Assembly: GCF_010378095.1 (NCBI RefSeq)
Contig: NZ_WNJL01000022.1
Location: 136,096-200,095 of the forward strand
DNA from: Acidithiobacillus ferrianus
GTDB lineage: Bacteria > Pseudomonadota > Gammaproteobacteria > Acidithiobacillales > Acidithiobacillaceae
Direction of reading: 5' to 3'
Length of the DNA stretch: 64,000 bases
The notes under the pieces were generated by a model. It searched no databases, was not told where the DNA came from, and saw only the letters and a program-made list of their open reading frames with translations. Positions 1 to 64,000 of the stretch are shown in pieces (position 1 is the first letter of the stretch; each line of letters opens with the position of its first letter). The translations under genes were made by a program, and so were the position numbers.

Positions 1-148
1 ATCTCCCGATACGGTCATCCTATCGATTACAGGCGCTCCCGGGTCGACGATACGGACGGCCCTGGTGGACGCCAGTTTCCGAAGTACGAAGCGGGGTGCC
101 CGGCTACAGCATGGCAGCCCGTTTTTCTTTTTCCTGGAAAAGTCCGCG
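1..148. other. Window edge, no gene seen
   Basis: This stretch lies downstream of the mscS-like gene, which reads leftward. I see no reading frame with a credible start or family resemblance and no clear terminator. It may belong to a gene that continues outside the window. Confidence 0.3.
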
Positions 149-715
149 TCAAGATTTTTGTTCCTCTTCCTCCGGAGTGCGCCGGGCCACGCGCTGAAAA
201 AATAGGTTGTTGGGAATGATGATGATGCGTCCGTCGTCTTGACGCAATTCGGTAAACATGAGGTTTTCTTCGCACACTCGGCCACAGAGGTTTTCCGGAA
301 AGATCTCGACCCGCTGTCCCAGGCGCACGGGCTGCCAAAACCAGATGAAAAAACGTGCGGTGACATTGCTGACCATCGTCCATGTGGCCAGCAGGCCGAC
401 GCCAATGATGGTCAGCATGCCGACAGCCGTCGTCCACAGAAAAGACACGTTGGCACCCCAGACCCCGAGAATAAACACCAGTAGCGACAGGCCAACGGCC
501 CAGCGTGTGACCCGTTGGAGAATGGCCGCGTAACTGCTGGATGCGGAACTGGAATGGGGCCGGAATTTTTTGAACAGGCCATGAACACGGCCAATGATCT
601 TGTCCAGGATGCGGGTAATGACCCAGTATCCAACGATCAACAAGATGCTGACGAGCAGCCTTTGTATCCACCATTCCGGGTGATTGACAACGGCTTGTAT
701 CGTTCCCAACATGTT
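149..715 (-). CDS. Small MscS-family mechanosensitive channel
   Basis: The 188-residue product is a short mechanosensitive channel of the MscS family, expected in the inner membrane, where such channels release solutes on osmotic downshock. Three hydrophobic segments lie at about residues 18-36, 70-88 and 93-115. They are followed by the MscS beta domain at about 128-172, with the pattern PVRLGQRVEI, then GRVCEENLMFTEL and IIIIPNN. The large C-terminal cytoplasmic domain of E. coli MscS is essentially missing, so this is a minimal form. The start at 715 is chosen because AAGGAGG lies five bases upstream of ATG. A longer frame to 859 has a proline- and arginine-rich leader with no membrane character. 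No partner gene is visible; the next gene diverges. Confidence 0.85.
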   Translation of the reverse strand, partial: NMLGTIQAVVNHPEWWIQRLLVSILLIVGYWVITRILDKIIGRVHGLFKKFRPHSSSASSSYAAILQRVTRWAVGLSLLVFILGVWGANVSFLWTTAVGMLTIIGVGLLATWTMVSNVTARFFIWFWQPVRLGQRVEIFPENLCGRVCEENLMFTELRQDDGRIIIIPNNLFFQRVARRTPEEEEQKS

Positions 716-1157
716 GGCCTCCTTCTTTCTGTGTGGAGCGGGGAGTGAAGGGTGGTAGGATGGTCCGGACCCGCTATCATGCCAATTCCGGAGGCAAAGA
801 GAAATAGCGGAGGGTTTGAAAGCAATCCCTGCGTGGCACTGTCTGAGCGGCAGTGGCAAGGGGCCGGACAGGCTGCCGGCACGCCCCGGTGTCTACGCAC
901 GTATGGGCAGACCCTGACAGGGGATTTGCATGGACTTGCTCCACCCCCCCATAATGTTCCCCGACAAGGATTATTCCTGGTCATAAAGTGAAGACTGGAT
1001 GACGGAAAGATGATGAATGAAAACAAGATATTGAATGGGTCGTTCCGATGGGCGCGTCCTCCCGCTGCGGGCCGGTGGCACCGGGATGGATCGGCAGGGC
1101 AGGTGGCGGTGGGCGGGGCGTTCCCCGCTTTTCACCGGTCACCGATGGGGTCACGCC
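716..1157. other. Divergent intergenic region
   Basis: About 440 bases between the leftward mscS-like gene and the rightward FIST gene. It must hold both promoters, but I see no convincing -35/-10 pair. Open frames here translate to arginine- and proline-rich sequence typical of non-coding GC-rich DNA. If the FIST gene starts at 1035 instead of 1158, the gap is shorter. Confidence 0.4.
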
Positions 1158-2285
1158 TTGCAGGATGAACGGCTTTTCCCCTATGGCCATGCACGCGACG
1201 CGGATTGGCGCCAGGCTTTAACGGCTGCGCTGGAAATGGCGGGTCCGCGCGTGCGGAACGGTACCTTGGGCTTTCTCTATGTAAGCGATGCTTTTGAGTC
1301 CGACTTGCCGGAAATCCTGAGCGCCCTCCGTCAGGAAAGCGGCGTCCCCCACTGGACGGGCTGTGTGGGGATAGGCATCTGTGCGATGGCGCAGGAATAT
1401 CTGGACGAACCCGCGCTGGCTTTCATGGTGACGGATTTTCCGGAGGCGGAATTTCGCCTTTTTGACGAAATGGAGCCCCATCCATCCGGTACCAGTTTGA
1501 CCGTGGGTGCGGGGCGTCCGGCGTACTTCGCCATCGTGCATGGTGACGCGCAAACTCCGGATCTGCCGGATCTGGTCGCGGACTTTGCCGGGAGGATGAG
1601 TAGCGGATTCGTCACCGGCGGCATCAGCAGCAGCCGTGCCCGCAATGCGCAGATCGCGGACAAGGTCGTGCACGGTGGACTGAGCGGGGTGGCGTTCAGC
1701 GAACGGGTCGCCATCGCCACCCGGCTGACTCAGGGGTGCAGCCCCATTGGTCCCACGCATCGGATTGCCGAGGCGAAGAACAATGTGATCGCGCGTCTGG
1801 ATGACCGGCCGGCGCTGGACGTTTTCTATGACGAGATCGGCGACATCCTTTCCCGGGACTTGCAGCGCGCGGCGGGTTTCATTTTTGTGGCCTTGCCCGT
1901 CAAATACGATGATCGTGGCGACTATACGGTGCGCAATCTGATCGGCGTGGATATCGACCGCAAACTGCTCGCCATCGGCGAGTATGTGGAGTCCGGCCAG
2001 GCGCTGATGTTCTGCAAGAGGGATGGCGCCACGGCACGCGAGGATCTGGGACGTATGCTGGTGGAGATTGGCCGTCTGGCCGGGCGACGGGCCATTCGCG
2101 GCGGGCTGTATTTCTCTTGTCTGGGACGTGGCGAGAGTCTGTTCGGACCAGACTCTGCGGAATTGCGGATGATTCAGGAAAATCTGGGCGACTTTCCCCT
2201 GGTCGGATTTTTTGCCAACGGCGAGATTTCCCACGATAAGATCTACGGTTACACCGGGGTGCTTACCCTGTTCCTGGATGCGTAG
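1158..2285 (+). CDS. FIST-domain sensory protein
   Basis: The product (375 residues from this start) matches the FIST_N/FIST_C architecture, a domain pair predicted to bind small ligands in signal transduction. The N-terminal part opens with FPYGHARDADW, then LGFLYVSDAFE and TGCVGIG. The C-terminal part carries the typical GRGESLFGP and then GFFANGEI near the end. The start is uncertain. An ATG at 1035 adds 41 residues, but that extension looks non-coding and has no ribosome site. A TTG at 1158 has GGGG seven bases upstream and puts the FIST_N signature at the beginning, as in relatives. There is no fused kinase or GGDEF domain, so any signalling partner would be encoded elsewhere. Confidence 0.8.
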   Translation: MQDERLFPYGHARDADWRQALTAALEMAGPRVRNGTLGFLYVSDAFESDLPEILSALRQESGVPHWTGCVGIGICAMAQEYLDEPALAFMVTDFPEAEFRLFDEMEPHPSGTSLTVGAGRPAYFAIVHGDAQTPDLPDLVADFAGRMSSGFVTGGISSSRARNAQIADKVVHGGLSGVAFSERVAIATRLTQGCSPIGPTHRIAEAKNNVIARLDDRPALDVFYDEIGDILSRDLQRAAGFIFVALPVKYDDRGDYTVRNLIGVDIDRKLLAIGEYVESGQALMFCKRDGATAREDLGRMLVEIGRLAGRRAIRGGLYFSCLGRGESLFGPDSAELRMIQENLGDFPLVGFFANGEISHDKIYGYTGVLTLFLDA

Positions 2286-2352
2286 ATATCCCGCTGTGTG
2301 ATGGCACCGGCACCGCCGGTTCGCGGAGACAGTCGGCACGCTGCGGAGGTGT

Positions 2353-2682
2353 CTAGCTGGCGGTCAGGCCGGAAAGCAGCTTTTGCTCCAGGAGTTTGCT
2401 CTGCTGCGCGGCGGATTGGCAGGCCGCGCCGGCCGGATTCCGCAAACAGTGGTTCAACGCCGCCATGCTAGTTTCTTGCAGTTGCGCCTGACGATCGTGG
2501 CTTTGCGGCGTGCTGGTCATCCAGGAAACACCATAGCCGAGTGCTGAAGAAAGCAGGGTCGCCACCAGAAATACCAGTATCATGCGGGTAAATCCACGCT
2601 CCAATCCTTGGGCGTCCAAGAAGCGTCGGCTGTACCAGGCGAATGCCGGATAACTGACGGCGCCTGCCACCAAACCCCACAT
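2353..2682 (-). CDS. Small membrane protein of unknown function
   Basis: A 109-residue protein with two likely membrane segments at about residues 1-18 and 35-56. A polar, Gln-rich tail follows with two cysteines (HCLRNPAGAACQSA). I do not recognise a family. It begins four bases after the ygfZ stop codon on the same strand, so the two are almost certainly co-transcribed and perhaps translationally coupled. The cysteine pair in the tail could form a disulfide if the tail is periplasmic; that is inference. Confidence 0.65.
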   Translation of the reverse strand: MWGLVAGAVSYPAFAWYSRRFLDAQGLERGFTRMILVFLVATLLSSALGYGVSWMTSTPQSHDRQAQLQETSMAALNHCLRNPAGAACQSAAQQSKLLEQKLLSGLTAS

Positions 2683-2685
2683 CGC

Positions 2686-3651
2686 CTAGCCCTTTGTCGC
2701 GGTATTCAAGGGCAGGGGATAGGGCAGTTGTTCCAGGGTCAGGGGCGTACCATCCAGCGCTCCGGCAGTCAGTGCCTCTCCGGCGTTGGCGGCGCGCAAG
2801 AGCGCCAGGGCCCCAAAGCCTCCCTGGGGATCGGGTGCCGCATTGATGACCATGCCAATGCTCTGCTCACCCATGCTTGCCGCAAAGATTTCCTCTCCCG
2901 CATTCAGGGGTTGCTGCGCCGCGACGCGGTAAGTCTGGTTCTTGAGTTTACCGAGATAGTGGGAACGGGCGACAATCTCCTGACCTGGGTAACAACCCTT
3001 TTTAAAATTGATGCCGCCCAGCACCTCCAGATTCAGTTCCTGAGGGATGATTTTTTCCGTGGTGGTGCTGCTGACCATGCCGACGCCGGCCCGGATGGCT
3101 TGCAGGCGCCAGTCCTCCGCGGTTCCGGCGCGGGCGCCAGCCGCCACGAGGGCCGCCGTGAGTACGTCCACCCGCGAGGCGGGCAGGAGGATCTGGAAGA
3201 TCTCCGCATTGATCCAGGGCAAACGGGTGATGATCATGCCTTCCTGCAGCATCCCGTCGTTGCCGAGTGCCGGCGGTGTCACGCCGATGACACGGCCCAG
3301 CAGTTCGCCGCTGCCGTTCCCCGAGACGGCAAGCAACACGAATTCGGGATCTCCCCGCTCTATTTCGAGCTTGGCCATCATGCGGAACTTGCGGAGTCGG
3401 TCGATGACCGGATCCACGAGGTCCGCGGACAGGCTGAGCCAGAAACCCGAATCATCGCGCTGCACATAAAAGTTGGCGATCATCCGCCCTTTGGCGGTGC
3501 TGTAGCTGCTCCATTGGCCGCCGCCTCTGGTCAGGGCACGCAGATCGTTGGAGAATTGACTCTGGAGGAATGTTTCGGCATCCGCGCCATGGGCGCGGAT
3601 CAGTCCGAGTTCCGTGCACAGGGGAATGAAGGTAATGACGGCTGAAGACAT
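2686..3651 (-). CDS. ygfZ: YgfZ-type folate-binding iron-sulfur/tRNA protein
   Basis: The 321-residue product belongs to the YgfZ/GcvT-like folate-binding family, which acts in maintenance or assembly of some iron-sulfur enzymes and affects tRNA methylthiolation (family knowledge). The diagnostic signature KGCYPGQE is present at residues 218-225, including the conserved cysteine. The N-terminal GcvT-like region has FLQSQFSNDL at 29-38 and GRMIAN at 55-60. The length is usual for the family. The start codon lies against the start of the divergent ygfX gene, the two ORFs overlapping by two bases at their 5' ends. The small membrane protein downstream shares its transcript. Confidence 0.93.
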   Translation of the reverse strand: MSSAVITFIPLCTELGLIRAHGADAETFLQSQFSNDLRALTRGGGQWSSYSTAKGRMIANFYVQRDDSGFWLSLSADLVDPVIDRLRKFRMMAKLEIERGDPEFVLLAVSGNGSGELLGRVIGVTPPALGNDGMLQEGMIITRLPWINAEIFQILLPASRVDVLTAALVAAGARAGTAEDWRLQAIRAGVGMVSSTTTEKIIPQELNLEVLGGINFKKGCYPGQEIVARSHYLGKLKNQTYRVAAQQPLNAGEEIFAASMGEQSIGMVINAAPDPQGGFGALALLRAANAGEALTAGALDGTPLTLEQLPYPLPLNTATKG

Positions 3652-4213
3652 GCGATTGAACTCCCGGTTGCCGAGGCGGCATGGTTCCGATCATACCCTC
3701 TTGGGCAGCGGTGACAAAGGGCTGCCGCCCCTTCCTCTCGGCAGCGCGCGGCGACAACGCGGGTTGCAAAGTATCCCCTGCGGGCTGGCCCTGCTTTGTG
3801 CGGTGTTCACCGGCGTGCAGGACTGGCGCTGGGGGCTGGCCTTGTGGACTGCGGTCTTCGCCTGGGTCCTGTGGCGCTGTCCCTGGTGGCGACATGCGGA
3901 GCAGCGCCTGCCGGAGACCCTGCGGATCGCGGCGGAAGGGCAGTTGCAGGTGCGCTTCGCCGATGGCCGGCTGCTGGATGTGATGCTTCGATCTCGCCCT
4001 TTCCTGCACCCGCGGCTAGGCGTCATTGCGCTTCGGGGTGAGGATGGCCGCGCTTATGTGTGTATCGCGCCCTACATGGCCGGGAGCGCCCTCTGGCGGC
4101 GCTGGCGACTCAGATTGCACCAGGAATGGGACGCAGAAACGGATCCGGCCGGTCCCGCTGGTGGATGCTATCCGCCGCGAAGTCCTCACGGCGCTGGGGA
4201 TGATCGCTATTAA
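3650..4213 (+). CDS. ygfX: YgfX/CptA-like membrane protein
   Basis: The 187-residue product fits the YgfX family. Two closely spaced hydrophobic segments at about residues 42-80 are followed by a small cytoplasmic domain (LRIAAEGQLQVRFADGR, then RPFLHPRLGVIALRGEDGR). In E. coli YgfX (CptA) is an inner-membrane protein encoded beside sdhE and implicated in division or cytoskeleton toxicity and in succinate dehydrogenase flavinylation. Here no sdhE is adjacent; the gene sits between ygfZ and nadB. The start at 3650 overlaps the ygfZ start on the other strand. The 3' end overlaps the convergent nadB 3' end by about 100 bases. The assignment rests on domain layout and neighbourhood, so it is moderately secure. 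Confidence 0.7.
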   Translation: MRLNSRLPRRHGSDHTLLGSGDKGLPPLPLGSARRQRGLQSIPCGLALLCAVFTGVQDWRWGLALWTAVFAWVLWRCPWWRHAEQRLPETLRIAAEGQLQVRFADGRLLDVMLRSRPFLHPRLGVIALRGEDGRAYVCIAPYMAGSALWRRWRLRLHQEWDAETDPAGPAGGCYPPRSPHGAGDDRY

Positions 4214-5702
4214 AATGGCATCCGCGGGATTCTTCCCGCAACAAGGCGGATCGGGTGAGGAGTGCCGCGCACAGGCGCAGATTGCGCAATTCCTGATAAT
4301 ACCGGGGTCCCTGCACGGCATCGCCGATGCGGGTGGCCATCTCTTCCCAATTCGCGCTGGCCGCCCGCAGGTCCGCATCATTGCGGATGATCCCTGCCGC
4401 CCGCCACATGGTGGTCTGCAGCGCTTGGCGCAGGGTGCGGATCGCCGTTTCCGAGAGTGCGTTGGATGAGCGCGTCGACGTTGGCGCGGGTGGCGGGAGG
4501 GGTTTTTCGGGGAGCCGTGACCGTCCTCCCAGATCGGCGACGATACTGGCCGCCCCCACCACACATTCGAGCAGCGAATTGCTGGCGAGGCGATTGGCGC
4601 CGTGCAGACCGCTGGCGCTGACTTCGCCCGCCGCATAAAGCCCATCGATGCTGCTGCGTCCGGCCACATCCACCACCACGCCGCCGCAGGTGTAGTGCGC
4701 TGCCGGCACCACTGGAACCGGTTCCCGGGTCAGATCGTAGCCGTGCGCCCGGCAATGGGCGAAAATAGCCGGAAAGTGCCGCTGCACCTGCGCGCCCGGC
4801 TGGTGACTGATGTCCAGGGTGACATATTCGATCCGGTGCCTTTTCATCTCCGCGTCGATCGCGCGCGCCACGATGTCCCGTGGCGCCAGTTCGGCGCGGG
4901 GGTCGTAGCGCTCCAGAAAAGCGCTGCCATCGGGCAGGCGTAACAGCGCCCCTTCGCCGCGCAAGGCCTCGGAAAGTAAAAAGGGCGCGCTGCCCGGTTG
5001 GTAGAGCGTCGTCGGATGAAACTGAATGAACTCCAGATTGGCGATTTCCGCACCCGCGCGATAGGCCAGGGCGATCCCGTCCCCCGTAGCCACCAGCGGA
5101 TTACTGGTGTGGCGGTACAACTGACCCGCTCCACCGCTGGCGAGAATCACCGCCCGTGCCGTCCACAACTGCGGACGATCGTCCTCCGGGGCGAGTACCC
5201 AGGCACCGGCGCAGCGGTCGCCGCGCAACCAGAGGTCGCTGGCGAAGTGCGCTTCGGCGATCTGAATGGCGGGGTGGGCCCGGACCTGTTGCAGCAAGGT
5301 GCTTTCGATGGCATGGCCCGTGGTGTCGGCGCAGTGCAGAACCCGGCGCGCCCGGTGCCCGCCTTCTCGGGTGAGATGCCAGTTTCCGTCAGCGCGGCGA
5401 TCGAAAGGCACTCCCCAGTCGATCAGACGTCGGGCCGCGGCGGGACCCTGGCCAATGATGTGCCGGACGGCGTCGGGATGGCAAAGTCCCATGCCGGCTC
5501 CCAGGGTATCCTCGATATGCAGGGCGATGCTGTCGTGATCCTCGTCCATGACCGCGGCGACTCCGCCCTGCGCCCAGTCGCTGGCGGAGTCGCTGGCCCG
5601 ATCCTTGCTGACTATGGCCACCCGGCCGAATTGGCTCAGCCCCAAGGCGGTGCTGAGTCCGGCGGTGCCGGAGCCGATGATCAGAAAGTCGAAAGAAGGC
5701 AT
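4110..5702 (-). CDS. nadB: L-aspartate oxidase
   Basis: NadB oxidises L-aspartate to iminoaspartate using FAD, the first step of de novo NAD synthesis, in the cytoplasm. The 530-residue product begins with the dinucleotide-binding motif GSGTAG at residues 10-15. It contains DWAQGG, the substrate-site block EFIQFHPTTLY, the active-site region PAAHYTCGGV, and the FAD-binding GLHGANRLASNSLLE typical of the succinate dehydrogenase/aspartate oxidase family. The ATG at 5702 places the flavin motif at the usual distance. A frame reaching 5792 exists but overlaps the probable rpoE promoter. It diverges from rpoE. nadA and nadC are not in the window. Confidence 0.95.
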   Translation of the reverse strand: MPSFDFLIIGSGTAGLSTALGLSQFGRVAIVSKDRASDSASDWAQGGVAAVMDEDHDSIALHIEDTLGAGMGLCHPDAVRHIIGQGPAAARRLIDWGVPFDRRADGNWHLTREGGHRARRVLHCADTTGHAIESTLLQQVRAHPAIQIAEAHFASDLWLRGDRCAGAWVLAPEDDRPQLWTARAVILASGGAGQLYRHTSNPLVATGDGIALAYRAGAEIANLEFIQFHPTTLYQPGSAPFLLSEALRGEGALLRLPDGSAFLERYDPRAELAPRDIVARAIDAEMKRHRIEYVTLDISHQPGAQVQRHFPAIFAHCRAHGYDLTREPVPVVPAAHYTCGGVVVDVAGRSSIDGLYAAGEVSASGLHGANRLASNSLLECVVGAASIVADLGGRSRLPEKPLPPPAPTSTRSSNALSETAIRTLRQALQTTMWRAAGIIRNDADLRAASANWEEMATRIGDAVQGPRYYQELRNLRLCAALLTRSALLREESRGCHFNSDHPQRREDFAADSIHQRDRPDPFLRPIPGAI

Positions 5703-5733
5703 GCGTTGTCCTGGGGAAAGAGTCTGGCTCGCG

Positions 5734-5762
5734 TTGCGAGAATGGGCAGGGGTCATGATACG
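5734..5762 (+). promoter_or_regulatory. Possible rpoE promoter
   Basis: TTGCGA and GATACG are separated by 17 bases, about 60 bases upstream of the rpoE start. The -10 is poor, and no sigma-E type GAACTT/TCTGA pair was found, so autoregulation cannot be supported here. Confidence 0.3.
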
Positions 5763-5820
5763 ATGGGAGGCGGACGAGGTGAAGAACGGCACTCAAAAAC
5801 AGTGGAAAGGATAAGGCCGA

Positions 5821-6447
5821 ATGGGTAAAATTGCGGGACGCAGCACGAGGGGTCGACACGAAAATGATGCGCCCAGTGATCTGCTCCTCGTACAGCGTGT
5901 ACAAAAGGGGGAGAAGGGGGCATTTGATCTTCTCGTCCGTAAATACCAGCACAAGATGGTCGCCTTGGTCGGGCGTTTCGTGCGCACGCCCGAGGAAGCC
6001 GAGGATGTGGCGCAGGAGGCCTTTGTCAAAGCCTATCGCGCATTGGCCAATTTTCGCGGCGATAGCGCTTTTTACACCTGGTTGTATCGTATCGCCGTGA
6101 ATACGGCCAAGAACCATCTGGTAGCGCAAGGGCGCCAGGTGTCCACCGTCGATGTAGAAACCGAAGATGCGGAACAATTTGCCAGTGCCGATGGACTAAG
6201 GGAATATGATACTCCGGAAGGGTTGCTGCTCAGCCGGGAACTGGCGAAGCATATCGACACGGCTTTGGCGGCATTGCCGGAGGATCTGCGCACGGCGGTG
6301 ACTCTGCGCGAGTTCGAGGGCTTGAGTTACGATGAGATTGCACAGGTGATGGAGTGTCCGGTGGGGACGGTGCGGTCCCGGATTTTTCGGGCGCGTGAAG
6401 CCATCGCCAAGGTTTTGGCCCCTTTGCTAGATCAGGAACAGTCATGA
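5821..6447 (+). CDS. rpoE: RNA polymerase sigma-E factor (ECF)
   Basis: A 208-residue ECF sigma factor of the RpoE/AlgU type, directing envelope-stress transcription. Region 2 spans about residues 20-95 with EEAEDVAQEAFVKAYRAL and the -10 recognition block FYTWLYRIAVNTAKN. Region 4 spans about 138-198 with LREFEGLSYDEIAQVM, followed by the helix VGTVRSRIFRAREAI. A ribosome site (AAGG) lies just upstream. The gene overlaps rseA by ATGA, and mucD follows. This is the standard sigma, anti-sigma and periplasmic protease unit, so it is probably held inactive at the membrane by RseA until envelope damage. The N-terminus is about 15 residues longer than in E. coli. Confidence 0.95.
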   Translation: MGKIAGRSTRGRHENDAPSDLLLVQRVQKGEKGAFDLLVRKYQHKMVALVGRFVRTPEEAEDVAQEAFVKAYRALANFRGDSAFYTWLYRIAVNTAKNHLVAQGRQVSTVDVETEDAEQFASADGLREYDTPEGLLLSRELAKHIDTALAALPEDLRTAVTLREFEGLSYDEIAQVMECPVGTVRSRIFRAREAIAKVLAPLLDQEQS

Positions 6448-7115
6448 ACGATGAAACCAAAAAAGAACTGATGGCGTTCATGGAAGGCGAGTTGAGCGGG
6501 TTGCGCGCCAATCGCCTGGCCACACGTTTACAAAACGAACGAGGCTTGCGAGAAGCCTGGGAATCCCAGTACCGGATTTCCTTTCTCCTGCAGAATGACC
6601 GGGAAGGAAGCCTGCTCGCGTCGGCGGGTTTCGCGGACAGGGTGGCCCGGGAAATTGCGGGAGAGCCCAATATCCTCGCCCCGCAGAGCGCACAGCGTCG
6701 GAGCGTCGCGGGGGGCTTTTGGATCAAGGCGGGTTCTGTCGCCGCGGTGCTGATGGTATCGGTGAGCCTGGTGAGTTTTCTGTCCGACCATCCGGTCTCC
6801 GCCCCATCGTCTATCGCGGGCGATGCATCCGGGCATTACGCCCAGACCGCCATGCTCCGCGGGTTCTCGCCGCGTGGCGAGGTGTTTCATCTGCATTCGG
6901 TAGCCGACTTCATGCCGCCGTCCGGAGGGATGGATGTCCTCATTCAGCGGGACATCCAAAGACTCTGGATCCCTGGCGGTGGCAACTATCTCGCCGCCTC
7001 CTCCCAGGCTTCCTCTCCTGGCTATCCGGGTCAGGCCGGCCTGGAAAACACGGCCGCTACGTCAATGGCGGGGATCAGCACGGGTTCCATAGCTTTTCCC
7101 GCGGGTAATCCCTAA
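6444..7115 (+). CDS. rseA: Anti-sigma-E factor RseA/MucA
   Basis: A 223-residue single-pass membrane protein predicted to bind and inhibit RpoE. The cytoplasmic N-terminal domain (residues 1-70) has the RseA_N pattern: a conserved start near KKELMAFMEGELS, then YRISFLLQND. A membrane segment lies at about 95-112, followed by a periplasmic domain containing LRGFSPRGEVFHLHSVADFMPP, which resembles MucA/RseA C-terminal domains. The start codon overlaps the rpoE stop by four bases, suggesting coupled translation and a fixed sigma to anti-sigma ratio. Cleavage sites for DegS/RseP cannot be read from sequence. No rseB is present; the next gene is the protease. Confidence 0.88.
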   Translation: MNDETKKELMAFMEGELSGLRANRLATRLQNERGLREAWESQYRISFLLQNDREGSLLASAGFADRVAREIAGEPNILAPQSAQRRSVAGGFWIKAGSVAAVLMVSVSLVSFLSDHPVSAPSSIAGDASGHYAQTAMLRGFSPRGEVFHLHSVADFMPPSGGMDVLIQRDIQRLWIPGGGNYLAASSQASSPGYPGQAGLENTAATSMAGISTGSIAFPAGNP

Positions 7116-7252
7116 AATCACAATCGGTGGATTCGCGAGCAGCGTTCTTCCCTGTGGGGGGAGAACCAGTGACCGTTGCCAAATGCCGCGGTTACCGGGA
7201 TGATGGTTGGGGTTCCTATAAATATCGAATCGGATGGCGGGGAGGGAGTGTC

Positions 7253-8737
7253 TTGAAAAATCGTGTGCTGAGTAGACAGCGCCTGGCGTTGGCGCTTTGC
7301 GTGGGTTTGGGGCTCAGCATGGGGATGGCATCGCCCATTTGGGCGGGCACCACCAGCACCAGTGGCCAAGCTTTGGTCGGTTTGCCTGATTTTACGCCTA
7401 TCGTCAAACAATATGGCCCCGCGGTCGTCAATATCAGCACGACGGAGACGAAGGTGGCGCGTAATCCGAGTTCGCCCTTTCCGCCGAATTCTCCGCTGAA
7501 TCAGTTTTTCGCCCCGTTCTTTGGCACGCCGGGTGGCCCCGGTGGAGCGCCCGGTGCGGAGTCCGGCCAAAAATATCAGGTGCAGTCGCTGGGTTCCGGT
7601 TTTGTCGTCAGCCCCGATGGTTACATCGTGACGGCGGCGCATGTCGTGAAGGGGGCCCAGAAGATTATCGTCAGCCTCACGAATCATCAGCAATACACGG
7701 CGCATCTGGTTGGATTGTCGACGCGCATCGATGTGGCCCTCCTGAAAATTGACGCGAAAAATCTGCCGACGGTACAAATCGGTGATTCCGGCAAGTTGGA
7801 GGTCGGGCAATGGGTGCTGGCGGTGGGTTCGCCCTTTGGTTTTGAGAATAGCGTCACCCAGGGGGTGGTCAGCGCGACTTCCCGGCCTTTGCCCGATGAC
7901 CCCTATATCCCCTTCATCCAGACGGATGTGCCGATCAATCCGGGCAACTCCGGCGGACCGCTCTTTAACATGCGCGGACAGGTGATTGGCATCAACGACC
8001 AGATTTATACCAACAGTGGCGGCTACATGGGACTATCTTTCTCCATCCCGATCAATGTCGCCATGGATGCCGTGAAGCAACTGAAACTCCACCAGAAGGT
8101 GCACTTCGGCTGGCTCGGGGTCATGATCCAGGATGTCAGCATGGATCTTGCCAAGTCCTTCCATATGAAGGAGCCGGTGGGTGCCCTGGTATCGCAGGTG
8201 GTGCCCGGCGGGCCGGCGGCCAAGGCGGGCCTTCGTCCCGGGGATGTCATCGTTTCCTTCGATGGCCAGGCCATCTACAACTCGGGTCAGCTCCCGCCGC
8301 TGGTGGGGGCGTTACCCGCCGGTTTCAAGGCGAAAATGGGTATTATTCGAAAGGGTCAACCCATGACGCTCAACATCACGGTAGAGAGCCTGCCCAACGA
8401 TATGGAAAATACCGCGGCGGAATCGTCCCCGCCCAACGGCTCGATGCAAAAAGGCGAAATCAAGCGACTGAACGTGCAGGTGGGTCCGCTGACGGCGGAA
8501 GCGCGTAACCAACTCAAAGTGAACACCGGTGTTCTCGTCCTCGGCGTGGGCATGGGTCCTGCGGCGGAGGCCGGTATTCGTCCCGGAGACGTGATCCTGC
8601 AGGTGGCGCAACAGCGTGTCACCAGCACCGCGGATTTGCAGAAGCTGGTGGCGACGCTGCCTGCCGGACAGCCCATACCCGTACTGGTGCGGCGGGGCAT
8701 GGGGAGCTTTTACCTGGTGCTCACGCTACCGCATTGA
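7253..8737 (+). CDS. mucD: Periplasmic serine protease DegQ/MucD
   Basis: A 494-residue HtrA-family protease-chaperone. From a TTG start at 7253, preceded by GGGGAGGGAG, it has a positively charged start, a hydrophobic core and a signal peptide cut near ASPIWAG (about residue 31), so it is exported. The trypsin-like triad is visible: His130 in TAAHVV, Asp160 in RIDVALL and Ser233 in GNSGGPLF. Two PDZ domains follow, each with the AGLRPGDV or AGIRPGDV signature. It is the third gene of the rpoE-rseA-mucD unit and ends at a strong terminator. A longer frame from 7127 lacks a sensible leader. Expected role: degradation or refolding of damaged envelope proteins and negative control of RpoE. Confidence 0.93.
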   Translation: MKNRVLSRQRLALALCVGLGLSMGMASPIWAGTTSTSGQALVGLPDFTPIVKQYGPAVVNISTTETKVARNPSSPFPPNSPLNQFFAPFFGTPGGPGGAPGAESGQKYQVQSLGSGFVVSPDGYIVTAAHVVKGAQKIIVSLTNHQQYTAHLVGLSTRIDVALLKIDAKNLPTVQIGDSGKLEVGQWVLAVGSPFGFENSVTQGVVSATSRPLPDDPYIPFIQTDVPINPGNSGGPLFNMRGQVIGINDQIYTNSGGYMGLSFSIPINVAMDAVKQLKLHQKVHFGWLGVMIQDVSMDLAKSFHMKEPVGALVSQVVPGGPAAKAGLRPGDVIVSFDGQAIYNSGQLPPLVGALPAGFKAKMGIIRKGQPMTLNITVESLPNDMENTAAESSPPNGSMQKGEIKRLNVQVGPLTAEARNQLKVNTGVLVLGVGMGPAAEAGIRPGDVILQVAQQRVTSTADLQKLVATLPAGQPIPVLVRRGMGSFYLVLTLPH

Positions 8738-8754
8738 CGCAGGCGGCCGTTGCG

Positions 8755-8784
8755 AAGGGCTGGGTGTGCATACCAGCCCTTTTT
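8755..8784 (+). terminator. Rho-independent terminator after mucD
   Basis: The perfect seven-base stem GGGCTGG/CCAGCCC (8757-8763 and 8773-8779), with a nine-base loop, is followed directly by TTTTT. It closes the rpoE-rseA-mucD transcript before lepA. Confidence 0.88.
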
Positions 8785-8842
8785 GCTGATGGTGTCTGGC
8801 GCGGTGGCGATATCGCCGGGCGCCCATGGATCGATAGGGCAT

Positions 8843-10645
8843 ATGACTGAGCAGCGATACATTCGTAATTTTTCCATTATCGCCCACGTGGATCATGGCA
8901 AATCCACCCTGGCGGATCAATTCATTCGTCTCTGCGGAGCGCTGACCGAGCGAGAGATGTCCAGTCAGGTGCTGGACACCATGGATATCGAGCGGGAGCG
9001 CGGAATCACCATCAAGGCGCAGAGCGTGTGTCTACAGTTTTTAGCGGCCGATGGACAGACGTATCAATTCAACCTGATCGACACGCCGGGACATGTGGAT
9101 TTCTCCTACGAGGTGAGTCGTTCTCTGGCCGCCTGCGAGGGGGCCTTGCTGGTGGTGGACGCTTCACAGGGGGTAGAGGCGCAGAGCGTGGCCAACTGTT
9201 ACACGGCGCTCGAACATGATCTGGAAATACTGCCCGTTCTGAACAAGATCGACTTGCCCGCCGCCGATCCGGTTCGCGTCCGCAAGGAAATCGAGGAGAT
9301 CGTCGGATTACCCGCTGACGATGCCGTAGAGGCCAGCGCCAAGGAAGGTATCGGCATCCGCGCCATTTTGGAGCGGGTGGTGGAACGCATTCCGCCCCCC
9401 CAGGGTGACCCGGACGCGCCCTTGCAGGCGCTCATCATTGATTCGTGGTTCGATAATTACGTGGGGACCGTGGTGTTGGTGCGGGTGATGAATGGTTCCA
9501 TTCGCCCAGGGCAACGGATTCTGACCATGGTGGGCCAAAAGCATTATGTCGTGGAGAAGGTTGGTGTTTTTACGCCCAAGGCCCTGACCGTCCCGGCGCT
9601 GGAAACCGGCGCGGTGGGTTTTGTGATCGCCGGGGTGCGCGCCATCGAGGGCGCCCGGGTGGGAGATACCCTGACCGGGCAGGACCGCCCCGCCAGGACG
9701 CCTCTGCCGGGTTTTCGTGAAGTGCAGCCGCAGGTTTTTACCGGACTGTATCCGGTGGACTCGGCGGACTATGAGCGTTTCCGTGAGGCGCTGCAGAAAT
9801 TGCGACTGAATGACGCGGCGCTGCAATTTGAACCGGAGACTTCCCAGGCCCTGGGTTTTGGCTTCCGCTGCGGTTTTCTCGGACTCCTGCACATGGAGAT
9901 CGTGCAGGAGCGGCTGGAACGGGAGTATCAGCTCGAACTGATCAGTACGGCGCCTACCGTGATCTATCAGGTGGAGACCACGGATGGACGGGTGCTGAAT
10001 ATCTCCAATCCTGCCGAATTGCCGCCGGTACAAAAGATCGCGGATATCCGTGAACCCGTGATCACCGCCAATATTCTGGTGCCGGAGACTTATCTCGGTC
10101 CGGTCATCGCGCTCTGCGAAGAACGGCGGGGCCGGCAAAAGAATATGCAGTTCACCGGGGGGCAGGTGATGTTGCGCTATGAATTGCCGCACAACGAAGT
10201 GGTCCTGGATTTTTTTGATCGCCTCAAATCCGCGAGCCGGGGTTATGCCTCCATGGACTATGAATTCGCCCGTTTTGAGAGCGGACCCTTGGTTAAAATG
10301 GACATCCTCATCAACGGCGAAAAATTGGATGCCTTGTCCTGGATCGTCCACCGGGATGTTTCCGAACGGCGCGGACGGGAACTGGTGGCGCGATTGCACG
10401 ATCTGATCCCCCGACAGATGTTCGAAGTGGCGATTCAGGCGGCCATCGGCGCCAGGGTGGTCGCCCGCGAAACCGTCAAGGCCATGCGTAAGAATGTCCT
10501 CGCCAAGTGTTATGGCGGCGACATTTCGCGCAAGCGGAAATTGCTGGAAAAGCAAAAAGAGGGTAAAAAGCGCATGAAGCAGGTCGGCCATGTGGAAATT
10601 CCCCAAGAAGCCTTCCTGGCGGTGTTGAAAAGTGATAAACGATAA
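8843..10645 (+). CDS. lepA: Elongation factor 4 (LepA)
   Basis: A 600-residue translational GTPase that acts on the ribosome in elongation or initiation quality control. G motifs are clear: AHVDHGKST at residues 14-22, [16 protein letters not shown] and NKIDLP. The LepA-specific C-terminal region includes [13 protein letters not shown] and the basic tail with [16 protein letters not shown]. Length matches the family. The ATG at 8843 gives the canonical [20 protein letters not shown] start; an upstream in-frame ATG at 8750 lies inside the mucD terminator. It is followed by lepB, as in many proteobacteria, and heads the run of genes to ttcA. Confidence 0.97.
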
Positions 10646-10705
10646 GCTGGACTTGGCGAAGCGCAAGCCGAGTGAATTTGGGATGACGTATAGTGTGAAG
10701 GATGG

Positions 10706-11506
10706 GTGCTGATGGATTTTACCCTGGGATTGTTTCTGGCCATTGTACTTTCCGGCCTGATCTGGCTGGTGGATTTGCTGTTTTTGCGCAAGAGGCGTCC
10801 GGCGGAGTCCAAGGAGCCGGTCATCGTGGAATATGCCCGGAGCTTTTTTCCGGTACTGTTTATCGTTTTTTTGATTCGGGCCTTTCTGTTCGAACCTTTT
10901 CAGATTCCTTCCGGTTCCATGATTCCGACCTTGCGGGTGGGTGACTTTGTGCTGGTGAACAAGTTTCAGTGGGGACTGCGTCTGCCGTTGATTCATACGC
11001 CCATCACCCGCGGAAGTCCGGTGGAAGCGGGCGATGTCATGGTTTTCCGTTATCCGAAGAACCCGCGCATCGACTATATCAAACGGGTGATCGGACTGCC
11101 GGGTGACACGATCGAGGTGAAGGGTAACGACCTGTATATCAATCACAAGCTGGTGCCACAGAAATATATCGGAACCTTTGATTACCGACCGGAAGGGCAG
11201 GGTGCCGAGGGCATGGTCATCCCCGCCAGGGAATATGCCCAGGAACTGGGGGGACATACCTTCCATATCATCGAGTTCGACACCCCGGAAGCCCAGATGA
11301 ATTTTGGGCCTTTCAAAGTGCCCCCCCATGCTTATTTCATGATGGGTGATGATCGGGACAATAGCAATGACAGCCGTTTCTGGGGGATGGTGCCGCAGCG
11401 CAACATTGTCGGCAAAGCGATGTTCGTGTGGTTTTCCTGGAATGCCGAAGATTGGTCCATTCGCTGGAAGCAGATTGGACGTTCTCTGGATGGGGCGATT
11501 TCCTGA
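10706..11506 (+). CDS. lepB: Signal peptidase I
   Basis: LepB cleaves signal peptides from exported proteins at the periplasmic face of the inner membrane. The 266-residue product has two N-terminal membrane segments (about residues 5-27 and 46-62). The catalytic serine is Ser71 in PSGSMIPTL and the general-base lysine is Lys126 in YIKRVIGLPGD. The C-terminal box GDDRDNSNDSRFWG is typical. The start could be GTG at 10706 or ATG at 10712; both follow GAAGGA. It lies downstream of lepA and upstream of the DUF4845 gene and rnc. Confidence 0.96.
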   Translation: MLMDFTLGLFLAIVLSGLIWLVDLLFLRKRRPAESKEPVIVEYARSFFPVLFIVFLIRAFLFEPFQIPSGSMIPTLRVGDFVLVNKFQWGLRLPLIHTPITRGSPVEAGDVMVFRYPKNPRIDYIKRVIGLPGDTIEVKGNDLYINHKLVPQKYIGTFDYRPEGQGAEGMVIPAREYAQELGGHTFHIIEFDTPEAQMNFGPFKVPPHAYFMMGDDRDNSNDSRFWGMVPQRNIVGKAMFVWFSWNAEDWSIRWKQIGRSLDGAIS

Positions 11507-11590
11507 CGCTGTGCAGGGTGCTTGCAAAATCGGCGTTCAGGACTAATTAGGCGTTATGGATGTACCAACGCCCCAGGAGGATTCGCCCTC

Positions 11591-11983
11591 ATGCGTAACG
11601 CAATGTCCAATCATCCGCCCAGGGTGACGCGGCCTCCTGATGAGGCCGGGATCTCCTTTCTCGGCGTGATTTTCTGGCTGGTGATCCTGGTTTTTGCGAT
11701 CGCCTTTATCATCAAGGTAATGCCTTCGTACTACGATTATTGGTCACTGCGCAATATCGTCAGCGCGCAGGCGCGTCAGAGTTCACCACAGGATTCGGTA
11801 TCGCAAATTCGCTACGATCTCAATAGTCGTTTGAGCGTGGCCATGATCCATATCCCGCAGAAAGATATCCGGATTGAAAAAAGTGGTCATGGGCCGCCGA
11901 TGATCACCGTCAGTTATGACCGGATAGTGCCGCTGGCGGGAAATATCAGCCTCTTGCTGCATTTTGAAACCGTAGGGCACTAG
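11591..11983 (+). CDS. DUF4845 membrane protein
   Basis: A 130-residue protein with one membrane segment at about residues 25-45 and the pattern KVMPSYYDYWSLRNIV typical of the DUF4845 family. This family is habitually found between lepB and rnc in gamma- and beta-proteobacteria; its function is unknown. AGGAGG lies eleven bases before ATG 11591. The C-terminal half (residues 60-130) should be periplasmic. The location in the lepB-rnc interval is the strongest evidence for the assignment. Confidence 0.85.
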   Translation: MRNAMSNHPPRVTRPPDEAGISFLGVIFWLVILVFAIAFIIKVMPSYYDYWSLRNIVSAQARQSSPQDSVSQIRYDLNSRLSVAMIHIPQKDIRIEKSGHGPPMITVSYDRIVPLAGNISLLLHFETVGH

Positions 11984-12008
11984 CGCGGCGTTTGTCATTG
12001 GGTGGGAG

Positions 12009-12041
12009 AGGCCGGGCCGGAGATACCTCGCGACCCGGCCT
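12009..12041 (+). promoter_or_regulatory. Hairpin upstream of rnc
   Basis: The eight-base inverted repeat AGGCCGGG/CCCGGCCT (12009-12016 and 12034-12041) lies about 65 bases before the rnc start. There is only a short T run, so it is a weak terminator. It could be a duplex that RNase III cuts to control its own message, as known for the E. coli rnc leader; this is inference. Confidence 0.45.
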
Positions 12042-12104
12042 TTCAGTGTATGATTATGACATGAGTCTTGCCGTTGCCACTTTCGGGGGGTTGAGTTTGT
12101 CTTT

Positions 12105-12785
12105 ATGAGGGCCTGGGAAGAACTGCAAAAATTGGTCGGGTATCGTTTTCGTGAGGAATCTTTGCTGCAACAGGCGTTGACGCACCGCAGCGCGGGGGTC
12201 CAGCACAATGAACGGCTGGAATTTCTGGGTGACGCGGCCTTGAATTTCGTGGTGGCGGCGAAACTCTACGCACATTTTCCCAAAGTCAGCGAGGGAGATC
12301 TGTCACGCATGCGGGCGCGACTGGTGCGGGAGGAGACTCTGGCGGAAATCGCCGGAAAGGTGGCGCTGGCTGACTTCCTGATTCTGGGACCGGGGGAGAT
12401 GCGCAGCGGTGGCGCGCGCCGCGACTCCATTCGCGCGGATGCCCTGGAAGCGGTGATCGGGGCGGCTTTCCTGGATGGCGGCTTTGCGGCGGCGGAACGC
12501 ATCGTCACCCAACTGGTGGAGCCATTGATGACCGAGCACCTGGGCGGCGCGGAGTTGCGCGATCCCAAGACCCGGTTGCAAGAGTACTTGCAGGGCCGGG
12601 GGCGTTCTCTTCCGGTATATACCCTGGTGGCGGAAAAGGGACCCGCCCATGAGCGGCATTTTGTGGCGCGCTGCAGCGTGCCCGGGGCGTCACCGACGGA
12701 GGCTGAGGACGCGAGCCGGCGCAAGGCGGAGCAGCAGGCGGCGGCACAGATGCTGGAGCAATTGCAGGTTGTTCCGCATGTCTGA
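12105..12785 (+). CDS. rnc: Ribonuclease III
   Basis: RNase III cleaves double-stranded RNA, including rRNA precursors. The 226-residue product has the catalytic signature NERLEFLGDAAL at residues 35-46, with Glu39 and Asp43 as metal ligands. A second acidic cluster follows in DALEAVIGAAFLDGG, and a double-stranded RNA-binding domain lies from about residue 155 to the end. The stop codon overlaps the start of era by eight bases, an arrangement conserved in many bacteria and consistent with coupled translation. The upstream hairpin at 12009-12041 may be an autoregulatory target. Confidence 0.96.
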   Translation: MRAWEELQKLVGYRFREESLLQQALTHRSAGVQHNERLEFLGDAALNFVVAAKLYAHFPKVSEGDLSRMRARLVREETLAEIAGKVALADFLILGPGEMRSGGARRDSIRADALEAVIGAAFLDGGFAAAERIVTQLVEPLMTEHLGGAELRDPKTRLQEYLQGRGRSLPVYTLVAEKGPAHERHFVARCSVPGASPTEAEDASRRKAEQQAAAQMLEQLQVVPHV

Positions 12786-13701
12786 CCGGACGGAAGCCGC
12801 GGAGAAGAGGCCCGACGAAGATTTCCGCAGCGGCTATGTGGCGCTTTTGGGACGCCCCAACGTGGGCAAATCCACCTTGCTCAACCATTTGGTTGGGCAA
12901 AAGATCAGCATTACCGCGCCGCGCCCGCAAACCACGCGGGATCGGATATTGGGCATTCTGACCCGTCCCGACGGACAGTTGCTGTTTCTCGACACGCCGG
13001 GGGTGCACAGCGGTTATCGCCGCCTGAACCGGCACCTGTTGCGTGCCACCCGGGGTGCGCTGGAATCCGCCGACCTCGGAGTGTTGGTGGTCGACGCGCT
13101 GCTGTGGACCCCCGATGACGCGGAAGCATTGCGCTGGTTGCAGCGGACGGGCATTCCTCTGGTGGCGGTGGTGAACAAGGTGGATCGGGTGGCCAGCAAG
13201 GCCCGCCTGTTTCCCTTCGTGCAGACCTTGGCGGCGCGCGGCGCATTCGCGGCGATATTGCCCCTGTCGGCGCGCAAGGCGACCGATGTGCGGCGCCTGG
13301 CCGACGTGCTGGTGCCCCTGCTGCCGCCCGCGCCCGCGCCCTTCCCCGAGAACCAGGTGACGGATCGCACGCTGCGCTTCATGGCGGCGGAAATCATCCG
13401 TGAGCAATTATTCCGGCAACTCGGGGCCGAACTGCCTTATGACACCGCCGTGACTATCGACAGCTATCGCGTGGAGCACAACCAGCAGCGCATCGAGGCG
13501 ACCATCTATTGTCGGCGGCCGGGGCAAAAAGCGATTATTCTCGGAGAGGGCGGCAGCCGTCTGCGGGGGATCGGCAGCCGCGCGCGTGAAGCGTTGCAAG
13601 CATTGACAGAAGAGCGGGTCTGGCTCGGACTGTGGGTGAAGCAACGGGAACAGTGGTCCGAGGACCGGAACATCCTGCGCGAGCTGGGGTATGACGACTG
13701 A
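12778..13701 (+). CDS. era: GTPase Era
   Basis: Era is an essential GTPase in 30S ribosome maturation that binds 16S rRNA through a KH domain. The 307-residue product shows G1 [10 protein letters not shown]3 DTPGVH, and G4 NKVDRV followed by a SAR G5 motif. Its C-terminal KH domain has KAIILGEGG and then [11 protein letters not shown]. The start at 12778 overlaps the rnc stop by eight bases; the longer open frame to 12649 is antiparallel-like noise inside rnc. The 3' end overlaps recO by eleven bases. Together rnc, era and recO form the usual RNA-processing and repair cluster. Confidence 0.97.
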
Positions 13702-14446
13702 GACGAGCGATCGCGCCTGGGTGTTACACCGTTATCCTTACGGAGATACCAGTCTGGTGGTCGAACTCTTCACTCAAACCCAGGGTCGCCTGGGGGTGCT
13801 CGCCAAAGGCGCTCGCCGTGCCCGCTCGCCATTGGCCCGGCTGGAAGCGGGACATCCCCTGTGGGTGCGCTGGCTGGGACGGGGTGAATTGCCGGTGCTG
13901 GCACAAGCGGAAACCCTTGAAGCGGCCCCGTCACTAGGGGCCATGCAGCACCTCAGCCTTTTTTATATCAATGAACTGCTGCTGCGGCTCACGCAGCGTG
14001 CCGATCCTTTTCCCGATTTTTTCAAGGTCTACGAGGCGACCTTGACGACATTGCACAGCGCTCCGGGTGAAAGCTGGTTTTTGCGTCGTTTTGAGCGGCG
14101 TCTGCTGGAAAACCTCGGATGGGCGCCCGACTTGCAGTCCTGCGCCGAATGCGGTCATCGACTGAACCCGGAACGGGGAGAGCGATGGTTTTACCAGCCC
14201 GCGCATGGGGCATTTTGTCCACGGCACGCGCCAGGCGCGGCGGCGGTTGCGGTGGATGCGGCGGCCTTATGCTGGTTGCAGGGCGCGATGTCCACCCCTT
14301 ACGAGAAGGGGTGGGGACCGGGGTTGCGGCATTGCCTGGAACAGGAACTGCGGGTACATTTGGGCGAGCGCCCACTGGAGAGTCGCTACCTGCTTGCGGC
14401 ATACTTGCGCAGGCGGCGGCTGACGCCGAAGGCGGAGAGGAGCTAG
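13691..14446 (+). CDS. recO: DNA repair protein RecO
   Basis: RecO promotes loading of RecA at gaps in the RecF pathway and anneals SSB-coated DNA. The 251-residue product opens with an OB-fold region ([23 protein letters not shown]) and [13 protein letters not shown] helical domain follows, with [18 protein letters not shown] and a second Cys-His pair (FCPRH) that could make a zinc site, as in some RecO proteins. Length is typical. It overlaps era upstream and ends three bases before pdxJ. Confidence 0.93.
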
Positions 14447-14449
14447 TGG

Positions 14450-15175
14450 ATGATTGCTTTGGGAGTGAATATTGATCACGTCGCCACCTTGCGGCAGGCG
14501 CGAGGTGGCCGCTATCCCGATCCGGTGGAAGCGGCTTTTGTGGCTGAACGGGCGGGTGCGGATGCGATCACCGCGCACCTGCGGGAAGATCGTCGGCACA
14601 TGCAGGAACGGGATGTGGAGATTCTCCGGCAAACGCTGCGCACTCGCCTCAATCTGGAGATGGCGGTGGATGAGGGCGTGCTGCGCATAGCGGAGCGCTT
14701 GCGTCCCAATGATTGTTGCCTGGTGCCGGAGCGTCGCGTGGAGCTGACGACCGAAGGCGGTCTCGATGTCGCCGGACAACTGCCGCGTATCAAGGCCGCT
14801 TGTCAGCGTCTGGCTGGCGCCGGGGTGCGGGTATCGCTGTTCATCGATCCGGATCCTTTTCAACTGGAGGCCGCGATGGAAACGGGCGCGCCGGTGGTCG
14901 AACTGCATACCGGGCGTTACGCCGGCGCCGCCGATGCGGCGGCGCGCGCCGAAGAGCTGGGTTTGATCCACAGTGCGGTAAGCCTTGCCGATAGTCTGGG
15001 CCTGCAGGTCAATGCCGGGCACGGCCTGGATTACCATAATGTGCAGGCGATCGCGGCGATCCCCGGCATTCGCGAGTTGAACATCGGCCATGCGATCGTG
15101 GCCCATGCGCTTTTTGTCGGTATGGCGACGGCGGTGGCGGATATGAAGCGGCTCATGCGCGAGTCCCGTGGATGA
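14450..15175 (+). CDS. pdxJ: Pyridoxine 5'-phosphate synthase
   Basis: PdxJ condenses 1-deoxy-xylulose phosphate with aminoacetone phosphate to pyridoxine 5'-phosphate, the vitamin B6 de novo route. The 241-residue TIM-barrel protein begins with [15 protein letters not shown] and has [11 protein letters not shown] and [15 protein letters not shown], all hallmarks. It is followed by acpS with an ATGA overlap, a pairing conserved in gamma-proteobacteria. No separate promoter is visible, so it is probably read with recO and era. Confidence 0.96.
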
Positions 15176-15576
15176 TCATCGGCATGGGCACGGATATCGT
15201 GGCCGTGGAGCGGTTGGCGCGTCTTCATGCCCGCTTCGAGGAACGCCTGGTCGAACGTCTGCTGGGACCGCTGGAGGCGGCGGAGATGCCGGTGGAGGCG
15301 GGCTCCGGGGCAGCCTTTCTGGCTCGCCGTTTCGCCGCCAAAGAGGCGGCCTTCAAGGCCCTCGGCAGCGGTCTGAACAACGGCATGCGCTGGAGGGATA
15401 TACAGGTGGGTCACGATCCGGCCGGGTGCCCGCAATTGCTCTTCGACGGGCGGGCCTTGCAGATTCTGCAGAGGCTAGGCAGGAACGTCCATGCGTGGCT
15501 ATCCATTAGCGATGAGCGGCGCTACGCGCTGGCGGTCGTGGTAATCGAGCGGGTGTCAGCGGCAGGAGGTGCCTAG
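15172..15576 (+). CDS. acpS: Holo-ACP synthase
   Basis: AcpS transfers 4'-phosphopantetheine from CoA to acyl carrier protein. The 134-residue product starts [15 protein letters not shown], with the metal-binding aspartate, and has [17 protein letters not shown] with the catalytic Glu-Lys pair, both diagnostic. The C-terminus ([18 protein letters not shown]) is typical. It overlaps pdxJ by four bases, and its TAG stop is directly followed by the ATG of ugd, so translation is likely coupled through all three. Confidence 0.96.
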
Positions 15577-16899
15577 ATGAAAGTGACGGTGGTGGGAACC
15601 GGGTACGTGGGGCTGGTCACCGGCGCCTGTCTGGCGCAGGTCGGGAATCAGGTGCTGTGTGTGGATGCGGATGCGGACAAGATCGCCCGGCTACGGGCGG
15701 GCGAGGTGCCTATCCATGAGGCGGATTTGCCCGCCATGGTGCAGGAAGCGACTGCGGGCGAACGCTTGGGCTTCACCACGAATATTGCCGAGAGTGTGGC
15801 GCACGGGGATTTTCTCTTCATCGCGGTGGGCACACCGGCGGATGAAGACGGCTCTGCCGATTTACGGCAGGTACTGGCGGTGGCGGACGATATCGGCAGA
15901 TATCTGGCGCGGCCAGCCATCATCATCAATAAATCCACCGTGCCCGTGGGGACGGCGGTAAAGGTGCGCGCGCATATCGCCGCCGCTTTGCAGGAACGCG
16001 CGGTGGATGTCGCTTTCGATGTGGTCGCCAATCCCGAGTTTCTCAAGGAAGGCGCGGCGGTGGCCGATTTCACGAAACCGGACCGGATCATCGTCGGCAC
16101 GGATAGCGTGGCGGCGGCGGAGCAGATGCGTGCCCTCTATGCCCCCTTCAACCGTAGCCACGATCGTCTGATGGTCATGGATCCACTGTCGGCGGAACTG
16201 ACCAAGTACGCCGCAAATGTCATGTTGGCCACCAAAATCTCATTGATGAACGAGTTGGCGGGATTGGCCGAGCGGATGGGCGCTGACATCGAACAGGTGC
16301 GACAGGGGATTGGTGCCGACCCGCGCATTGGCTACTCCTTCATTTATCCGGGCTGTGGTTACGGTGGGTCCTGCTTTCCAAAGGATGTGCGGGCGCTGGC
16401 GCATAGTGCCCGGCAGTATGATTTCGATACGCCCCTGCTCACCGCCGTGGAGCGCGTGAACGATCGTCAGAAAGGGCTTCTGGAGCGGAAGGTGGTGGGG
16501 GTTCTTGGCGAGGATTTGACGGGTAAAACCATTGCCGTTTGGGGCCTGGCCTTCAAAGCCAATACCGATGACATGCGCGAGGCGCCCAGCCGGGTGCTGA
16601 TGGAAGCGTTGTGGCGACGCGGCGCACGGATTCAGGCGCATGATCCCGAGGCCCTGGAAGAAGCGCTGCGGATCTATGGGGAACGGTACGCTCTACAGCT
16701 CTGCCGAGATCCGTATGCGGCTTGTGCCGGGGCCGACGCCTTGGTGATTTGCACCGAGTGGCCACAATTCCGGAGCCCGGACTTTATCCGGATGCGTCAT
16801 TCGCTTCGCCGGGCGCTGATTGTGGATGGCCGCAATATGTACGACCCGGCAACGGTGCGCGCCGAGGGTTTTACCTATCTTGCCATCGGGCGCCCCTGA
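15577..16899 (+). CDS. ugd: UDP-glucose 6-dehydrogenase
   Basis: This enzyme oxidises UDP-glucose twice to UDP-glucuronate, a precursor for exopolysaccharide or LPS sugars, in the cytoplasm. The 440-residue product has the N-terminal NAD motif [10 protein letters not shown], the block [14 protein letters not shown], and the catalytic cysteine Cys266 in [10 protein letters not shown]. The C-terminal UDP-binding domain has [18 protein letters not shown] good ribosome site, GGCAGGAGG, lies in the end of acpS. It is followed one base later by the heptose kinase gene, suggesting a cell-envelope sugar function for this part of the operon. Confidence 0.95.
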
Positions 16900-16900
16900 A

Positions 16901-17851
16901 ATGGCGGAGGATTTGCGTAAACTCGCACGGGCGCAAGTGACGATCATCGGCGACGTGATGCTCGATCGCTATTGGTTCGGCAGGGTGGAGCGCATCTCGC
17001 CAGAGGCGCCGGTACCCGTGGTGCAGGTGCATCGGGAGGAGGAGCGCCCCGGCGGTGCCGCCAATGTCGCCCTGAATGTACGGGCCTTGGGGGCGCAGGC
17101 CCGCTTGATCGCTCCGGTGGGGGATGACGCCGCGGGCGAACGCCTGGGTGCACTGCTGTCGGAAACCGGAGTGGAGACCGCGTTGATCCCCGATAAGGCG
17201 TGTCCCACGACGGTGAAACTGCGGGTCATCGGACACCAGCAGCAGCTCTTGCGTATGGATTTTGAAGCGCAGCCCAGCCAGGCCCACGGTGATGCCTTGC
17301 GGCAGCGGGCACAGACGTTGCTGAGTGATTCTCAGGTATTGCTCCTTTCGGATTACGGCAAGGGCGCCTTGCGGGAAGTCGAGCATCTGGTGGCGCTGGG
17401 ACGCGATCGGGGGATTCCGGTGCTGATCGATCCCAAGGGTCGGGATTATCACGCCTACCGGGGGGCGACCCTCATCACCCCTAATCTCCACGAATTTCAG
17501 GCGATGGCGGGCACCTGGTCCGATGAGGCGCAGTTTCGCCGCCTGGGTATGCAATGGCGGGAGACATTGCAACTGGACGCACTGCTGGTGACGCGCGGGG
17601 AAGGGGGAATGACGCTGTTCACCCCGGACAAACTCCATCATCACCCGGCGCAAGCGCGAGAGGTCTTTGACGTCACGGGTGCCGGAGACACCGTCATCGC
17701 GACTTTGGCGACCGCACTGGCGGCGGGCTGGACGATGGATCGCGCCGTGGAGTTGGCCAACCGCGCGGCGGGTCTTGTTGTGGGTAAGCTGGGGGCGGCG
17801 GTCGTGACGGTGGAGGAGTTGGCCGCGACGGAATCCGTGCATGCGGGCTGA
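16901..17851 (+). CDS. hldA: D-glycero-beta-D-manno-heptose-7-phosphate kinase
   Basis: A 316-residue PfkB-family kinase matching the kinase half of HldE/RfaE, which makes heptose 1,7-bisphosphate for LPS inner core. Visible are IGDVMLDRYWFGRVERISPEAP cut into its usual blocks, RPGGAANVALN, and the PfkB C-terminal signature DVTGAGDTVIA. The nucleotidyltransferase half of HldE is absent, so this is the kinase-only form and a separate hldC would be needed elsewhere. It starts one base after the ugd stop and overlaps ttcA by eleven bases. Confidence 0.93.
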   Translation: MAEDLRKLARAQVTIIGDVMLDRYWFGRVERISPEAPVPVVQVHREEERPGGAANVALNVRALGAQARLIAPVGDDAAGERLGALLSETGVETALIPDKACPTTVKLRVIGHQQQLLRMDFEAQPSQAHGDALRQRAQTLLSDSQVLLLSDYGKGALREVEHLVALGRDRGIPVLIDPKGRDYHAYRGATLITPNLHEFQAMAGTWSDEAQFRRLGMQWRETLQLDALLVTRGEGGMTLFTPDKLHHHPAQAREVFDVTGAGDTVIATLATALAAGWTMDRAVELANRAAGLVVGKLGAAVVTVEELAATESVHAG

Positions 17852-18623
17852 GACCGTGACGGTACCGCCCCGACTGCCTGTGCCGAGGCTTTTACAACGT
17901 CGAATCGGACGGGCGGTGGCTGATTTCCGGATGATTCAGCCGGGAGATCGTATCCTGCTCGGCCTGTCCGGCGGGAAAGACTCCCTGACGCTCTTGCATC
18001 TGCTGCGAAACATGCAGCGCCAGTCATCCGTGTCCTTTGCGCTGGGCGTGGCCACAGTGGACCCCATGAGCCCGGATTATGACCCGCAGCCGCTGACCCC
18101 CTATCTGCGGGCGTTCGGCATTCCATATTTTCTGGAGCGGCAGAATATCTACGAAAGGGCGCAAAAACACCTGTTACGGCCCTCTTATTGCAGTTTTTGC
18201 GCCCGGATGCGGCGGGGAGTCCTGTATCGTTGCGCGCGGCGGGAGGGATATACGGTACTCGCGTTGGGACAACATCTCGACGATTTTGCCGAAAGTTTCT
18301 TCATGTCCATGTTTTATAATGGTGAACTGCGGACCATGAAGGCACATTATCGGGTACGCGAAGGGGATTTGCGGGTAATCCGGCCTCTGGTCTATTGCCG
18401 CGAGCGGCAGACTCGGCAGTATGCCACGGAGCAACATTTGCCGGTGATTCCCGAAAATTGCCCCGCCTGTTTTGGCAAACCCACGGAGCGTCAGCACATG
18501 AAGGAACTCCTCGCCGCCCAGGAGGGATACGACCCGCGCTTGTTCAAACAGCTTCAGCGGGCCTTGACGCCGCTCATGGGGCAGGGGTTGGAAGGTTTGG
18601 ACGTTGGGGAGGAGCATGACTGA
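17841..18623 (+). CDS. ttcA: tRNA 2-thiocytidine synthase TtcA
   Basis: TtcA thiolates cytidine 32 of some tRNAs using ATP and an oxygen-sensitive 4Fe-4S cluster. The 260-residue product has the PP-loop SGGKDS at residues 43-48 and the cysteine pair CSFC at 117-120, followed by RMRRG. It also has ALGQHLDDFAESFFMSMFYNG in its typical place, and a second pair CPAC at 207-210, which supplies the other cluster ligand. It overlaps the heptose kinase gene and is the last gene before ssrA. It is a little shorter than E. coli TtcA, missing the C-terminal tail. A TtuA-like thiolase is a less likely alternative. Confidence 0.88.
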   Translation: MRAETVTVPPRLPVPRLLQRRIGRAVADFRMIQPGDRILLGLSGGKDSLTLLHLLRNMQRQSSVSFALGVATVDPMSPDYDPQPLTPYLRAFGIPYFLERQNIYERAQKHLLRPSYCSFCARMRRGVLYRCARREGYTVLALGQHLDDFAESFFMSMFYNGELRTMKAHYRVREGDLRVIRPLVYCRERQTRQYATEQHLPVIPENCPACFGKPTERQHMKELLAAQEGYDPRLFKQLQRALTPLMGQGLEGLDVGEEHD

Positions 18624-18740
18624 CTTTTTGCGATGGCGACGAGTCGTAGTCAAAGGCATGGATATCCTGTATCCTGACACTGGAGCGGATCGGCGGTTTG
18701 ACGCAACTTATGCGCCGTTGTCTGGTCCAATTCGTGAATA

Positions 18741-19105
18741 GGGGGCGACTCGGCTTCGACGTAGATCGCGAAGCCTTCGGTGCATGCAGAGCTGCGGTCC
18801 GCTCTTAAAACTGGTCGCAGATTCATAATTGCCAACGACAGCAATTACGCTCTCGCTGCTTAGGCAGTGAGCCCTCTGCCCGGATTTGTCTGTGGATCCG
18901 GAGCCGAAAGGCGCGCGGAGGGTCATGAAACACGGAATCGTGCGCACCTTAGTCTGCGGGATGTGTGCTAAATCAAAGCAGAATCGTCGTGGCGTCATCC
19001 TGTCTGTCGGAGGGCGGCGCGATTAAAGCCAATAGACAAACTATGCATGTAGATCCGGTGGTCTAGGTACTGCGGACGCGGGTTCGATTCCCGCCGCCTC
19101 CACCA
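18741..19105 (+). ncRNA. ssrA: Transfer-messenger RNA (tmRNA)
   Basis: tmRNA rescues stalled ribosomes and adds a degradation tag. The 5' end GGGGGCG pairs with the 3' CGCCTCC preceding ACCA, giving the acceptor stem of the tRNA-like domain. The 3' part carries a T-arm with GGTTCGATTCC. The tag frame starts at 18831 with GCC and reads ANDSNYALAA, ending at TAG 18861-18863. The size of 365 bases is normal and CCA is encoded. It sits downstream of ttcA, and its 3' end is a common integration target; an integrase remnant follows within 115 bases. Confidence 0.97.
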
Positions 19106-19130
19106 ATAACCTGTTGATTTGTAATGGAAG

Positions 19131-19153
19131 AGCCAGCGTATGCTGGCTTTTTT
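19131..19153 (+). terminator. Terminator of ssrA
   Basis: The seven-base stem AGCCAGC/GCTGGCT with a four-base loop is followed by a run of six T residues, 25 bases past the tmRNA CCA end. If the island was inserted at the ssrA 3' end, this terminator would have come with the island or lie between gene and island. Confidence 0.88.
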
Positions 19154-19215
19154 AGGGTGCTTTAGGGCTGTTTTGGCGCCAGTTCGCCAACATTACGCCA
19201 GCATTTTTGCCGGAC

Positions 19216-19571
19216 TTAGCCGCCCTTTTTCCTCCCAAGAGGGACACCATCGGAATCTTCCCTGTCCATCAGACCAAACGTAGCCACAACCTTTTGGCCT
19301 GCATCTGGAACTGCGTCAGGAATCCATCTTCCGTAGACACGAGCGATCATCGTCCAGTCTGCGTGTCCCATTTGTTGGGCTACCCACATTGGAGATTCAC
19401 CAGCGGAAAGCATCATGCTGGCGTAGGTGTGACGGGTCTGATAAGGGCGCCGATACGGACACCGGCCCGCTTCAACGCATGGGTCCACAGCGTCCGGCGA
19501 ATAGCCTGATCACCGATCCATGGCGCTCCGGTCCTGGGATTCAGGAAGACACGGTCGCCATTATGCAAAAA
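19216..19571 (-). pseudogene. Tyrosine recombinase/integrase fragment
   Basis: Only the C-terminal part of a phage-type tyrosine integrase is left. One frame gives VFLNPRTGAPWIGDQ and then LWTHALKRAGVR. A second frame, after a frameshift near 19460, gives YQTRHTYASMML, QQMGHADWTMIARVYGRW, with the catalytic Arg-x-x-His, His and Tyr region. The upstream two-thirds is missing, replaced by IS630-derived sequence. Its position just past ssrA indicates an island once integrated there. It cannot be functional as it stands. Confidence 0.82.
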
Positions 19572-19827
19572 CACGAATAGAGTTAATTATGTACTCCCAT
19601 CCGGCGATGGATTTCACCTGCTCATGGTCTGCCTCAAGAGCACAGAGACCCGCTACCAACTGCTCTTCCAGCGCCCCCAGGCTGTCAAAGGCCCGGTTGT
19701 GAAAATACTTCTCCCGCACCTCGTCCCAACAACCTCGTCGAGGAAAATCTGCATGCACCTGCCGCTGACTTCTGGCAGAACCAGGGAATCCATACGTCGG
19801 TCCTGGGGTGATACGGCCGCATAGGCA
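19561..19827 (-). pseudogene. IS630-family transposase remnant
   Basis: Two pieces of an IS630-type DDE transposase are joined. One frame gives YAAVSPQDRRMDSLVLPEVS and MQIFLDEV, the middle of the protein. Another gives EVREKYFHNRAFDSLGALEE, QLVAGLCALEADHEQVKSI and AGWEYI, the C-terminus. The segment between them, about 60 residues with the last catalytic acid, is deleted. It is bounded on the right by the end of the IS5-family element and on the left runs into the integrase fragment. Confidence 0.7.
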
Positions 19828-20777
19828 TAAGAACTTATCCGTAAATAATGTTGATATCGAGCGGCACTTTTCTAAACGCAATGATGGCGGCGGCCAGATG
19901 ATTGAGGGCCAGGAAACTTCGTTCGAGCTTCTCGTAGCGCACCAGCAGCTTGCGGAAGCGATTGAACCAACTGTGCGCGACCTCGACGATCCATCTCCTG
20001 GCGCGCTTGTGGGGGAGAAGTCGGATCTCGGTGACTTCTTGGCCGCGGCTTTTGACATGGGGAATATATCCGTGGGCTTCGATGGTCTGCAATGCCGAGG
20101 CACCGGTGTAACCTGCATCGGCACACAGGTGTTTGTGGCGGCGCTGAGGCGGTGTCGGCCGCTTGACCCTGATCGCATCAAGCACCGCTTCCAGTTGCGA
20201 GACGTCATGCCGGTTGGCCCCGGTCACGATGAGCGACAACGGGACGCCACGCCCGTCGACCAGCAGGTGACGCTTGCTGCCATTTTTTTCCCCGATCCGT
20301 CGGGTTCGGACCCGTGGCTTCCTGCGCCAGCGGGGCTTTCATCATCGCCCCATCGACGCTCTGCCAGCGCCAGGCAATGCCTTCCAGATCGTCGTATTCG
20401 GCCAAGCCCGCCTGCCACAGCGCCAGGAAGAATCCGCCGCGCTCCCACTCCAGAAACCGCTTGTGAACCGCGCTCGCGCTGCCGAAGCGTTCGCGCGGCA
20501 GGGCCTTCCACTGACATCCCGTGCGCAGTACATACACGATCGCTTCGAATACCAACCTCGAATCCTTCGGCTTGCGCCCGCCGCCGGGCTTGCGCACATA
20601 CTCGCGCTGCACCGGCCGTGGCGCTCGCTGCGGAATCAGCGGAGCCACGCGTTTCCAGAACTCCTCGGAGACTTCCCATGCATCAACCCGTGCTTTCCCC
20701 ATCTCGCCCTCCCGTCATGTCACGCGCGCTTGCGCACGGGAGTAAAGAATACATGATTATTTAAGGATAAGCTCTTA
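19828..20777 (-). mobile_element. IS5-family insertion sequence (IS427-like)
   Basis: An apparently complete element of about 950 bp. Its ends are near-perfect inverted repeats: TAAGAACTTATCC at 19828 and, reversed, TAAGAGCTTATCC ending at 20777. The identity continues through TAAATAAT with only two mismatches in about 22 bases. Inside are two overlapping transposase frames. I see no convincing identical target duplication. The flanks are an IS630 remnant on one side and a truncated oxidoreductase gene on the other, which suggests deletion next to the element after insertion. Confidence 0.85.
19835..20702 (-). CDS. IS5-family transposase, two frames with probable -1 frameshift
   Basis: The first frame (20702 to 20205) begins MGKARVDAWEVSEEFWKRV and carries the N-terminal domain plus the first catalytic aspartate in SVDGA. 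The second (20239 to 19835) carries CADAGYTG with the second aspartate and RWIVEVAHSWFNRFRKL with the catalytic glutamate. The frames overlap at about 20280-20290, where the coding strand reads G followed by seven A residues. A -1 slip there gives GKK then NGSKRHLLVDGRG, the sequence expected in this family. Programmed frameshifting is known in the IS427 group. The transposase therefore looks intact and potentially active. Confidence 0.85.
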
Positions 20778-21793
20778 GTATTTCCCGACACGATGTTATC
20801 CACCGCCAGATTCGCGTCCGCTATGGCTTGATTGGCTGTCATGAAAGGACCAACCACATCACCGATGGCATAGATTACTGGGGCTTCCGTCTGCAAATGC
20901 GCGTTGATCCGGATGAAACCGTTGTCGTCCGTGATGACAGGGGTGTTTTCCAGACCTAATTTTTCGGTGTAGGGCTTGCGGCCCGTGGCGAGCAACAGCC
21001 AGTCGGCATGGAGTTCTTCACCGTTCTTGCCGATGGCGGTCACGCCGTCGCCCCCGGTATCTAACTGTTCTAGCTTGAACCCCATGCGGAAGGGAAGAAT
21101 ACCCAGACGGCCCAGGGCGGTGCGCAAGTCATTTTTGGCCTTGTTGGAATAAAAGGATTTGTCGAGGCAATGAGAGTTGATGACCCATCGTACTTTTTTC
21201 CCTAACATGGTGAGAATGTATGCCAGCTCCGTACCGACAACACCGCCCCCCACGAGTAAAACCTCCCCTCCCTCGGGCACCCCATCGTCGAACATCATGT
21301 CGGTCGTGAGGACTTTCCCGGCTACCGGATGCGCCGAAGCGGGCCATCCCGGTGTGGAGCCCGTCGCAATGATGCTGTGTCGCGTTTTGATCGTGACGGG
21401 TCCCTTGGTCGTGCGCACAAGAACGTGGTTCTCGTCTACAAAACTGCCAAGGCCGCAGAACATCTCCACCCCCAGGCGTTGGAGATAGCTCGTAAAGCTG
21501 GTTCTGACGGTGTTCACCACATCCCGCTGGTGTTCTCAGGCTTTGGGTATGTCCACACCGGACATTTCGGCAAGGATCCCCCGATGATGGATACGGGTGC
21601 TTTCTTCCATTAACTTGGCGGTTTCATACCAGGCCTTTTTGGGGACACAGCCTCGATTGAGGCAGGTTCCACCCCAGGTGGCGCCTTCAACAATGGCCAC
21701 TTTGAGTCCCCTGAGTCTGGCGCGGACAGCGGCATGATAACCACCGGGGCCACTACCAATGATCGTCAGGTCGATGGGCTTGCTGATATTCAA
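20778..21793 (-). pseudogene. Dihydrolipoamide-dehydrogenase-like gene, interrupted
   Basis: The 5' half encodes the FAD motif [10 protein letters not shown] and the redox-active disulfide block [13 protein letters not shown] of dihydrolipoamide dehydrogenases. The frame is then stopped by a TGA at 21536-21538. The same frame resumes immediately and encodes the NAD domain GGGVVGTELAYILTMLG and the second FAD block VIYAIGDVVGPFMTA. TGG to TGA would explain the stop. The C-terminal dimerisation domain, with the His-Glu pair, is missing because the IS5-family element abuts the gene at 20777. With a nonsense codon and a lost C-terminus it is very unlikely to make an active enzyme. Confidence 0.85.
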
Positions 21794-21957
21794 TGAGATA
21801 CCTTTGACGGCGGTGATTGTTTACGAGGATTTCATGATAACAGGCCATAGCCGCCGAAGTTTTACCGCCATTGCGCTTAATAAATCCTATTTATGGATTA
21901 AATCGGATGGTGAAAGCTGAGCGGGATCGCCAAGGTATCCACAAGCACAAGGGGCGT

Positions 21958-22911
21958 TTAGATCAATCCGACATGCGCAGTCAGCGCCCAGGCATCTGCC
22001 GGGATGGTCCAAGGGGCGTGGTGGAAACGCTCGAAGGCGGGCACCAGGGCGAGCTGGTGGGAGGTGGCAGGCAGCCACTGTATTACCAAGGTGGCTATGG
22101 TCTGGGCGATACGCTCGATGTAGGGGCCATGCTGGTCCAGTGCGGCATAGCGTCCGCCGGTCAAGGTGATGGGCACGCAGGTGGGGAAATGTGGCGTGAT
22201 GGACCTGTGCCCGACTGTTAGGAATGCGCAGTCATAACGAATATGACCGGGTGGGGTAAGATAAGGGTCGTCGTGGAGAATGCCCATGAAGGTGAGGCCG
22301 GACGGATCTATATCCGCCATGCGCAGACGCCAGGAAAAATCCAGCCAATGCGCGGGGACATCGGTATAGTTGCCCAGATAGCGCCGGCCCAGAAGATGTT
22401 GGGTGGGCAGGGTCATGACCTGCACCGCGCGCACGAGGTCGGGAATCGGGGGCGCGTGGTAGATGTCTTGGCGGAATTTGGCGCGAAACTGGGCAGGCGA
22501 CAGGCCGTATTCGCGGGAAAAGGCGCGGGTGAATGCCTGCTGGCTTTGGTAGCCGGACGTGAGCGCAATATCCAGAATGGTTTTGTGGGTGCGACAGAGC
22601 AAGATGGCCGCGCCATTGAGGCGTTTGGCACGGGCATAGGCCAGTGGTGCCAGGCCGGTATTTTTCCGAAAAATACGATTCAATCCAAACAGGCTCAGAC
22701 CAGCCGTTGTGGCCAATTGCTTGAGGTCAGGCCAGTCGTCACTGCGGTGCTCAATGCTCCACCAGAGTCGCTCCAATGCCGACAAGGGCGTTATCGGATA
22801 GCGCGCGTCATTCGGGCTGCCCTCCGCGTCCGTTTTATGGGCGTTTTCGTCATCGCGGTTGGGCATGGTGCATCTGTGCTTATCGGTTGTCATACCCACC
22901 CCTAGTGTCAA
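21958..22911 (-). CDS. AraC-family regulator with GyrI-like domain
   Basis: A 317-residue transcription regulator. An AraC/XylS double helix-turn-helix lies at about residues 55-150, with LATTAGLSLFGLNRIFRKNTG in the first and DIALTSGYQSQQAFTRAFSR in the second, followed by SPAQFR. The rest (about 160-317) resembles the GyrI-like effector-binding domain, as in Rob and MarA-Rob-type fusions, with FMGILHDDP and GRYAALDQHGP. The start could be 22911, 22893 or 22866. It lies inside the accessory island, 164 bases upstream of the broken lpd-like gene on the same strand. No intact target gene is beside it. Confidence 0.88.
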   Translation of the reverse strand: MTLGVGMTTDKHRCTMPNRDDENAHKTDAEGSPNDARYPITPLSALERLWWSIEHRSDDWPDLKQLATTAGLSLFGLNRIFRKNTGLAPLAYARAKRLNGAAILLCRTHKTILDIALTSGYQSQQAFTRAFSREYGLSPAQFRAKFRQDIYHAPPIPDLVRAVQVMTLPTQHLLGRRYLGNYTDVPAHWLDFSWRLRMADIDPSGLTFMGILHDDPYLTPPGHIRYDCAFLTVGHRSITPHFPTCVPITLTGGRYAALDQHGPYIERIAQTIATLVIQWLPATSHQLALVPAFERFHHAPWTIPADAWALTAHVGLI

Positions 22912-22943
22912 TACTGTTTAGTTACTCTAGTTTTAGACATTCA

Positions 22944-22966
22944 GCCCGGCTCCGCCGGGTTTTTTA
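22944..22966 (+). terminator. Terminator-like hairpin
   Basis: The six-base stem CCCGGC/GCCGGG with loop TCC is followed by six T residues. It is oriented for rightward transcription, yet no rightward gene precedes it, so it may be left from a lost gene. Confidence 0.65.
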
Positions 22967-23013
22967 TTGCCATTTCCCCAGCGAAAGTGCTTGACACGGT
23001 GATGGTGCCGTGC

Positions 23014-23041
23014 GGCCGACCCTTGTAAAAAAGGGTCGGCC
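23014..23041. repeat. Perfect 11-bp inverted repeat
   Basis: GGCCGACCCTT and AAGGGTCGGCC flank a six-base AT-rich loop. It is followed by a second small hairpin (GAAGC/GCTTC, 23047-23063). It lies between the AraC gene and transposase remnants. It could be an IS end, a structured RNA or a bidirectional terminator; nothing decides. Confidence 0.6.
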
Positions 23042-23077
23042 AATAAGAAGCGTTTTAGGCTTCTCAGAATCACTATC

Positions 23078-23450
23078 ATGCTCTTTCATCGCCTCGTTGT
23101 CCTCCGCTTGTCGGGGTGGATTTCCTACTTTCTGACGGTCGTACCGCCCCGTTCGCGGCGCAGCTTCGTCGAACTTCTCTGCGGCTGCCTGATTTCGCCC
23201 GAAGGCTGGGTCACCCCACCATCAGCGGCATCTCCCTCCGCTGCCACTGGATCACGTATTACAAACTCCTAGAACGTGAGCCCTTGCGCGCACAGGCGTT
23301 GGCCATAGCCCAGACCAGGTACGCTGGCTCCTGCAGTCCTTGCCCAAGCTCCTGATCGTCGAGATGGTCGTCGACGACACGATGGTCCTGCGACACTCCA
23401 CCAAAGCCATATCCTTATACGCTGGGCACCAATCTCCCACACTGAATCGC
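23078..23450 (+). pseudogene. DDE transposase N-terminal remnant (IS701/DDE_5-like)
   Basis: Three frames together give RRSFVELLCGCLISPEGWVT, HWITYYKLLE, and LLIVEMVVDDTMVLRHS TKA, in the order found at the start of IS701-type transposases, where DDT is part of the catalytic core. Frameshifts and stops (for example near 23270) break it. The family name is a tentative reading. The right end fuses with another transposase remnant. Confidence 0.55.
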
Positions 23451-23736
23451 CGTCCGGCACGAATTGGGAGCCGAGCGTGAGGAACGGCTGCGAGAGCAGG
23501 GCTTCCGCCCGCACATCCAACGCAAAGCCCAACGGGGTAAGCCGCTGTCGGCCCGCCAAGAACGGTGGAATCGCCGCATCGCCAAGATTCGGGCACGGGT
23601 GGAGCACGTCTTTGTTGCAATCCATCAATGGGGAGGGAAGCGCATTCGCACCATTGGCCAAGCCCGGGCGACCTTCACCATGGGCATGATGGTGGTGGCC
23701 TACAACATGCGCCGCTTGGCCCTTCTGGAGTTATAG
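23451..23736 (+). pseudogene. IS5-type transposase C-terminal remnant
   Basis: The open frame 23464-23736 encodes the end of an IS5-type transposase: REERLREQGFRPHIQRKAQR, then RIAKIRARVEHVFVAIHQ, GGKRIRTIGQARA and YNMRRL. The catalytic glutamate region is present but everything upstream is missing, so this is a fragment joined to a different transposase piece. Confidence 0.7.
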
Positions 23737-24064
23737 TGCGTCCGGAATCCGTGAAATCTACCGAAAACGGCAAAATTATGGGGAGTTAACCCTACAAAAC
23801 AACCATTTTTTGGCTAACCGGAGCTACTTTCACGCCGCTACGCCAAAAAATAGGGGTTGTTCGATGTGCCCCATATAAACCTCGAAAGATCACCTAGTGA
23901 GAACTTACTTTTGGCATTAAAGGTGGGGATGGTATTGGTATATTTTTTTGATAAAATGAGCTTATGTCGTTTATAGAAATGTATCCGAAAGCAAGCATTG
24001 TGAGAAATTTTACGACAATCATTAAGGAATATTTTTCGCCAGATTTTGTCCATTTTATTGGTAT
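23737..24064. other. AT-rich intergenic stretch
   Basis: About 330 bases of much lower GC than the surroundings. Short open frames occur on both strands (for example 23964-24182 plus and 23838-24053 minus) but they overlap each other and show no family features, so none is called. Confidence 0.4.
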
Positions 24065-24331
24065 TTATGCCAAAACATTTGCGGCTATTCCCAAAGGAAG
24101 TGCAGAAACCAAAACAAATCCGATTGCCATGTTTACGCTCTGTTTGGTTTTTGGCGTGAACTCCAAAAGATTCATTGAGTGAAAAAACTCAAGAAGCGTA
24201 AGGGAAACGAAGACAAGTGTTATTGAAAACAATAATTTCAAGTACGATTCTTTTTTATTTGCGGAAAGACTAGGTATGTATAGAAGAAAGAATGTCGTTA
24301 TAATAATTTCTGTAACCAATGCACTTTTCAT
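24065..24331 (-). CDS. Small AT-rich membrane protein, unknown
   Basis: An 88-residue hydrophobic protein with probable membrane segments at about residues 5-23, 32-50 and 67-86. GGAGAAGG lies three to eleven bases before the ATG, a believable ribosome site. Codon use is AT-rich, unlike the genomic core, which points to recent acquisition. It resembles nothing I can name. It stands alone between IS remnants, so whether it is expressed is unknown. Confidence 0.5.
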   Translation of the reverse strand: MKSALVTEIIITTFFLLYIPSLSANKKESYLKLLFSITLVFVSLTLLEFFHSMNLLEFTPKTKQSVNMAIGFVLVSALPLGIAANVLA

Positions 24332-24393
24332 GAACCTTCTCCGTTCTAACGGACAACTTATGTCATTCTGTCACAAAACCTGCTCTAGAAATA

Positions 24394-25888
24394 GTAACTA
24401 TTCACGAGGGGTATCAATACCCCATCGCAGGATCAGGAGTTTCCCCCCGAAAGGATTGAACCAAAGCTTGCAGCAGGTCAATACGCTGCTTGCGTAGGGT
24501 TTCCAGATAAGATCGAATCGTGCAGAAGGCGGCAGCCCCATCAAAGGTCCGGAAACAGCCTGAGATCTTCTGTTTGACCTTGGGCATCCGTACCGCCTGT
24601 TCTGTAAGATTGTTGGTGAATGGTACCTCCTGGTCCGAGAGGAAACGCAGTACATCCCCTGTGTGCTCGCGCAGTCGTCGCAACAGATTGGTCGGATAAG
24701 ATTGGCGCCGATGTGCGGTGCCATCCTTGCGTTTCTTGACCGGATGGATCGCGTCGCCTTTGGTCAGTATAGCGGTATAGTCCGCGCTCATCTGGGCAAT
24801 CCGGTCCTTGGTAAACGGGCCGTTGGCCACTCCCCGATTGGCGGCAACGAGCAGGTCGATCATGTTCTTCGCCCAGCGTTGCCCGTACTGTTCGTGGACC
24901 AGCGTCAGCTCCCGCAGGTGATGCGCGTTGCACAGGCCATGGCGGCAGTCATACTTTCGATAGGGAGCCCAGCCATCATGGATAGCGGTCCCTTGGAATC
25001 CGGGCAGAATGCCGAAAGCGTCGAAAGCCTCCTGGCCACGGCGGGCATGTAGCCCACCCAGGTCACGGTTTGCGTCACTGCCGCGTGCAGCCAGTGGAGC
25101 TTGCTAGCGACCCGCATACCGGTCTCATCGAAATGGGCCACGCGGGCTTCCCGGACGGCGCCCGCGATGCGCGCGACGGTGGGTGCCAAATTCCCGGCCG
25201 TGGTGTGGATCATCCTGACCACAGCGCCCGGCGACAGGGCAATTCCGCAGGTATCCCGCATGATCCGAATGGTGCGCAGTATCGGCAGCATGTGGTGCTG
25301 GGTGGGATAGATGACGGTGGCTTGTACGCGTGGACCATACTGCATGGTGGCCGTGATGGCTTCCGGAAAGTCGCTCCGGTGCACCTTACCGCAGGTGCAG
25401 CGCGCTTCCAGAATACGATGCTCGGTGACCTCGACTCGCTGAGGCGGTATATCGAAGACCTGACGTGCTTCCGCCATGTGGGCCTCGTCCAGAGCGCCGC
25501 CACAGGCGTCGTAAGTCATGAGCAAGGGATGTATGACCACATGATCAGGAGCGTGGCGACCCGTTCCAGCGCAGAGCCCTTGTGGCCCTTCTGTCCGCCC
25601 TTGGGATGCTGTCCCGCCTGACGAAGGGATTTGGGTGCGGGCTTGCGCAGACCGTCCGAGGACGCGGTTTGCTGGAATTGTGGCTGTTTTTGGCCAGGCG
25701 GACTTCAAGTGCTGCGATGCGCGACTTCAATTCCGCGTTCTCCGCGAGAAGAAATCGTATCAGGTCATCCTTGGCGGTGTGATCCATCGCACTCAGATCG
25801 GGCTATTCCATTTTGTCCTTATGGCTTGATATCTTGCGGCAAATTTACATCAAAACGGGGCGTGATGCACGGGGTCCTGAATAGTTAC
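24394..25888 (-). mobile_element. IS66-family element, decayed
   Basis: About 1.5 kb bounded by the short inverted repeat GTAACTATTCA at 24394 and its complement ending at 25888. It carries only a tnpC-type transposase, like the ISBst12 group, and no tnpA or tnpB. The transposase is broken by several frameshifts. No matching eight-base target duplication was seen. Its right end lies just before the truncated TonB receptor. Confidence 0.7.
24414..25787 (-). pseudogene. IS66 transposase (tnpC-like), frameshifted
   Basis: The protein can be followed across frames: the N-terminal coiled coil LLAENAELKSRIAALEVRLA; KNSHNSSKP; a zinc-finger-like region with EARCTCGKVH; and the core VAHFDETGMRVASKLHWLHA. 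After a frameshift near 25000 the catalytic segment DGWAPYRKYDCRHGLCNAH continues, then from 24863 VPFTNNLTEQAVRMPKVKQK and ISGCFRTFDGA. At least three frame changes separate these blocks, so no full transposase is made unless sequencing errors are responsible. Confidence 0.8.
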
Positions 25889-25935
25889 GTTTTTTATTAC
25901 ATGATTATTTGTTATGATCATTGAATCGCGCTTAG

Positions 25936-27626
25936 AAACAAAACCACTTCCAGAGTGTGTTACGCAATATTCCGGGCTTTACCGTAATCAGTACTGGACC
26001 TGGCAACCTTACCACCAGTGATCACACCTTTACCTACCAGGGTTTCAACAGCGATCAGATTGGCGTGAATCTGGATGGCGTACCCCTGATCAACACTTTT
26101 CGCGGCGGTACGAACGGTCAGGGTGGTGACCACGCCCTTACACCCATTGGCATGGGCCAGTTCTCGGGAGTTTCGGTTTATAGCGGTGCCAATACGCCCT
26201 CTGAAACAGGCATCAATGCATTGGGCGCGACGCTGAATTATAAACCGCGCATGCCCACTTCAAAATTCTACACCGAGATTTCGGGTAGTGGTGGACTTTA
26301 TTCCGGTGGTGTCGGTGATAGCGCTTCCGGTGGGTTCAGTGTCAATTCAGGCACTTTGCCATATACGGGAACCAAGCTGTATGCCAACTATTATTACAGC
26401 CCTTTCCATAGCTTTATCAATCACGTTTTTTCCATCAACAACAACTACTACTTTGCGGCGCTGCAGCCCTATAACCATGGCATGTCTCAGCTCTCACTGA
26501 TCACGATCTACAATCATGAAATCGCCCAACAGCCATCAACGGTGCCCTTGCCTTTGCTACAGAAATATGATCGAAGCTTTCAGTGGGCTCCCAATATCTG
26601 GAATAATCATACAACGACGAGTTCGTACACCTCCATCCTGGGCTGGAAGTCCATTTTGAACCGTCATATGCTAGCCAAGGCCAAATTTTTTATAACTCAG
26701 AACAACAACGACCGCACGGCCTACGCCAACGCGGCTTATAAAGGCGGGTATGATGGTTATCCATTGCCAACCGCACTAAAAAGCTATGCCAACCCCAGTA
26801 CGACAGGCCGGCCCAGCAATACCTATAACCCGACGGCATTATTCGGAAGTAGTTACAATGGTACGCAGTATCAACGCTATATCGATAATTTCGGTAATGC
26901 GGGATTGATGCCGTCGCTGATCTTTCTCCTGCCGGGGAATACCCTCACGCTTGGTGGGTTGTATATGTTCAGTAAAGATCATTCGGCGGAGTACTGGTAC
27001 GGTGCGCCGGCTGTACCGATGATCGATGGCTATAATGGCGCGTGGGATGAACATGACACTCGTAGTTATGGAGATGTCTTTCTGCAGGATCGCATCAGTT
27101 TGTTCAAGCATCGCCTGATTGTCACACCGGGGGTTAAATACTATCTGGTCGATACGACGTGCAATGATACCGCAGGGTACTATTACAAGTACGGAGGTAG
27201 TGTCAGCAATACCTTCAATTACTGGGAGCCATCTTTCGGGGCGAGTTTCCTCGCCACCAGGAATTCGGTGAGGTTCCCATGTACAACCTCAATTTTGGTC
27301 TGGGTTATCGCTATGCCGGGTTCAGTGCACGGGTTACCGATCATGTGGTCGGCTCTCAGTACATCAACACCAATAAGGGGGCACCCGCGGGAGTTTCCTT
27401 GCATCCCTATAACATTACCAATCTTCATCTGGATTATGCGTGGCGGCCAGGTGATGTGAGTGTGAAAAAAGTGACGATCGACTTGTATGTGGATAATGTT
27501 TTCAACGCCAACTACATTCCGTATGAATATCAACAGTTGCGGAGTGCAAAATATGGCGGAAACTTCATTACGGCGCAGGCGGGCGCGCCGACTTTCGTGG
27601 GTGCCAGCATGGCGGCCAAGTTCTAA
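25936..27626 (+). pseudogene. TonB-dependent receptor, truncated and frameshifted
   Basis: The first frame (to about 27270) starts inside the plug domain: LRNIPGFTVIS, YQGFNSDQIGVNLDGVPL and an alternating beta-strand pattern follow. There is no signal peptide or TonB box, because the 5' end is missing next to the IS66 element. A stop lies in frame at 25933. Near 27265 the frame is lost and the last strands continue in another frame from about 27279 (MYNLNFGLGYRYAGFSARV, DLYVDNVFNANY, ending ASMAAKF). Several barrel strands appear deleted at that junction. Intact relatives would import siderophores or other large ligands through the outer membrane; this copy cannot. Confidence 0.85.
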
Positions 27627-27677
27627 AGCTGGATGAGTGTAGGCGCTTCCTGCGAATGTTGTGGATGGAGCACAATA

Positions 27678-28769
27678 TCAGGCAGCGCTACCCCGTGCGC
27701 GCGCAAGATCGGAATAACCATCCCTTAACCACAACTCCGGCAGCGCCTCCAAAATTTCCCGCACCAGTTCCGGTCCACGGAAAACCAGCCCACTATAGAT
27801 CTGCAGCAGGCTGGCTCCCGCCCGGATCTTGGCGTAGGCATCCGCCGCGCCGAGGATGCCACCCACGCCGATGATGGGTATCCGCCCCTGGGTGGCTCGA
27901 TAGAGTTGGGCAATGACGGCAGTGGACCGGTCCCGCAATGGCGCTCCACTCAATCCTCCGCTTTCGGAGAGTTCGGGGTGGGAGACCGGGCGTTCTATAG
28001 TGGTATTGGTAGCGATGAAGCCATCCACCAGTGGTTCCGTGCCGTGGGCCAGGGCGCTGATTACCTGGATATCCGTGCCCTGCAGGTCCGGAGCGATCTT
28101 CAGTAGCAGGGGCAGGGATGGGCGCTGTTGCTGTGCGGCCAGACGCTGGTTGGTTGCATCCAGGACGCTGAGCAACTTCCCTAACGCCTCCTCCCGCTGT
28201 AGCAGGCGCAAACCCGGCGTATTGGGCGAACTGACATTGACGCTCAGGTAGTCCCCATAGGGGAAAAGGATCTCCAGCGCGGCGATGTAGTCGTCCTGGG
28301 CCCGTTCCAGCGGGGTATCCTTGTTCTTGCCGAGATTGATGCCAATGGGGACCGGATGATGGGGTAGGGCCGCCAGCCGCCGGGCCACGGCCGTGGCGCC
28401 CTCGCCGGGAAAGCCCATGCGGTTGATGACGGCCTGCGACGCCGGATAACGAAAGATCCGTGGCCGCGGATTGCCCGGCTGCGCGCGCGGGGTCACGGTG
28501 CCGATCTCGATGAAGCCGAAACCCAGAGCCGGGAGGGCGGCGGCGGCGCGGGCATCCTTGTCATAGCCCGCGGCCAAGCCGACCGGGTTGGGAAAGTGCA
28601 GACCCCAAAGGTTTTGTGCGAGTCGCGGGTCGGAAACAGTATAGTGCTTGGCGAGATGTGCCATGCTGCGTGGCATGTGCCCAAGCGCTTCCAGCGCGGT
28701 GATGCTCAGGGTGTGCGCGCGCTCCGGGTCCAGCGCAAAAAGCAGGGGACGAAACAGATCGTAGCTCAT
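27678..28769 (-). CDS. pyrD: Dihydroorotate dehydrogenase (quinone), class 2
   Basis: PyrD oxidises dihydroorotate to orotate in pyrimidine synthesis, passing electrons to quinone at the inner membrane. The 363-residue product has the class-2 N-terminal helix region, then [28 protein letters not shown], and NRMGFPGEG. The catalytic serine block is [12 protein letters not shown], and the FMN-binding [11 protein letters not shown] and IIGVGGI follow. The ATG at 28769 overlaps the hemF stop codon by four bases. It is the last gene of the purH-purD-tsaC-hemF-pyrD operon. Confidence 0.96.
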
Positions 28770-29656
28770 GCCCAATCTTTCGGTGTGAGGAAGTCCGCTT
28801 TGAGACGTGCTTCGGCGCTGTCCGCCTCGTCCTGTCTGTCGTAGACCCATGCGGCTAGGGGGGGCAAAGACATGAGGATGCTTTCTGTGCGCCCCCCGGA
28901 TTGCAAGCCGAAAAGGGTGCCGCGGTCATAGATGAGATTGAATTCGACGTAGCGTCCCCGGCGCAAAAGCTGGAATTGTCGTTCGCGCTCGCCGTAAGGC
29001 GTGTCTCGCCGTCGGGCGGCGATCGGCAGATAACTGTCGAGAAAACAATTGGCCACCTCTTCCCAGAAAGCTTGCAGGAGGTCCGCATCGCCATTGAGAT
29101 CGTCGAAGAAGATGCCGCCGACGCCGCGCATTTCCTGACGGTGCTTGATGGTGAAATAGTCATCGCACCAGACCTTGAAGCGCGGATAAAAGCCGAGATC
29201 ATGCCGATCGCAGGCCGTCTTGAGGGTACGGTGGAAATGCTGGGCATCTTCCACGAAACCATAACTGGGGGTGAGGTCGGCGCCGCCACCGAACCACCAT
29301 ACCGGTCCTGCCGAGAAAAAGCGGTAGTTCATATGAACGATGGGGACATAGGGATTACGCGGATGCAGCACCAATGAAACGCCGATGGCGGAGAAGGTCT
29401 GACCGGCCAGTTCGGGACGGTGGGCGGTCGCCGAGGGGGGCAACTGGTCGCCGTTGACCTTGGAGAAATTGACCCCGCCCTTTTCAATGAGGGCGCCATC
29501 CGCCATCACCCGGGTACGACCGCCACCGCCGCCTGACCTTTCCCAGTGATCTTCGCGGAATTTTGCCGCGCCGTCCGCCGCTTCCAAGGCGTTGCAGATA
29601 CGATCCTGTAAGTCGCGGAGAAAGGTTTCTATTTCGTCCAAGGATGGCTGTTGCAT
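28766..29656 (-). CDS. hemF: Oxygen-dependent coproporphyrinogen III oxidase
   Basis: HemF converts coproporphyrinogen III to protoporphyrinogen IX using O2, in the haem pathway. The 296-residue product shows the family blocks [42 protein letters not shown] and [11 protein letters not shown]. The ribosome site GGGAG precedes ATG 29656. The gene begins three bases after the tsaC stop and overlaps pyrD. An oxygen-dependent enzyme fits an aerobic lifestyle. Confidence 0.96.
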
Positions 29657-29659
29657 GCT

Positions 29660-30220
29660 TCACTCCCGTAAGACCCGGCCACTGCGGGCATCGACGATGC
29701 GGCTGGGACGGCGTCGGCCTCCCAGTCGGGCTGGCAGTACCCACAGGGAACGGCCAAAGTAGCGGTACAAAGTGCGCAGATCCCGGGCTGGCCGCTGACC
29801 CGCCGGATTGGCGCTGGTAGAGACAATAGCGTCGCCAAGGGCGCGGGACAGCACGGCGATGGCCGGATGGGTGCTGACGCGCACGGCAATGCCCTCATGG
29901 TGTCCGCGTATCCAGAATGGGGCCTTGGGCGCGGCGGGGCATACCAGCGTCGTACCAGGCCAGAATCTTGTCAGCAGTTCCGCATCGATGCCTTGGGCAG
30001 ACCAGTAACGCCGGGTTTCCGCCGTTCGCCCGGCGGCGAGCAGGACCCCCTTTTTCTGCGGTCGTCCCTTCAAGGACAGAATCCGGCGCAGGGCACGGCG
30101 CCGGCGCGGGGCACAGCCCAATCCCCAGACGCCCTCCGTAGGGTAGGCGATGACTCCGCCGCGCCGTAGACGCGCTACCCCCTGGCGGATGTCCTGACGG
30201 CGTGGATAGCGCGGTAGCAT
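29660..30220 (-). CDS. tsaC: Threonylcarbamoyl-AMP synthase (TsaC/YrdC)
   Basis: TsaC makes threonylcarbamoyl-AMP for the t6A modification at position 37 of ANN-decoding tRNAs. The 186-residue single-domain protein has the YrdC pattern GVIAYPTEGVWGLGC, LKGRPQKKG (nucleotide site), FWPGTTLVC, AVRVSTHP and STSANPAG. The short length fits TsaC rather than the longer Sua5. It sits fifteen bases downstream of purD and three bases upstream of hemF; the pairing with hemF is seen in other gamma-proteobacteria. Confidence 0.93.
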   Translation of the reverse strand: MLPRYPRRQDIRQGVARLRRGGVIAYPTEGVWGLGCAPRRRRALRRILSLKGRPQKKGVLLAAGRTAETRRYWSAQGIDAELLTRFWPGTTLVCPAAPKAPFWIRGHHEGIAVRVSTHPAIAVLSRALGDAIVSTSANPAGQRPARDLRTLYRYFGRSLWVLPARLGGRRRPSRIVDARSGRVLRE

Positions 30221-30235
30221 TAGCCGAGGAGCTGC

Positions 30236-31498
30236 TCAGGTCCGGTGCAGGCCGCGGTGACCGATATCTCGCCGATGCTGCAGGCCGGGCCAATGGATAT
30301 CGGCGACCGCAGCATAAGCCCGCTGTCGCGCCATCGCCAGACTGTCTCCCAGTGCCGTGACGCCAAGCACCCGCCCCCCCGCCGTGATGATCGTGTCGTC
30401 GCGTGTCGCGGTGCCGGCATGAAAAATTTTGACGGCATCCTCGTGCGCGGCGCTCAGACCGAGGATCGGGTCATCGGCACGTGGGTGCTCGGGATAACCG
30501 GCCGCCGCCAGTACCACACAGAGGGCGGTACGGCTATCCCAGCCGAGGGTCTTGGGCAGCGGATCGCCGCGGGCCGCGGTGAGTAGCAGGGTATAAAGAT
30601 CGGAACGTAACCGCATCATTAACGGTTGTGTCTCCGGATCGCCCAACCGGCAATTGAACTCCAGCACTTTGACTCCGGCGGGTCCGATCATCAGGCCCGC
30701 ATAGAGAAAACCGCGGTAGGGCGTGCGATCCGCCATCAAACCCTGTGCCGCGGGGCGCATCACTTCACGCAGCACTCGCTCGCTTGTGGCGGTGTCGAGG
30801 TTGGGGGTGGGGGAATAGGCACCCATGCCGCCGGTATTGGGACCCTGATCGCCGTCCAGCAGGCGCTTGTGGTCCTGCGATCCGGCCAGTGGCAGGACCT
30901 GGCCATCCGCCACTATGGCGATGAAGCTGGCTTCTTCACCCTCCAGGAATTCTTCGATGACAATGGGGCCCCATTGGAGAAAGCGATGCACGGCGGCCTC
31001 CGCTTCCGCATGCTCCACAGCCACGACGACCCCTTTGCCTGCCGCCAGACCATCGGCCTTGATCACCACGGGCAACGGATGAGCGCGCAGGTAGTCCAGT
31101 GCCGGGCCGCGTTCCGTAAAATGCCCGTAACGGGCGGTCGGGATGCCGTGCCGTTTCATGAAGTCCTTGGCGTGCGCCTTGCTCCCTTCCAGCATGGCTC
31201 CCGCGGCGTTGGGGCCGAATACCGGGATGCCGGCCCGGCGCAGGGCGTCACCCACTCCGGCCACCAATGGGGCTTCTGGACCGACAACCACCAGCGCGAC
31301 GCCCAACGCATGAGCAGCGGCCACCACTTGATCCGCATTCGTCGGTGTGAGTGCCAGGTTGTGGACCTTGGCTTCCGCCGCGGTGCCGGGATTGCCGGGC
31401 ACGCAGTACACTTCCGCCACTTCCGCCGACTGCGCCAGCTTCCAGGCGATGGCGTGTTCGCGTCCGCCACCGCCGAGGATCATGACTTTCGCGCCCAT
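30236..31498 (-). CDS. purD: Phosphoribosylamine-glycine ligase
   Basis: PurD joins glycine to phosphoribosylamine with ATP, the second step of purine synthesis. The 420-residue ATP-grasp protein begins [19 protein letters not shown] and has [36 protein letters not shown] and [14 protein letters not shown], all characteristic. ATG 31498 is chosen because GAGGAGA lies eight bases upstream; the frame can be extended to 31537 but this would overlap purH. It follows purH by thirteen bases. Confidence 0.96.
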
Positions 31499-31511
31499 CT
31501 GTGTTCTCTCC

Positions 31512-33077
31512 TCAACCATGCCGGAAATGGCGCACACCGGTAAAGATCATGGCGACGCCGCGTTCGTTGGCGCTGGCGATGACCTCCGCGTCGCGAATGG
31601 AGCCACCGGGCTGGATGATCGCCTTTACGCCCGCGGCTGCGGCCGCGTCGACGCCATCGCGGAAGGGAAAGAAAGCGTCGGAAGCCAATGCCGCGCCGTG
31701 CAGCTCGAAGCCCAGATCCAGGGCCTTGGCCGCGCCGCATTTGGCGGCGTCCACTCGGCTCATCTGCCCCGCGCCGATGCCAATGGTCTGGCCTTCGCGG
31801 CCATAGACGATGGCGTTGGAACGCACGTATTTGGCGACCCGCCAGACAAAGGCCAGGTCGCGGGCCTCCTGTGCCGTCGGTGCGCGTTCGGAGACCACCT
31901 TCCAGTCCGCTTCCGCTTCCATGGTTTGGTCAAAGTCCTGCACCAGCAGGCCGCCGCGTACGCGTTTGTAATCCCAGCCGCCGCGCCGCCAGGCGCGGCC
32001 GTCATCGAAGGCGAGCACCCGCAGGTTTTTCTTTTTGGCCAGAATGGACCGGGCATCGGGCGCAATGGCGGGCGCCAGTACCATCTCGACGAATTGGCCG
32101 CACATGAGTTCAGCGGTCTGTGCATCCAGTGGCCGGTTGCAGGCGAGGATGCCGCCGAAGGCGGATACCGGATCGCCCGCCCACGCGCGTTGATAGGCGC
32201 TGAGTAGATCCGGCCCCACGGCCACGCCGCAGGGATTGCCGTGCTTCACCACGCAACAGGCGGGTTCGGCAAATTCCATCACCAGCGCGACGGCGGCATC
32301 ACCGTCCCCGATATTGTTGTAAGACAATGCCTTGCCTTGCCACTGATGGGCGTCCGCCAGTCCTCCGCCGCTGCCATCGCGGTAGAAGGCTGCGGTTTGA
32401 TGGGGATTTTCGCCGTAGCGCAGGTCCTGGACTTTCTCAACTTGCAGGGACAGGGTCTGTGGGTAGGCCGTCCGGTTGCCGTCGGAACCCAAGCTGGAGA
32501 GATAGTTGGCAATGGCACCGTCATACCGCGCCGTGTGGGCGAAGGCCTTGGTGGCCAGACGGAAGCGGGTATTGGCACCGACGCCGCCATGGCTTTTTTC
32601 CATCTCCTGCAACACGGTCGTGTAGTCGTCGGGATCGACGAGGACCGTGACCCCTTCCCAGTTTTTGGCGCCCGCGCGCAACAGGGTTGGACCACCAATG
32701 TCGATGTGCTCGATCGCCTCTTCCAGATTGCAACCGGCGCGGGCGATGGTCTCCGCGAAGGGGTACAGATTGACGCAGAGGAGATCGATCGCGGGAATGC
32801 CGTGTTCGGCCATTTGCCGGATATGGTCGCTGTTGTCCCGTTTCGCCAGCAGGCCCCCGTGGATTTTGGGATGCAGGGTTTTGAGGCGGCCTTCCAGCAA
32901 TTCGGGGAACCCGGTGTAGTCACGGACTTCCTGCACCGCAACACCGTCCGCCATCAACGCCTTGGCCGTGCCCCCGGTAGACAGTATTTCCACCCCGAAG
33001 TCCCGCAGCCGCCGGGCAAATTCTACCACCCCCCGCTTGTCGGAAACGCTGATGAGCGCCCTGTTGATTTCTCCCAT
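31512..33077 (-). CDS. purH: Bifunctional AICAR formyltransferase/IMP cyclohydrolase
   Basis: PurH carries out the last two steps of IMP synthesis. The 521-residue product has the N-terminal cyclohydrolase MGS-like domain ([33 protein letters not shown]) and the transformylase domain with [13 protein letters not shown]. The catalytic KHGNPCG follows, and the C-terminus carries [15 protein letters not shown] and GVRHFRHG. The start is either ATG 33077 or an in-frame GTG at 33089; the ATG gives the usual opening. It heads a five-gene operon. A strong promoter at 33239-33267 and a hairpin in the leader suggest transcriptional control before translation starts. Confidence 0.95.
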
Positions 33078-33141
33078 AAATCCCGCCACCCCTGAAAAAG
33101 TTGCCGTTTAGACCAGCCCGCTTGACCTGCCTGAAATAAAA

Positions 33142-33182
33142 AAGGCACGATCAGGAGACCTGTCGTACCCAAACCTCCTGAT
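33142..33182 (-). terminator. Attenuator-like hairpin in the purH leader
   Basis: On the minus strand an eight-base perfect stem ATCAGGAG/CTCCTGAT (33182-33175 and 33157-33150) is followed by CGTGCC and a run of six T residues, the form of an intrinsic terminator. It lies between the promoter at 33239-33267 and purH, with no gene between. The bases GGGTAC in its loop can pair with GTACC about 40 bases upstream, offering an alternative fold. Confidence 0.6.
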
Positions 33183-33238
33183 GGAGGGAGCGTTCTGATT
33201 TCCCGTTACGCTGGTACAGCAGCAACGAGAAAGTCTGT

Positions 33239-33267
33239 ATTGTAAGAGAGCCGCCGCCGCTATGCAA
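33239..33267 (-). promoter_or_regulatory. purH operon promoter
   Basis: Read on the minus strand, TTGCAT (33267-33262) and TACAAT (33244-33239) are separated by exactly 17 bases. Transcription would begin near 33232, giving a leader of about 155 bases before purH. Confidence 0.7.
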
Positions 33268-33363
33268 GTACGATCGCCGGTGGTGTCGACAACTCCGTGA
33301 ATGGGTCGGGTGACTGGACGGGGCACGGGGGGGGTAGGCTGTCATCTTCAAGACAAATGATAA

Positions 33364-33369
33364 TATAAT
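33364..33369 (+). promoter_or_regulatory. Possible -10 box for the di-iron/Roadblock operon
   Basis: A perfect TATAAT lies about 80 bases before the start at 33451 in an AT-rich pocket. No good -35 is seen at 17 bases (only TGTCAT at 18), so another activator or sigma factor may be needed. Confidence 0.4.
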
Positions 33370-33450
33370 GATACACGATAGTCGTATCTATTCGAAGACC
33401 CACACTGAACTCGCTTACGGTGCGCATCACCACTTTCAGAGGAGCTCGCG

Positions 33451-34257
33451 ATGTCCCAACTGCTGTATGACGACGGAACCCATAAGTGTATTGCCTTCAC
33501 CGACCTGGTGGAAGGTGAGGGGATTCAGGCCAACCAGTTTCTCATCGTTCATGATGGGGAGGGGATGCTGCTCGATCCTGGCGGTAACCTGACCTATAAG
33601 AACTTGCTGGCGGAGATGGCGAGCTATTTCCTTCCGGCGCATCTGGACTTCGTGTTTGCCTCCCACGAGGACCCGGATATTGTGGCCTCGGCCAACGGTT
33701 GGTTGCTGATTACCGACGCGAAGATTCTCATCGCTCAGGAATGGACCCGGTTCCTGCCGCATTTTTGCTCTAAAGGCATGACCGCGGGGCGCGTGATCGG
33801 CATCCCGCCGCAGGGCATGGCAGTCCGTCTGGCAGGGCAGGAACTCTGCATCGTGCCCGCCCATTACATGCATGCGGTGGGTAATTTCCAGGTATACGAT
33901 CCGGTGAGCAAAATACTCTTCTCCGGGGACCTGGGCGCTAATCTGGTCAGTGGGCATGATGCGTCCCGGGTGATCGAAGGTGCGGAAGCGTTTCATATCC
34001 ATCGTGTGGCAGCAAGCATGGATGACTTTCACCGCCGTTACATGGGTGGCCAGAAGGTCTGCAGACTTTGGTGCAATATGGTGCGAGATATGGAGATAGA
34101 ATGGATCGTGCCGCAGCACGGCGCCTCTTTTAGAGGCCGGGACACCGTCATGGCCTTCCTCGACTGGTTCGCGGGACTGGAGTCTGGTCCCGATCTTCTG
34201 ACACAAAGCGATTTTCAGTTCCCCATTCCCGAAGTTCCGGAGAGGGGTGCCACATGA
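33451..34257 (+). CDS. ODP-type di-iron metallo-beta-lactamase-fold protein
   Basis: The 268-residue product has the metallo-beta-lactamase fold with the ligand set of flavodiiron proteins and oxygen-binding di-iron (ODP) sensors. It shows SHEDPD at 71-76 (His72, Asp74, Asp76), His138 and/or His141 in PAHYMHAVGNF, Asp160 in FSGDLGA and His223 in PQHG. The flavodoxin domain of flavodiiron reductases is absent, so a sensor is more likely than an O2/NO reductase; that is inference. It starts after AGAGGAGC and overlaps the Roadblock gene by ATGA, so the two are surely co-expressed and may form a complex. Confidence 0.82.
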   Translation: MSQLLYDDGTHKCIAFTDLVEGEGIQANQFLIVHDGEGMLLDPGGNLTYKNLLAEMASYFLPAHLDFVFASHEDPDIVASANGWLLITDAKILIAQEWTRFLPHFCSKGMTAGRVIGIPPQGMAVRLAGQELCIVPAHYMHAVGNFQVYDPVSKILFSGDLGANLVSGHDASRVIEGAEAFHIHRVAASMDDFHRRYMGGQKVCRLWCNMVRDMEIEWIVPQHGASFRGRDTVMAFLDWFAGLESGPDLLTQSDFQFPIPEVPERGAT

Positions 34258-34628
34258 GTCCGGAACAGTTTGAGGGTTTCGTCGCGCGATTACGTGCCGT
34301 GTCACCACAGATGCAGGGCGCCATGCTGATTTCCGCCGAGGGCGTCGTGCTTCACCAAGAGGGCGAAGCGGTGGCGGACCAGACGCTCATCGGCATTGCG
34401 GGGGCTGCCGTCGTGCGCCTGGCCGGGCACATCGGCGCGGGCCTCGCCGCGTGTCCGCTCCAGGAGATTACCCTGTGTTGCGATCCTCATGCGGTTCTCT
34501 TTTTGCCCATGGGCGAGGAGACGCTCATGATGATCGTCATGCCTGTGGAAGCGGATACGCGGCCTTTGGCACGGGCGATCCGCGCCTGCTTGAATGGACA
34601 AGCGGTGTTTGCGGCGGCTTCCCGGTAA
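34254..34628 (+). CDS. Roadblock/LC7-domain protein
   Basis: A 124-residue protein with the Roadblock/LC7 pattern: an N-terminal helix, then MQGAMLISAEGVVL, a helix through AAVVRLAG, and strands ITLCCDPHAVLFLPMGEE and LMMIVMPVEA. These small proteins usually partner GTPases or sensor proteins in bacteria (for example with MglA). No small GTPase is adjacent; the four-base overlap instead ties it to the di-iron protein upstream. It ends fourteen bases before the convergent antiporter gene. Confidence 0.78.
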   Translation: MSPEQFEGFVARLRAVSPQMQGAMLISAEGVVLHQEGEAVADQTLIGIAGAAVVRLAGHIGAGLAACPLQEITLCCDPHAVLFLPMGEETLMMIVMPVEADTRPLARAIRACLNGQAVFAAASR

Positions 34629-34642
34629 AATAAAAAGCTGGA

Positions 34643-36268
34643 TCAGGCTGATGGCGGGTCGTTTTTAACGGAGCGCTGCGTCGCCGATAAGCGTTCCATG
34701 ACCGCCTCGGGTTGGGACTCTATCTCCAGAAAACTCGCGTCGATATCGGCCAGCATCTGGTCGTAACTGGCTTCGCTCAGCAGGCCCTCTGTGCGCGCGT
34801 CGAGAATCTTCTGCTTTTCCTTGAGGAGCAGATGCCGGTACAACCGGGAGAAGTCGCGCTGAAGTATATGTGTGTCATCGCGTGTATCCAACCCGGCCAG
34901 TTTCTTTTCGGCCGCTTCCTGCTCCTGCTGGTAATATGTGGCCAGTACATCCAGCGCGCGTTCATTCCGCAGCCCGCCCTGGCGCAGTCGTCCGATCTCA
35001 TGGCTCCCGGTTTGCGCAAGGATGACGCGCATCCGTTGCACTTCAACCTCTTGAGAATCCTGACTACGGCCCAGTACCTTGAGGGCGCTCGCCAGCGGAG
35101 AAATGCTCAGTCCCTGGATCAGGATGGTCAACAAAACGACGCCAAACACCAGGTTGATCAGCAAGGTGCGATAAGGAAAATCATAGGGGAGGCTCAGGGC
35201 CAGCACCATGGACAATGCCCCGCGAATACCGCCCCACACCAGCACGAAATTCCAGGTCGCGGGTATTCGGGCCCGTGTGCGGCTCAGCAATCCACTCATG
35301 CCATAAATGACCGCGGCCCGGGCGATGGTGACCGCCACGTAGGCCGCCAGGATCAGGGGCCAGATGCTGAGCAGGCCGGGCAGGTGGATGGTAAAACCGA
35401 CGAGCAAAAAGATGAGCGAGTTCAGGGCAAAGCCGATATATTCCCAGAAGGTGTTCACCGCCATTTTGACGGATGCGGTCATACCCCTTTTCGCCCCGTA
35501 ATTGCCGCAGATCAGTCCCGCGACCACGGTACTGATGACGCCGGAATAGCCGAGTTGCATCGCGGTCAGAAAACTGCCGTAGGCCGCCAGGATGGTGATG
35601 GTGATTTCGACCATGCCATCATGGACGCGCTTGATCACTTCGGAGCTCAACCAGCCAATCACCATGCCCGCCAGCGCGCCACCACCGACCACGGCGAAAA
35701 ACTGAATGGCCAGTGCCGGGACGGATATCGCCTTGCCTTCCGCCAGTGTCAGAAATAGGGTGAAGAAGACAATAGCGGTCCCATCGTTGAGCAGGCTTTC
35801 ACTTTCCACCATGAATGTCAGGCGGGATGGCGCCTGCAGTTTGCGAAATATGGACACCACGGAAATCGGATCGGTGGCGGCCACGGCGGCACCGAACACC
35901 AGGGCGACACTGACAGGCATGATCACCCGGGATAAATCGGGCAGGTACCGACTGCTCCAGAGCAATACGAAGGCGGTCACGAGCATCGATAGGAGCACCC
36001 CCGGCACCGCCAGACCGAATATGGCCAGACGGTCACGCCACATGGCGCTGGAGGAGAGGTGGTAAGCGGATTCGAAAATCAGGCCGGGCAGGAAGAGGGT
36101 AAATACCAGATCATGGGTCAACACCGGGGCTTGAAACAAATGCACGGCTCCCAATACCAAGCCGCCCAGTACCAGCGCGACGGTATAGGGTATGTGAAAG
36201 CGATTCGCCAATACGGAGAGCAGGGACGCTATCACGAAGAGCAAGAGTATGACGGTTTCTGGAATCAT
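34643..36268 (-). CDS. Na+/H+ antiporter, CPA1 family
   Basis: A 541-residue inner-membrane cation/proton antiporter with about 12 hydrophobic segments in residues 1-400. Hallmarks are GLIFESAYHL, AAVAATDPISVVSIF (the ND/TDP ion site), LNDGTAIVFF, and WGGIRGALSMVLALSLP. A cytoplasmic helical tail of about 130 residues follows and is rich in Glu and Gln. The ATG at 36268 is preferred over a TTG at 36295. It should export Na+ or take part in pH homeostasis, which suits an acidophile. It lies 54 bases downstream of the HAD gene on the same strand. Confidence 0.92.
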   Translation of the reverse strand: MIPETVILLLFVIASLLSVLANRFHIPYTVALVLGGLVLGAVHLFQAPVLTHDLVFTLFLPGLIFESAYHLSSSAMWRDRLAIFGLAVPGVLLSMLVTAFVLLWSSRYLPDLSRVIMPVSVALVFGAAVAATDPISVVSIFRKLQAPSRLTFMVESESLLNDGTAIVFFTLFLTLAEGKAISVPALAIQFFAVVGGGALAGMVIGWLSSEVIKRVHDGMVEITITILAAYGSFLTAMQLGYSGVISTVVAGLICGNYGAKRGMTASVKMAVNTFWEYIGFALNSLIFLLVGFTIHLPGLLSIWPLILAAYVAVTIARAAVIYGMSGLLSRTRARIPATWNFVLVWGGIRGALSMVLALSLPYDFPYRTLLINLVFGVVLLTILIQGLSISPLASALKVLGRSQDSQEVEVQRMRVILAQTGSHEIGRLRQGGLRNERALDVLATYYQQEQEAAEKKLAGLDTRDDTHILQRDFSRLYRHLLLKEKQKILDARTEGLLSEASYDQMLADIDASFLEIESQPEAVMERLSATQRSVKNDPPSA

Positions 36269-36322
36269 GAGGCTCTCTGCCGCGGGGCTAAACAATGCTT
36301 TTCGGCGCGTCGATGGCGCTGC

Positions 36323-37063
36323 TCAGCCGTCCGCATGTTTTTGGGCCAAAAAACCGATGCCGTCGAGCACCTGATAGAAATCCCGGGCATAGTAATCTGG
36401 GGCCACGTCATTATAGGATTTGCTGCCCTGGTTGGAGTCAACGAAGAGGGTTTTCATGCTCGCCTGCTGGGCACCATAGATATCCCGGTACATGTCGTTG
36501 CCGACGTAAATGGCTTCAGGGGGCGCGACCTCCAGTTGTTCCGCAGCCATGGCAAAGAGCCGGGAATCGGGTTTGCGATAACCGTGGTCGCCGGAGATAA
36601 TGCGTACGTCAAAATATTTTTTGATGCCCATTGCGCGCATTTCCGGCAGCGCGAAGCAGCGTTGCGCATCGGAGATGATGGCCAGCCGATAGGTTTCCTG
36701 CAGGCTTTTCAGGGTGCGCTTAACCCCCTCGTAGCGCTCCAGGCGCGTACGGGAAATGCCACGGTGCAGGCGCGCCAGCTCCTTGGCCAGGTCTCCGCGC
36801 CTTTTGACCGGCTTGCTGTTTTCCTGCACCAGCAGCGTATGCCAGATCGCTTCCACATCGATCTCCGGATATCGCTCGGGGGACTGACGTTTCCCTTCTT
36901 TCAGGATGGCGAAGTAGCGTTCACGGAGTTCCCTCCGATTCATGAACACTCGGTGGTACGTGAGATAATGCGAGATTCCGCGATAAATTTCCTCCAGTTC
37001 TTCATTGGTTTCTATATTGATCAGGGTGCCATAGAGATCGAAACAGACGGCACGTATGGACAT
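36323..37063 (-). CDS. HAD-superfamily hydrolase
   Basis: A 246-residue haloacid-dehalogenase-type protein. Motif I is CFDLYGTL near residue 9, the D-x-Y-G-T form in which the second acid is tyrosine, as in haloacid dehalogenases. The other motifs follow as LAIISDAQ, YRKPDSRLF and IYVGNDMYRDIYGAQ. A cap domain lies between about 18 and 115. GGAGG lies seven bases before ATG 37063. The gene is four bases downstream of an APH-fold kinase gene, so the two may act on the same, unknown, phosphorylated compound. Substrate cannot be inferred from sequence. Confidence 0.85.
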   Translation of the reverse strand: MSIRAVCFDLYGTLINIETNEELEEIYRGISHYLTYHRVFMNRRELRERYFAILKEGKRQSPERYPEIDVEAIWHTLLVQENSKPVKRRGDLAKELARLHRGISRTRLERYEGVKRTLKSLQETYRLAIISDAQRCFALPEMRAMGIKKYFDVRIISGDHGYRKPDSRLFAMAAEQLEVAPPEAIYVGNDMYRDIYGAQQASMKTLFVDSNQGSKSYNDVAPDYYARDFYQVLDGIGFLAQKHADG

Positions 37064-37067
37064 GGTG

Positions 37068-38066
37068 TTACCTCCGCAGAATGTGAACGGCTTCGTGGAC
37101 CAAGGCTTGGCTGTAGCGCCAGTCAAGCCAGGAATTACGGGCGATGCGTAACAGGGTCATGCCCATATAAAAGGGTATTCGCTCAGTAATCGATGCAAAA
37201 GCCGCATGGCGATCCGGAAAATGGGTGCTGTATTCCCAGAGAAAATGCCCGATAAATGGTTCGGCATGCTCCCCATGATGAGTAGTGCGAATGAAATGAT
37301 GTTTGATTTCCCCGGCGATCATACCGAGATCATACGCGCGATCGGCAAGCTGCATACGTTCAAGATCAATGGCAATAGTGCGCCGGCGCGGCGCGAAGAG
37401 AAAATTGGAGGGCGTGGCATCGCCATGGATCAGGACTTGCCGGTCTGCCCACATACTGCCCATCTGTTGCCAGCGCTCCCGGCAATGATAAAGTTCGTCG
37501 GTCTGACGGGCAGCTATCCGGTGGCGTCTTTGCAAGCGCTCCATGATCTTGTCGAAATAAGCAAAGTGAGCATCAAAACGCACTGTTTCAGAACGCGCAG
37601 TCCAGTTATGTAGTTTGGCAAGGAAATAGGCAAGATCCGTCAGGCGTGCATATAATAATTTTGCGTCATTGCGTTCAATGCTCTCTTCAATGATGTTGGA
37701 GAGCGATTGCCCAGGACAGTATTCCTCGATGAGGACGCTGTTCATGGCCTGTGAAATCCCCAGGGGTTGCGGAATATACAGCCGCTCGATTTTGAGGCCT
37801 AAGTCGCGCAACGTATGCATATGCTGCCATTCGTTATGGGCCAGCTCCCAGGCCTGTTGTGGATCTTTCCCGATTCGGTTGAAAAACTTACCGATGACTT
37901 TCCGCTGTGAATGGGTTTCCTCGTAGAGAAAAACCTCATTGGATGCCGGAAGCTGAAATACCCGAAACTGATGGGCGCGCTGTTCTGTGAGTAGCTGTGG
38001 ATATATCTGCTCTTGCAGATATGTGTAAAGCGGATCATGGGGATTCAGGCGGCCCAGATATTTCAT
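37068..38066 (-). CDS. APH/LPS-kinase-fold phosphotransferase
   Basis: A 332-residue protein of the aminoglycoside phosphotransferase/choline kinase fold. The catalytic loop HGDATPSN is at residues 214-221 (Asp216, Asn221) and the metal-binding aspartate is in IDLER (Asp234). Upstream, VLIEEYCPGQ is the hinge region. The N-terminal lobe has GKFFNR as a possible ATP-lysine strand. It might phosphorylate a sugar or lipid; there is no sign of antibiotic resistance context. It starts one base after the upstream membrane-anchored protein and is followed four bases later by a HAD hydrolase. Confidence 0.8.
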   Translation of the reverse strand: MKYLGRLNPHDPLYTYLQEQIYPQLLTEQRAHQFRVFQLPASNEVFLYEETHSQRKVIGKFFNRIGKDPQQAWELAHNEWQHMHTLRDLGLKIERLYIPQPLGISQAMNSVLIEEYCPGQSLSNIIEESIERNDAKLLYARLTDLAYFLAKLHNWTARSETVRFDAHFAYFDKIMERLQRRHRIAARQTDELYHCRERWQQMGSMWADRQVLIHGDATPSNFLFAPRRRTIAIDLERMQLADRAYDLGMIAGEIKHHFIRTTHHGEHAEPFIGHFLWEYSTHFPDRHAAFASITERIPFYMGMTLLRIARNSWLDWRYSQALVHEAVHILRR

Positions 38067-38067
38067 T

Positions 38068-38598
38068 TCAACCCTTTTGCCTTGTCACGCATCTCCAGGG
38101 GGTGGAGATTGCAGAGCCGGGTAACTGTATCCCGATGATTTTCCAGTCTGGTTCCGCGCTCTTCAGCAGCGGTGCAATGTTTTGCAGAATTTGTTGCTCC
38201 AGTGCGGACTGGGCGATGGTGGAAGTGGTGACACTGGCCAAATCCGGAAACGCCATGAAGGGGTTGGCGATACGTGCGTCAAGCTGTCGCTGTAGAGGGT
38301 GAAGGTTCTGCCAGGGACCATTGCCCTGCATGATAGCCACTGGGTGAATAGTGAGGGCTTTGATTTTTCCTGCATGGTCTGTGATGGTGACGCCATAAGA
38401 CCCAAGATCGATGTTGCGTCGGGTAGGCGTTGGTGCTGCCGGGTTCGGTGTCACCGCTGGCGGGCTGATTCTGCGCAGATGAACCGGCAGATTAAGGGCA
38501 ATACCCACGGCGACGGCGGCGAGCAAGACCGCCAGGATGCCGAAGCTCACCCACCGACCACGCCCGGATTTGGCTTGCTTTTTTTTGCGAGTTGCCAA
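38068..38598 (-). CDS. Membrane-anchored protein of unknown function
   Basis: A 176-residue protein with a Lys-rich start (ATRKKKQAKSGRGR), one membrane segment at about 16-38, a Pro/Thr linker and a periplasmic domain of about 110 residues. The layout resembles FliL-like or other small anchored proteins, but no motif fixes a family. It is the first gene of the group with the APH-fold kinase and HAD hydrolase, separated from the kinase by a single base, and diverges from the broken permease gene. Confidence 0.65.
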   Translation of the reverse strand: MATRKKKQAKSGRGRWVSFGILAVLLAAVAVGIALNLPVHLRRISPPAVTPNPAAPTPTRRNIDLGSYGVTITDHAGKIKALTIHPVAIMQGNGPWQNLHPLQRQLDARIANPFMAFPDLASVTTSTIAQSALEQQILQNIAPLLKSAEPDWKIIGIQLPGSAISTPWRCVTRQKG

Positions 38599-38768
38599 TC
38601 TCCGTTTCTCCTTTGCCAGGTAAGCAGCGTATTAGTTCAATATGTTTTAGTTGTACCATGGGCAAGGCCGACACAACAAACGTGGTGCCATTGGGCGATT
38701 TGCAGGATTGCATTACTCTCCCTCTGAGAACCGGTATTTACACAGACTATTCAAAAGGGAGATCTGTC

Positions 38769-39310
38769 ATGGCGGCAGGCCATTTGCGGCGGGAAGGGGG
38801 GACTATCGGGCTGCTTTATGCGAGCCTGGGGGCCATAGTGGGTTCCGGCTGGCTGTTTGGGCCACGGCATGCGGCGCAGCAGGCGGGACCTTTGAGTCTG
38901 GGGTCCTGGGCGGTGGGGGCGACGGCTATCTTATTGTTGGCGCTGGTGTACGCCGAATTGGGGCCAATGATTCCGCGCAGCGGTTCTGTTGTCCATATCA
39001 GTCATCTGGGCAATGGACCGTTGTTAGGCCGCATCTGGAGTTGGATTCTGTTTTTTCCTACGTCTCCATCGCGCCGGTCGAAGTGACGGCGGTGCTCACT
39101 TACGCAAATAATTATTTGCCGGGTTTTCTCGCCGGTGAAGCGGGTGTACTCAGCGACCGGGGTTTTATTGTCGCCATTTTTCTGCTGGGTGTTTTTGTCT
39201 TTCTCAATTTTCTGGTGATTCGCTTTGTGGCATTGCGCACGACAGTGGCAGATCAGGTGATGAGAGATTATGTGGAAAGTCTGAACGCGGTGCCGGAGGC
39301 GGCACCATAG
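38769..39310 (+). pseudogene. APC-family amino acid permease, broken
   Basis: The start is normal: GGGAG then ATG 38769, followed by the first three membrane helices (GLLYASLGAIVGSGWLFGP, SWAVGATAILLLALVYAELG, PRSGSVVHI). Near 39055 the frame shifts, and SYVSIAPVEVTAVLTYANNY continues in the +1 frame through GFIVAIFLLGVFVFLNFLVI. The coding then jumps to a short tail ending at 39310. A normal APC permease has about 450-500 residues and 12 helices; only four or five remain. It is a frameshifted gene with a large internal deletion. Confidence 0.82.
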
Positions 39311-39395
39311 CCGACCCCGGCTGCAGAATTGCCCGCTGGGAGGAAATCTGGGTAAAAACAGGGTGAAGCGCAATCGTGGCAAGCCACCACGCGCA

Positions 39396-40538
39396 TCAAG
39401 CCGTTTTTTGGGGTGCTCTGCTATTCCACCAGGCCAGCCAGAGCAGGGGCAGGGCCCAGAGCGCTGACAAAGTATAGATATTACCCAGCGAAATCAATTG
39501 TTGCAGTGGGCCGAGACCGAAAGAACCAATGCCTTCGCCAACCATGAGGGCGCCGACCAGTAAGCCGGCTATTTGCGTGCCTTCTTGCGGGTGCGCGGCA
39601 ATGCCGTAGGCCATGCTGTAGGGATAGTAGATACCGCAGGCGACTCCGGCAGCCGTGAAAGCGACGAGCAGCCCCGCCGCCTGCAGGTGGGGGATAATGA
39701 GGAAACAGGCGGCCATCCCCAGCGGCGCCAGCAGATAAGCGATGCGACGATGGATCAGATGGTCCGGAATGGCGCCGAGGCCAAAGCGGGCGATGGTCAT
39801 CCCACTCCAGAACAGCGACAGGGCGAGTGCACCCGTAGCCGCGGACAGATGGCGGTCAACGCTGACCAGCACATTCGCCCAACTACCAAAACTGCCTTCG
39901 CAGATGGCGTAGATCATTACCCCCACGGCGAAGGGGAGCATCGACCGCCGCCACGCCCTCAAGCCCCCCTGTTCCTTACTTTCGGAATCCCCGGCTTGGG
40001 GTAATAACATCAGCCCCAGCCAAAGAGTGAGCAGCACAGCAGGCCAGGCATCCCAGGTCAAAACGGTCTGGAAGCCGGCGAGAATCATTGGCGAGATGGC
40101 GGTAGCGCCGCCGATGACGGCATTGAGGATGGTGACGGCCGCCGCCGCCGCTCCGGCGAAGAGCAGGGAGGCAGCACGGTTGATAGCGGCATTGGTCAGC
40201 CCGAAGCCGATACCGAGCAGAAAGGTTTCAGCGAGGAGCAGTACGATAATGGTAAAACCGTGGGTGAAGGAGGCGGTAACCAGCAAGCCCATGGCGATAG
40301 CATTACAGAGTACCCCCAGCCGAAACAACCCCGTGCTCCCCAGTCGTCCGTGCACACTGCCCGCCGTTAACGCTGCCAAAATGGCGCCGACGATCTCCGG
40401 AAAATAGAGGAGGCCATAGGTGGCGTTGCTCATGTCATAGGGGGCACTGCGCAGGGTGGTCCCGAGGGCAGGAATAAGGACAAAGGCAGCCCCCTGCAGG
40501 AAACCGGCGCCATAAACCGCCGTGGTGCCGCGTTTCAT
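39396..40538 (-). CDS. MFS transporter
   Basis: A 380-residue transporter with about 12 membrane helices. Features are the GxLxD-like loop after helix 2 (AGSVHGRLGSTGLFRLG), GIGFGLTNAAINR, and a second-half loop GAIPDHLIHRR. It is shorter than the usual 400-450 residues but appears complete. It overlaps the GMC oxidoreductase gene by four bases and is the last gene of a glucoamylase-dehydrogenase operon. It may export or import a sugar or sugar acid; the substrate is inferred from context only. Confidence 0.85.
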   Translation of the reverse strand: MKRGTTAVYGAGFLQGAAFVLIPALGTTLRSAPYDMSNATYGLLYFPEIVGAILAALTAGSVHGRLGSTGLFRLGVLCNAIAMGLLVTASFTHGFTIIVLLLAETFLLGIGFGLTNAAINRAASLLFAGAAAAAVTILNAVIGGATAISPMILAGFQTVLTWDAWPAVLLTLWLGLMLLPQAGDSESKEQGGLRAWRRSMLPFAVGVMIYAICEGSFGSWANVLVSVDRHLSAATGALALSLFWSGMTIARFGLGAIPDHLIHRRIAYLLAPLGMAACFLIIPHLQAAGLLVAFTAAGVACGIYYPYSMAYGIAAHPQEGTQIAGLLVGALMVGEGIGSFGLGPLQQLISLGNIYTLSALWALPLLWLAWWNSRAPQKTA

Positions 40539-42052
40539 GGCGTTCCCGTAGCAAAGCGGGCGCTGATCTGCGCACCCACCCGCAGGGCGTTGGCGATGAT
40601 GGTCAAAGAGGGATTCACCGCGCTGATGGAGGGCATGAAGCTGGCGTCCACCACATAGAGGTTATCCAGGTCATGCGCCTTACAGAAAGGGTCGAGGACG
40701 CTGGTGGTCGGATCTTTACCAAAGCGGCAGGTGCCCACCTGATGCGCGGTGGCGGAAATATCCATTGGCTGGAAAAACACCGCAAAAAAGCCGGCCTGAT
40801 GCAGTATCTGCCGCCATTTCCGGCAAAGCCGTTGGTGGCTCTCACGATTTTTGGGGTTCCAGTACAAACGGATGTCGCCGTCAGGGTCGAGGGTGACGCG
40901 GTTGTCGGGATCGGGGAGGTCTTCGGTGGTCAGCCACCAGTCCACTGAATGGCTGGCGGTCCAGGCACTGGCCGGGATGGGCAGCAGGGGCTGTTGGGCA
41001 TGCAGCAGCGCCGGGGTAATCTTGCCGAGACTCTGAATATGACCAAGAGGATAGGGATAGTCGGCGTCACCAGAATCATTGTAAAAGTCATTGATGGCCA
41101 GGGTTTTCTGGAAGATGGTGCGGTTCTCGCGGCCTGGCTTGATGGCCATGCAGGCGCTGTTGAGATGACACATATAGTTGCGCCCCACCTGATCACTGCG
41201 GTTAGCAAGGCCTTGGGGATGCTGTTTGTTGGCAGAGGCGAGGAGGAGGGCGGCACTGTTGACGGCGCCAGCGGCGAGAACCACCAGGTGGGCACTGAAG
41301 CGACCCTGATCGGTTTCCACACTTTCCACGCGGCAGCCGTCGCTACTGGACTGTAAGCGACGGACGCGCTGCCCGGTAAGCAGGCGTACCCCGCTGTGTC
41401 GCAGAGCCGGGGCGATCCCGCAGACCTCCGCATCACTTTTGGCATGGAGCATGCACGGGAAACCGTCACAGGTAGGGCAGCGCACGCAGGGACTATGCTG
41501 GGGGTCGTCTTCCAGACGGTGGAGGGCCAACGGCAGGGGAAAGGGATGCAGGCCCATTTCGCGCAGGGCCTTATCGACCAGAGCCACGTCTTCTTCATGC
41601 GGGAAGGGCGGATAGGGGTAGGGATTGCGTGGCGGTTCCGTGGGATCAGACCCGGCGGTGCCGTGGGTGAAATACCAGCCCTCGGCCTGATCGTAAAAGG
41701 GCGCGAGATCGGCATAGCGGATGGGCCAGGCAGGCGTCACTCCATCGCGGTGCTGGCGCGGGTGAAAATCTTTTTCCCGGCGGCGCAGTACCGCGGCGCC
41801 ATAGAACTTGGTATTACCGCCCACATGGTAGCCGGTCACCGGTGAGAAAGGCTTGCCGTCCTGATCGCGCCATTGCTCGTCGGTGTGATAGCGATGTTCG
41901 GCAAAGACCGTCCTGGCGTCCCAGTTGCCCCATTCACGGGGCAGGTAGTCGCCGCGCTCCAGGATGAGGATGTTCAGGCCCGCTTCGGCCAGCGCGCGGG
42001 CGATGGTGCCGCCGCCAGCGCCGCTGCCGATGATAATGACATCGGCGTCCAT
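40535..42052 (-). CDS. GMC-family FAD oxidoreductase
   Basis: A 505-residue glucose-methanol-choline oxidoreductase. It shows the ADP-binding motif IIGSGAGGGTIARALAEAG, the GMC block GYHVGGNTKFYGAAVLRRR, and a cysteine cluster CVRCPTCDGFPC. Near the C-terminus are the active-site His region HQVGTCRFG and the FAD block NLYVVDASFMPS...NPSLTI. No Tat or Sec signal is visible, so it should be cytoplasmic or membrane-associated. Two residues earlier a TTG exists; ATG 42052 lies two bases after the dehydrogenase stop. Neighbours suggest oxidation of glucose or a derived sugar acid. Confidence 0.9.
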   Translation of the reverse strand: MDADVIIIGSGAGGGTIARALAEAGLNILILERGDYLPREWGNWDARTVFAEHRYHTDEQWRDQDGKPFSPVTGYHVGGNTKFYGAAVLRRREKDFHPRQHRDGVTPAWPIRYADLAPFYDQAEGWYFTHGTAGSDPTEPPRNPYPYPPFPHEEDVALVDKALREMGLHPFPLPLALHRLEDDPQHSPCVRCPTCDGFPCMLHAKSDAEVCGIAPALRHSGVRLLTGQRVRRLQSSSDGCRVESVETDQGRFSAHLVVLAAGAVNSAALLLASANKQHPQGLANRSDQVGRNYMCHLNSACMAIKPGRENRTIFQKTLAINDFYNDSGDADYPYPLGHIQSLGKITPALLHAQQPLLPIPASAWTASHSVDWWLTTEDLPDPDNRVTLDPDGDIRLYWNPKNRESHQRLCRKWRQILHQAGFFAVFFQPMDISATAHQVGTCRFGKDPTTSVLDPFCKAHDLDNLYVVDASFMPSISAVNPSLTIIANALRVGAQISARFATGTP

Positions 42053-42054
42053 GT

Positions 42055-42840
42055 TCAACCGCCGTGGCGGAATTCGGGGTAAATCAGCATCCCGCCATCC
42101 ACCGCGAGGGTGGTGCCGGTAATGTAACTGGCCAGGTCACTGGCGAGAAAGGCCACCACATTGCCAATCTCTTCGGGTTTACCGAGACGACCCATGGAGA
42201 TTTTCTCATCCAGGTCTTTGAGGGACTGGGGGTCACCCCAGACCGACCGATTGATGGGCGTCTGGATGGCGCCGGGAGCGATAGCCACCACTCGGATGCC
42301 CTTATCCGCCGTTTCCTGGGCGAGGGTCTTGGTGAACATGGATAAACCCGCCTTGGCACTGGTATAGGCGCTGTAGCCTTCCCATGGAATGAACTCATGC
42401 ACAGAGGTGATATTGATGATCACCCCGCGTTTGGCCTTCTCCATGCGTGGAATGGCGGCACGGGCGCAGTAGTAGGGACCCATGAGATCGACGGCGAGGA
42501 TCTTTTCCCATGCTTGCGGATCATCCTCGCCGACGCTGGCGCGCGGACCATCCATACCGGCATTGTTGACGAGGATGTCCAGGCCGCCGAAGGCGCCTTC
42601 CACCGCCTGCAGCAGCTTCTCCACGGCCGCCGGATCAGCCACATCGGCCTGAAAAGCCTGCGCCTTACCGCCGTGCTTCCGGATGGCGGCGACCACCGCC
42701 TCGGCTTCGTCCAGACCTTTCCGATAATGCACGGCCACTTGTGCCCCGGCCGCCGCCAGCGTCTCGGCAATGGCGCGCCCGAGGCCGCCGCTCCCACCGG
42801 TGACCAATGCTCGCCGGCCCTGCAAGTCCAGATTGATCAT
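42055..42840 (-). CDS. Short-chain dehydrogenase, glucose 1-dehydrogenase-like
   Basis: A 261-residue classical SDR. It has the NAD(P) motif TGGSGGLG at 14-21, NNAGMDGP, the catalytic serine in ITSVHEF, and Tyr-x-x-x-Lys as YSAYTSAK. The tail ITGTTLAVDGGMLIYPEF, with a final aromatic residue, closely resembles bacterial glucose 1-dehydrogenases. It would oxidise beta-D-glucose to gluconolactone with NAD(P). It overlaps the glucoamylase gene by ATGA, so product (glucose) and consumer are translated together. Other SDR substrates cannot be excluded. Confidence 0.88.
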   Translation of the reverse strand: MINLDLQGRRALVTGGSGGLGRAIAETLAAAGAQVAVHYRKGLDEAEAVVAAIRKHGGKAQAFQADVADPAAVEKLLQAVEGAFGGLDILVNNAGMDGPRASVGEDDPQAWEKILAVDLMGPYYCARAAIPRMEKAKRGVIINITSVHEFIPWEGYSAYTSAKAGLSMFTKTLAQETADKGIRVVAIAPGAIQTPINRSVWGDPQSLKDLDEKISMGRLGKPEEIGNVVAFLASDLASYITGTTLAVDGGMLIYPEFRHGG

Positions 42841-45200
42841 GCGTCACCTCCAATAATATCGATATGAAAATCCTCGCCCTGCCAGTCGCCGCTGGCGCGC
42901 CAGCGGATGGTGAACTGCACGCTGTCCCCAGCGGAAAGTTTCTGCACCGGCAGGAGGGCGACATGGCCGAGGCCCCAGTTTTCCGAGTCGGTGTCCTGCA
43001 CCGATTGCCAGCCATTGGTGCCCCAATGCAGGGTGAAAGGCGCCTGCAATAGCACCCGCAGCTCTTGTCCGGCGAGCAGTTGACGCGGTCGCTGGCGCAG
43101 GCGCCAGAGCCGGTAGTCAATCTTCGGAACCTTACCCTGATAGCGCTTCCAGGTATTTGCCGGACGATCTATCAGCGTACCCTGCACAGCGCTATGGCAG
43201 AGTTTGACGAACTCGCCATGGGCCCAGACCAAAGGCATGGCCGAGCCGCTGGGGTGGCCGGGAAACAAGCCCTTTTCGGGTATAGGGGCCGCGTCCCAGA
43301 CTTGTTCCGGAAGCAAACCACCCTTACCGGTCATGGCCACCATGGCGTTGATGTAGGGCAGGGCATCTTCCCCGGCGGCGAGGGCGTAATGGCCCCGCTC
43401 ACCTACCAGTAAGGGCCAACCACGGCCGATGCCAGTGCCATCGAATGGGCTGCCATCGGCGTGCTCGCCGTAACCATCCCCGTTGTAGCGGTGCCAGACC
43501 GGCCCGTTTGGGGTATCGGTCTTGAGCACTCCGTCCATGACTTTAACCGACGCCACGATCTGTGGATCATCGGCGCTGCGTAGTCCGTAGCGCACCAGTT
43601 GCAGGAAATCATTGGCCACCTGTTCACTGGCGGGCAGGTGGGGGTCGTGGGCGCGATTTTTGATGAGCACCCACTCATTTTTGGCGCCATCCTGCACCAG
43701 GACGTCCGCGGGGGTAATACGCACATAGTAGCCGGGCACCTGGAAGCGTTCCGCAAGGTCCGTGCCACACACGAAGGTCCACTCTTCCAGTCGGGCATTC
43801 CAGTAATCGGCCAGCATCAGGGCACAGTCGCTGGCCTTGCCGCCGAGGAAGTCCGCGCCCTCGACCAGCGCGGCAATGGCGACCGCCAGGGTGAAGGGAT
43901 TGACGCCACCATCCTCTTCCCAGCGATCCTGTCCGGTCACTGGCCCTTCGTGGACGATGAAGTGCAGGGCACGGGTGATCATGTCGGTGACGGCGACATC
44001 GTTTAACGCCTTGTACTGGCGCAGCAGAGAGGCCAGGAGCACGGGAAATCCGGTTTCATCCAGTTGCACACCCTGCCAGAAGGGTTTGCCGCCCAGCCAT
44101 TGATTCTGCAGCCAGTGACCGTCGGCTTGCTGGGTGCTGATCAGATAAGTGAGCACCTGTCGTGCCTCGGTCATGGCGCCCAAGGCTACCAACGCCCCGG
44201 CGCTTTCTACTAAATCCCGTGACCAGACCAGGTGATAACCACCACGACTGTCGCTGGCCTCGCCCCAGGGTATCGAGAGACTCGCGACCAGGGCACCAGG
44301 AAAGGTGCGGTCTTCATGCACCTTGAGGACATTGGTCGAGCGAACATAGAGGGCGTTGGCCGCCGGGGGTAACTTTCTGGCGAAGCTGCACGGGGTCGGA
44401 TGGCGTTGGTGCCAGGCATTCCAGCCGGTACTGTAATTTGCAGCGCAACTCTGAAAGCCCTCGGCCAGGGAGGACCAGGCGTTGGTGGCGGCGGCTTCTT
44501 TGCTTGTGCCAAGACCTAAGGCCAGCGTGCCCTGCCGGGGCAGGCGACTCGCGAGTGCAACCTCACCCGGACCGGCCTCCTGATAATCCCACTGCATCCG
44601 CCCGTTCTGGTGAAAGTCCTGCCAAAGATCGCTGCTGCCAACCTCGCCCACTGAGCAGCATTCTAACGCCGGATAGCCGTCCGCGTTGCGACAGGCGAGG
44701 GCCAGTCCAAATGGACCCTGTTCCGCCCAAAGCACCGGTCGACCTTCCCAATCACCCACCCAGGCGCGATTGTTTTCGGCATCTTCACCCAGGCGGGCGG
44801 AGCAGAGCAGATAAGGCCGCAGGGCGTTATCGCCCTCTAATTGAAAATCCAGCAAGAGCACATCGCGCTCAGGGTCGGCGCAGACCTTCAGCGTAAACTC
44901 GAATCGAGCGTGATGATGACGGACGATGGGGAGGGGAACGTGTGGATCGTCCAGTTCCAGTTGCGGCTCTGGCAGGGTCTTCAACTCCTGCCAGAAACCC
45001 TGATCATCGGCGACGATAAAGCCGAGGTCGCGAATCTGCGGAATGTCGATGCGCGGATAAAAAACTTCGGTGACAATGCCGCTGCCAATGGTGAACCAGA
45101 GCTTTCCGCTCCCAAGCGCCGTGCCGACGCAGGATTTCCGCGCGGTGGACCAGACGGGGTGACGCCAGATGGCACTGGGTGCCTTGCCGACCTGTTTCAT
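42837..45200 (-). CDS. Glucoamylase, GH15 family
   Basis: A 787-residue protein of the bacterial glucoamylase type: a beta-sandwich N-terminal domain (about 1-270) followed by an (alpha/alpha)6 barrel (about 290-690). Landmarks are GGYHLVWSRDLVESAGAL, WLGGKPFWQGVQLDETGFPV, the probable general acid in RWEEDGGVNPFTLA, and GTGIGRGWPLLVGERGHYAL. A further C-terminal domain of about 100 residues may bind glucan. There is no signal peptide, so it should act inside the cell, releasing beta-glucose from glycogen or maltodextrin ends. CAGGAG precedes ATG 45200. It is the first gene of a four-gene operon. Confidence 0.93.
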   Translation of the reverse strand: MKQVGKAPSAIWRHPVWSTARKSCVGTALGSGKLWFTIGSGIVTEVFYPRIDIPQIRDLGFIVADDQGFWQELKTLPEPQLELDDPHVPLPIVRHHHARFEFTLKVCADPERDVLLLDFQLEGDNALRPYLLCSARLGEDAENNRAWVGDWEGRPVLWAEQGPFGLALACRNADGYPALECCSVGEVGSSDLWQDFHQNGRMQWDYQEAGPGEVALASRLPRQGTLALGLGTSKEAAATNAWSSLAEGFQSCAANYSTGWNAWHQRHPTPCSFARKLPPAANALYVRSTNVLKVHEDRTFPGALVASLSIPWGEASDSRGGYHLVWSRDLVESAGALVALGAMTEARQVLTYLISTQQADGHWLQNQWLGGKPFWQGVQLDETGFPVLLASLLRQYKALNDVAVTDMITRALHFIVHEGPVTGQDRWEEDGGVNPFTLAVAIAALVEGADFLGGKASDCALMLADYWNARLEEWTFVCGTDLAERFQVPGYYVRITPADVLVQDGAKNEWVLIKNRAHDPHLPASEQVANDFLQLVRYGLRSADDPQIVASVKVMDGVLKTDTPNGPVWHRYNGDGYGEHADGSPFDGTGIGRGWPLLVGERGHYALAAGEDALPYINAMVAMTGKGGLLPEQVWDAAPIPEKGLFPGHPSGSAMPLVWAHGEFVKLCHSAVQGTLIDRPANTWKRYQGKVPKIDYRLWRLRQRPRQLLAGQELRVLLQAPFTLHWGTNGWQSVQDTDSENWGLGHVALLPVQKLSAGDSVQFTIRWRASGDWQGEDFHIDIIGGDA

Positions 45201-45284
45201 GATTACTCCTGAGGCGGTGGCCGCACTTGAACCTAGAGGGTAGTATAAAACGAGGAAAGTTCAACAGGATGTTCCCGTGTTTTC

Positions 45285-47783
45285 TCAGAACAGGCTCTTG
45301 ATGGTGTTGATCAGCGTATCGCCAAGACTCTCCCCGGCACCACTTTCGGTGGAAGCCGTAGGCGCGGTCACGGGGGGGTATCCAGCCAGATAATCGCTGA
45401 CTCCGATGACATTGCTGCCACCACTGATGGTAGGACCGGTCACGGAAGGGGGGCGGAAGAAGCCGGTGGCTGGACTGCCGGCCATGGCCGTTCGCATGTA
45501 ATGAATCCAGATGGGCAGTGCCTCCCGTGCACCAGCGGCCCAGCGGCCCATGGTCCGGTTGTCGTCATAACCCACCCACACGCTGGTGGTGATGTGTGGA
45601 CTGAATCCGTTGAACCAGGCATTGTTTTCATGATTGGTCGTGCCTGTCTTGCCCGCGATGTCATTGCGTCCGAGGCTTTGTGCCGCCACCCCGGTGCCGA
45701 TCTTGACCACCTGCTGCATCATTTCGGTCAACAGATAGGCGACGCCCGGCGGAACGACGGTTTGTTGCGGAGGCGGCGTGTAGCCCAGCGGACAGTTCAT
45801 CAGCGAGATCTGTGTCCCGCGGCTGTTGATGATTTTGGTGATCAAATAAGGCTTGGGCAAAAAGCCGCCGCTGGAGAAGACCGCGTACGCGCGGGCCAGT
45901 TGCAGGGGCGTGTAGTCTCCGGCGCCGAGGACCATGGAAGGCACTTGCGGTATCTGGGAGGCCGGAAAGCCGAAACGCTGCACATACTGCGCCGCATACG
46001 GAATGCCGATATCCATGAGGATGCGCACGCTCGGCACGTTGTGGGAGTAAGCCAGATTCGACCATACCGGGATCGGCGTGTTGGAAAACTGGTTGCTGTA
46101 GTTGGTCGGGGTATAGACCTGTCCGGTGGGCAGGGTGATGGATAGGGGCGTATCCGGGATCGGGGTTTGCGGGGTCATGTAGGTGCTTTTACCTGAGGCG
46201 AGCAGCGCCGGGGCATCCATGGCCGCCGCATAGACAAAGGGTTTAAACCCAGAACCGGGTTGCCGGTAGGCAAACACGGCGCGATCGAAATGACTCAGTT
46301 CATAGCTGAAGCCGCCGACCAGTGCGTGAATGGCTCCGGTGTGACTGTCCAGGCTGACCAGGGCGCCCTGCACGCGGGGAATTTGTGTGAGCTGCCAACC
46401 CGCGTTCTTGCCCGCGGAGGACCAGACGTTGGTACCCCACTCATGGCCCGCGCCCGCCGTGACCGCATGCACGTAAGGGCGCAGCCAGATCAGATCACCG
46501 CCGTGCAACACCGCGTTCACGGTGCGCGGTTCGGGGGCCCCTACGCGGGGACGCGCCCAACGCACGTCCGGCAAGGTCAGGGTGACATTCTGCTGACCCT
46601 CCAGCGAAACGGTGGCGTTTTTGGCGGTCGCACGGATGACCACGCCCCACTTGAGATTGGCGGGATCATGGGGGGGGAGCACGTCGGGCCGCTTGCCCGC
46701 GAGTGCCGCCTGCAACGCGCTTCCGGTGAGTTGCGCGATGGGTCCCCGGTAACTTTTGGAGACCATGCTGGTGAGGCCCATGGAGTAGTTCTCCAATCCT
46801 ATGGATACGGCTTCATCCGCAGCCTGTTGGTTCTGTGGCAGGATGGTGGTGTAGACCTTGAGCCCGGAGCGGTAGGTGAAATCGCTGCCGAATTGCTGGC
46901 TCAACCAGTTGGCCACCCAGTTGGTCACATAGGGTGCGCTGTTGGTGGCCGCCGCGTGGTATCGCGAGAGAATCGGTTCCGCATTGGCCTTGGCTGCTTC
47001 GTCCGCAGAAATATAACCGCGCTTTTCCATCCGACTGAGGACGTAGGCCCGCCGTTTTTTGGCGAGCCCCGGATTGACTACCGGGTTCAGGAAGGAGGGC
47101 GCCGGCGGCAGCCCGGCGATGGTGGCCATTTCGCCCAAGGTAAGCTGGTCGACATTCTTCCCGTAATAGGTACGGGCCGCCGCCTGCACCCCATAGGCCC
47201 CTTGTCCAAGATAGATTTTGTTCAGGTACAGCTCCAGGATCTGCGTATGGGTGAAATGACCTGCCAACTTATAGGCCAGGAGGATTTCCGCGACCTTGCG
47301 GGAAATGGTCTTCTGCGGGGTCAGATAGAAGTTGCGCGCTACCTGCTCGGGGATCGTACTGGCTCCCTGCACGGGGGCCATATGAATGAGGTCCACCACG
47401 GCCGCCCGTAGGATGCCCGGAAAGCTGACCGGGTAGTAGAGGAAATTGTCGCTGTAGAAACGCGAATTTTCGGCGGCGATGAAGGCATCCTGCAACTGGA
47501 CCGGGATCTGGTCGATGGGCAGCGCGTAGCGCATTTGCGGGCCGACTTCCTGGAGTAGGGCGCCGTTGGCGGCGTAGATGCGCAGAGGCTCATCAGGGTG
47601 CCATTCCTTGAGTTCATGGACGGGTGGTAAGGTCTGCCAGATCCGGTAGACGTAAATGCCGGCGCCGATCCCGATATTGATCAGAATCAACAGCAGAATC
47701 AGAAGAATCCAGCGTCCATAATGGGGACGCCGGGGGCGCTGGGGTTGTTTGGAGCGCGCGCGCGGAACGTGAGCTTGGGCCAT
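45285..47783 (-). CDS. mrcA: Penicillin-binding protein 1A
   Basis: A class A PBP that polymerises and cross-links peptidoglycan. The 832-residue product has a basic cytoplasmic tail, a membrane anchor at about 24-45 and the GT51 glycosyltransferase domain with AAENSRFYSD and LYLNKIYLGQGAYG. The transpeptidase domain has Ser-x-x-Lys as PGSGFKP, SHN, and KTGTTN. The usual GGSTITQQ glycosyltransferase motif reads GASTIPEQ here, an odd but conservative-position change. ATG 47783 is preferred over an upstream TTG. The gene diverges from gltX and ends 85 bases before the glucoamylase operon. Confidence 0.94.
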   Translation of the reverse strand: MAQAHVPRARSKQPQRPRRPHYGRWILLILLLILINIGIGAGIYVYRIWQTLPPVHELKEWHPDEPLRIYAANGALLQEVGPQMRYALPIDQIPVQLQDAFIAAENSRFYSDNFLYYPVSFPGILRAAVVDLIHMAPVQGASTIPEQVARNFYLTPQKTISRKVAEILLAYKLAGHFTHTQILELYLNKIYLGQGAYGVQAAARTYYGKNVDQLTLGEMATIAGLPPAPSFLNPVVNPGLAKKRRAYVLSRMEKRGYISADEAAKANAEPILSRYHAAATNSAPYVTNWVANWLSQQFGSDFTYRSGLKVYTTILPQNQQAADEAVSIGLENYSMGLTSMVSKSYRGPIAQLTGSALQAALAGKRPDVLPPHDPANLKWGVVIRATAKNATVSLEGQQNVTLTLPDVRWARPRVGAPEPRTVNAVLHGGDLIWLRPYVHAVTAGAGHEWGTNVWSSAGKNAGWQLTQIPRVQGALVSLDSHTGAIHALVGGFSYELSHFDRAVFAYRQPGSGFKPFVYAAAMDAPALLASGKSTYMTPQTPIPDTPLSITLPTGQVYTPTNYSNQFSNTPIPVWSNLAYSHNVPSVRILMDIGIPYAAQYVQRFGFPASQIPQVPSMVLGAGDYTPLQLARAYAVFSSGGFLPKPYLITKIINSRGTQISLMNCPLGYTPPPQQTVVPPGVAYLLTEMMQQVVKIGTGVAAQSLGRNDIAGKTGTTNHENNAWFNGFSPHITTSVWVGYDDNRTMGRWAAGAREALPIWIHYMRTAMAGSPATGFFRPPSVTGPTISGGSNVIGVSDYLAGYPPVTAPTASTESGAGESLGDTLINTIKSLF

Positions 47784-47866
47784 ACGATGCTTTTCCGTGT
47801 CAAGAGTGTTTCGCAAAGGGCCCCCGAAATTGCGCTTTGCGAAATACCCCCTTCCGGGTCGTTACA

Positions 47867-47895
47867 TTGCGATGGGGCCGATGGCGCCATATTAT
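47867..47895 (+). promoter_or_regulatory. gltX promoter, leaderless
   Basis: TTGCGA and TATTAT are separated by 17 bases. The -10 ends six bases before the gltX ATG, so transcription would start at or beside the A of ATG. There is no ribosome site between. Confidence 0.5.
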
Positions 47896-47901
47896 AGCAC
47901 C

Positions 47902-49305
47902 ATGAATCTCAAGAGTCGCTTTGCGCCTAGCCCCACCGGTTTCCTGCATCTTGGCAACGCCCGCACGGCGCTTTTCGCCTGGCTGGCAGCGCGCAGTACG
48001 CAGGGGTGCTTCGTACTGCGCCTGGAAGATACGGATCAGGAGCGTTCCACCGCGCTCTATGAACACGCCCTGCTGGAAGACCTGCGCTGGCTCGGGCTCG
48101 ACTGGGATGAGGGACCGGATCATGGCGGTGGACATGGCCCGTACCGGCAGATGGAGCGCCAATCCATTTATGGCGACTACTTCGCCCGCTTGCAGACCGC
48201 CGGACGGGCCTATCCCTGCTACTGCAGCGCCGATGAACTCGCGGCGGAGCGCGCCGTGCAGCGTGGCGCCGGAAAACCACCGCGGTACAGCGGGCGTTGC
48301 CGGCATCTCGATGCCGGGGCGCGGGCGCAGCGAGAGGCCGCGGGACTCCGGCCCACACTGCGCTTCCGGGTGCCCGATCATGGCACCGTGGTGGTGCCGG
48401 ATCTGGTCTGGGGTGAGCGCCACTATGCGCTGGCCGACCTGGGGGATTTTGTCATCCGCCGCAGTGATGGTAGTCCGGCATTTTTCTTCGCCAATGCGGT
48501 GGACGATGCGCTCATGGAGGTGAATCTGGTGCTGCGCGGGGAAGATCACCTCAGCAACACGCCCCGGCAAATCCTGGTGTTGCAAGCGCTGGATTTACCC
48601 ATCCCGGCCTATGGTCATCTGCCCCTGTTGCTGGGGGCGGACGGTCAACCCCTGTCCAAGCGGTATGGGGCCATCAGCTTGCGCGATTTGCAGCATCACG
48701 GCTATTTGCCGGCGGCGATACGCAACTATCTGGCGCGCCTCGGTCACCACTATACCGCGACGGGTTTTCTGAACCGCGTGGCGCTGGCGCAGGGTTTTTC
48801 CCTCACGCAGATCAGTCGGGCGCCTGGTCATTTCGACCCGGAGCAACTGCGGCATTGGCAGCGCGAGGCTTTACAATCGCTGGACGATGCCGCCATCTGG
48901 ACTTGGCTCACTCCCTGGTTGCGCGACAAGGTGCCGATGGGTCAGGAGATCGCCTTTGTGGCGGCGGTGCGCGCCAACATGGTTCTCCCTGCCGATGCGC
49001 TGGACTGGGCCGAACGCTGTTTCGCCGTCCCCCTGGCCGACGCCGAGGCGATCCAGACCATCGCCGCCGCGCCCCAGGGTTTCTGGTCCGCAGCGCAGGC
49101 AACACTGCGAGCCGCCGGCGGAGACTATCGGCTCTGGACCAAGACCCTGCAGAAGGAAAGCGGTCAACGGGGCAAGGCCTTGTTCATGCCCCTGCGCGCC
49201 GCGCTCACTGGGCTGACCCACGGTCCGGAACTGGCGGTGCTGCTTCCTCTGATCGGCGAGGGGCGCGCGCAGACGCGTCTGCAGGCCGCCGCCCAACTTA
49301 CCTGA
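47902..49305 (+). CDS. gltX: Glutamyl-tRNA synthetase
   Basis: GltX charges tRNA with glutamate. The 467-residue class I synthetase has FAPSPTGFLHLGN with the HIGH-like HLGN, LRLEDTDQERS, and the KMSKS-like loop PLSKRYGA. The C-terminal anticodon-binding region is of bacterial length. Because GluQ-type paralogues occur in acidithiobacilli, which carry two GltX copies, its discrimination between tRNA-Glu and tRNA-Gln cannot be told here. The start is ATG 47902; an extension to 47797 crosses the PBP1A promoter area. It is followed 21 bases later by cysS. Confidence 0.95.
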   Translation: MNLKSRFAPSPTGFLHLGNARTALFAWLAARSTQGCFVLRLEDTDQERSTALYEHALLEDLRWLGLDWDEGPDHGGGHGPYRQMERQSIYGDYFARLQTAGRAYPCYCSADELAAERAVQRGAGKPPRYSGRCRHLDAGARAQREAAGLRPTLRFRVPDHGTVVVPDLVWGERHYALADLGDFVIRRSDGSPAFFFANAVDDALMEVNLVLRGEDHLSNTPRQILVLQALDLPIPAYGHLPLLLGADGQPLSKRYGAISLRDLQHHGYLPAAIRNYLARLGHHYTATGFLNRVALAQGFSLTQISRAPGHFDPEQLRHWQREALQSLDDAAIWTWLTPWLRDKVPMGQEIAFVAAVRANMVLPADALDWAERCFAVPLADAEAIQTIAAAPQGFWSAAQATLRAAGGDYRLWTKTLQKESGQRGKALFMPLRAALTGLTHGPELAVLLPLIGEGRAQTRLQAAAQLT

Positions 49306-49326
49306 GTTTATGTGTCGAGGCCGAAT

Positions 49327-50745
49327 ATGACCGTCTCCCCCGCCCCCGGAACTGCGCCGGCCGCCCTACCGGTGCTGACCCTCTACGACACGCTGCGCCG
49401 CCGCAAAACACCGCTGGAAGTGCTGCACCCCGGTCATGTGGGGATCTACGTCTGCGGGATGACCGTATACGATTTCTGCCACCTCGGTCACGCCCGGGTG
49501 ATGGTCACCTTCGATATGGTGGTGCGCTACCTGCGCAATTGTGGTTACCGGGTGACCTATGTGCGCAATATCACCGATATCGACGACAAGATCATTCGCC
49601 GAGCGCTGGAGCGTGGCGAATCGACCCAATCCCTCACCGGGCGCTTCATCGACGCGATGCACGAGGATGAGGCGGCCCTGCTCTGCCAGCGCCCTGATCT
49701 GGAGCCGCGGGCGACCGCGCATGTGGGTGCCATGCAAACCCTGATCGGTGCGCTTATTGCCAAGGGACACGCCTATCCGGCGGTCAATGGCGATGTGTAT
49801 TACGCGGTGCGGAGTTTTTCCGGATATGGTCGACTTTCTGGCAAGTCCATTGACGATCTGGCGGTGGGGGCGCGGGTCGATGTGGACGAGGATAAACGGG
49901 ATCCCCTGGATTTCGCTTTGTGGAAAGCCGCCAAGCCTGGCGAACCCTCCTGGGCCTCTCCCTGGGGCGAGGGACGGCCGGGCTGGCATATTGAATGCTC
50001 GGCCATGTCGGCCGATGCCTTGGGTTGTGCTTTCGATATTCATGGGGGTGGTGCCGATCTGCAGTTTCCCCACCACGAAAATGAAATCGCCCAGTCTCAG
50101 GGTGCCGGCTGCGCTTTCGCGCACTACTGGATGCACAATGGCTTCGTCCGCATCAATGACGAAAAGATGTCCAAGTCGCTGAATAATTTTTTCACGGTGC
50201 GGGAACTATTACCGTATTATCCCGGCGAGGTGCTGCGTTTTTTTATTCTCACCAGCCATTACCGCAGTCCCCTCAACTACGCCGAGGAGGCCCTGGAACA
50301 AGCCAAGGCGGGGTTGACCCGGTTGTACACCGCCTTGCGGGGCATGCCCAAGCCGCGAATCGTACCAGAGTTGGGGGCCGAGTGGCGCGCGCGCTTCCAC
50401 GCGGCGATGCGGGATGATTTCCATACGCCCACGGCCATCGCCGTACTTTTTGATATCGCCCGCGAGATCAATCGGCTACGAGACGAGGGCAGCGAGGTGG
50501 CGGCGCCTCTCGCGACGGTGTTGCGCGAGCTGGCCAGTGTGCTCGGACTGTTGCAGCAGAATGCGGAAGATTTTCTCCGGGGCGACGAAAAAGACGCCGC
50601 CTGGATCGACGAACGTATCGTTGCGCGCACGGCAGCGCGCCAGGCCCGGGATTTTGCGGGTGCCGATAGGATCCGGCTGGAACTGACCGCGGCGGGGGTC
50701 ATTCTCGAAGATGGCCCGGGCGGCACGACGTGGCGTCGCGAGTGA
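49327..50745 (+). CDS. cysS: Cysteinyl-tRNA synthetase
   Basis: CysS charges tRNA-Cys. The 472-residue class I enzyme has the zinc/active-site block [17 protein letters not shown] (HLGH is the HIGH motif), [36 protein letters not shown] and the KMSKS motif in [14 protein letters not shown] lies seven bases before ATG 49327; a GTG at 49312 is an alternative. It is probably co-transcribed with gltX and ends before the convergent rne gene. Confidence 0.97.
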
Positions 50746-50850
50746 ACGGCTTTGGGCAATCGGAATACGAAGACCTTTGCCGTTGCCGGAATCGCATCGA
50801 CCGTGCCGTGACGACGTCACGCACCCGCGTTCAGGGCATGCGGTGGCGCT

Positions 50851-53124
50851 CTAATCTTCGTCTAGCGAAAAGGGCCGCTGCGCAGCGTCGGACGGGGCGA
50901 TAGACAAGGATTCCTGGCGATCCGCCGCCGCCGCCCCTTCCACAGCCAGCAGATCGCCTTGCACGGGCTCCTGGGCCGAAGCCTGAAGCACCTCCCGCAC
51001 CGGCGGGTTTTCCGGTTCCCGCGCCGCATCGTTTTCGACGGCGGAGCCCGCGCCGCGCCCCAATGCCGCAGCGGGGATCAGCATCTGGTGCCAGTCGGTC
51101 GCGGCGGGTACCGTGCCGGGATAGACGAGTGCTTCCGCAGCATTCGTGGATTCCGGCGATGCCCCCTCTTTGGGGAATCCATCGGGCGCGCGGCCCTCTT
51201 CGGGCTCCGCGGACGATGCGGCGGCGCCGTCCTCTCCACCTTGCGGAGCGCGTCTGGCCCGGGCCCGACGCCCGCCACGGCGACGGCGACGGCTGCTGCG
51301 GCTCTCGCCGCCGTCCTCCGGACTGTCGGTGATGGTCCCGGTGACCGGTTCCGCGGTTTCCGGCCCCTCGGCGCTACCGGTTTCCGCCAGGAAGGTGGCG
51401 GCGTCAACGGGTTCGTAGCGGGACACCAGCGCCCGCACCAGCCGAGCCAGAATACCCTCCTCCGGCGGAGTGGCCTTGGCGGGAGCTTTGACCTTCGGAT
51501 GGCTCGACGCTGGTGGTGTGCGCAGCGGTGGTAGCACTGCCGGCGGTGGGGCCGCTGTCAGTGGGCTCAGCGCGGCGGACTCGCTCTGCGAACGGCTGGG
51601 ACGTGAGGGCAGAGGGACATGCTCGCCACCGGAAGCGGATGCGGTCCGGGCACTTCCACCGTCCTGGCGAGTCCGCTGTATCTGGTAATGCGGCGTGACC
51701 ATTTCTGGCGTGGGAATGATCAGGATGCGGGTATCGGTCTTGGCCTCCAGTTCAAGAAGCGGGCGGCGTTTTTCATTGAGGAGGTATACGGCCACATCCA
51801 CGGGCACCTGGCACTGCACCTCAGCCGCTCCCGCTTTCATGCACTCTTCATGCAGCAGGCGCAGGACATGCATGCTGGTGGCCTCGCAGCCGCGAATCTG
51901 GCCGGTACCGCTACAACGTGGGCAGGGCTCGTAGGAAGCCTCTTCCAGGCTGGCACCGAGCCGTTGCCGCGACATTTCCATGAGTCCGAAGCGGGAGATA
52001 CGCCCCAACTGTACCCGTGCCCGGTCCAGCTTGAGCGCTTCCTTGAGTTTGTTCTCCACTTCACGCTGATGTTTGGGAGACTCCATATCGATGAAATCCA
52101 CCACGATCAACCCGCCGATGTCACGCAGGCGAATCTGTCGCGCGATTTCTTCCGCCGCCTCCAGGTTGGTCTGGAAGGCGGTTTCGGCAATATCCTGTCC
52201 CTTGGTCGCCCGCCCCGAGTTCACGTCCACGGCCACCAGGGCCTCGGTGTGGTCGATGACGATCGCACCCCCCGCTTCCAGACGTACTTCCCGGCTGAAG
52301 GCGGACTCGATCTGTTGCTCGATCTGGTAGCGGGAAAACAGCGGCGTGTCGTTGTTGTAGTATTTCAGGCGATGCACCATCTTCGGCATCATGGAGCCCA
52401 TGAACTGCACGGCGGCGTTGTAGGCCCCTTCTTCGTCGATCAGGATTTCCCCGAAATCTTCGGAAAAGTGGTCACGCAAGGCGCGTACCACGACATTGCC
52501 TTCCTGGTAGATCAGGAAGGGGGCGGCGCGTGGCGCCGCGGTATTCACGATGGCCTGCCAGATTTGCTTGAGGTATTCGAGATCGCGCTGCAGCGCTTCC
52601 AGGTCTTGACCGATGCCCGCCGTGCGGGCGATGACGCCCATGTTCTCGGGAATGTCCAGGATTTGCAAGTGCTGGCGGATCTGTGTGCGATCCTCGCCCT
52701 CGATGCGCCGGGAGACGCCGCCGGCACGCGGGTTGTTGGGCATGAGCACCAGGTAACGCCCGGCCAGGCTAACGAAGGTGGTGAGCGCCGCGCCTTTGCT
52801 GGAGCGTTCTTCCTTGTCTACCTGAACGATGATTTCCTGGCCTTCCCGCACCAAATCCTGAATGCGTTTGCGGCCTGTTTCCTGCTGCAGGAAATATTCC
52901 CGGGCAATTTCTTTCAGGGGCAGGAAACCATGCCGTTCGGCGCCGTAGTCCACGAAGGCCGCTTCGAGACTAGGCTCGACGCGGGTGATGCGGCCTTTGT
53001 AAATATTGCTTTTTTTCTGTTCCCGATAAGCGCGTTCAATGTCCAGGTCGAGGAGCTTCTGACCATCTACCAAGGCCACCCGCAGCTCCTCTGCATGAGT
53101 GGCGTTAATCAACATCCGTTTCAT
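50851..53124 (-). CDS. rne: Ribonuclease E
   Basis: RNase E is the main endonuclease of mRNA decay and stable RNA processing. The 757-residue product has the S1 domain (SNIYKGRITRVEPSLEAAFVDYG) and the DNase I-like catalytic domain, with Asp residues in VAVDVNSGR and IGGLIVVDFIDM. The zinc-link CPRCSGTG follows. The last 270 residues are low-complexity, rich in Pro, Ala, Glu and Arg (an RRRRR-type patch near 640), the usual scaffold for degradosome partners. It diverges from rluC, as in E. coli. GGAGAAAGAAGAA precedes the start. The shorter paralogue RNase G is less likely given the long tail. Confidence 0.94.
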   Translation of the reverse strand: MKRMLINATHAEELRVALVDGQKLLDLDIERAYREQKKSNIYKGRITRVEPSLEAAFVDYGAERHGFLPLKEIAREYFLQQETGRKRIQDLVREGQEIIVQVDKEERSSKGAALTTFVSLAGRYLVLMPNNPRAGGVSRRIEGEDRTQIRQHLQILDIPENMGVIARTAGIGQDLEALQRDLEYLKQIWQAIVNTAAPRAAPFLIYQEGNVVVRALRDHFSEDFGEILIDEEGAYNAAVQFMGSMMPKMVHRLKYYNNDTPLFSRYQIEQQIESAFSREVRLEAGGAIVIDHTEALVAVDVNSGRATKGQDIAETAFQTNLEAAEEIARQIRLRDIGGLIVVDFIDMESPKHQREVENKLKEALKLDRARVQLGRISRFGLMEMSRQRLGASLEEASYEPCPRCSGTGQIRGCEATSMHVLRLLHEECMKAGAAEVQCQVPVDVAVYLLNEKRRPLLELEAKTDTRILIIPTPEMVTPHYQIQRTRQDGGSARTASASGGEHVPLPSRPSRSQSESAALSPLTAAPPPAVLPPLRTPPASSHPKVKAPAKATPPEEGILARLVRALVSRYEPVDAATFLAETGSAEGPETAEPVTGTITDSPEDGGESRSSRRRRRGGRRARARRAPQGGEDGAAASSAEPEEGRAPDGFPKEGASPESTNAAEALVYPGTVPAATDWHQMLIPAAALGRGAGSAVENDAAREPENPPVREVLQASAQEPVQGDLLAVEGAAAADRQESLSIAPSDAAQRPFSLDED

Positions 53125-53322
53125 AAGTTCTTCTTTCTCCGGCGCTCAACCCGCAAGCCCGAGGGGCTCGTCAGGGAGCGCAACGTTTGTAATTGGGACC
53201 GGCGGGGGTTGCCCGGCGGTGCTGAAATGGGGTCCCGCTCCGAGAAGCGCAGCATCCCAAGTCGAAATATATGTCATAAAAGTATAGAATCGCAAACGGA
53301 AAGCGCAGGGGTGAGGTAAGTA

Positions 53323-54273
53323 ATGGCAGAAAATGGGGTGCGGCAATGGCGCGTGACCGGCGCGGAAGCGGGACAACGGCTGGATAATTTCCTGCTGCGA
53401 GTGATGAAAGGGGTGCCGCGCTCCCATATCTACAAAATCTTGCGCAGCGGCGAGGTTCGGGTGAACAAAGGGCGGACACGGCCTCACTACCATCTGACCG
53501 AGGGCGACATATTGCGTCTGCCGCCGGTACGGGTGGCCGCCCCCAGCGATCCTGCCGTGCTTCCCGCCCACCTGCATCACCAATTGGAAGCCGCCATCCT
53601 GTATGAGGACGACCATCTGCTGGTGCTGGACAAGCCCAGCGGACTGGCGGTGCATGGAGGTTCCGGCCTGAGTTGGGGCGCCATCGAGGCGCTGCGCCAG
53701 TTGCGGCCCGATGCCCGTGAACTGGAACTGGCGCACCGTCTGGACCGCGACACTTCCGGTTGCCTGATCCTCAGCAAGAAGCGTTCGGCGTTGCGGGCTC
53801 TCCACGAAGCCTTGCGGGAAGGGCGCATGGAGAAGCGTTATCTCGCGCTAGCGGCCGGCGACTGGCAGGGGAAGACGCGCTCCGTGCATCTGGCCCTGCG
53901 CAAGAATACGTTGCAGTCCGGCGAGCGCATGGTGCGGGTGGACTCCGTGGACGGCAAGGCAGCGCATACCCATTTTTTGCCGCTGGAACGTTTCCCCGGC
54001 GCGGTTCTGCTGCAAGCCGATCTGGACACCGGTCGTACCCACCAGATTCGTGTCCACCTCCAAGCCATTGGCCATCCGGTGGCGGGTGACGAGAAATATG
54101 GTGATCCCGCCTTCAACCAGCGTCTGCGCGCATGGGGTTTGCGGCGACTCTTTTTGCACGCCGCCCTGATCGCCTTCCGCCACCCCCAGGATGGGCGGCC
54201 TCTGCGTATCGAAGCGCCCCTGCCCGCCGAGCTGCGAGGGGTGCTTGCCCGCCTGCGCACGGAATCCGCGTGA
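53323..54273 (+). CDS. rluC: 23S rRNA pseudouridine synthase RluC
   Basis: A 316-residue RluA-family pseudouridine synthase. The N-terminal S4 domain (AGQRLDNFLLRVMKGVPRSH, then GEVRVNKGR) is followed by the catalytic block HRLDRDTSG with the essential aspartate. KRYLAL and LDTGRTHQIRVHLQAIGHPV are further hallmarks. Divergence from rne supports RluC (positions 955, 2504 and 2580 of 23S rRNA) over RluD. Its promoter and that of rne share the 200-base gap 53125-53322. Confidence 0.95.
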   Translation: MAENGVRQWRVTGAEAGQRLDNFLLRVMKGVPRSHIYKILRSGEVRVNKGRTRPHYHLTEGDILRLPPVRVAAPSDPAVLPAHLHHQLEAAILYEDDHLLVLDKPSGLAVHGGSGLSWGAIEALRQLRPDARELELAHRLDRDTSGCLILSKKRSALRALHEALREGRMEKRYLALAAGDWQGKTRSVHLALRKNTLQSGERMVRVDSVDGKAAHTHFLPLERFPGAVLLQADLDTGRTHQIRVHLQAIGHPVAGDEKYGDPAFNQRLRAWGLRRLFLHAALIAFRHPQDGRPLRIEAPLPAELRGVLARLRTESA

Positions 54274-54292
54274 CGGTCGCACCGATCCGGTT

Positions 54293-55042
54293 TCAGAGGG
54301 GTTCGACGGCGCCTTCCAGGAAGGGTCCCAACGCGCTGGCTTCTTCCGGGTTGGAAAAGAGGAAGGAAAATCCCAACAGTGAAAAGCCGTTGGCGGGAAC
54401 GCGCACTTCATCCCCATCATGGCCGTCCTGAGTGGCCAGTGCCGATCTGCGGATCTCGGCTTTTCCCCGCCACCGGGTCAGGTCGGATTTCAGCAAGATA
54501 ATCTCGCCTCGCTCGTGCAACTGAACGCTCAGGCCGTCATCGTGATAGGCCGCCACGGACATCCCGCCCAGGAAGCCCCCATAGCTCACATCCATGACAT
54601 GCCCAAATATGGGATCGCCATGGGTGGGATTGTTCCAGAAGGCCGTCATGTTGAGGGTCAGGCCAAAGCGTTCATGTTTCCGGCCTCTGCGAATCCATAG
54701 TTCAGTGGGGTAATTGATCTGAATGTCCCGCCCTTCCATCCGCACGATGGTGGACAGGAAGCCCAGTGAGCATGTCTTGCCGTGATGGACACATAGAATC
54801 TTTTCACCCGTTTGAGCGGGCGAATCCTGGGCATCGCGGTCTTGCGGGGCCAACACCATGGTTTTGGGATTCAGATGCTTGACCTGGGCTTCAGCGGCCA
54901 GTGCAACGGATTCCCTGAACAGGGTGACCTGGCGCGCACGGGCCTTGAGTCCGATCAGCAGGTCGGGGATCTCCTCCTGGGGCACTTTGGACCAAGAGAG
55001 GAAGAGTTCTTGAGAACGCTCATAAAGAGGTTTGGCAGTCAT
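54293..55042 (-). CDS. PilZ-like c-di-GMP binding protein
   Basis: A 249-residue protein with an N-terminal helical or YcgR-N-like region and a probable PilZ domain from about 115. The arginine motif is RRGRKHER at 118-125 and the second motif is DVSYGG at 151-156, matching the RxxxR and D/N-x-S-x-x-G pattern of c-di-GMP binders. No other output domain is seen. GGGGG lies eight bases before ATG 55042. The gene stands alone, converging on rluC. Cytoplasmic c-di-GMP receptor is the expected role; target unknown. Confidence 0.7.
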   Translation of the reverse strand: MTAKPLYERSQELFLSWSKVPQEEIPDLLIGLKARARQVTLFRESVALAAEAQVKHLNPKTMVLAPQDRDAQDSPAQTGEKILCVHHGKTCSLGFLSTIVRMEGRDIQINYPTELWIRRGRKHERFGLTLNMTAFWNNPTHGDPIFGHVMDVSYGGFLGGMSVAAYHDDGLSVQLHERGEIILLKSDLTRWRGKAEIRRSALATQDGHDGDEVRVPANGFSLLGFSFLFSNPEEASALGPFLEGAVEPL

Positions 55043-55220
55043 GTGGTTGTCCCCCCATCTATCTGTCTCAGTGTACCACAACCGGCTGTGATGCCACGTG
55101 CCGTCGTGGACGATCGTCGACGAGGCGTTCAGCTTTCGCGCAGCCGTTCGATGCGCCGCCGCTGCGCCGTTATCAGCGTGTCGATCTTGCCCGTCTCGCG
55201 GTCAAATCGCTCTGCTTTGG

Positions 55221-56753
55221 TCAGTCGTTCCGGCGGACCCGGATGCTCTGAAAGTGGCGGTAGATCACCTGTCCGGGGCCGCCACCCGGTTTGCGGTGGA
55301 CGTGGCGGATTTCCGTCCAGTCCACCTCCCCGCTGACGGCGCGGGATTGACTCTGTTGCAGGGCGATGCGTGCCGCCGCGGCCATCACCGCTTCGGGCAC
55401 GACGGTTTGACGGTTTTCCCGACGCAGCACCACATGGCTGCCCCCCAAATCCTGAATGTGAAACCACAGATCCCAAGGTTTGGCGGCGCGGAAAGTCAGG
55501 TGATCGTTTTCTTTCGCATTTTTCCCCCAGAGGAGCGTAAAGCCTCCTATCACCTGGTGGTGGAAGCCGGTGTCGTCCGGCGTTCCCTTCTTCGAGGCTT
55601 TGACGAGCGTCGAGTCCGCGGGGGTGGGCGATCCTGTCGCCGACCCGATCGACCCATCCTCCGTGACCGCCGTAAGCTGTTGCAGCAACTGTTCCGCTTC
55701 TTGCAGACGGAGGACGATTTCGCGTCGCGCGCGTTGACTGCGTTGCGCTTGCCGCATGTACCCCTGCGCCTGCCGATGTAAGGATGTGCCCGGCGTCACG
55801 GGAATGGTCAGCGTCGCACCCGTTGCGCTGGTGTGGTCCGGAGCGCTGATGTGGAGGGTGGACGGTATCGCGTCGGGCAGAGCGAAGAGGGCGAATGCCT
55901 GGGTGCGATATACTTCCGGGTCCTCCCAGCGCGCCATGTCTTGACGCATCTTCCGGATGCGTTGTTGCAGGCGTTCCCGCTGGCGGGCGAGGATGCGTTC
56001 CTGGGCGGAAGGTTGTGGAAGGATCGCGGGCGGCACAAAGCGCAACGCTTCCTGCGCCGAAATCTCCCGCATCGGCCCCTGGTCGGGCAGAGGCAGGGGA
56101 TAAACGACGGGATGGTCCGTGTCCACCGCGTGCCGCCACCACGGCGCGCAAGGTTCCAGCCGCCGCGACCAAGCCTCCCGCATAGCCTCTTGGTCCGCCC
56201 CACTCTGGGGACGATACCGGGGGGCGACGCGGCGCAGCCAGGCGGCGGTATTCGGTGAAGGCTGGGTGAAGGGCAGGCTGCCTTCCGGTGGCGCGTACAC
56301 GATGCCGGGCAGAAAGCGCGGCGCCGCCTTGCCGTCGAGACGGTCCCAGCGCCAGGCCCAGCGGATATGCTGCGTCTCATCCAGCAGGGCGATATTGCCG
56401 CGTCCGCCAAAGCATTCGGCAATCAGGCTGATCTGGTCCACCCGCTTGCTGATGTGGACGCGGCTGCAATCCATGCGCACGATGCGATCCGCCCAGGGCA
56501 CACGGATGCGCTGTATGCGAAAGCCGGAAAAGCGTTGATGGAGCGGACTGCTCCAGGTGGTCAGGGCGCCCGACTTTTGGAATGCGGTATCCCACCAGAG
56601 CCCCAGAGGGGCGCGTTGCACGATCAACGCAATGTGCGCTTTGGCCGTATGCAGATACAACCCGCCCGGCGCGTCGCTGATGCCCTGGATGACCTGCCGT
56701 GCGAGCTGGTGGTCCAGGCACTGGGCAGCGGCGGCAAGCTGCAAGGTATCCAT
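55221..56753 (-). CDS. NFACT/RqcH-family ribosome quality control protein
   Basis: A 510-residue NFACT protein (RqcH, FbpA or Rqc2-like). Relatives bind stalled 50S-peptidyl-tRNA complexes and direct addition of C-terminal alanine tails. The NFACT-N domain includes the Asp-Arg pair needed for tRNA binding in RqcH, here D89-R90 in WADRIVRMD. A coiled-coil middle follows (about 260-390, rich in Arg and Gln). The NFACT-R domain has WDLWFHIQDLGGSHVVLR, ending with HRKPGGGPGQVIY. It is 35 bases downstream of sat/cysC on the same strand. Function in alanine tailing is inferred from the family. Confidence 0.85.
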   Translation of the reverse strand: MDTLQLAAAAQCLDHQLARQVIQGISDAPGGLYLHTAKAHIALIVQRAPLGLWWDTAFQKSGALTTWSSPLHQRFSGFRIQRIRVPWADRIVRMDCSRVHISKRVDQISLIAECFGGRGNIALLDETQHIRWAWRWDRLDGKAAPRFLPGIVYAPPEGSLPFTQPSPNTAAWLRRVAPRYRPQSGADQEAMREAWSRRLEPCAPWWRHAVDTDHPVVYPLPLPDQGPMREISAQEALRFVPPAILPQPSAQERILARQRERLQQRIRKMRQDMARWEDPEVYRTQAFALFALPDAIPSTLHISAPDHTSATGATLTIPVTPGTSLHRQAQGYMRQAQRSQRARREIVLRLQEAEQLLQQLTAVTEDGSIGSATGSPTPADSTLVKASKKGTPDDTGFHHQVIGGFTLLWGKNAKENDHLTFRAAKPWDLWFHIQDLGGSHVVLRRENRQTVVPEAVMAAAARIALQQSQSRAVSGEVDWTEIRHVHRKPGGGPGQVIYRHFQSIRVRRND

Positions 56754-56788
56754 TTGCTGAACCTAAGCCCCGCGCACCGGCAACATCT

Positions 56789-58462
56789 TCATGCCTCCTG
56801 GCGCGTCCCTGCCCCGACCCGCGCATCCGTTACCGCGCCCAGCCGGTGCAGCACCTCCACCAGTGCCGTCAACGCGACCGACGGTTTTTGTTGGCTGGCA
56901 TCCAAGACGCACTCCGCATGTTCCGGGGTCTCGTAGGGGTCGTCCACCCCCGTAAAGCCGGTGATCTCGCCGCGCATGGCCTTGGCGTAAAGGCCCTTGG
57001 GATCCCGCGCGGCGCAGACTTCCAGGGGTGTGGAGACATGCACTTCGATGAAGAGGCCGCCCGCTTCCTCCACCAGGCGGCGCGCATCGGCGCGGGCCTG
57101 ACGGTAGGGCGAAATGGCGGCGACCACGGCAATGCCGCCGTGACGGGCTACCAGACTGGCGACGAAACCGATGCGGCGGATATTCTCGTCGCGGTCTTCG
57201 CGGCTGAAACTCAGTCCTTTGGACAGAAAACGCCGCACCACATCGCCATCCAGCAGGGTCACGGCACGTTCGTCCCCCGCCTCCAGATGGCGGGCCAACA
57301 TCCCGGCCAGGGTGCTCTTGCCGCTGGCGGACAGGCCGGTAAACCAGATGACCAGACCGCGCCGGTCCGCGCCACGGTACGCCTGCCGCAATATCCGAAT
57401 GACCTCCGGCGGGGAGAACCATTCGGGAATATCTTCCCGACTGGCCAGCCGCCGCCGCAACTCGGTGCCGGAAATGCCCGCCAGGGCCTCGCCGTTGGCC
57501 TCTTCCACCGGCACATAACGGCGCCGGGTTTGAGAATACGCATACTCGGGCAAGAAAATGCCGGTGATGCCCATCTCGCTGGCGTGCCGGGCAAAAAGCG
57601 CCTGCGCCGCGAAGGCCGGGTAGAGCAGACCGCCAGCCGCCGCGCCCGGGTCGGCATGGCCGCGCCCGATGATGAAATGGGTGGCCCCATAGTTGCGGCG
57701 AATCAGCGCGTGCCACAGCGCCTCCCGCGGGCCGGCCATGCGCATGGCCAGGGGCAGGGGCGAGAGCAGGGCGGTCGCCGGGGGATAATGGCCCAGCACC
57801 GCACGATACACGCGCATGCGGTAGGACGCCTCCACATCGCCGGGCTTGGTGGGGCCGATGGCCGGATGCAGCAGCAGACGCGCGCCCGCACCGGCCTGTT
57901 CCAGTCCCGCCCGGGTCACGGCGATGTGGGCGTGATGCAGCGGGTTGCGCGTCTGAAAGGCGACCACCGGGTGCGTCCCGCTCCAGTGCTGCCGCAGCAT
58001 GGCCGGGGTCTGATACTCGGGCGGAAATTCGACGGCAGCGGCGCGGGGCAGGGTGTCCGCATCCCAGGCTGACACGCGCCCCGCCACGTAGTAAGGGCCG
58101 CGCGCCAGCAACTCGGCCACGCCTGGATGGCTGGAATCGGTCGTCCCATAAACCGCCGCGGCTTCCAGCCGTTTATCCGGACGATAGCAGGCGCTGACGG
58201 CAACGGACCCGAGGGGGGTGCCATCACTGCGTTCCAATCGCAAAATATCCCCTGCCACCAAAGACTGGCCGAGCGTTTCGCTGACGTCGAGCACCACGGG
58301 AATGGGCCAGAGCGCGCCATTACCCAGACGCATGTCCCGCAGCACGGACTGCCAGTCTGCCGCATTCAGGTAGCCCTCCAGGGGAGCAAAAGCGCCGGTC
58401 AGCAGCAGTTCCAGATCGCAGCGCTGGCGCGCCGTCAGGACATGAATAGGCGGAGTGGGCAT
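56789..58462 (-). CDS. Bifunctional sulfate adenylyltransferase/APS kinase
   Basis: A 557-residue fusion. The N-terminal ATP sulfurylase (about 1-365) has [11 protein letters not shown] (the QxRNxxH catalytic motif), [12 protein letters not shown] and [10 protein letters not shown]. The C-terminal APS kinase (about 375-545) has the P-loop [33 protein letters not shown], and the lid region. Together they turn sulfate and ATP into PAPS for assimilation. No cysD/cysN heterodimer is here. AAGGA precedes ATG 58462. It lies ten bases downstream of a phosphoribosyltransferase gene. Sat in the reverse direction could generate ATP in sulfur oxidation, but the fused kinase argues for assimilation. Confidence 0.94.
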
Positions 58463-58472
58463 GGGCCGGTCC

Positions 58473-59042
58473 TTACGCGGAGAGTGGAAAGAGCGGCAGG
58501 TGCGCCAGGGCGATGACTTCCGGCCACTGGGCCGTATCGCCTTCCGTACAGATGGCCGCGACGGCGGCAATTTTCGCCTCTGCCTGCACCATGAGCGCGC
58601 GCATGGCGGTCAGGGTAGAGCCGGTGCTGACCACGTCATCCACCAGCACCACCTGTTTACCACTGACCGCCGCATGATCCTTGGCATCCAGAAACAGGGT
58701 CTGGGGCTTGCCGGTGGTGATGGACAGGGTTTCGGTGGACAGGGCCTCGCCCATGTAGGACTTGTAGTGCTTGCGCAGGACGATATAGGGGCGACCACTG
58801 TGCACCGACAGGGCGTAGGCGAGGGGAATGCTCTTGGCCTCCGCGGTGACGATGGTATCGTAGGAGATGTGCGCCATGCGCTCGTTCAGCGCGTGGGCCG
58901 CAGCTTCCGTCAGTTCCGTATCGCCGAGGATGTTGAGGACGGCGATGGCGAGGTCCGGCTGTACCTTGACGAGGGGAAGGTGGCGCTGCACGCCATTGAT
59001 GTTGAGGGGGTAGGTGTTGCTGTGGCGGTCATTGGGGATCAT
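58473..59042 (-). CDS. apt: Phosphoribosyltransferase, adenine-PRT-like
   Basis: A 189-residue type I phosphoribosyltransferase with the PRPP loop [17 protein letters not shown] at about residue 130. A hydrophobic strand and flap follow the pattern of adenine or xanthine phosphoribosyltransferases ([28 protein letters not shown]). It would salvage a purine base. AAAAGGAGC lies before ATG 59042. It is the first gene of the unit with sat/cysC and the RqcH-like gene. The exact base used cannot be decided, so the symbol is tentative. Confidence 0.75.
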
Positions 59043-59374
59043 GGATGCTCCTTTTACGCGCATTTTGCCACAGGGGGCGGGGGGTGGGTAGCTTGGGGGG
59101 CGAGCCTCTTCCAATAAGAAATAGCGGTTTGGTGGTGCAGAATCACGGTTTTGTTGTGTAATGCTATGAACCGTTGTAGATTCTACGACCGAAGTGTGTA
59201 CTAACGATGCGGTTGGGGCGGGGGAAAGCCGGCTGGCCGTTGTCTGCGTCCGATAAAAATAGGATGCCATAAAAGTACATTGGGGGGTCAAATGGCTGTA
59301 TATGCTTGTTGTGAGCCGCCAGTAAAGAATTTAGGCGACGTGGGTAGTGTGGTATGTATGCTGCCTAAATTATG
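59043..59374. other. Upstream region of apt and of the cassette array
   Basis: About 330 bases with no convincing gene. It must include the leftward apt promoter and may include a rightward promoter for the cassettes. No integron integrase gene is present. The last bases, CCTAAATTATG before TT at 59375, slightly resemble an attI or attC core site. Confidence 0.4.
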
Positions 59375-59551
59375 TTCGCGGGCGCTGTGCGCCCGCGAAC
59401 GGGGCGCGAGTGTCGAACATCGGGGCGTTGGGCGCACAGCGCCCGCGAACCCCTCGTTCGAGCGGACACCGCTACGCGGCTTCGCCCGCGTGAGCCTCCG
59501 CGCACTCCGTGCCCTCCGGCCTTACGCGGGTGCCGCACAACTCGCGCCCCG
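59375..59551. repeat. 177-bp mini-cassette, copy 1
   Basis: It begins TTCGCGGGCG and ends GCGCCCCG, immediately before TTAG, so both edges fall at the G|TT recombination point of integron core sites. It opens with a palindrome (TTCGCGGGCG / CGCCCGCGAA). GGGGCGCGAGT near the start is complementary to ACTCGCGCCCC at the end, which would fold into one long attC-like stem. No ORF with a start signal is contained. Confidence 0.85.
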
Positions 59552-59573
59552 TTAGATTTCTTTACGACTCGAA

Positions 59574-60422
59574 ATGACTATGGACTGGTTTATCAGATTT
59601 GCCCTTGGCCTACCCGCAAGAGTTGAAGATGCGGCTGCTTTGCGGAAGGCTCTACCAGAGTTGGAAAGCCGAGATTTTCGATTACAGCATAGGCGCTATT
59701 TCTGGCCCTTCCATCCAGACTTCGACACTAACGAGGAGCTACTTGAAGCCCTTCGACGTTGGGTTGCTGAAGTTGAAACTCCGGATGATTTTTGGCCCTC
59801 CGAATATCGCAATTGTCCATCGAATAATTGCCCACTTCGAAGCAACCAAGCCAAAGCAAACAGAGATGATGGGCTCTCTATCGCGCGGTTCATGGTGGCT
59901 GCCGGCGGACCAAAAGCCAAGCCGCCTAGAGACACATTTCTAGATTTGGTTAAACGCACACACCCCGAAAATGACCCACCGCGAGAGGTGATTCTGACTG
60001 ACCCATACATATACTCCGACGTCAGCGAAGATGGTCATGAAGGCGGTTTTTCCAACCTTGTTGCCTATCTTGAAGCACTTGGAATACCTGCCGATGACTC
60101 TTTCACCCTCCGTATGACCCCATCACCAAAGCGCGGGACTGTGACCGCGAAGAAGAACTTGCATCGCTATCTCAGGACCAAGTTCAAGAACATTCAGCTT
60201 AAGGATTACTCCCCTCAACTCAAGTTCCATGACAGGTTTTATGTCGTTCGCCATCGCACTGGAAAAATCAAGGGTGTATTCGGGCCGTCGATAAATGGCC
60301 TTACCTCAGATGCCATTGTGCTTATGGGTGATATGCTGGTTCGGATGAACAGCAATCTAACCTCTCATTCCACCGGACGCTGCGCGATAAAGCCGCGTAG
60401 CGCCGGTGAATTCAAACGTTAG
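59574..60422 (+). CDS. Cassette gene, possible PLD-like phosphodiesterase
   Basis: A 282-residue protein in the first ORF cassette. I do not recognise a named family. TDPYIY at 142-147 and FHDRFYVV with His219-Asp220, followed by GPSINGLTSDA at 237-247, resemble the second half of phospholipase-D-like domains seen in some bacterial conflict proteins. A full HxK motif is not present. The last 20 or so residues are translated attC sequence, and the stop TAG is part of the core site GTTAG. The start may be 59574 or the in-frame ATG at 59580. Base composition is lower in GC than the chromosome core, as expected for a cassette. Confidence 0.6.
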   Translation: MTMDWFIRFALGLPARVEDAAALRKALPELESRDFRLQHRRYFWPFHPDFDTNEELLEALRRWVAEVETPDDFWPSEYRNCPSNNCPLRSNQAKANRDDGLSIARFMVAAGGPKAKPPRDTFLDLVKRTHPENDPPREVILTDPYIYSDVSEDGHEGGFSNLVAYLEALGIPADDSFTLRMTPSPKRGTVTAKKNLHRYLRTKFKNIQLKDYSPQLKFHDRFYVVRHRTGKIKGVFGPSINGLTSDAIVLMGDMLVRMNSNLTSHSTGRCAIKPRSAGEFKR

Positions 60423-60424
60423 GG
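60355..60424 (+). repeat. attC-like site 1
   Basis: Begins with ATCTAAC (RYYYAAC form) and ends at GTTAGGG. Between them CACCGG (60371-60376) pairs with CCGGTG (60403-60408) and the flanking CGCTGCGCG with its partner, giving the usual extended hairpin. It terminates the first ORF cassette. Confidence 0.75.
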
Positions 60425-60434
60425 CTCAGTCGCT

Positions 60435-61562
60435 ATGCCACCATCCGTAGCCGGGTACACATGGGAAATATCGGATTCCCCATACCCTTCTCAATTTCTT
60501 TCTGGCACAAGGGAGTTCGGGGCGGAAAACCCTTGTCTTCTGATAGACCAATATTCAGGCAAGCGACCTGCGGTACTCAACAAGGAGTTCTTTGAGCGCG
60601 GCAAAATTCAGTTTGGCCTATATCCAAGCGCCCTCCTAGATTCAAACTTGGCCAATCAGGTTCATGCGGTCGCTAATGGTGGGAAAGTGAATGACGGCTT
60701 TGAATCATTACTCAGATTCTTGACCGAAAAGAGATGGGACTTCAGTCTCTACTTCTATTACGTTGAGCACTTCTGCAAGGCGAGAACACATGACGATTTC
60801 GTGAACAATGCCGTGGCAAGAACACGAGCGTTGCTGGCCCTACACTCGATGGATGAATCGGAATTCCTTAACTCTGGAAGAGTGGTACCTAACCCTGAAG
60901 CAGTTCAGCATTACCTCGACGGATCAGGAGTGTTTGATCTAGATGAGGCTGCATCGCGACGAGTTGAAGAGTTCTGCTCACTCCATTCTCGGCGAGATAC
61001 GCTTAATCGAATTGAAGCAATCGAAGTCGCGCTGATTAGGATGTTTTTGCTGCGCCGTATAGAAATGCCAAAGGCCACCCCGCTGAAGCAGCACGAAGCG
61101 TTCCTTACATTTCTCGAACGCGATCTCGGGGCCATATTGGCTCGTGAATCGCATTTGGCACTCCATTATTTCTACGACCAAGCGGGGAGTCTTCTTGGAA
61201 TTCAGCCCAACACCCCGATAGACCGAGCGCTCGCAACCATCACGTCAACGACTTGGGACATGTACTTTCTTCGAATGCCTGAGTTGTTTTTCTCTGGCTC
61301 GCCTACAGAGATGTGCTTGTCTTTCATCGCAACCCAGGAGAAGCAGCTCGGACGTCTCGCCCGCCTGTTTTCAGTTGAATCGATTATTGGCACACCGGAA
61401 GGCGATCTGTTGCCCGTCATAGGCTACGCGATGCACGAACTTCCAAACGAGGCAAAAAGCTCGCCACCACCTGTACGGCCACCACATAGGGGGCGGAAGA
61501 CAGTGCCGGTCGGACTAAGAGATGCGATGGTCAACGAATTGCGAAGGGTGCTGCCGAAATGA
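60435..61562 (+). CDS. Cassette gene of unknown function
   Basis: A 375-residue soluble protein without membrane segments or signal peptide. No motif identifies it. Features: an N-terminal part with CLLIDQYSGKRPAVLN and a conserved-looking FGLYPSALLDSNLANQ; a long helical middle (residues 120-330) with RIEAIEVALIRMFLLRRIEM; and a late TTWDMYFLRMPELFF. Acidic residues at the ends of hydrophobic strands could suit a PIN-like or other metal nuclease, but this is only a guess. It starts ten bases after the preceding attC core and ends just before the next attC. Confidence 0.65.
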   Translation: MPPSVAGYTWEISDSPYPSQFLSGTREFGAENPCLLIDQYSGKRPAVLNKEFFERGKIQFGLYPSALLDSNLANQVHAVANGGKVNDGFESLLRFLTEKRWDFSLYFYYVEHFCKARTHDDFVNNAVARTRALLALHSMDESEFLNSGRVVPNPEAVQHYLDGSGVFDLDEAASRRVEEFCSLHSRRDTLNRIEAIEVALIRMFLLRRIEMPKATPLKQHEAFLTFLERDLGAILARESHLALHYFYDQAGSLLGIQPNTPIDRALATITSTTWDMYFLRMPELFFSGSPTEMCLSFIATQEKQLGRLARLFSVESIIGTPEGDLLPVIGYAMHELPNEAKSSPPPVRPPHRGRKTVPVGLRDAMVNELRRVLPK

Positions 61563-61563
61563 G

Positions 61564-61633
61564 ACCTAACCTTGTGGTCAACACGGACCTTGCGCATAAA
61601 GCCGTGCAAGGCCGGTTACCTTGAACGTTATGC
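61564..61633 (+). repeat. attC-like site 2
   Basis: ACCTAAC at 61564-61570 and GTTATGC at 61627-61633 are the outer core sites. The interior carries ACCTTGC and GCAAGGC, which can pair. It closes the cassette of the 375-residue unknown protein. Confidence 0.75.
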
Positions 61634-61658
61634 ACCCATTATCAGATAGGAGTCTTTT

Positions 61659-62072
61659 ATGAATGCAAAGTATTCTGGGCAGTGTCTTTGTGGGGAAATC
61701 CGCTATTCAGTTGATATTGAGCCAGTGTTTACTGGAAATTGTCATTGCAAAGGCTGTCAAAGATCATCAGGCAGTGCATTCATTCCAGCGATGATTTTTC
61801 CTGAAAAAGATGTTGTCGTTTCAGGCGACGTGAAATATTTCGAGTCTCAAGCAGACAGCGGATATATGCACAAAAGAGGCTTCTGCTCGAATTGTGGTTC
61901 TCAATTGTTCGCTCGGTTCAGCAATATGCCAGAAATGCTGGGTATAAAGGCTGGAACCTTAAATGACTCATCGAATTATGTTCCAAAGTTGGATTTCTAT
62001 GTAGGTAGTGCTGCACCTTGGGACTTTATGAACCCAGAGCTACCTAAAAAGCAAGGGGCAGCACAAAGCTAA
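61659..62072 (+). CDS. GFA-family zinc protein, cassette-borne (first)
   Basis: A 137-residue protein of the GFA family (named after glutathione-dependent formaldehyde-activating enzyme; the fold is shared with CENP-V). Cysteine sets for two zinc sites are visible: CLCGEIRY, NCHCKGCQRSSG and FCSNCGSQLF. Most family members have no proven substrate. AGGAG lies upstream of the ATG. Its TAA stop is inside the downstream attC core. The neighbouring cassette encodes a second, clearly different GFA protein. Confidence 0.88.
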   Translation: MNAKYSGQCLCGEIRYSVDIEPVFTGNCHCKGCQRSSGSAFIPAMIFPEKDVVVSGDVKYFESQADSGYMHKRGFCSNCGSQLFARFSNMPEMLGIKAGTLNDSSNYVPKLDFYVGSAAPWDFMNPELPKKQGAAQS

Positions 62073-62106
62073 CGATATTGCATAACAATTAATTCAAGCG
62101 TTTGGG
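62067..62106 (+). repeat. attC-like site 3, short
   Basis: AGCTAAC at 62067-62073 and GTTTGGG at 62100-62106 bracket only about 26 bases, including CATAACAATTAATTCAAGC, which resembles one arm of a normal attC. It is shorter than usual and may be a truncated site. Confidence 0.5.
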
Positions 62107-62114
62107 ATACAAAG

Positions 62115-62513
62115 ATGCTTCATGGCAGTTGCCTCTGCGGGGGCGTTAAATACGAAATTTCCGGCGAGTTATCTGGCGCGTTGAACTGTCATTGCTCGAT
62201 ATGCCGCAAGGCTCATGGTGCTGCGTTTCGTAGTCGAGCCAGTGTGGATGTCTCCGATTTCAGGTGGGTGCAAGGCGAGGAACTTGTCACGTCCTTTGAA
62301 TCTTCACCAGGTAACCATCGTGGGTTCTGTCGTGTGTGCGGCTCCCCGCTTCTGAGCCACTTCGATCAAAATCCTTCGGTGTTTGGCTTGCCGCTCGGCG
62401 CTCTTGACGACGACCCAAAGGTAAAACCAATGCTTCATGCTTTCGTGGGCAGCAAGGCTCCGTGGCACGATATAACTGACAACCTGCCACAATTTCAGGA
62501 GCTGCCGAAATGA
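62115..62513 (+). CDS. GFA-family zinc protein, cassette-borne (second)
   Basis: A 132-residue GFA protein: CLCGGVKYEI, LNCHCSICRKAHGAAF and FCRVCGSPLL supply the zinc cysteines. It differs from the first GFA protein over most of its length, so the two were probably captured separately rather than duplicated in place. The start lies eight bases past the preceding core site, leaving little room for a promoter, so expression depends on reading from upstream. Confidence 0.88.
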   Translation: MLHGSCLCGGVKYEISGELSGALNCHCSICRKAHGAAFRSRASVDVSDFRWVQGEELVTSFESSPGNHRGFCRVCGSPLLSHFDQNPSVFGLPLGALDDDPKVKPMLHAFVGSKAPWHDITDNLPQFQELPK

Positions 62514-62520
62514 AGAAGCT

Positions 62521-62581
62521 CCCTAACCCTACGCTCAAGCGGGACGGCGTCAAGCCGCCGCCCCTTAGCTCCACGTTCGCG
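62521..62581 (+). repeat. attC-like site 4
   Basis: CCCTAAC at 62521, CTCAAGCGGGACGGCG with its partner CGCCGCCCCTTAGC, and CACGTT at 62572-62577. The 177-bp unit begins exactly at the TT of this GTT, so the right half of the core is supplied by the unit. Confidence 0.75.
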
Positions 62582-62752
62582 GGCGCTGTGCGCCCGCGAA
62601 CGGGGCGCGAGTGTCGAACATCGGGGCGTTGGGCGCATAGCGCCCGCGAACCCCTCGTTCGAGCGGACACCGCTACGCGGCTTCGCCCGCGTGAGCCTCC
62701 GCGCACTCCGTGCCCTCCGGCCTTACGCGGGTGCCGCACAACTCGCGCCCCG
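62576..62752. repeat. 177-bp mini-cassette, copy 2
   Basis: Same length and edges as copy 1, with one base difference seen (C to T in GGGCGCATAGCGC). It lies between attC-like site 4 and GTTGGGC, a perfect GTTRRRY core, at 62752-62758. It precedes the YdeI-family cassette. Confidence 0.88.
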
Positions 62753-62785
62753 TTGGGCGTCTATCTATTTCAGAGTGAATCGATA

Positions 62786-63379
62786 ATGAAGTCTCAATCC
62801 AAATCCACTACTGAGTTACCGTTACATCACTTTGAGCGGCAACAGGACTGGTCTACTTGGCTAAATGAAAATCACGCCACATCACCCGGCGTGTGGTTGC
62901 AACTCGCAAAAAAGGGAGCCGATACACCGTCAGTTTCATACGAGGAAGCCATCGAAATTGCGCTTTGCTTTGGATGGATAGATGGGCAAAAGCAAACCCA
63001 CAGCGAGCAATTCTGGCTCCAGAAATTTACTCGGCGCTCGGAAAAAAGTGTGTGGTCGAAGATCAATAAGGACAAGGCGCTTGCTCTAGTCAAAGCAGGA
63101 AGCATGAAGCCAGCCGGACTCAAAGAGATTGAGCGTGCGAAAATCGACGGGCGCTGGGACGCTGCGTATGACTCGGCCAGCAAGGCAACTGTACCAAGTG
63201 ATTTTCAGTCCGCGCTGGATAGTAATGTGCGAGCAAAAGACTTCTTCGAAACACTCGATAGTCGGAACCGATACGCTGTTCTGTTCAGGATTCAAACTGC
63301 CAAGAAGGCTGAAACGCGCGCCAAGAAAATTTCACAGTTTGTGCTAATGCTGGAACGACACGAGAAGGTGCACCCATGA
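62786..63379 (+). CDS. YdeI/OmdA-family protein, cassette-borne
   Basis: A 197-residue protein of the YdeI (OmdA-like) family, with the typical opening WSTWLNENHATSPGVWLQLAKK, EEAIEIALCFGWIDGQ, and FTRRSEKSVWSKIN. The C-terminal helix rich in Lys and Arg (IQTAKKAETRAKKI) is also usual. In other bacteria members are linked to bacteriocin or peptide resistance, but biochemistry is unclear. ATG 62786 gives the family start. An in-frame open stretch extends back through the 177-bp unit to 62510 and is probably not translated. Confidence 0.85.
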   Translation: MKSQSKSTTELPLHHFERQQDWSTWLNENHATSPGVWLQLAKKGADTPSVSYEEAIEIALCFGWIDGQKQTHSEQFWLQKFTRRSEKSVWSKINKDKALALVKAGSMKPAGLKEIERAKIDGRWDAAYDSASKATVPSDFQSALDSNVRAKDFFETLDSRNRYAVLFRIQTAKKAETRAKKISQFVLMLERHEKVHP

Positions 63380-63407
63380 CAAATTCATGTGCTCTTGCTA
63401 GAGAAAT

Positions 63408-63470
63408 GCCCAACCCAGCGTTCGAGCGGGACGCCGCAAAAGCGCGGCGCCCCTCAACTTTGCGTTCGCG
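63408..63470 (+). repeat. attC-like site 5
   Basis: A near-ideal attC: GCCCAAC at 63408-63414, GCGTTCGAGCGGGACGCCGC, loop AAAA, GCGCGGCGCCCCTCAAC, and GCGTT at 63462-63466. Copy 3 of the 177-bp unit begins at the TT of this core. Confidence 0.85.
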
Positions 63471-63641
63471 GGCGCTGCGCGCCCGCGAACGGGGCGCGAG
63501 TGTCGAACATCGGGGCGTTGGGCGCACAGCGCCCGCGAACCCCTCGTTCGAGCGGACACCGCTACGCGGCTTCGCCCGCGTGAGCCTCCGCGCACTCCGT
63601 GCCCTCCGGCCTTACGCGGGTGCCGCACAACTCGCGCCCCG
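63465..63641. repeat. 177-bp mini-cassette, copy 3
   Basis: Same 177-bp length and edges; one base difference from copy 1 (T to C in the palindrome loop, CGCTGCGCGC). It is followed by GTTAGGC, a perfect GTTRRRY core, at 63641-63647, and is the last recognisable cassette of the window. Confidence 0.88.
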
Positions 63642-63645
63642 TTAG

Positions 63646-63740
63646 GCTGCGTATTCCAGTCAAACCAGTCACTGATTCCAGCGCAAAACCCCCGCCGATT
63701 CCGATTTAAAGTCGGCCAGCAATTCCAGTCCCTTCCGGCA
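63646..63740. repeat. Degenerate short repeats, possible IS21-type end
   Basis: ATTCCAG or ATTCCGA recurs at roughly 20-25-base spacing (TATTCCAGTC, TGATTCCAGC, CGATTCCGAT with TTTAAAG, AATTCCAGTC). Such multiple repeats are found at ends of IS21-family elements. No istA or istB gene is present here, so this would be a remnant. Confidence 0.4.
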
Positions 63741-63819
63741 CATGCGAACATCGAAAACTCGGTCATACCGGACGGTTGCAAATGTTGAACACGCGCCAGA
63801 TTGTCGGACATAGTACCCG

Positions 63820-64000
63820 CTAGGAGGCCGGCGCATGAAATCCAGGCAGCTTCGGGATTCTTTCCGCCATGAACTGAAGCAAGGCCCGGGTTCTCTGCGG
63901 TTGGTATTGGCGAGACGGATAGATCAGATGAGCCTTATATGGATGTCTCCGTTTGTGCAAGTCGACTTTTGATTTTTGGCTTCTAAGATCGAGTTACAGC
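63820..64000 (-). CDS. LysR-family regulator, C-terminal part
   Basis: The minus strand reads into the window edge and ends at a TAG at 63822-63820. The visible 59 residues end KAHLIYPSRQYQPQRTRALL, then QFMAERIPKLPGFHAPAS. This is the usual end of a LysR effector domain (a YPS motif, then an Arg/Ala-rich helix with a DFL-like pattern). The helix-turn-helix lies outside the window, so the call is only partial. It is not part of the cassette array. Confidence 0.6.

Follow-up and report, generated by a model that had tools for sequence, protein, structure and literature searches.

A 177-bp gene-free unit of Acidithiobacillus ferrianus as a probable integron cassette stripped down to its recombination site

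A 177-bp unit that occurs three times in a 64,000-nucleotide stretch of the Acidithiobacillus ferrianus genome (the window) is, judging from its sequence, very probably an ORF-less integron cassette that has kept little more than its recombination site and is moved by the integron integrase IntI; its insertion point is between G and TT. A mobile integron mini-cassette at G|TT points had been proposed in an earlier note on this DNA, and comparison of sites, unit copies, and intI loci backs that proposal. These data suggest that a recombination site can spread with no gene attached.

Unit copies and the cassette array in the window

The three copies are each 177 bp long; relative to copy 1, copy 2 has a single change at unit position 63 (C>T) and copy 3 a single change at unit position 14 (T>C), so the coordinates and single-base differences given previously agree with the sequence. 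In all cases (3/3), G stands directly before the copy and TT directly after it, as had been claimed, and the same exact borders were found for copies in genomes G006, G010, and G017 and for a shortened copy in G012. The unit is without a start-to-stop gene. Its description as ORF-less stands in that a gene-sized ORF is absent, though three of the six frames stay open all the way round the unit circle; no common frame is maintained in related copies, which measure 179 bp and about 127 bp.

Table 1. Positions of the unit copies, attC elements, and neighboring cassettes in the window
Feature	Position	Strand	Basis
attI-like site (TTAGGCGACG...CCTAAATTATG) heading the array, without adjacent intI	59331..59374	+	motif common to intI-adjacent attI and other intI-less sites
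27-nt palindrome made up of own R' start, 3-nt loop, and outer R''	59374..59400	+	fold, 27-nt start search
Unit copy 1 (probable ORF-less, attC-only cassette)	59375..59551	+	sequence, copy alignment, borders
Outer arm GGGGCGCGAGT, complement of 59540-59550	59401..59411	+	fold, sequence
Inner R'' (CGCGAAC) of canonical-looking attC	59444..59450	+	assigned by hand
Inner L'' (GTTCGAGCGG)	59456..59465	+	assigned by hand
L' (CCGCACAAC)	59533..59541	+	assigned by hand
ORF cassette 1 (ORF 59574-60422, few bases past boundary; no Pfam match)	59552..60418	+	start/R'' 9/10
ORF cassette 2 (ORF 60435-61562; no Pfam match)	60419..61627	+	start/R'' 9/10
ORF cassette 3 (GFA family ORF 61659-62072), attC apparently shortened	61628..62100	+	start/R'' 8/10
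ORF cassette 4 (GFA family ORF 62115-62513)	62101..62575	+	start/R'' 7/10
Unit copy 2	62576..62752	+	copy alignment, borders
ORF cassette 5 (OmdA/YdeI-like ORF 62786-63379)	62753..63464	+	start/R'' 8/10
Unit copy 3, last cassette seen	63465..63641	+	sequence, copy alignment, borders

Copy 1 is the first cassette at an attI-like site that has no intI. Copies 2 and 3 do split the attC before them, in the way that any incoming cassette does by taking over the TT of that attC's R' site; copy 1 adjoins the attI-like site instead. The 1.5 kb upstream of this site is 84.9% identical by BLAST to contig C245 of A. ferriphilus G012, and the downstream sequence gave no BLAST match to that contig; at the orthologous site (site Y), A. 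ferriphilus carries a different cassette, and similarity ends at G|TT. The site comparison rests on BLAST lines because global identities were about 60% for unrelated pairs and were inflated with short sequence. Rfam at gathering scores gave one match in the whole window, a tmRNA. The contig ends 359 bases past copy 3.

Part of the copy number on the window contig could be an assembly artefact. The assembly is a draft of 90 contigs, contig C23 of the same genome begins inside the unit, and contig C120 of G006 ends 10 nt into it; such breaks indicate that assemblers struggle with the unit. We consider this explanation very improbable, because a private single-base difference and different neighbors distinguish each of the window copies, and because intI and the unit at attI lie on one contig in two other genomes.

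attC architecture and folding

The unit carries its own attC, with R'', L'', L', and R' boxes placed by hand. The opening bases, GTTCGCGGGCG, are complementary to an R'' that follows within a few bases, so that a 3-nt loop takes the position that a gene occupies in other cassettes. Across six distinct cassettes, 51 of 60 bases of R'' were complementary to the cassette's own start (10/10 in the unit); among 720 start/R'' pairings, with a mean of 36.5, the value of 51 was reached by the true pairing only. The unit ends in an attC half that also occurs in ORF cassettes of its genus. We do not favor an origin of those ORF cassettes in which genes were added to the attC of the unit: in all three cassettes with a unit-like attC that were checked, R'' matched the cassette's own start at 7/8 bases and the unit's R'' at 4/8, and the better fit to the own start implies that mere addition of the unit did not produce them. 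The three checked are other than the second cassette of C28, the first of C65, and those of G011 and G014, which likewise have unit-like attC.

The complementary arms reported at the two ends of the unit both exist (GGGGCGCGAGT, unit positions 27-37, with ACTCGCGCCCC, 166-176), but the first is internal and sits behind a separate 27-nt palindrome, GTTCGCGGGCGCTGTGCGCCCGCGAAC, with which the unit opens and whose G is the base preceding the unit. Folding of the unit plus 8 nt gave z = -6.04 for bottom-strand DNA and z = -8.13 for top-strand RNA, and 0/200 shuffles were equally stable in either case. Both strands are thus structured beyond chance. Sequence comparison supports the idea that nearly the whole unit is an attC hairpin. 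The thermodynamically best, outer fold leaves the spacer fully paired, which counts against the cassette reading; a fully paired spacer lowers recombination, according to a passage of PMC2727003. A more ordinary inner attC fold, with an unpaired spacer and extrahelical bases, costs 3.6 kcal/mol. Pairing of the downstream R' in the array with either unit R'' extends little beyond GTT and also counts against a cassette.

The integrase and the distribution of the unit

The host genome encodes an integron integrase: one intact intI was found, on contig C23, with 466 bits to TIGR02249 (cut-off, 265). A fourth copy, represented by its first 108 nt, lies at the attI beside this gene, where the contig begins. 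The attI motif located three sites in the source genome (C15, C23, and C11), and the unit comes first at all three, intact as far as seen at C15 and C23 and as a 26-nt remnant at the attI-like site of C11. A lost or diverged intI at C11 was rejected because the tyrosine recombinase at the would-be intI place (ORF frame 4941-5864) scores only 49.7 against the IntI cut-off; DNA-invertase models are closest to it, at 187 bits. The fourth site, on C28, was found through the unit itself and holds a 125-nt match that is a truncated unit. The idea that this match is a shorter unit starting at position 53 was rejected because the bases before approximately 59 are flank common to A. ferriphilus L062. 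Group II introns are present among the cassettes on contig C30 of the same genome.

The 27-nt start of the unit was found at nine places in 29 genomes of the Acidithiobacillaceae, and all nine follow the G of an attI, an attI-like site, or a cassette end (the neighbor in G017 was judged an attC by eye). The earlier note had named copies away from GTT cores and a match to a MITE or transposon as evidence that would speak against a cassette; the nine places and the ends of the unit do not refute the cassette reading. Many nearly identical copies would also be accounted for by a MITE or related transposon that duplicates a GTT target and prefers integron sites, and GTT does stand on both sides of every copy, where a 3-bp duplication would give the same borders. 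Even so, we regard a transposon as very improbable: 0/9 insertions lie outside integron sites, the terminal attC half also occurs in ORF cassettes that have an R'' fitting their own start, and the ends are not inverted repeats (2/10 bases, or 5/10 without the TT and the last G), so clear terminal inverted repeats were not seen. Plasmid and phage records searched by blastn with the unit gave no match, and neither did viral contigs searched with one pattern.

In G006 and G010, two other Acidithiobacillus genomes, a full copy occupies the attI next to intI, and a full copy in A. sulfuriphilus lies within an array; the attI of G011 and G015 are followed by different sequence from the same base onward. 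intI is present in five of the six genomes with a full or near-full unit versus three of the 23 others. In all three intI-linked copies, the unit and array point away from intI, and copy 1 at its attI-like site shares this single orientation. The G006 and G010 copies are identical (177/177), whereas their intI genes are 78.7% identical. Near identity had been taken to imply recent amplification; it is compatible with that, but horizontal spread fits equally well. Counting against a cassette, a search at E 1e-60 gave no intI match in G012, which carries a shortened unit, and the assemblies with full or near-full copies are all drafts. The 45-bp piece G012_45 corresponds to 7447-7491 of L062.

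Four of 14 attI or attI-like sites have the unit in first position; a fifth has a 10-nt start of it and a sixth a 26-nt remnant. Intact units and those truncated by a contig end together account for 5/14, in a set of sites not sampled without bias. This census is incomplete because the pattern misses the attI of G010, G011, and G015, which were obtained by another motif on the intI loci.

Proposed movement, function, and relation to known systems

We propose that the C23-encoded integrase recombines the folded bottom strand of the unit, which would leave as a small circle and enter attI, attC sites, or, in trans, attI-like sites; transfer of copies between species may also have occurred. attI-like sites without intI occur at several places in Acidithiobacillus genomes, all heading cassettes. 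One tentative explanation is that a single chromosomal integrase serves several of these platforms in trans and that a selfish, attC-only unit colonized them. The intI-less sites may be the more novel part of the findings.

The unit is most likely a recombination-proficient hitch-hiker; because it has no gene, its success would come through recombination proficiency. Our second choice is a role as structured leader, placed between the cassette promoter and the gene that follows, which could be a side effect. It is rather unlikely that the unit moves as a cassette and is retained by selection as a regulatory element, whether a very stable RNA leader or attenuator, or a promoter, lying between the promoter on the attI side and the following gene, or a modifier of integrase expression. 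The frequent first position and partial starts, the stability of the top-strand RNA, and 177 identical bases in two species with diverged intI would fit such a role, and excerpts of PMC6557892 and PMC11014356 describe ORF-less cassettes with promoter activity. However, new cassettes also arrive at the first position, and a promoter scan of the unit gave no consensus hit, although such scans are weak and a section heading of PMC11014356 states that promoters of gene-less cassettes are not identifiable in silico. Of the terminator-like sequences, 62745-62760 runs from the end of copy 2 into the next cassette, and 59341-59367 falls in the attI-like site; totals were at shuffle level (promoters, 2 versus 3.0; terminators, 7 versus 5.8).

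The unit is a natural recombination site apparently moving without cargo in several species, which makes it possible to ask which factors besides the gene decide cassette spread and whether attI-like sites at other chromosomal positions are used in trans by an integrase. As a very small example for cassette excision, with a most stable fold that breaks the published spacer rule, it would also test the rules of attC structure.

The earlier view of the unit as unusual is too strong, since ORF-less cassettes are already in print (sections of PMC8876359, PMC6557892, and PMC11014356). A section of PMC6736930 refers to integron integrases of A. ferrooxidans IO-2C; among the matches listed, no title concerned the unit, Acidithiobacillus cassette arrays, or an intI-less attI heading an array. 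The ORF-less cassettes of Treponema and Vibrio described in PMC6557892, PMC11014356, and the review PMC8876359 are alike in having an attC, lacking a gene-sized ORF, and being able to head an array. The Vibrio set in the relevant part of PMC11014356 measures 491-666 bp, with an attC of 101-127 bp and 335-515 bp of other sequence, whereas the unit is far smaller and has almost nothing beyond attC. It also differs in its fold, a rod with a cap at either end, and in being frequently first in line: the corresponding counts for ORF-less cassettes in the portion of PMC6557892 concerned are 1/42 and 1/5, compared with 5/14 here in a biased set of sites. The unit resembles the isolated attC of the group IIC-attC intron model, in which a gene-less attC gets joined to genes (as described in parts of PMC7923331 and PMC3053210), but it contains no intron. 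Finally, the secondary, attI-like sites that integron integrases use outside the integron also recombine at a G|TT-type point, according to excerpts of PMC10127599. Unlike short chance matches, the Acidithiobacillus sites resemble the genus's own attI over approximately 44 nt and head cassette arrays.

The array in the window and its insertion borders

The window forms the right end of contig C15 in a draft genome of 3.17 Mb, assembled into 90 contigs. Three copies of a 177-bp ORF-less unit were located exactly where the earlier note had placed them. The array runs from an attI-like site through unit 1, ORF cassettes 1–4, unit 2 and ORF cassette 5 to unit 3; no further cassette was seen by eye in the 359 bases up to the contig end. 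The ORF cassettes encode two GFA-family products, one OmdA/YdeI-like product and two without a Pfam match. GFA-family cassette 3 seems to be common to different species because its start is found after a unit-like attC in G011, a relative's genome, as well. The window also carries a tmRNA gene, and several group II intron matches lie among the cassettes of A. ferrianus contig C30.

Locations of features in the window, on other A. ferrianus contigs and in genomes (G) or loci (L) of relatives
Feature	Location	Coordinates
Unit copy 1	Window	59375–59551
Unit copy 2	Window	62576–62752
Unit copy 3	Window	63465–63641
GFA-family cassette 3	Window	61628–62075
Start of GFA-family cassette 3	G011, L039	from about 1594
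tmRNA gene	Window	18741–19105
Group II intron matches	C30, L019	416–488, 2362–2662, 3970–4138, 6986–7280
Tyrosine recombinase	C11, L022	4941–5864
Tyrosine-recombinase ORF pair and further coding sequence	C28, L018	2886–5280
45-bp unit piece	A. ferriphilus, L062	7447–7491
intI-less attI-like sites	C15 (window), C11; C31, C234, C245 (G012); C70 (G008); C120 (G006)	59331–59374 (window)
attI-like sites heading arrays	Window; L075, L076, L079, L080, L082, L085	

Cassette starts and R'' sequences were picked by eye and compared over ten bases in each of six distinct cassettes, with units 2 and 3 omitted as repeats. The starts match their own R'' at 51 of 60 bases; permuting the pairing gave a mean of 36.5 over 720 permutations, and 51 was reached by the true pairing alone. 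The unit's 27-nt start occurs at nine places in five of the 29 family genomes. Five of these lie directly after attI or attI-like sites (C11, C15 copy 1, C23, G006 and G010), and four directly after other cassettes (C15 copies 2 and 3, G012 and G017, where the neighbor was called a cassette by eye). The crossover point is fixed, since a different sequence begins at the same base in the attI sites of G011 and G015. In A. ferriphilus, a 45-bp piece that begins at a G|TT inside the unit (82|83) and runs to the unit's end sits exactly between G and TT, with an attC end before it and TTAGGC after it.

Folding of the unit

The unit plus 8 nt is far more stable than its shuffles (z −6.04 for bottom-strand DNA, −8.13 for top-strand RNA), and the top DNA strand almost equals the bottom in stability. 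The circular unit is predicted to form a rod, with a 3-nt loop closing the R'/R'' end. Boxes were placed manually rather than with an attC covariance model, and give two nested attC readings. The outer is a fully paired stem without an unpaired spacer; the inner has ordinary R, spacer and L boxes and lies 3.6 kcal/mol above the region's best fold. We favor the inner reading as the probable working site because spacer pairing is reported to reduce recombination (PMC2727003). In the G017 copy, outer pair 28–175 is preserved by a double change (G-C to A-T) and pair 39–163 is disrupted; taken together, the two pairs offer thin evidence for the outer stem.

Distribution of the unit and of IntI

Close relatives of the unit were found in A. 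sulfuriphilus CJ-2 (taken as G017), A. sulfurivorans RW2 (G010), A. ferriphilus DSM 100412 (G012) and two MAGs, Acidithiobacillus sp. KUB_Bin07 (G006) and 'Proteobacteria bacterium' WY1.bin85 (G015), each assignment being likewise taken. At E values up to 0.001, matches occur in nine of 29 family genomes, A. ferrianus itself counted, and in 10 of 57 relatives, the tenth (G029) being from another family and matching the attC half only. Full-length units number three in the window, and G006, G010 and G017 have one apiece (that of G017 being 179 bp, 94%); the units of G015 (positions 21–177) and G012 (lacking about 106–148) are near-full, and G002, G011 and G014 show partial matches only. All full or near-full copies come from draft assemblies, two of them titled as metagenome bins, with contig breaks within the unit. 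The copies in G006 and G010 agree at every base and are two bases off copy 1; their next cassettes differ, and intI DNA identity is 78.7% between these two genomes (C23-G006, 92.2%; C23-G010, 79.5%). On this basis, the unit appears to move independently of the integron platform.

A search of the window for IntI at 1e-5 gave no match, and a threshold of E 10 over its final 10 kb gave none that was credible. One match in the genome, on C23, exceeds the TIGR02249 cut-off (466.4 bits versus 265). C23 starts within a unit copy (first 108 nt, unit positions 108 to 1, minus strand), which abuts the attI adjoining intI with the junction at G|TT. IntI exceeds the cut-off in eight of 29 family genomes: five of the six with full or near-full units, compared with three of the other 23. 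On C11, a tyrosine recombinase nearest DNA-invertase models occupies the usual place of intI, divergent from the array; on C28, the DNA between cassettes includes a weakly IntI-like tyrosine-recombinase ORF pair together with other coding sequence resembling that of mobile elements.

attI-like sites and probable movement of the unit

In several Acidithiobacillus genomes, sites with no intI beside them carry a 44-nt motif that ends in CTAAATTAYG, followed by TT. These attI-like sites, with seven attI beside intact (C23, G006, G010, G011, G015) or damaged (G013, G014) intI, make 14 sites. The attI at damaged intI (L077, L078; G013 C130, G014 C1) still precedes other sequence at G|TT. The unit is first in line at four sites (C15, C23, G006 C194, G010); G006 C120 has its first 10 nt and then the contig end, C11 has a 26-nt remnant first, and the other eight begin with other sequence. 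On C28, outside the 14 and detected only via its unit match, about unit 59–177 is fused to the flank.

First cassettes differ between genomes at matching attI-like sites. At site Y (C15 versus G012 C245), 84.9% identity across 1.5 kb upstream stops 2 nt short of the junction, and BLAST detected no similarity in 1502 nt downstream. At site X (C11, G012 C31, G008 C70), no match was found among the downstream sequences; upstream similarity covers only 115–228 nt, and the loci are therefore possibly not orthologous. Site Z (G012 C234 versus G006 C120) shows 94.3% upstream identity in an alignment ending 29 nt short of the junction, past which the G006 sequence extends just 10 nt. The different cassettes at X and Y suggest that intI-less sites may be loaded in trans; alternatively, intI could have been lost from them after loading.

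Borders, orientation, neighbors and integrase together suggest that IntI moves the unit. Its frequent first position is consistent with a cassette often freed and then reinserted at attI, and also with selection for an effect on expression. Searches covering part of the literature found neither the unit nor arrays headed by intI-less attI-like sites described. ORF-less cassettes, some promoter-bearing, are already published (PMC8876359, PMC6557892, PMC11014356); the Vibrio set spans 491–666 bp (PMC11014356).
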